14,478 nucleotides of DNA from Chloroflexota bacterium. Lineage in GTDB: Bacteria > Chloroflexota > Dehalococcoidia > GIF9 > AB-539-J10. Made by a program: the position numbers and the translations under genes. Positions within the stretch are counted from its first letter, which is position 1. Every line of letters starts with the position of its first letter. This document shows, one piece after another, positions 1 through 14,478 of the stretch. Under the pieces are notes generated by a model. It had not been told where the DNA came from and ran no database searches. It was given only the letters and a program-made list of their open reading frames with translations. The stretch spans positions 1-14,478 of the forward strand of contig JADFUX010000019.1 in the NCBI GenBank assembly GCA_015222255.1, written 5' to 3'.

Positions 1-23
1 GTAAAGTGGTAAAGAAGAAGATT

Positions 24-62
24 AGGAGGTGAACATGCGCTAGCTATTTTTACAGAGTTAGC
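24..62 (+). promoter_or_regulatory. Leader with strong SD, two-codon ORF and hairpin ahead of the TrpB-like gene
   Basis: A near-perfect Shine-Dalgarno sequence (AGGAGGTGA, 24-32) sits 2 bases before ATG CGC TAG (35-43), an ORF coding only Met-Arg. A 7-bp stem with one G-T pair (GCTAGCT 39-45, AGTTAGC 56-62) and a 10-base loop overlaps the stop codon. The TrpB-like start follows 28 bases later with its own SD. The leader could be regulatory, or the SD could be left from a gene that has been lost. No Trp codons are present, so classical trp attenuation is not supported. Part of an upstream gene may end here: one frame reads to a TGA at 30-32. Confidence 0.3.
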
Positions 63-90
63 CGCAACATAAGATAGAAAGGAGGACAAC

Positions 91-1455
91 ATGGAGAAAG
101 GAATGTATTTTCTTGACCAAAAGGATATGCCCACTCATTGGTATAACATTATGGCTGATATGCCTGGGGATATGCCACCACTTTTGCACCCAGGAACGGG
201 AAAGCCGGCAACCGTAGATGACGCAGCCGGTCTATTTTCCAGGGCGTGTGCCGAGCAAGAGCTTAACACTAAAGACCGCTGGATTGAAATCCCTGAGGAG
301 CTGATGGAAGTTTACCGCACCTGGAGACCAACGGTTTTGCATCGGGCGTATCGGCTGGAGAAAGCCCTGGATACGCCGGCAAAGATTTTCTATAAATATG
401 AAGGGACAAGCCAAGCTGGTAGCCATAAGCCTAATACCGCGACGGCTCAGGCATACTATGCTAAGAAACAAGGGCTCAAGGGCCTGTGTACTGAGACCGG
501 CGCTGGGCAATGGGGCAGCGCTCTATCCATGGGGACGCGCTTTTTTGATATTGAGTGCAAGGTGTTTATGGTCAGGATTAGTTTTGACCAGAAGCCATAT
601 CGCCGCATCCTGATGGAGACCTACGGGGCTAATTGTGTCCCCAGCCCCAGCACAGAGACGAAGTCAGGACGAGCTATGCTGGAAAAATGGCCCGATTGTC
701 CCGGTAGTTTAGGTCTCGCTATTAGTGAGGCGATAGAGTATATGATAGACCATCCAGAGTACAAATATTCGATAGGCAGTGTGGCTAACCATGTCCTGCT
801 TCATCAGACCATCATTGGGGAAGAATGCCGAAAACAAATGGAGATGGCAGATGCCTACCCTGATATCATCGTCGGTAACATTGGCGGCGGCTCTAACTTC
901 GCCGGGCAATTCTTCCCCTGGATTAGAGATAAAATCAGCGGGGAGAAACCAGACATGCGCATCATCTGCTGTGAGCCAGAAAGCTGTCCTAGCGTGACCA
1001 AGGGACTTTATGAGTATGACTTTGGTGACTCAGTTGGTCTTACCCCCCTGATCAAAATGTATACCCTTGGGCACGGCTTTATCCCGCCTCCGATTCATGC
1101 TGGTGGACTGCGCTATCATGGGATGGCACCTACAATATGTCACCTCCATAGGCTGGGCTTCGTTGAAGCCGTAGCTCTGCCTCAGACTGCCGTCTTTGAG
1201 GCTGGGGTGAAGTTTGCTCGCATTGAGGGCATTCTCAGCGGTCCTGAACCATGCCACAATGTCAAGGTAGCTATGGATGAAGCCCTCAAGTGCCGGGAAG
1301 CTGGTGAGTCAAAAACCATTTTGATTGCTCATAGCGGACATGGGCATTTCGACCTGGCTGCCTATGATGCCTACCTAACAGGTAAACTTCAGGATTATGC
1401 CTATCCTGAGGAAGAAGTAAAGAAGGCACAGCTCGAACTGCCCAAAGTAGGCTAA
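91..1455 (+). CDS. trpB: TrpB-like (TrpB2-type) PLP-dependent tryptophan synthase beta subunit
   Basis: This 454-residue protein is a tryptophan synthase beta-chain homologue of the TrpB2 subgroup, which condenses indole with serine (or a related substrate) using pyridoxal phosphate in the cytoplasm. The N-terminal part carries the TrpB2-style WRPT segment (78-81). The PLP lysine lies in GSHKPNTA (K113), the catalytic Glu in ETGAGQWGSA (E135), and the glycine-rich phosphate loop is GGGSN (265-269). The length is larger than classical TrpB (about 400) and usual for TrpB2. The ATG is preceded by AAAGGAGG (78-85) at good spacing. There is no trpA or other trp gene nearby, so the enzyme is encoded alone; whether it makes tryptophan or salvages indole cannot be told from sequence. 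The family call is firm, the substrate is not. Confidence 0.9.
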   Translation: MEKGMYFLDQKDMPTHWYNIMADMPGDMPPLLHPGTGKPATVDDAAGLFSRACAEQELNTKDRWIEIPEELMEVYRTWRPTVLHRAYRLEKALDTPAKIFYKYEGTSQAGSHKPNTATAQAYYAKKQGLKGLCTETGAGQWGSALSMGTRFFDIECKVFMVRISFDQKPYRRILMETYGANCVPSPSTETKSGRAMLEKWPDCPGSLGLAISEAIEYMIDHPEYKYSIGSVANHVLLHQTIIGEECRKQMEMADAYPDIIVGNIGGGSNFAGQFFPWIRDKISGEKPDMRIICCEPESCPSVTKGLYEYDFGDSVGLTPLIKMYTLGHGFIPPPIHAGGLRYHGMAPTICHLHRLGFVEAVALPQTAVFEAGVKFARIEGILSGPEPCHNVKVAMDEALKCREAGESKTILIAHSGHGHFDLAAYDAYLTGKLQDYAYPEEEVKKAQLELPKVG

Positions 1456-1464
1456 GGAAGAGCT

Positions 1465-1496
1465 TGGTGCCATAGCAGACATCTGCTATGGCACCA
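1465..1496 (+). terminator. Strong hairpin after the TrpB-like gene, probable terminator
   Basis: GGTGCCATAGCAG (1466-1478) and CTGCTATGGCACC (1483-1495) form a perfect 13-bp stem with a 4-base loop, and T1465-A1496 extends it. It begins 10 bases after the stop codon. There is no good T-run on either side, so it is not a textbook intrinsic terminator. It could act with Rho, protect the 3' end, or serve both strands, because the decayed minus-strand sequence also ends here. Confidence 0.55.
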
Positions 1497-1499
1497 GCC

Positions 1500-1880
1500 T
1501 TGTCCGCGAACCGTCCGTATGGCTTCATAGCGCGCGGTTACCTCTTCAAACCCCAAATCATCTATCGCTCTCTCCTTTGGCTTAAGCTTTTGCACCCCAC
1601 CCCTAGCTGCTAGGAAAAACCCAGAGCCTCAGGCAAGTCTCACCTACGTGGGCGCCTCCTATCTTGCGAATCCCTTTTTGCAGAAGCTGACTATTCCCCC
1701 TTGCTACCAATTTGGTCAAAAGCGGCGGCGGTGAGCAACACAGCTCTGATTTCCCGTTCCTCGCACAATCAAAGAGCAGAACAAGAGCATCGGTGTTAAT
1801 AGCTAGGACGGTATCAGCTAGTAGACAAGTTCACCGCGGCCTCTGATTCAGCAGGAGCACCCCGGAACGCGGGCCTCTAA
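1500..1880 (-). pseudogene. Possible decayed coding sequence, family not recognised
   Basis: No intact gene lies between 1456 and 1911, but the minus strand shows a run of coding-like segments in changing frames, each broken by a stop or apparent frameshift. In order from high to low coordinate they read approximately FRGAPAESEAAVNL, then DTVLAINTDALVLLFDCA, then REIRAVLLTAAAFDQIGSKG, then LLQKGIRKIGGAHVGETCL, then LKPKERAIDDLGFEEV followed by TARYEAIRTVRGQGW. The segments join end to end with protein-like composition, as expected for one gene with several frameshifts. It lies just downstream of padR on the same strand and may once have been its partner. I do not recognise the family. The remainder of the gap, apart from the hairpin after the TrpB-like gene, shows nothing. 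Confidence 0.4.
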
Positions 1881-1911
1881 ACCACGGCTTTCGACTCCAG
1901 AAATGACTCAA

Positions 1912-2247
1912 TTATCCACTACTTACCACCTTGCTAGCTGCCTCGTAGAATCTTTGCCATTCACCTAATCTGCCAGCTAGTATTTGGCGCCCCTTCTCAG
2001 TTATTTCGTAGCATCGTCGCTTTTGCCTCTGAGCAACTTGCTGCCATGAGCTCAAGACAAGCCCTTCACCCTCTAGCCTACGCAATGCCGAATATATTGT
2101 GCTGCTCGCAAGCCTAAAGTAACCTTCACTTCTTTCCTCAAGCTCCTTAATAATTTGGTATCCGTACATAGGCAATTCAGCGATAAGCGAAAGCATCAGA
2201 GGCCCTATCGCTCCCCTCAGTAGCTGCTGCCCGTAAGCTTCAGACAT
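1912..2247 (-). CDS. PadR-family transcriptional regulator
   Basis: A small winged-helix DNA-binding repressor of the PadR family, 111 residues from the chosen start. The family core is clear: MYGYQIIKELEERSEGYF, then STIYSALRRLEGEGLV (recognition helix and wing) and KRRCYEITEKGRQIL. A short C-terminal helix (EWQRFYEAASK) would serve dimerisation, as in the short PadR subgroup. I chose ATG at 2247 over the in-frame GTG at 2253 because a TGC-TAAAGT -10 element ends at 2257, so transcription should begin near 2250, after the GTG. It is divergent from the HtrA-type protease gene and may control it, itself, or the decayed sequence downstream. Its ligand is unknown. Confidence 0.88.
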   Translation of the reverse strand: MSEAYGQQLLRGAIGPLMLSLIAELPMYGYQIIKELEERSEGYFRLASSTIYSALRRLEGEGLVLSSWQQVAQRQKRRCYEITEKGRQILAGRLGEWQRFYEAASKVVSSG

Positions 2248-2256
2248 TGCCACATT

Positions 2257-2285
2257 ACTTTAGCACTTATGGCGAACCCAGTCAC
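2257..2285 (-). promoter_or_regulatory. Predicted padR promoter (extended -10)
   Basis: On the minus strand, GTGACT (2285-2280; 4 of 6 matches to the -35 consensus) is 17 bp from TAAAGT (2262-2257), which is preceded by TGC as an extended -10. Only 9 bases separate it from the ATG at 2247, giving a leader of about 0-3 bases. The hexamers are weak on their own; support comes from the same layout at the other gene heads in the window. Confidence 0.4.
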
Positions 2286-2327
2286 TTCAATACGAGCTCT
2301 CAGAGCAGAACTCCTCCACAACTGGTA

Positions 2328-2336
2328 TGATATAAT
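2328..2336 (+). promoter_or_regulatory. Predicted htrA promoter (extended -10, TGA-TATAAT)
   Basis: A perfect TATAAT (2331-2336) preceded by TGA forms a consensus extended -10. No convincing -35 hexamer is present at 16-18 bp. The predicted start of transcription is near 2343, giving a leader of about 9 bases with no Shine-Dalgarno sequence before the ATG at 2352. A small palindrome, GCTCT-C-AGAGC (2296-2306), lies just upstream and is a possible operator. Confidence 0.6.
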
Positions 2337-2351
2337 TTCCTAACCAATAGA

Positions 2352-3455
2352 ATGCTACAGACGATCAAATATGGCCTTATCGCTCTGATATTGTTAGCCC
2401 TGATTTTGGGGGCGGCCGGCTGCTCCACGCTACTACCGTGGTTGACCACTCCGCCAGAGTCTGGCGACTCAATTGAGCCCGCTAATCCCGATTGGACATT
2501 CCCAGCACAGGACAGCCAGCCACCTACACCCCTGCCTGATTTCGCTAATGTTGTGGCAAGAGTGAAACCCGCGGTAGTCTCGGTAGCCACCGAGAGGATT
2601 TACCATGATATTTTCGACCGTAGATACTTTGAGAAGAGTGCCGGCTCTGGGGTGATTATCGATGTTGAAGGATATATCGTCACCAACAATCACGTAGTCG
2701 AAGATGCTGTCAACATGGAGGTGAAGCTAAATGACGGCAGAACTTGCCCAGCTACTCTAGCAGGCACTGATAGCCTAAGCGACCTAGCAGTAATCAAGAT
2801 TGAGGCCGGAGATTTGGCTTATGCTCAACTTGGCGATTCATCCAGCCTACGCGAAGGCGACTGGGTGCTGGCCATAGGCAATGCGTTTGGCTTGGGGCTT
2901 AGGGTAAGCGAGGGCATTGTGAGCGGCCTGGACATAGAGATCACTCTATCCTCAGGAGCCGAGCTACGCAACCTTATCGAAACCACCGCCGCCATTAATC
3001 CTGGCAATAGCGGCGGACCACTGGTAAACATGGCTGGTGAGGTTGTGGGCATCACCAGCGCTAAGATTATGGGTGCCGACAACATGGGCTACGCCCTAAG
3101 CATTGACAGTTCAAAACCTATCATCACAGATATTATCACCCAGGGCTACGTGATTCGCCCCTGGCTAGGAGTGCGGCTATACACTGTGGATACCTTCGTA
3201 GCTGCGGAAAACAGTCTTTCAGTTGACCAAGGAGTACTAGTTACAGATGTGGTTCCTGGTAGTCCCGCAGAGGCTGCTGGACTAAAGAAGGGGGATGTGA
3301 TTACCGGATTCCAGGACAAGGAAACAGTCAATGTTGACGACCTTATCCAGGCTATCCACAACTGTCAAATCGGCCAGGAAGCAAAGATAACCTTCGTTAG
3401 AGGAGAAGAGACCAAAACAACCTTCGCCACCTTGAGACAGACTCCCCCACCCTAG
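2352..3455 (+). CDS. HtrA/DegP-type serine protease with one PDZ domain, membrane-anchored or lipoprotein
   Basis: A 367-residue trypsin-fold protease for quality control of proteins outside the cytoplasm. A hydrophobic N-terminus (residues 8-23) ends in GAAGC, so Cys24 may be lipidated; otherwise this segment is an uncleaved anchor. A Pro-rich linker follows (32-62). The protease domain shows the triad in TNNHVV (H114), LSDLAVI (D144) and NPGNSGGPL (S220). A single C-terminal PDZ domain covers about 268-362, including GSPAEAAGLKKGDVI. The size and one-PDZ layout fit the HtrA/DegS/HhoA type rather than two-PDZ DegP. The ATG is supported by the signal sequence although no SD is present. The gene is divergent from padR and its stop overlaps the ileS stop. 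Confidence 0.93.
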   Translation: MLQTIKYGLIALILLALILGAAGCSTLLPWLTTPPESGDSIEPANPDWTFPAQDSQPPTPLPDFANVVARVKPAVVSVATERIYHDIFDRRYFEKSAGSGVIIDVEGYIVTNNHVVEDAVNMEVKLNDGRTCPATLAGTDSLSDLAVIKIEAGDLAYAQLGDSSSLREGDWVLAIGNAFGLGLRVSEGIVSGLDIEITLSSGAELRNLIETTAAINPGNSGGPLVNMAGEVVGITSAKIMGADNMGYALSIDSSKPIITDIITQGYVIRPWLGVRLYTVDTFVAAENSLSVDQGVLVTDVVPGSPAEAAGLKKGDVITGFQDKETVNVDDLIQAIHNCQIGQEAKITFVRGEETKTTFATLRQTPPP

Positions 3456-6400
3456 CAAAGCTTAACTCCAAAAACGACCTCGCACTGCGAGATACGGAGC
3501 TTCTCCGTGTAAGCCTCTTTGGGTGGAACACCATCGACAAGCTCTTGAGACAGCGTCTCCTGTTTGATGTAGTCGGCAAAATCAACCATCGCTTGCTTGA
3601 CTGGCTCTTTTGCCTGATAATAGGTAACAATGCGGTCAGCAATATCAAAATTGGCAGCACGCCGCATATTCTGAAGACGACGTACAATTTCCCTGCTCAT
3701 TCCTTCCGCAATCAACTGCGGTGTCAACTCGGTGCTTGTAGCCACCCAATGTCTGGCATCACTGGCCACGCTATAGGCAGACGACACTTCTGGGGGAGAT
3801 TCTTCCCTGGAGAACTCTACCTGCTTAACATTTATTTCTTCCAGTATCTGGGCAGTTAGCCTGCCTAGGGTTTCCTCCTCCTCTTCAGATTCCACCTTGA
3901 TCACAGCTTTCCCTAAAGGCTGACGCACCTTGATCCCGGCACTGGCCCTTGCTGCCCTGCCTAAGCTTGAGACCTTCATGGCTAGCGCAATATCTCTGCT
4001 TAATTTGTCAACGATTTTATCCTCATCTGCTGTAGGAAAATCAGTCAGATGAACACTCACCTTCGCCTTAGAATCTACAGAACGAACCAGGTTTTGATAA
4101 AGCTCCTCCGCAATGAACGGGGTGAATGGGGCCAAGAGTCGAGACACGGTAACCAGGCACTGATATAGTGTGTTATAGGCTGCCAATTTATCCGCATCCT
4201 CCTCGCTTTTCCAAAATCGCCGCCGGCTTCGCCTTACATACCAGTTGGAGAGATCATGCACAAAACTCCCGATTTGCCGCGCTGCCAAAGTAGGATTGTA
4301 ATTGTCCAACGACTTAGTTACCTCTGCTATCAGCCGATTGAGCTCCGAGATAATCCAGTTATCAAGCTCAGAAAGAGACACAGATCCCGATGGCTGGGGA
4401 ATAAAATGATCGATATTGGCATAAATGGTGAAGAAGGAATACGTGTTCCACAAAGTGGACAGGAAATCTCGCATTGTTCGGGCGACTTCTGCCGTAGCGA
4501 AGCGATGAACATTTTCCCCAGGCACCGAAGCTAACATATACCACCTCAGGGCATCAGCGCCATAATCATTAATCACTGTCCATGGGTCGATTACATTGCC
4601 CTTGGACTTGCTCATCTTCTCTCCGCAGGCATCGACAACGTGTCCCAAGCAGATAACGTTCTTAAAGCAAGGCTGGTCGAAGAGCAAAGTAGATATAGCG
4701 TGCAAGCTATAGAACCAGCCTCTGGTTTGATCAACAGCTTCACAAACAAAGTCAGCGGGAAAGTTCTGCTCAAACTTGTCCCCATTTTCAAAAGGATAAT
4801 GCCACTGCCCTATGGGCATAGCCCCCGAATCAAACCAGCAATCAATTACCTCAGGAACACGTCGCATCTCACCACCACACTTGGAGCAAGCAAAGGTAAT
4901 TCCATCCACATAAGGGCGATGCAAATCGACAAGGGTGTCACCTCCGTAGAGACTTGGCTTCGCTCTTAGTTCAGCAATGCTACCCACGCATTCAAGATTG
5001 CCACACGATCCACAACTCCAGATATTGAGTGGCGTCCCCCAATAGCGTTCTCGGGAAAAAGCCCAATCAACATTGTTTTCCAGCCAATCGCCAAACCGAC
5101 CATCCTTGATATAAGCAGGATACCAGTTTATTTCACCATTTCCGGCAATAAGCGTGTCTTTCACCGCCGTTGTCTTGATATACCAGGCTTGCTTAGCGTA
5201 ATAGAGAAGGGGCGCGCCACAACGCCAGCAAAATGGATAAGTATGGGTAATCCTTTCACTGCGGTAAAGCAATCCCCTCGATTTGAGGTCTTTGAGAATG
5301 AGAGGGTCAGCATCCTTGACAAAGTTGCCCTCAAAGCTGGGATCGCCTCTCATAATGCCTTGCTCATCCACGGGTTGGACAAAATAAAGCCCTTGGGAAC
5401 AACCTGCTCTATAATCCACTTCACCGAAAGCTGGAGCGACATGCACGATTCCTGTGCCCTCGTCTAGGGATACAAAGTCCTCTGCAATGAGCCCAAAATT
5501 CTCACCTTTGCTGGGGCTCTCCCGCACTAAGCCGCCAGGTCCACCAGCCTCCGCACCAACAAACACAAATCCCAATCTACTGTACAGTTGACCGGGCAGC
5601 CGATACAGGGGCTCATATTCCGTCCCTTTCCCTTGTAGTCGCTCCCCCACAAGTTCTTTGCCTTTGCAGATGCCCAGAACTTCATATTCCCCAATTAGCG
5701 CCCTTCCCAGGAGAGCCTCAGCCAAGATCAGTTGTTCGCCCCCACTGTCCATGCTGACCTTAACAAAGGCATAATCGGCCTCGGGAGCCACTGCCAAGGC
5801 AGTGTTGCCCGGCAACGTCCACGGCGTAGTTGTCCAGGCGAGGAGATAGGTTGGCAATCTTCGGTCAGCACCTAACTTGCTCAGATGTCCACTGACGCCT
5901 TCTTCTGGCACGCTAAACTTCACATAAACCGAAGGATCCTCGGTATCATCCCTATACCCCAGCGCCACCTCGTGAGAACTGAGGGAGGTACCACATCTAG
6001 GACAATGTGGCGTTACCTTATAGCCCTGATAAACCCAATCTTTGTCCCATATCCTTTTTAGGGCCCACCAGCAAGATTCGATATAGTCGTTGTCCAAAGT
6101 TGTGTAAGGATGCTCCATATCCAACCAGCAACCAGTGCGCTCAGTAAGGTCCTCCCATTCCTTGATGTACCTGAAGACACTCTCCCGGCAAAGCTGGTTG
6201 AAGCGGGCTATGCCGTATTTCTCAATTTGCGCTTTGCTGCTAATGCCAAGGGCGCTCTCCACCTCTAGCTCTACAGGCAATCCGTGAGTATCCCATCCTG
6301 CCTTACGCGGCACATGATAACCTTTCATCGTCTTGTACCGACAAATAACATCCTTGAAGAGGCGAGACAGCACATGATGAATCCCGGGACTGCCATTAGC

Positions 6401-6547
6401 CGTAGGCGGACCTTCATAAAAAGTGTAATGCTGTCCTCCTCGCCTTTCCTCCACGCTTTCGCCAAAAACATCATGCTCCTTCCAAAAACGCAGGATATCC
6501 TGTTCCATGCGAGGAAAATCTATCTTGCTACCTACTTTTCGAAACAC
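3452..6547 (-). CDS. ileS: Isoleucyl-tRNA synthetase, eukaryote-like (type 2)
   Basis: This 1031-residue class Ia synthetase attaches isoleucine to tRNA-Ile. The HIGH signature appears as PGIHH (54-58) after GPPTANG, followed by GWDTHGLPVE, and the second signature is KMSKS (644-648). The CP1 editing domain carries the Thr-rich WTTTPW (238-243). The C-terminal anticodon-binding part includes IKVRQPLGKA, typical of the longer eukaryote-like group. That group is known to be less sensitive to mupirocin than type 1 enzymes. The start is GTG at 6547; AAGGGG lies 7 bases upstream and overlaps the end of jag, whose stop is 3 bases away, so translation is probably coupled. It is the last gene of the long minus-strand block. 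No T-box leader is present. Confidence 0.97.
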   Translation of the reverse strand: MFRKVGSKIDFPRMEQDILRFWKEHDVFGESVEERRGGQHYTFYEGPPTANGSPGIHHVLSRLFKDVICRYKTMKGYHVPRKAGWDTHGLPVELEVESALGISSKAQIEKYGIARFNQLCRESVFRYIKEWEDLTERTGCWLDMEHPYTTLDNDYIESCWWALKRIWDKDWVYQGYKVTPHCPRCGTSLSSHEVALGYRDDTEDPSVYVKFSVPEEGVSGHLSKLGADRRLPTYLLAWTTTPWTLPGNTALAVAPEADYAFVKVSMDSGGEQLILAEALLGRALIGEYEVLGICKGKELVGERLQGKGTEYEPLYRLPGQLYSRLGFVFVGAEAGGPGGLVRESPSKGENFGLIAEDFVSLDEGTGIVHVAPAFGEVDYRAGCSQGLYFVQPVDEQGIMRGDPSFEGNFVKDADPLILKDLKSRGLLYRSERITHTYPFCWRCGAPLLYYAKQAWYIKTTAVKDTLIAGNGEINWYPAYIKDGRFGDWLENNVDWAFSRERYWGTPLNIWSCGSCGNLECVGSIAELRAKPSLYGGDTLVDLHRPYVDGITFACSKCGGEMRRVPEVIDCWFDSGAMPIGQWHYPFENGDKFEQNFPADFVCEAVDQTRGWFYSLHAISTLLFDQPCFKNVICLGHVVDACGEKMSKSKGNVIDPWTVINDYGADALRWYMLASVPGENVHRFATAEVARTMRDFLSTLWNTYSFFTIYANIDHFIPQPSGSVSLSELDNWIISELNRLIAEVTKSLDNYNPTLAARQIGSFVHDLSNWYVRRSRRRFWKSEEDADKLAAYNTLYQCLVTVSRLLAPFTPFIAEELYQNLVRSVDSKAKVSVHLTDFPTADEDKIVDKLSRDIALAMKVSSLGRAARASAGIKVRQPLGKAVIKVESEEEEETLGRLTAQILEEINVKQVEFSREESPPEVSSAYSVASDARHWVATSTELTPQLIAEGMSREIVRRLQNMRRAANFDIADRIVTYYQAKEPVKQAMVDFADYIKQETLSQELVDGVPPKEAYTEKLRISQCEVVFGVKLC
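3479..3508 (+). terminator. Tandem hairpins just past the htrA stop, inside the 3' end of ileS
   Basis: Two perfect small stems follow the htrA stop: CTCGC-ACT-GCGAG (3479-3491) and ACGGAG-CTT-CTCCGT (3494-3508). They lie within the ileS coding region because the convergent genes leave no intergenic space. No T-run follows. They could help end the htrA transcript, or be chance structure within coding sequence. Confidence 0.25.
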
Positions 6548-6550
6548 GAG

Positions 6551-7180
6551 CTAGCCCCTTTTGAGTAAGATGACTACCTTTCTGCTTTCACCCTCGCCAA
6601 TGCTATGGGTGGTGACGTCGGGGTGATTGGCTAAGGTCAGATGAATGATGCGGCGTTCGTCAGGCATCATTGGCTCCAGGGTTATGACACGACGTCTCAT
6701 TTTTACTTCATCGGCTAAATTCAAAGCTAATTTTCGCAAATTCTCACAGTGCTGCTTCTTGTATCCAGCAACGTCAACCACCAACGGCAACCAGGCTTTC
6801 AATCGCCCTGCTACTATGAGCCTGACAATGTACTGTAACGAAGCCAAGGTCTGACCCCGCCGACCAATCAGGATGCCAAGATCATCGCCCTCAATATTCA
6901 GAGTTACTGGTATCTCAGAGGACGCTTCAACCCTACCCGCTACACCCATTAATCTCACTAATGTATCTACAACCTCTGTAGCTACCTTAACCACATCTTG
7001 CTCTAGGGAAGCTACCGGTTTCACTTTAATTACGGCCTCTTTGCCCCCGATGCCGAGAATTCCTGTCTTACCCTTTCTGACAACAACCACCTCAAATTGG
7101 TCGCGGCTTGCTCCTAGTTGCCTTTCCGCCTCCTCAATCGCTTCTTGCACCGTCCCAGCGCTTATCTCCAACTCTTCCAT
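6551..7180 (-). CDS. jag: Jag/KhpB RNA-binding protein (Jag-N, KH, R3H)
   Basis: A 209-residue RNA-binding protein of the SpoIIIJ-associated (Jag, KhpB/EloR) family. The Jag N-terminal domain covers residues 1-52, including KTGILGIGGKEA. A KH domain has the GRRG loop (106-109) in GILIGRRGQTLASLQY, and the R3H domain has the R-x3-H pair R176 and H180 (RRIIH). In Gram-positive bacteria KhpB binds mRNA with KhpA and affects cell elongation; the exact role here is unknown. A strong SD (AAAGGAGG) stands about 10 bases before the ATG. The gene follows yidC by 29 bases, the usual order. The family's linker between the first two domains is short here. Confidence 0.95.
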   Translation of the reverse strand: MEELEISAGTVQEAIEEAERQLGASRDQFEVVVVRKGKTGILGIGGKEAVIKVKPVASLEQDVVKVATEVVDTLVRLMGVAGRVEASSEIPVTLNIEGDDLGILIGRRGQTLASLQYIVRLIVAGRLKAWLPLVVDVAGYKKQHCENLRKLALNLADEVKMRRRVITLEPMMPDERRIIHLTLANHPDVTTHSIGEGESRKVVILLKRG

Positions 7181-7209
7181 GCTCTAACCCCTCCTTTCTA
7201 CCAATCCCC

Positions 7210-8001
7210 TTACCCCTTTCTGCTCTGTCGCCCACTCTTTGTCGCTGACTTGCTTCCATGCACCGGCGCCAATTCAGTCGAAGGCTTTGGCCTCAAGTAA
7301 CCCCAGCCTGTGACGAAATACTGAATCACAATGCCAATGACATTCGAAACTGCCCAAAAAAGAGCCAGGCCACTGGGAAACATCAACGTGAATACAGCAA
7401 ACATAAGCGGCATCATCATCTGCATCATCCTGTTCATGGATTGCTGTCTTGGGTCAGGAGAGGGCCCTGTCACCATTTTCTGCTGTACCCACATGGTGCC
7501 ACCAACTATGACAGCCAGAATCAAGGTAGAGTCGGGATATCCTAAGTTAAGCCATAGGAATTGACTGCCGCAAGGAATTGCCTGGGTTACCACCGGCCAG
7601 GAATAGAGGTGCTGAGATAAGTCCAGTAGACTGTCAGGTGTAGTGGCTAAGGCCCTCATTATGGATTGATATAGAGCAATCCACACGGGGAACTGAACCA
7701 GCATGGGCCATAAGCAACCCAAGGGGTTCACTCCAGCCTCTGCATAAAGCTTCTTCATTTCCTGCTGAAGCTTCTGCTGACTCTTACCGTATTTCTTTTG
7801 CAACTCCTGAATCTTTGGTTGCATCCCCTGCAATGCCTTGGTGGCTTTAAGCTGCTTTAGCGTAAGAGGCAAGAGCGCCAAACGAACAATTACGGTGAGG
7901 GCAATAATGGCTAGCCCGAAATTACCCCATAGAACGCTGCTCAAGGCAATCAGCACATTGAGCACAGGATTGAGAACAATCAGACTCCATGGATCTGTCA
8001 T
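7210..8001 (-). CDS. yidC: YidC/Oxa1-family membrane protein insertase
   Basis: A 263-residue insertase that places membrane proteins in the bilayer, with or without SecYEG. The conserved groove arginine is R40 in VRLALLPLT. A long charged cytoplasmic hairpin follows (about 48-90, rich in Lys and Gln), then the membrane segments, including GCLWPMLVQFPVWIALYQS and FPSGLALFWAVSN. The C-terminal tail is basic (SKSATKSGRQSRKG), as expected for ribosome contact. It lacks the large periplasmic domain of Gram-negative YidC and has no lipobox; the N-terminus goes straight into the first membrane segment. The ATG lies 12 bases after the stop of the propeller gene and has only a weak SD. Confidence 0.95.
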   Translation of the reverse strand: MTDPWSLIVLNPVLNVLIALSSVLWGNFGLAIIALTVIVRLALLPLTLKQLKATKALQGMQPKIQELQKKYGKSQQKLQQEMKKLYAEAGVNPLGCLWPMLVQFPVWIALYQSIMRALATTPDSLLDLSQHLYSWPVVTQAIPCGSQFLWLNLGYPDSTLILAVIVGGTMWVQQKMVTGPSPDPRQQSMNRMMQMMMPLMFAVFTLMFPSGLALFWAVSNVIGIVIQYFVTGWGYLRPKPSTELAPVHGSKSATKSGRQSRKG

Positions 8002-8012
8002 AACGGCAAACC

Positions 8013-9203
8013 TTACTCAGTAGTCAAGGCAAATTCCCAGATTATTCTCCCTCTTTCAACATCGAGAGCGTATAGACGGTCATTCTGGGCACGAATATAA
8101 GCTGTGCCTCCTTGGGCACAAATAGACCCTCGAATGGGAGCGTCAACGGATACTGGACCGCTTGCTAGCCTTTCATCAACAACAGTGTCAGTTCTCAGTA
8201 TGTATACTTCGCCTGAGTCACACGCCACCACCAGCAAATCACCCACCAGCACCGGCGAAGCCACAATTTGACTTGCAGTGTCAAACTCCCACAGTTCATC
8301 ACCCGTCTCGGCATCGAGAGCGTAAATCTTGCCGTCGAAGCAGCCGGCATAGACTACTCCCTCATCAATCACAGGAGCCGCCCAAAACCAGTTGCCACCG
8401 GCAAATTTCCACGTTGCCTCACTTTCCCCCACTCTTACGCCATAAACGTTGCGATCAAAGGAGCCCACAAATACCATATCGTCGCGAAGCACTGGGGACG
8501 AAACGAAACCTGCATCCCCTTTAAAGGCCCACGATGGCTCAACGTCATTGCCCAGCGAAGCTCCTTCGGTTGGGAGGCCGTAAACATAATCCTCGAATGT
8601 GCTTACGTAGATAGTGTCCCCCTCGATTGCTGGCCCCGTCCATAGTTTGTCGTCCAAAGGCCCGGATTTCCACCTCACATCGCCGTAGATTGCATCTAAG
8701 CCATATACCCTGCCATCTGAACTGGGCACGTACAAAGTATTCCCATCTATCACCGGTTGGCCTACTATATTTCCTGGTAAGGGACAAACCCACTCATCAC
8801 TCCCTCTCTGAGGGAATGTTAGATTCTGACTTCTCGCTGAGGGGCTCATCGCCAAGACGTCGCCACTATAAGTACCGACATAGACCAGATCCTCACCCAC
8901 AACCGGCGCACCGTAAAAGGCAGCCGCCACTGACGATGGGCCACAAGACACACCACCGCCTGCGGGGACCTCAATCCTGAAATACCATTCCCCGTCTGCT
9001 AGAGAAGGAAAAGCTAGCCCATCGAGCCTAGCTGAGGAGTTCAGGGCCATTACACTGCCATCGCCAGCGGCAGTATAGAGGAGTCCGTTGTGCGAGCTAA
9101 CTCCGGGCCATCCCTCTGCTTCCCCTGCCGAGGGAATACAGCTACACAGAAACAGAACGAAAAGCGTAAGAGTAATAAAAGGGGCTAATCTCTCAATCTT
9201 CAC
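8013..9203 (-). CDS. Eight-repeat PQQ-like beta-propeller lipoprotein
   Basis: A 396-residue exported protein. The N-terminus has a signal peptide with LCSC, so Cys22 is the likely lipidation site. Eight PQQ-like repeats can be counted from their Y-V/A-x-x-x-D-G-x-V-Y-A-L strands, near residues 42, 107, 157, 198, 243, 284, 323 and 368. This suggests a closed eight-bladed propeller, as in BamB. The clearest repeat is VYAGCFDGKIYAL followed by DAETGDELWEF. The first two repeats share an extra SARxxxLxFPxxxxxEW insert. No catalytic site is visible; PQQ-repeat folds often act as scaffolds. It lies 11 bases upstream of yidC and 21 bases after yidD, which hints at a role in protein insertion or folding at the outer membrane face. 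The start is GTG with no good SD. Function is unknown. Confidence 0.85.
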   Translation of the reverse strand: MKIERLAPFITLTLFVLFLCSCIPSAGEAEGWPGVSSHNGLLYTAAGDGSVMALNSSARLDGLAFPSLADGEWYFRIEVPAGGGVSCGPSSVAAAFYGAPVVGEDLVYVGTYSGDVLAMSPSARSQNLTFPQRGSDEWVCPLPGNIVGQPVIDGNTLYVPSSDGRVYGLDAIYGDVRWKSGPLDDKLWTGPAIEGDTIYVSTFEDYVYGLPTEGASLGNDVEPSWAFKGDAGFVSSPVLRDDMVFVGSFDRNVYGVRVGESEATWKFAGGNWFWAAPVIDEGVVYAGCFDGKIYALDAETGDELWEFDTASQIVASPVLVGDLLVVACDSGEVYILRTDTVVDERLASGPVSVDAPIRGSICAQGGTAYIRAQNDRLYALDVERGRIIWEFALTTE

Positions 9204-9224
9204 TTCAACAGACTAAATCTAGAA

Positions 9225-9434
9225 CTAAGGTACAGGGTCGTAACCACCTTTAGAGAAGGGATTGCAGCGAGACAATCGCTTAACCGCCAGCCAACTGCCC
9301 CGGACAAGGCCATGTTTCTCAATCGCTTCATAGGCATAATGTGAACAACTAGGCCGGAAACGACAGGAATGGGGAGTTACTTCCGATATTGTTATCTGGT
9401 ATGACTTAATTAAGTCTAACACTAACTGCTTCAT
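9225..9434 (-). CDS. yidD: YidD, membrane protein insertion efficiency factor
   Basis: A 69-residue protein with the complete YidD signature: CRFRPSCSHYAYEAIEKHG with Cys24 and Cys30, then LAVKRLSRCNPF with Cys57, and the terminal GGYDPVP. In E. coli YidD is found at the inner membrane and helps YidC-dependent insertion. The short N-terminal amphipathic stretch is the usual membrane contact. The ATG at 9434 lies inside rnpA, a 29-base overlap, which is common for this pair. No strong SD is present, so translation probably depends on rnpA. Confidence 0.96.
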   Translation of the reverse strand: MKQLVLDLIKSYQITISEVTPHSCRFRPSCSHYAYEAIEKHGLVRGSWLAVKRLSRCNPFSKGGYDPVP

Positions 9435-9765
9435 TCCTGCACAGCAGTTGCGCCTTAGCCAATAGCTTGGTTATTGCGTCCTCAAGTTGGTGATAATCAG
9501 CAGAAGCGGCTCCAGAGCGGGGGATAAAGACTATGTCCCACCCCACCTTCACCGACTGAAGAGAAACTACTTCTCTGAGCAAGCGTTTGACCCGATTACG
9601 CTGCACTGCCTTACCTAGTTTCTTTGTCACCGAAAAACCATATCTGGTAGAACCCAAGCCATTACGCATTGCTTTCATCACCACCAAACCACCCGCCCAC
9701 ACTGTACCCTGCTGGTAGACCAAGGTATATTCGCTTCTCTTTGTTACTCTCAGAGACCTTTCCAT
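9406..9765 (-). CDS. rnpA: RNase P protein component
   Basis: The 119-residue protein subunit of RNase P, which assists the RNA enzyme in cutting 5' leaders from pre-tRNAs. The RNR motif is in GKAVQRNRVKRLLRE (R56-R58), preceded by the RYGFSVTKKLG strand. The length is typical. The ATG comes 8 bases after the rpmH stop and no SD directly precedes it; a purine-rich GGGAGGTGGAGG lies about 25 bases away inside rpmH. An in-frame TGA just upstream rules out a longer ATG, GTG or TTG start. Translation is probably coupled to rpmH. Confidence 0.95.
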   Translation of the reverse strand: MERSLRVTKRSEYTLVYQQGTVWAGGLVVMKAMRNGLGSTRYGFSVTKKLGKAVQRNRVKRLLREVVSLQSVKVGWDIVFIPRSGAASADYHQLEDAITKLLAKAQLLCRNEAVSVRLN

Positions 9766-9772
9766 AAAGGAA

Positions 9773-9913
9773 CTATACAGGGGTCAACCTCCACCTCCCT
9801 TTAAGACGCCTCGCCTTCAGAACCCCCCTCCCACCGGCAGTAGCCATCCTGGCTCGGAACCCGAGCTTACGCTTGCGAGAAAGTTTCTTGGGTTGATAAG
9901 TGCGCTTTGGCAT
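9773..9913 (-). CDS. rpmH: 50S ribosomal protein L34
   Basis: A 46-residue, strongly basic protein of the large subunit. It begins [16 protein letters not shown], continues [15 protein letters not shown] and ends [13 protein letters not shown], which matches the L34 pattern throughout. It is too short for most ORF cut-offs. The ATG at 9913 has AAGGA about 6 bases upstream. It lies 19 bases after rpsR and 7 bases before rnpA. The rpmH-rnpA pair is nearly universal, but the upstream neighbour here is rpsR and not dnaA. Confidence 0.96.
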
Positions 9914-9932
9914 TTGTTTCCTTAAGGCCCCA

Positions 9933-10205
9933 CTACTTTAAGCCTACCCCACCAGTCTTCCAAATATGACTTGGCGCGTAAGGCAGCAAAGCCAGAAACC
10001 GGGCTCTCTTTATGGCCCGTGCCAGACGCCGCTGATGCTTGGCGCAGGCACTGGTTCTCCTTCGTGACTCAATCTTACCACGACTCGAAATATAGCGGCT
10101 CAACTTGGATGGATCTTTGTAGTCTATCCTAGCCCCTCTTTCGACACAAAAGGGGCAAGCCCTCCGCTTACGAACGAACATTCTTCCCCCTGTTTCTCCA
10201 CTCAT
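9933..10205 (-). CDS. rpsR: 30S ribosomal protein S18, zinc-binding form
   Basis: A small-subunit protein that pairs with S6 on the platform. The S18 core is clear: [39 protein letters not shown] and LALLPY. Cys17, Cys20, Cys54 and His57 form a likely zinc site (the C+ form). I chose ATG at 10205 (90 residues), with AGAAGG upstream and 19 bases after ssb. A longer reading from TTG at 10232 would overlap the ssb stop and add an unusual basic leader. A shorter start at ATG 10181, with GGGGGA before it, is also possible. Confidence 0.94.
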
Positions 10206-10224
10206 TGATTTCAACCTTCTAACT

Positions 10225-10611
10225 CTAATCAAAGGGCAAATCTTCAGGCTCTAAGTCTCCCTCCTCAGGGATAGCAGCCAAAGCCCTGCCAAGAAAAAGC
10301 ACACGATCGGCAGTTACTTCAAGGCTAGTACGCATCTGCCCATCTTGTCCCTCCCAGTTGCGAGCGTGCAATCTCCCCTCGACGTAAACTTGCTTCCCTT
10401 TGGACAAGAATTGATTGCAACTCTCAGCTTGTTTGCCCCAAACGGTAATTCTAAACCAGTCTGTTTCTTCTCTGCTCTCCCCAGCAGAAGTAGCATAACG
10501 ACGATTAGTAGCCATACGAAAAGAGGTAACCGATTTGCCATCAGGTGTGAACCTCATCTCAGGATCAGAACCTAAATTGCCGATAAGCATTACTTTGCTC
10601 AAGCTTGCCAT
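10225..10611 (-). CDS. ssb: Single-stranded DNA-binding protein
   Basis: A 128-residue SSB with an N-terminal OB fold (about 1-105): [20 protein letters not shown], then [15 protein letters not shown] and [10 protein letters not shown]. The linker is very short and leads to an acidic tail, [13 protein letters not shown]. The tail resembles the protein-docking tip (usually ending in -PF), but one Asp follows the Phe. The start lies 7 bases after rpsF, with GGGAG directly abutting the ATG and GAGG further back. The position between rpsF and rpsR is the usual one for bacterial ssb. Confidence 0.96.
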
Positions 10612-10618
10612 CTCCCGA

Positions 10619-10906
10619 TCAATCCTCCACTCTTATTACGAGATGCCGCAGAATCTCTTCCGAACCTCCCAGGCTTGTGTCAAGCTCTTTGATCAGCTTT
10701 GGCTCGAGCCTGAATCGAGTGAGAACGTAATTGCCTTCCACAAACTTCTTCACAGGGTAGGCTAGTTTTCTCTTCCCCCACTGACTTACCTCATCCACTA
10801 TGCCACCCTTGTCGCTAATAGACTTACCCAGCTTGTCCATGATATTGGACAACCCTTCCCCGTCTACTTCAGGATCAATTATTGTCACCACCTCATAGGA
10901 GCGCAT
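10619..10906 (-). CDS. rpsF: 30S ribosomal protein S6
   Basis: A 95-residue small-subunit protein that binds the platform with S18. It begins MRSYEVVTIIDPEVD and contains WGKRKLAYPVKKFVEGNYVL and EEILRHLVIRVED, all diagnostic for S6. There is no long acidic C-terminal tail. The ATG is 8 bases from a consensus extended -10, so the mRNA from that promoter would be leaderless. In many bacteria S6-S18 represses its own operon through a structured leader; there is no room for one here unless transcription starts further upstream. Confidence 0.96.
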   Translation of the reverse strand: MRSYEVVTIIDPEVDGEGLSNIMDKLGKSISDKGGIVDEVSQWGKRKLAYPVKKFVEGNYVLTRFRLEPKLIKELDTSLGGSEEILRHLVIRVED

Positions 10907-10914
10907 CGGCAGCT

Positions 10915-10923
10915 ATTATAACA
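10915..10923 (-). promoter_or_regulatory. Predicted rpsF promoter (extended -10, TGT-TATAAT)
   Basis: On the minus strand, TGT then TATAAT (10923-10915) makes a consensus extended -10. The -35 region is poor: TTGCTT lies at a 15-bp spacing. The box ends 8 bases before the rpsF ATG, so the predicted transcript starts at or within about 2 bases of the ATG. The element fits the 43-base gap after the metallophosphoesterase gene. Confidence 0.6.
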
Positions 10924-10949
10924 TGACCAAGGAAAAAGCAATAGCCCAG

Positions 10950-11684
10950 CTAGTAACCATAACTTAAGCGAAGAATCAATGACAAAGGCAATTGGCACTC
11001 CATCATCCTACTTTGAGTAACAGCAATATCATAGTCCACACGATAATGATAGATAGTTTGGGCGCTGCTATCGTAAACCGCATAGCTGGCTCTGGGATCG
11101 CCATCCCGAGGTTGCCCCACACCTCCAGGGTTAATAATCAAGCGGTCACTGTCGCTTGCCACGTTAACCTTATCGCTTAATCTCCCAAGAATACATTGAC
11201 CCGCTTTGTCACGCCGAAAAACCAGCGGAACATGAGAGTGGCCTACGAGACAGAATTTTGTGTCAAAACAGGCAAAATTGTCACGAGCATCAACTGCCGA
11301 CAACAGATATTCCCAGATAGGTTCACGGGGGCTGCCATGAACTAAGGTAAAATCAGCTCGCTCTAGCTGAAGGGGAAGGCCCCGCAACCAGTCCATGTCC
11401 CCAACGCCAAGTTGCTGCGCTGTCCACTGGCAAGCCCGAGCAGCATCGGGGTTGAAATCCAGAGTGTCAATTTTGCCAATAGCTGCCCAATCATGGTTGC
11501 CAGCGACACAAATATAATTCTGGCTCAGTAACAGCTCGATGCAAGCATGAGGCTCGGGGCCATAACCCACTATATCTCCTAAGCACCATATCTCATCAAA
11601 TCCCCCCTTAGCTTCCAGGTCTTCAAGCACAGCCTTGAAGGCAGCCAAGTTAGCGTGAATATCACTGACAAGGGCATAACGCAC
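10950..11684 (-). CDS. Calcineurin-like metallophosphoesterase (YfcE/MJ0936-like)
   Basis: A 244-residue cytoplasmic metallophosphoesterase with all metal ligands visible: SDIH (D8, H10), GDIVGYGP (D37), GNHD (N63, H64), VHGSPR (H116) and GHSHVP (H149, H151). This pattern is that of the small bacterial and archaeal phosphodiesterases related to YfcE and MJ0936, which cleave model phosphodiesters; the natural substrate is unknown. The start is GTG, supported by the family pattern MRYALVSDIHANL and by a promoter that leaves no SD. It is divergent from thiL and sits 43 bases before rpsF, so it may contribute read-through into the ribosomal genes. Confidence 0.92.
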   Translation of the reverse strand: MRYALVSDIHANLAAFKAVLEDLEAKGGFDEIWCLGDIVGYGPEPHACIELLLSQNYICVAGNHDWAAIGKIDTLDFNPDAARACQWTAQQLGVGDMDWLRGLPLQLERADFTLVHGSPREPIWEYLLSAVDARDNFACFDTKFCLVGHSHVPLVFRRDKAGQCILGRLSDKVNVASDSDRLIINPGGVGQPRDGDPRASYAVYDSSAQTIYHYRVDYDIAVTQSRMMECQLPLSLILRLSYGY

Positions 11685-11692
11685 AGCAAGAA

Positions 11693-11721
11693 ACTATAGC
11701 ACCCACAAGCCAGATTGTTAA
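11693..11721 (-). promoter_or_regulatory. Predicted metallophosphoesterase promoter
   Basis: On the minus strand, TTAACA (11721-11716; 5 of 6 to consensus) is exactly 17 bp from TATAGT (11698-11693; 5 of 6), and TGC precedes the -10 as an extended element. The GTG start lies 8 bases downstream, so the mRNA should be leaderless. Its -35 box is one base pair from the -35 box of the divergent thiL promoter. Confidence 0.7.
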
Positions 11722-11722
11722 C

Positions 11723-11751
11723 TTGAGGGGGACAGAAGTGAGTGCTATAAT
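11723..11751 (+). promoter_or_regulatory. Predicted thiL promoter
   Basis: TTGAGG (11723-11728; 4 of 6 to consensus) is 17 bp from a perfect TATAAT (11746-11751), preceded by TGC as an extended -10. The thiL ATG at 11759 is 7 bases downstream, giving a leaderless transcript. Confidence 0.7.
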
Positions 11752-11758
11752 CCCAAGA

Positions 11759-12778
11759 ATGGATTTGTCCGAGCTAGGGGAATTCGGCTTAATCGACCTG
11801 ATTCATACCATCACGGAAAGATTGAAGGATCCTGAGCATCCTTCCTGGCAGCGACTCTTGATAGGCATCGGCGATGACACTGCCGCCTGGCAAAGTAATG
11901 GGCAAACCCAATTGGCCACCACAGACACTCTGGTCCAGAATGTGCACTTTGACCTCAAGGACATCACGTGGGAGGAATTAGGCTGGAAGGCACTGGCTAT
12001 CAATCTAAGCGACATTGCCGCCATGGGTGGTATCCCTCAATACGCTTTGGTTTCCCTCGCATTGCCTGGTGCACTTGAAGTAGAAAATATCTGCGAATTC
12101 TATGACGGCATGGCACGTCTGGCCAATGAATTTGGCGTAGCCATAGTTGGTGGCAATATCGCTGTCGCTCCCAACGTGGTCATTACCGTCGCTCTCCTAG
12201 GATCTGCAAGAAACGAAAAGATGCTCAGGCGCTCATCAGCCACGCCCGGAGAACAAATAGCTGTCACGGGATATCTGGGGTTGTCAGCAGCATGTTTGAT
12301 GATGCTGAAGGAAAGAACCAGTCTGGATGCTGAAACAATTAAGATTTTGAGACAGGGGCATTTTCGGCCTGTGCCTAGAGTAAGAGAGGGACAGGTCCTG
12401 GTGGACCAAGGCATCAAGACAGCCATAGACATAAGTGATGGACTCATTGCCGATCTTGGTCACATATGTGAGGCCAGTGAAGTCAGTGCCGAAGTAAGGA
12501 TAGAGCAAGTGCCTATCCACCCTCTGGTGAAAGCCAATTTCCAAAACTACCAACAGCTAGCTCTCGGCGGCGGAGAAGACTATGAACTGCTTTTCACCGC
12601 TAACAAAGCCGACATTGAACGAGTCAGACAGACCATACACTATCCCATAACCATAATTGGCAACATAACCCAAGAAGGATTGCCAGATCGAGTGACTTTA
12701 CTAGATGCTAAGGGGAACATCACAGGTTATGAGAAAGGCGGTTGGGAACACTTCAAAGACGGAGCGGTTGAAGCTTAG
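11759..12778 (+). CDS. thiL: Thiamine-phosphate kinase
   Basis: ThiL phosphorylates thiamine phosphate to thiamine diphosphate with ATP, the last step of cofactor synthesis. The 339-residue protein starts MDLSELGEFGLIDLI, the usual ThiL N-terminus. It then has GIGDDTAAW (GIGDD 36-40), TTDTLVQNVHF (54-64), DISDGLIADLGHI and GGGEDYELLFT, all characteristic of this PurM-like fold. A reading 12 codons longer from TTG 11723 is possible, but those bases form the promoter, so ATG 11759 is the better start. No thiamine biosynthesis genes are adjacent. The end overlaps tsaE by 11 bases. Confidence 0.96.
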   Translation: MDLSELGEFGLIDLIHTITERLKDPEHPSWQRLLIGIGDDTAAWQSNGQTQLATTDTLVQNVHFDLKDITWEELGWKALAINLSDIAAMGGIPQYALVSLALPGALEVENICEFYDGMARLANEFGVAIVGGNIAVAPNVVITVALLGSARNEKMLRRSSATPGEQIAVTGYLGLSAACLMMLKERTSLDAETIKILRQGHFRPVPRVREGQVLVDQGIKTAIDISDGLIADLGHICEASEVSAEVRIEQVPIHPLVKANFQNYQQLALGGGEDYELLFTANKADIERVRQTIHYPITIIGNITQEGLPDRVTLLDAKGNITGYEKGGWEHFKDGAVEA

Positions 12779-13235
12779 ATCACACAGCGCAAAACAAACT
12801 CAACTCCTGGGAAAGCAGATAGGCAAACTAGCTCAAAGTGGTGATATTCTCCTTTTCACAGGCAATTTGGGAACAGGCAAAACCTGCCTCATTCAAGGCA
12901 TCGCCTACGGACTAGGCATAAAGGAGCACCCCTTCAGCCCCTCCTTTGTGATAGTCAGAGAATACCATGGCAGGCTTCCTCTATACCATATTGACTTCTA
13001 TCGCCTTGATCACATCAAAGAAATCATAGAATTAGGGCTCGAGGAATATCTTTACGGCAATGGAGTCTGCGCAGTAGAATGGGCAGAGAAGGGATTAGAA
13101 ACATTGCCGGAGAGGAACCTACTTATAACCCTACACTATGTCTCTGATTCCCATACAGAGCGCGCTATTTGTCTTGAACCGCGAGGAGAGCGCTACTTAG
13201 AATTGCTGAGAGAGCTCAAACTGAGTTTGAGATAG
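12768..13235 (+). CDS. tsaE: tRNA t6A37 biosynthesis ATPase TsaE
   Basis: TsaE is the P-loop ATPase that works with TsaB and TsaD to make N6-threonylcarbamoyladenosine at position 37 of ANN-decoding tRNAs. The Walker A motif is GNLGTGKT (32-39 from the chosen start). The family core continues with FSPSFVIVREYHGRLPLYHIDFYRL and AVEWAEKG. I chose TTG at 12768, giving MKLRSHSAKQTQLLG (155 residues), which matches the usual N-terminus. Upstream in-frame starts (ATG 12729 and others) would be buried in thiL. GGAG lies only 3 bases before the TTG, and coupling to thiL is likely. Confidence 0.93.
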   Translation: MKLRSHSAKQTQLLGKQIGKLAQSGDILLFTGNLGTGKTCLIQGIAYGLGIKEHPFSPSFVIVREYHGRLPLYHIDFYRLDHIKEIIELGLEEYLYGNGVCAVEWAEKGLETLPERNLLITLHYVSDSHTERAICLEPRGERYLELLRELKLSLR

Positions 13236-13244
13236 GCAACAGAC

Positions 13245-13934
13245 ATGGAGTTAGCTATAGATACATCTTCCAGTTTCGCCAGCATTGCCTTGTCTCACAA
13301 AGGTGAGATTCTGGCCGAACTTACCTGGCAATGCACCCAAAACCATACCGTAGAGTTGATGCCAAACCTAGCTTACTTACTCGAAAAGGCCAAGATAGAG
13401 CCAGAGGCTATTGAAGCCGTTATCGTGGCCAAGGGACCAGGCAGCTTCAACGGATTACGAGTGGGAATGAGCACAGCCAAAGGAGTAGCCTTCTCGTTGA
13501 ATGCGCTTCTGCTCGGCATAAGCACTCTGGAACTCGAAGCTTACGCTTTCAGCCACACTGCATTGCCCTTACGTCCAGTCCACGAAATTGGTCATGATCA
13601 AGTAGCCACCGCGCTTTATCAACAAAAGAACCACGAATGGCACCGTTTGGAAGAGGAACACCTCAGCACTCTTGAGGTCTTATGTCAAGAAACTATTCAG
13701 CCAACGCTTTTTTGTGGTGAGATTTCTCCACCTGTGGCCAACGAAATAAGGCAAAGACTGGGCAAACAAGCTATAATACCGCAAGCCCACGCCAGGTTAC
13801 GCCGGGCTGGCTACTTGGCGATGCTTGGTTGGCAAAGGCTGAGCAAAGGAGAACGGGATGATCTGGCCACTTTGCAACCGTTATATCTTCGTCCTCCGCA
13901 TATTACGAAGCCCAGGGAAAGGCACCCTAAGTGA
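13245..13934 (+). CDS. tsaB: tRNA t6A37 biosynthesis protein TsaB
   Basis: TsaB is the scaffold partner of TsaD in t6A synthesis, with an ASKHA-like fold. The 229 residues include AIDTSSSFASIAL (4-16) and KGPGSFNGLRVGMSTAKGVA, the two diagnostic segments. The middle region differs from common TsaB: where PVIDARRGEVYAALY is usual, this protein reads PVHEIGHDQVATALY, so the Asp-Ala-Arg stretch is replaced. It follows tsaE by 9 bases, so the two are surely co-transcribed. tsaD and rimI, frequent neighbours, are not in the window. Confidence 0.93.
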   Translation: MELAIDTSSSFASIALSHKGEILAELTWQCTQNHTVELMPNLAYLLEKAKIEPEAIEAVIVAKGPGSFNGLRVGMSTAKGVAFSLNALLLGISTLELEAYAFSHTALPLRPVHEIGHDQVATALYQQKNHEWHRLEEEHLSTLEVLCQETIQPTLFCGEISPPVANEIRQRLGKQAIIPQAHARLRRAGYLAMLGWQRLSKGERDDLATLQPLYLRPPHITKPRERHPK

Positions 13935-14035
13935 AGCGGAGCGCGGGCACTAGACAAGGTTGGAGATTCTTCGCTATGCCCGGAATGTCACAGGGGTTGC
14001 TAAGCTAACGAGAGTCAGGAAAAGGAGGATAATGA

Positions 14036-14478
14036 GTGAAAATCCCCAAATTGGACGTTGAATACTCAACCAAGCTTTGCTTTGCCTGCGGTCAAGACAA
14101 TCCCATAGGGCTAAAGCTGAAGCCTGTTTATGATGGAGAAAAAGTCAGGGCGGAGTTCACTCCAGGAGAATACCACCAAGGCTGGGACAATGCCGTTCAT
14201 GGTGGCATTCTTTACACCCTCCTGGATGAAGTAAGTGCTTACGCCATTCTCTGCCACGGAATTTATTTTGGCGTTACTGCTAAAAGCAAAGTGAGATTCA
14301 AACAAGTAGCACCCATCAATGAGCCCATTTATATCTCGGCCTGGGTTACTAAGCTGACAAGAAGGCTAGTTGAAACCGAAGGAGTGCTTGCCCTTAAGGA
14401 TAACACTGTTATAGCCGAAGGCAGCTCCCTATTCTATGTCTTCGCACGATCAAGAAAGACAATCCTGTGGGACATGGA
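14036..14478 (+). CDS. PaaI-like hotdog-fold thioesterase, partial at the window end
   Basis: An acyl-CoA thioesterase-like protein; at least 147 codons are read and no stop is reached. It begins MKIPKLDVEYSTKLCFACG; the segment CFACGQDNPIGLKLK holds a CxxC pair typical of one PaaI-like subgroup. The hotdog-fold core has the helix motif HGGILYTLLDEVSAYA, with His and the Asp-Glu pair at the usual active-site place. The start is GTG at 14036 because AAAAGGAGG (14020-14028) lies 7 bases before it; the nearby ATG at 14032 is too close and its frame stops after nine codons. The 101-base gap after tsaB has no clear promoter or terminator. The substrate is unknown. Confidence 0.85.
   Translation, partial: MKIPKLDVEYSTKLCFACGQDNPIGLKLKPVYDGEKVRAEFTPGEYHQGWDNAVHGGILYTLLDEVSAYAILCHGIYFGVTAKSKVRFKQVAPINEPIYISAWVTKLTRRLVETEGVLALKDNTVIAEGSSLFYVFARSRKTILWDM

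Follow-up and report, generated by a model that had tools for sequence, protein, structure and literature searches.

Predicted leaderless genes in Chloroflexi

Predictions place leaderless genes in 4 of 12 Chloroflexi genomes, at 4.0% to 5.7% of genes (Zheng et al. 2011; PMC3160421). The TA-led genes of that report carry a TAtaaT-type box approximately 10 to 12 bp before the translation start, a layout similar to the one described here, and it likewise argues that distal operon genes need a Shine-Dalgarno (SD) sequence. A sequence-only reading of the DNA analyzed here had itself put forward the use of leaderless mRNAs in this lineage, but at the level of the phylum such use had already been predicted in PMC3160421. 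Two further sources bear on initiation in the group: two Chloroflexi species are placed at a negative mean on an axis tied to leaderless or S1-type starts (PMC5397173), and a CCUCCUU anti-SD is given for Dehalococcoidia (PMC10783764); as far as these sources go, SD initiation is therefore expected to be common. A literature search found no mapped transcription starts for this lineage.

Promoter boxes and start codons in the window

We analyzed a 14,478-nucleotide stretch of DNA (the window) from an uncultured Dehalococcoidia bacterium, in which five gene heads have TGn directly upstream of a −10 box. The sequence-only reading had described these heads (padR, htrA, rpsF, the metallophosphoesterase gene mpp, and thiL) as carrying TGn-TATAAT or a near variant, 7 to 9 bp before the start codon in four cases and 15 bp in htrA, with no SD at these starts. 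All five boxes were confirmed in place, the distances were re-read as 9, 15, 8, 8, and 7 bp, respectively, and no SD lies between box and start. TATAAT is exact in only three boxes (htrA, rpsF, and thiL); mpp has TATAGT, and padR has TAAAGT, with two departures. The promoter elements and genes, as read from the sequence, are as follows.

1912..2247, minus strand: padR, PadR-family regulator, divergent from htrA (PF03551, E 1.6e-23; start from coding score alone)
2257..2262, minus strand: padR −10 box TAAAGT, TGC upstream, 9 bp before ATG 2247
2280..2285, minus strand: padR −35 candidate GTGACT, 17-bp spacer (same GTGACT-17 layout readable in relative L236)
2331..2336, plus strand: htrA −10 box TATAAT, TGA upstream, 15 bp before ATG 2352 (leader of approximately 6 to 9 nt predicted)
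2352..3455, plus strand: htrA-like protease, trypsin-like and PDZ domains (PF13365, PF13180)
10619..10906, minus strand: rpsF, ribosomal protein S6 (PF01250)
10915..10920, minus strand: rpsF −10 box TATAAT, TGT upstream, 8 bp before ATG 10906 (retained in relatives at varying distances from the start)
10950..11684, minus strand: mpp, calcineurin-like metallophosphoesterase (PF12850, PF00149)
11693..11698, minus strand: mpp −10 box TATAGT, TGC upstream, 8 bp before GTG 11684 (conserved in 19 of 21 relatives)
11716..11721, minus strand: mpp −35 TTAACA, 17-bp spacer, separated by 1 bp from the thiL −35
11723..11728, plus strand: thiL −35 candidate TTGAGG, 17-bp spacer (some relatives show TTGAGG or TTGTGG)
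11746..11751, plus strand: thiL −10 box TATAAT, TGC upstream, 7 bp before ATG 11759 (conserved in relatives)
11759..12778, plus strand: thiL-like gene, AIR-synthase fold (PF00586, PF02769)

The thiL-like gene presumably encodes thiamine-monophosphate kinase, and the htrA product has a lipoprotein-type N-terminus, as judged by eye. A further in-frame GTG of padR lies at 2253, 3 bp past its box; the 9-bp distance is taken from ATG 2247 because the proteins of relatives begin there. Boxes ending approximately 6 to 9 bp before the start are found at padR, rpsF, mpp, and thiL and not at htrA (15 bp), whose mRNA is more likely to have a very short leader than to be leaderless. Among 16 window starts, 4 TGn boxes at 7 to 9 bp were observed versus 0.025 expected (P ~1e-8; first-order Markov model of the host genome's upstream regions, 200,000 draws), a result to be read in light of the window having been chosen because the pattern had already been noticed there, and of the starts having been compiled manually, with rpmH and tsaE missing and the rpsR start entered 3 bases off. 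Rfam searches of the window and of six rpsF loci found one tRNA but no leader element.

Three genes serve as contrast cases.

7190..7197, minus strand: SD of jag, AAAGGAGG
9918..9923, minus strand: SD-like AAGGAA of rpmH
14023..14028, plus strand: SD AGGAGG of the thioesterase gene (PF03061)

These AGGAGG- or AAGGA-type sites bear out the SDs attributed earlier to jag, rpmH, and the thioesterase gene, but the PQQ-repeat gene, yidD, and tsaB, all internal, lack a clear SD and that of yidC is weak at best (read by eye), so the contrast between first and internal genes is only partial.

Conservation of the thiL and mpp layouts

Conservation among relatives is the strongest evidence for the putative leaderless layout. 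Of 27 named Dehalococcoidia loci, 26 have the thiL box 5 to 10 bp upstream of the start codon, 19 of them at 7 bp, and in the exception (L173) GATAAT replaces it at the same distance. In a class-wide set that partly overlaps the named one (30 loci, 28 displayed and 27 counted without the window; L284 and L293, in which the match begins inside the protein, were omitted), the box is 5 to 10 bp from the start in 27 of 27 genomes and 6 to 8 bp in 24. The relatives share 45% to 73% protein identity with the window's thiL product, tblastn alignments to all 27 loci begin with the first residue of the window protein, and GGAG or GAGG occurs near the start in none of the 27 named loci and in 3 of the 27 class-set genomes.

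For mpp, starts were located from match coordinates and 21 relatives were counted, with pieces from G004, G007, and G012 excluded. The box is found 5 to 10 bp before the start in 19, as TATAGT in 13 of these, and exact TTAACA with a 17-bp spacer accompanies it in 4 of the 19. Of the two exceptions, L197 places TATAGT 8 bp ahead of an ATG located one codon before the aligned position, and L189 shows no clear box. In all 21 loci, the match starts at residue 1 or 2, and GGAG or GAGG is present at none of these starts.

Variable box-to-start distances at padR, rpsF, htrA, and dnaE

Of 30 padR loci, 18 were displayed (17 without the window), and a TGn box with at most two departures from TATAAT lies 5 to 11 bp before the start in 12 of the 13 same-family relatives among them. 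The rpsF box is present upstream in 20 of 20 genomes and is 6 to 8 bp from the start in 3. At htrA (22 of 30 loci displayed, 20 counted, the wrongly cut L206 omitted), the spacing drifts; a box was found in 11 of 14 same-family relatives, at 8 to 17 bp. For dnaE, all 18 same-family genomes examined have a TGn box 6 to 9 bp from the start, compared with 0 of 10 outside the family, a count that leaves out G008 (same family) and G079 and G066 (same order); the outgroup G073 has a TGn box at 18 bp and, 10 bp ahead of an upstream GTG, a TATACT that lacks TGn. At dnaE, rpsF, and htrA, the box is mostly kept outside the window's family, yet farther from the start, and is close to it within the family. 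In an mpp tree, the order of branching inside the window's family was not resolved, so the rpsF leader may have been lost there once or several times.

Divergent heads and internal genes across genomes

The host genome was sampled over 433,819 bases (61 of 114 contigs, window included), with genes called by a codon model trained against other frames; 355 of 372 called genes were usable, the other 17 lacking a usable upstream region. A TA-box 5 to 10 bp upstream of the start is present in 8 of 60 divergent heads versus 2 of 115 internal genes (p = 0.003), in 6 of 56 versus 2 of 111 without the window (p = 0.018), and in 5 of 50 versus 2 of 107 (p = 0.034) in the strictest subset, which drops the window and two contigs added in the knowledge that they held pattern matches. 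The genome-wide enrichment at short distance that the sequence-only reading named as a check is thus seen at heads in this sample, if weakly. A further 7 of 60 divergent heads have a box at 11 to 16 bp. Over all genes, 18 of 355 (5.1%, chance matches included) have a box at 5 to 10 bp, about twice the mean of the other 6-bp bins (8.2), and a good part of these 18 may be chance matches. The proposal of two translation modes is supported in part, but "leaderless for first genes" is too strong a description, as 19 of 60 divergent heads have GGAG or GAGG and so few genes are boxed; the box-proximal layout is a minority mode, at roughly one in ten divergent heads.

Across 52 same-family genomes, TGNTATAAT-N-ATG occurs 463 times at 6 to 9 bp, 296 times at 26 to 29 bp, and 284 times at 56 to 59 bp; the 26 to 29 bp class holds real leadered promoters and is a poor null, and the 56 to 59 bp class, added for this reason, is itself not free of box-proximal dnaE genes that have a later ATG. 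A reversed-pattern control was likewise judged a poor null, and exact TGNTATAAT boxes were too few in the sampled relatives for a usable start-anchored profile. The neighboring family showed no excess at 6 to 9 bp over 26 to 29 bp (282 versus 312). Heads versus internal genes differed significantly in none of four other genome samples taken singly (G009, 4/52 versus 1/69; G053, 2/26 versus 0/43; G020, 3/48 versus 0/56; G017, 1/48 versus 0/45), and when TGn was required, head boxes nearly vanished there (0/52, 1/26, 0/48, and 0/48, respectively).

Probable leaderless initiation and alternative explanations

For thiL, mpp, and padR, leaderless transcription from start-proximal −10 boxes is well supported, and for rpsF it is likely, because both the box-to-start layout and the protein N-terminus are conserved; leaderless initiation is very likely real in the host, as a minority mode. 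The boxes would be σ70-type promoters with a TGn-extended −10, joined at mpp, thiL, and padR by a −35-like hexamer 17 bp upstream. Transcription would begin approximately 6 to 9 nt past the −10 box, and we infer 5′ ends at the start codon or a few bases from it, giving leaderless mRNAs from padR, rpsF, mpp, and thiL. With no room for an SD, the ribosome would have to begin at the 5′-terminal AUG or GUG, as happens on other leaderless mRNAs of bacteria, and the SD would serve internal genes and many other heads. The layout would have two histories, being class- or order-wide at thiL and mpp, whereas at dnaE, rpsF, and htrA the direction of change that we infer is that, within the window's family, an older promoter came to lie near the start codon. 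Taken as a whole, this account is the best explanation of the data, and we hold it with high confidence.

The likeliest alternative is that transcription starts 1 to 5 nt before the start codon (6 to 9 nt for htrA), so that initiation is leadered and independent of the SD. Box distances of 7 to 9 bp leave 0 to 3 nt of play and are compatible with a leader of 1 to 3 nt, and htrA, with its wider and drifting spacing, and the heads with boxes at 11 to 16 bp speak for such leaders. The thiL distances, by comparison, cluster at 7 bp in the named loci and at 6 to 8 bp in the class-wide set, as expected if the transcription start must coincide with the start codon, and we consider this alternative improbable. 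That the promoters are real and the annotated starts too far upstream, a later start codon being used behind an ordinary leader, deserves mention because the start codons in a metagenome assembly are no more than predicted; alignments beginning at residue 1 (thiL) or at residue 1 or 2 (mpp), together with the choice of the same five starts by a caller using only coding score and start codon, make this very improbable. The least credible reading is that the boxes are chance AT-rich matches near starts and the true promoters lie elsewhere: −10-like hexamers are common and the host-wide excess is only about twofold, but the excess over expectation among the window starts and the conservation of box and distance across relatives speak strongly against it.

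Returning to leaderless initiation as a minority mode, it is possible, although we regard it as doubtful, that leaderless genes were gained in this family through loss of the leader between an old, conserved promoter and the start, and that these gains fell on replication and repair genes. The cases in point are dnaE (family-wide), recA (in the window's genus), and, in the host, a box-proximal uvrA and a short-leader PcrA-type helicase. If so, bacterial leaderless genes would be partly derived and functionally selected rather than remnants of an ancestral mode, with selection, for example, maintaining the translation of repair enzymes under conditions that impair leadered initiation.

Comparison with known systems

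For several core genes of a large class that is mostly uncultured, the conserved layouts lend support to the start codons and promoters, and thiL, mpp, and dnaE form a short list of putative leaderless layouts conserved enough for testing in a cultivated relative. Promoters that appear leadered in one family and start-proximal in a sister family would make leader gain and loss datable and testable.

The raw share of boxed genes in the host is close to the Chloroflexi share given in PMC3160421. The consulted parts of that report contain no gene-level conservation for Chloroflexi; it takes leaderless genes mainly as ancestral remnants, whereas dnaE, rpsF, and htrA resemble leader losses within one family. 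In Deinococcus-Thermus, a −10 element adjoining the ORF at a set distance from the start is described as the promoter of leaderless mRNAs (PMC12340547), as here in layout; it was tested there by mutation, and the element is TANNNT at approximately 30% of ORFs, compared with the fuller TGnTATAAT at a few percent of genes here. In mycobacteria, according to PMC4633059, a 5′-terminal ATG or GTG suffices for initiation and SD-led genes coexist, as we propose for this bacterium. Leaderless structure is conserved between orthologues in both cases (71 of 97 expressed ones in mycobacteria), but nearly a quarter of mycobacterial transcripts are leaderless, as established from 5′ ends and ribosome profiling, whereas our evidence comes from sequence.

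Predicted promoter boxes at five gene heads of the window

The window is the entire contig 83 of an 827-kb assembly that is 62% complete. The sequence-only reading had placed TGn-TATAAT or a close variant before five heads, the first genes of transcription units, and all five boxes were found at the distances it gave (padR, 9 bp; htrA, 15 bp; rpsF, 8 bp; the metallophosphoesterase gene mpp, 8 bp; and thiL, 7 bp before the start). TGn is present at all five and exact TATAAT at three, but the mpp box is TATAGT and that of padR TAAAGT. Pfam backs PadR, an HtrA-like protease, ribosomal protein S6, a metallophosphoesterase, and an AIR-synthase-fold protein as window gene products, the gene of the last being presumably thiL. 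Hexamers resembling a -35 element lie 17 bp upstream at mpp (TTAACA, one departure, rated good), thiL (TTGAGG, two departures, fair), and padR (GTGACT, two departures, fair); no convincing one was found upstream of the htrA or rpsF box. The divergent genes mpp and thiL are compactly paired, 1 bp separating their -35 hexamers (11716-11721 versus 11723-11728). A second divergent pair built in this way, with start-proximal boxes, lies at 3786-5121 of locus L025. There 61 bp separate a metallo-beta-lactamase-type gene, with its box at 6 bp, from a CinA/PncC-type gene, whose box stands at 13 bp.

Elsewhere in the window (3452-10906, reverse strand), rpsF-ssb-rpsR leads straight into an rpmH-rnpA-yidD-yidC-jag cluster (names presumed) and then ileS; a PQQ/BamB-like beta-propeller gene (8013-9203) separates yidD from yidC. 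About 450 bases (1456-1911) between a TrpB-like gene and padR hold no called gene.

A first-order Markov model built on the upstream regions of the own genome gives a TGn box (TA..T, no more than 2 departures from TATAAT) a probability of 0.0016 at 7-9 bp before a start; such a box was observed at 4 of the 16 window starts, which were listed by hand. The window was picked after the pattern had been noticed, and independent data therefore weigh more than this chance test.

Short-distance boxes across the own genome

Gene calling in a 433,819-base sample of the own genome relied only on codon usage; the upstream region could be used for 355 of the 372 genes. The comparison of short-distance boxes between heads and internal genes proposed by the sequence-only reading gave, in this sample, an excess at heads (p 0.003-0.034). 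A TA-box at 5-10 bp was present at 8/60 divergent heads and 2/115 internal genes (p 0.003), as well as at 6/134 co-directional genes with a gap and 2/46 contig-edge genes. The excess at heads persisted without the window (6/56 versus 2/111, p 0.018) and in the strictest subset, from which contigs C87 and C103, added with prior knowledge of pattern hits, were also removed (5/50 versus 2/107, p 0.034; with TGn required, 4/50 versus 1/107, p 0.036). Boxes at 11-16 bp, the class of htrA, occurred at 7/60 divergent heads. Shine-Dalgarno (SD) sites (GGAG or GAGG near the start) stand at 19/60 divergent heads and 51/115 internal genes; a reading of first genes as generally leaderless is thus too strong, and both initiation modes occur at heads. 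Neither signal is seen at many sampled starts, some of which will have been miscalled.

Of the 355 genes, 15 carry a TGn box at a distance of 5-16 bp. The window contributes htrA, rpsF, mpp, and thiL, padR being excluded by a box with too many departures; the others encode a YifB-type ATPase, a Xer-type recombinase, a metallo-beta-lactamase-type protein, a CinA/PncC-type protein, and a PcrA-type helicase, or are gatB, the prephenate dehydrogenase gene, uvrA, dxr (called internal), dnaE, and recA, the last 2 from C87, sampled with prior knowledge of pattern hits. Five of the 15 (recombinase, uvrA, helicase, dnaE, and recA) serve replication, recombination, or repair, a raw count that offers no more than a lead to a link with such genes.

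Samples of 4 relatives' genomes (G009, G053, G020, and G017) pointed in the same direction, none significantly alone, and next to no boxes were left in them when TGn was required.

Conservation of the layout at thiL, mpp, and padR

We compared thiL in 27 loci of Dehalococcoidia/Chloroflexi MAGs and in 27 genomes of the class, some species being in both sets, and accepted boxes with at most 1 departure from TATAAT at 5-10 bp. The box was present in 26/27 MAG loci, at 7 bp in 19 and with TGn in all 26, and in 27/27 class genomes, with TGn in 12, at protein identities to the window of 45-73% and 46-64%, respectively (48-52% for "Dehalococcoidales bacterium" records among the MAGs). No upstream stretch is better conserved in the MAG set than the box. 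At mpp, a box lies at 5-10 bp in 19/21 relatives (TATAGT in 13, TATAAT in 6). The odds that we assign to leaderless initiation come mainly from how well thiL, mpp, and dnaE (see below) are conserved.

The mpp adjoining rpsF matches only piecewise in 3 relatives, most pieces having internal stops:

G007, contig C90, 18032-18685: mpp piece
G012, contig C96, 3334-3537: mpp piece
G004, contig C1, 15209-15394: mpp piece

For padR, a TGn box (at most 2 departures) stands 5-11 bp before the start in 12 of the 13 same-family loci examined, and none of these 12 has GGAG/GAGG. Such a box is missing from the remaining locus and from 4 other-family loci, all of which carry GGAG or GAGG. The more distant padR loci may be paralogues.

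Box-to-start distance within and beyond the window's family

A -10 box precedes rpsF in 20/20 genomes. It lies 6-8 bp from the start in 3 (own, 8; G010, 7; G009, 6, where TAAAAT is the poorest of these boxes and has no TGn), at 15 bp in 2, and at 26-39 bp in 15, among them all 8 from other families; an SD-like site is present in each of these 8 (GGAG or GAGG in 5, AAGG in 3). Among same-family relatives, 11 of the 14 counted have an htrA box, at 8-17 bp, and 3 have none; in other families it is present in 6/6, at 27-39 bp in 5 and 15 bp in 1.

Noticed as box-proximal in the genome sample, dnaE was traced through the order. It is box-proximal in 18/18 same-family genomes examined (the 19th, G008, is outside the count): 12, including the own, have exact TGNTATAAT-N(6-9)-ATG at the very start of the dnaE match, and further cases are G004 and G032 (two) and G002, G009, G030, and G052 (four). 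In 10/10 relatives examined from the order's other families, a TGn TATAAT box lies 16-39 bp from the start, and GGAG/GAGG was found at dnaE in none of the 10, which look like a third state, leadered and SD-less. One of the other-family genomes, G073, also has TATACT, a weaker box that lacks TGn, 10 bp ahead of an upstream GTG. In 9 of the 10 (loci L295-L308), MFTHLHVH or MFIHLHVH is, or could be, the N-terminus of the dnaE protein; in the window's family, the box-proximal start lies a few codons earlier.

The recA box lies at 7 bp in the own genome and, judged from a divergent match beside dnaE, in the genus-mate G001. Among 20 class members, a TGn box at 5-10 bp occurs in 1 (G121), and in G008 only if 2 departures are allowed; 9 have GGAG or GAGG. 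On these sequence comparisons, the simplest reading would be that dnaE, rpsF, htrA, and recA formerly had leadered promoters and then lost leader length. We infer this direction, from leadered to close, from the other families and not from a reconstruction.

Occurrences of TGNTATAAT-N-ATG at 6-9 bp, 26-29 bp, and 56-59 bp
Order (84 genomes): 764; 621; 510
Window's family (52 genomes): 463; 296; 284
Neighbouring family f2 (30 genomes): 282; 312; 214
Window's genus (2 genomes): 13; 2; 3

The window's family favours the short spacing and f2 does not, which fits the histories of dnaE and rpsF. These counts serve as description only, because no gene anchors them and real promoters fall into the long-spacing classes.

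Comparison with known leaderless layouts

Our literature search, mostly of papers outside subscription, listed no paper with mapped transcription starts for this lineage, PMC7062800, which was also consulted, included. In the parts available, a CCUCCUU anti-SD is listed for Dehalococcoidia (PMC10783764), and 2 Chloroflexi species have a negative mean on an axis tied to leaderless or S1-type starts (PMC5397173). The accessible text of Zheng et al. 2011 (PMC3160421) predicts leaderless genes with a TAtaaT signal in 4 of 12 Chloroflexi genomes (4.0-5.7% of genes), already makes the operon-distal argument, and measures, for Actinobacteria and Streptococcaceae, how SD and TA signals exchange. Because, as far as these sources could be consulted, such genes have been predicted in Chloroflexi, such -10 boxes tested by mutation in Deinococcus (PMC12340547), and leaderless initiation described in mycobacteria (PMC4633059), the start-proximal boxes reported here are a new, well-conserved instance of an already known leaderless layout.
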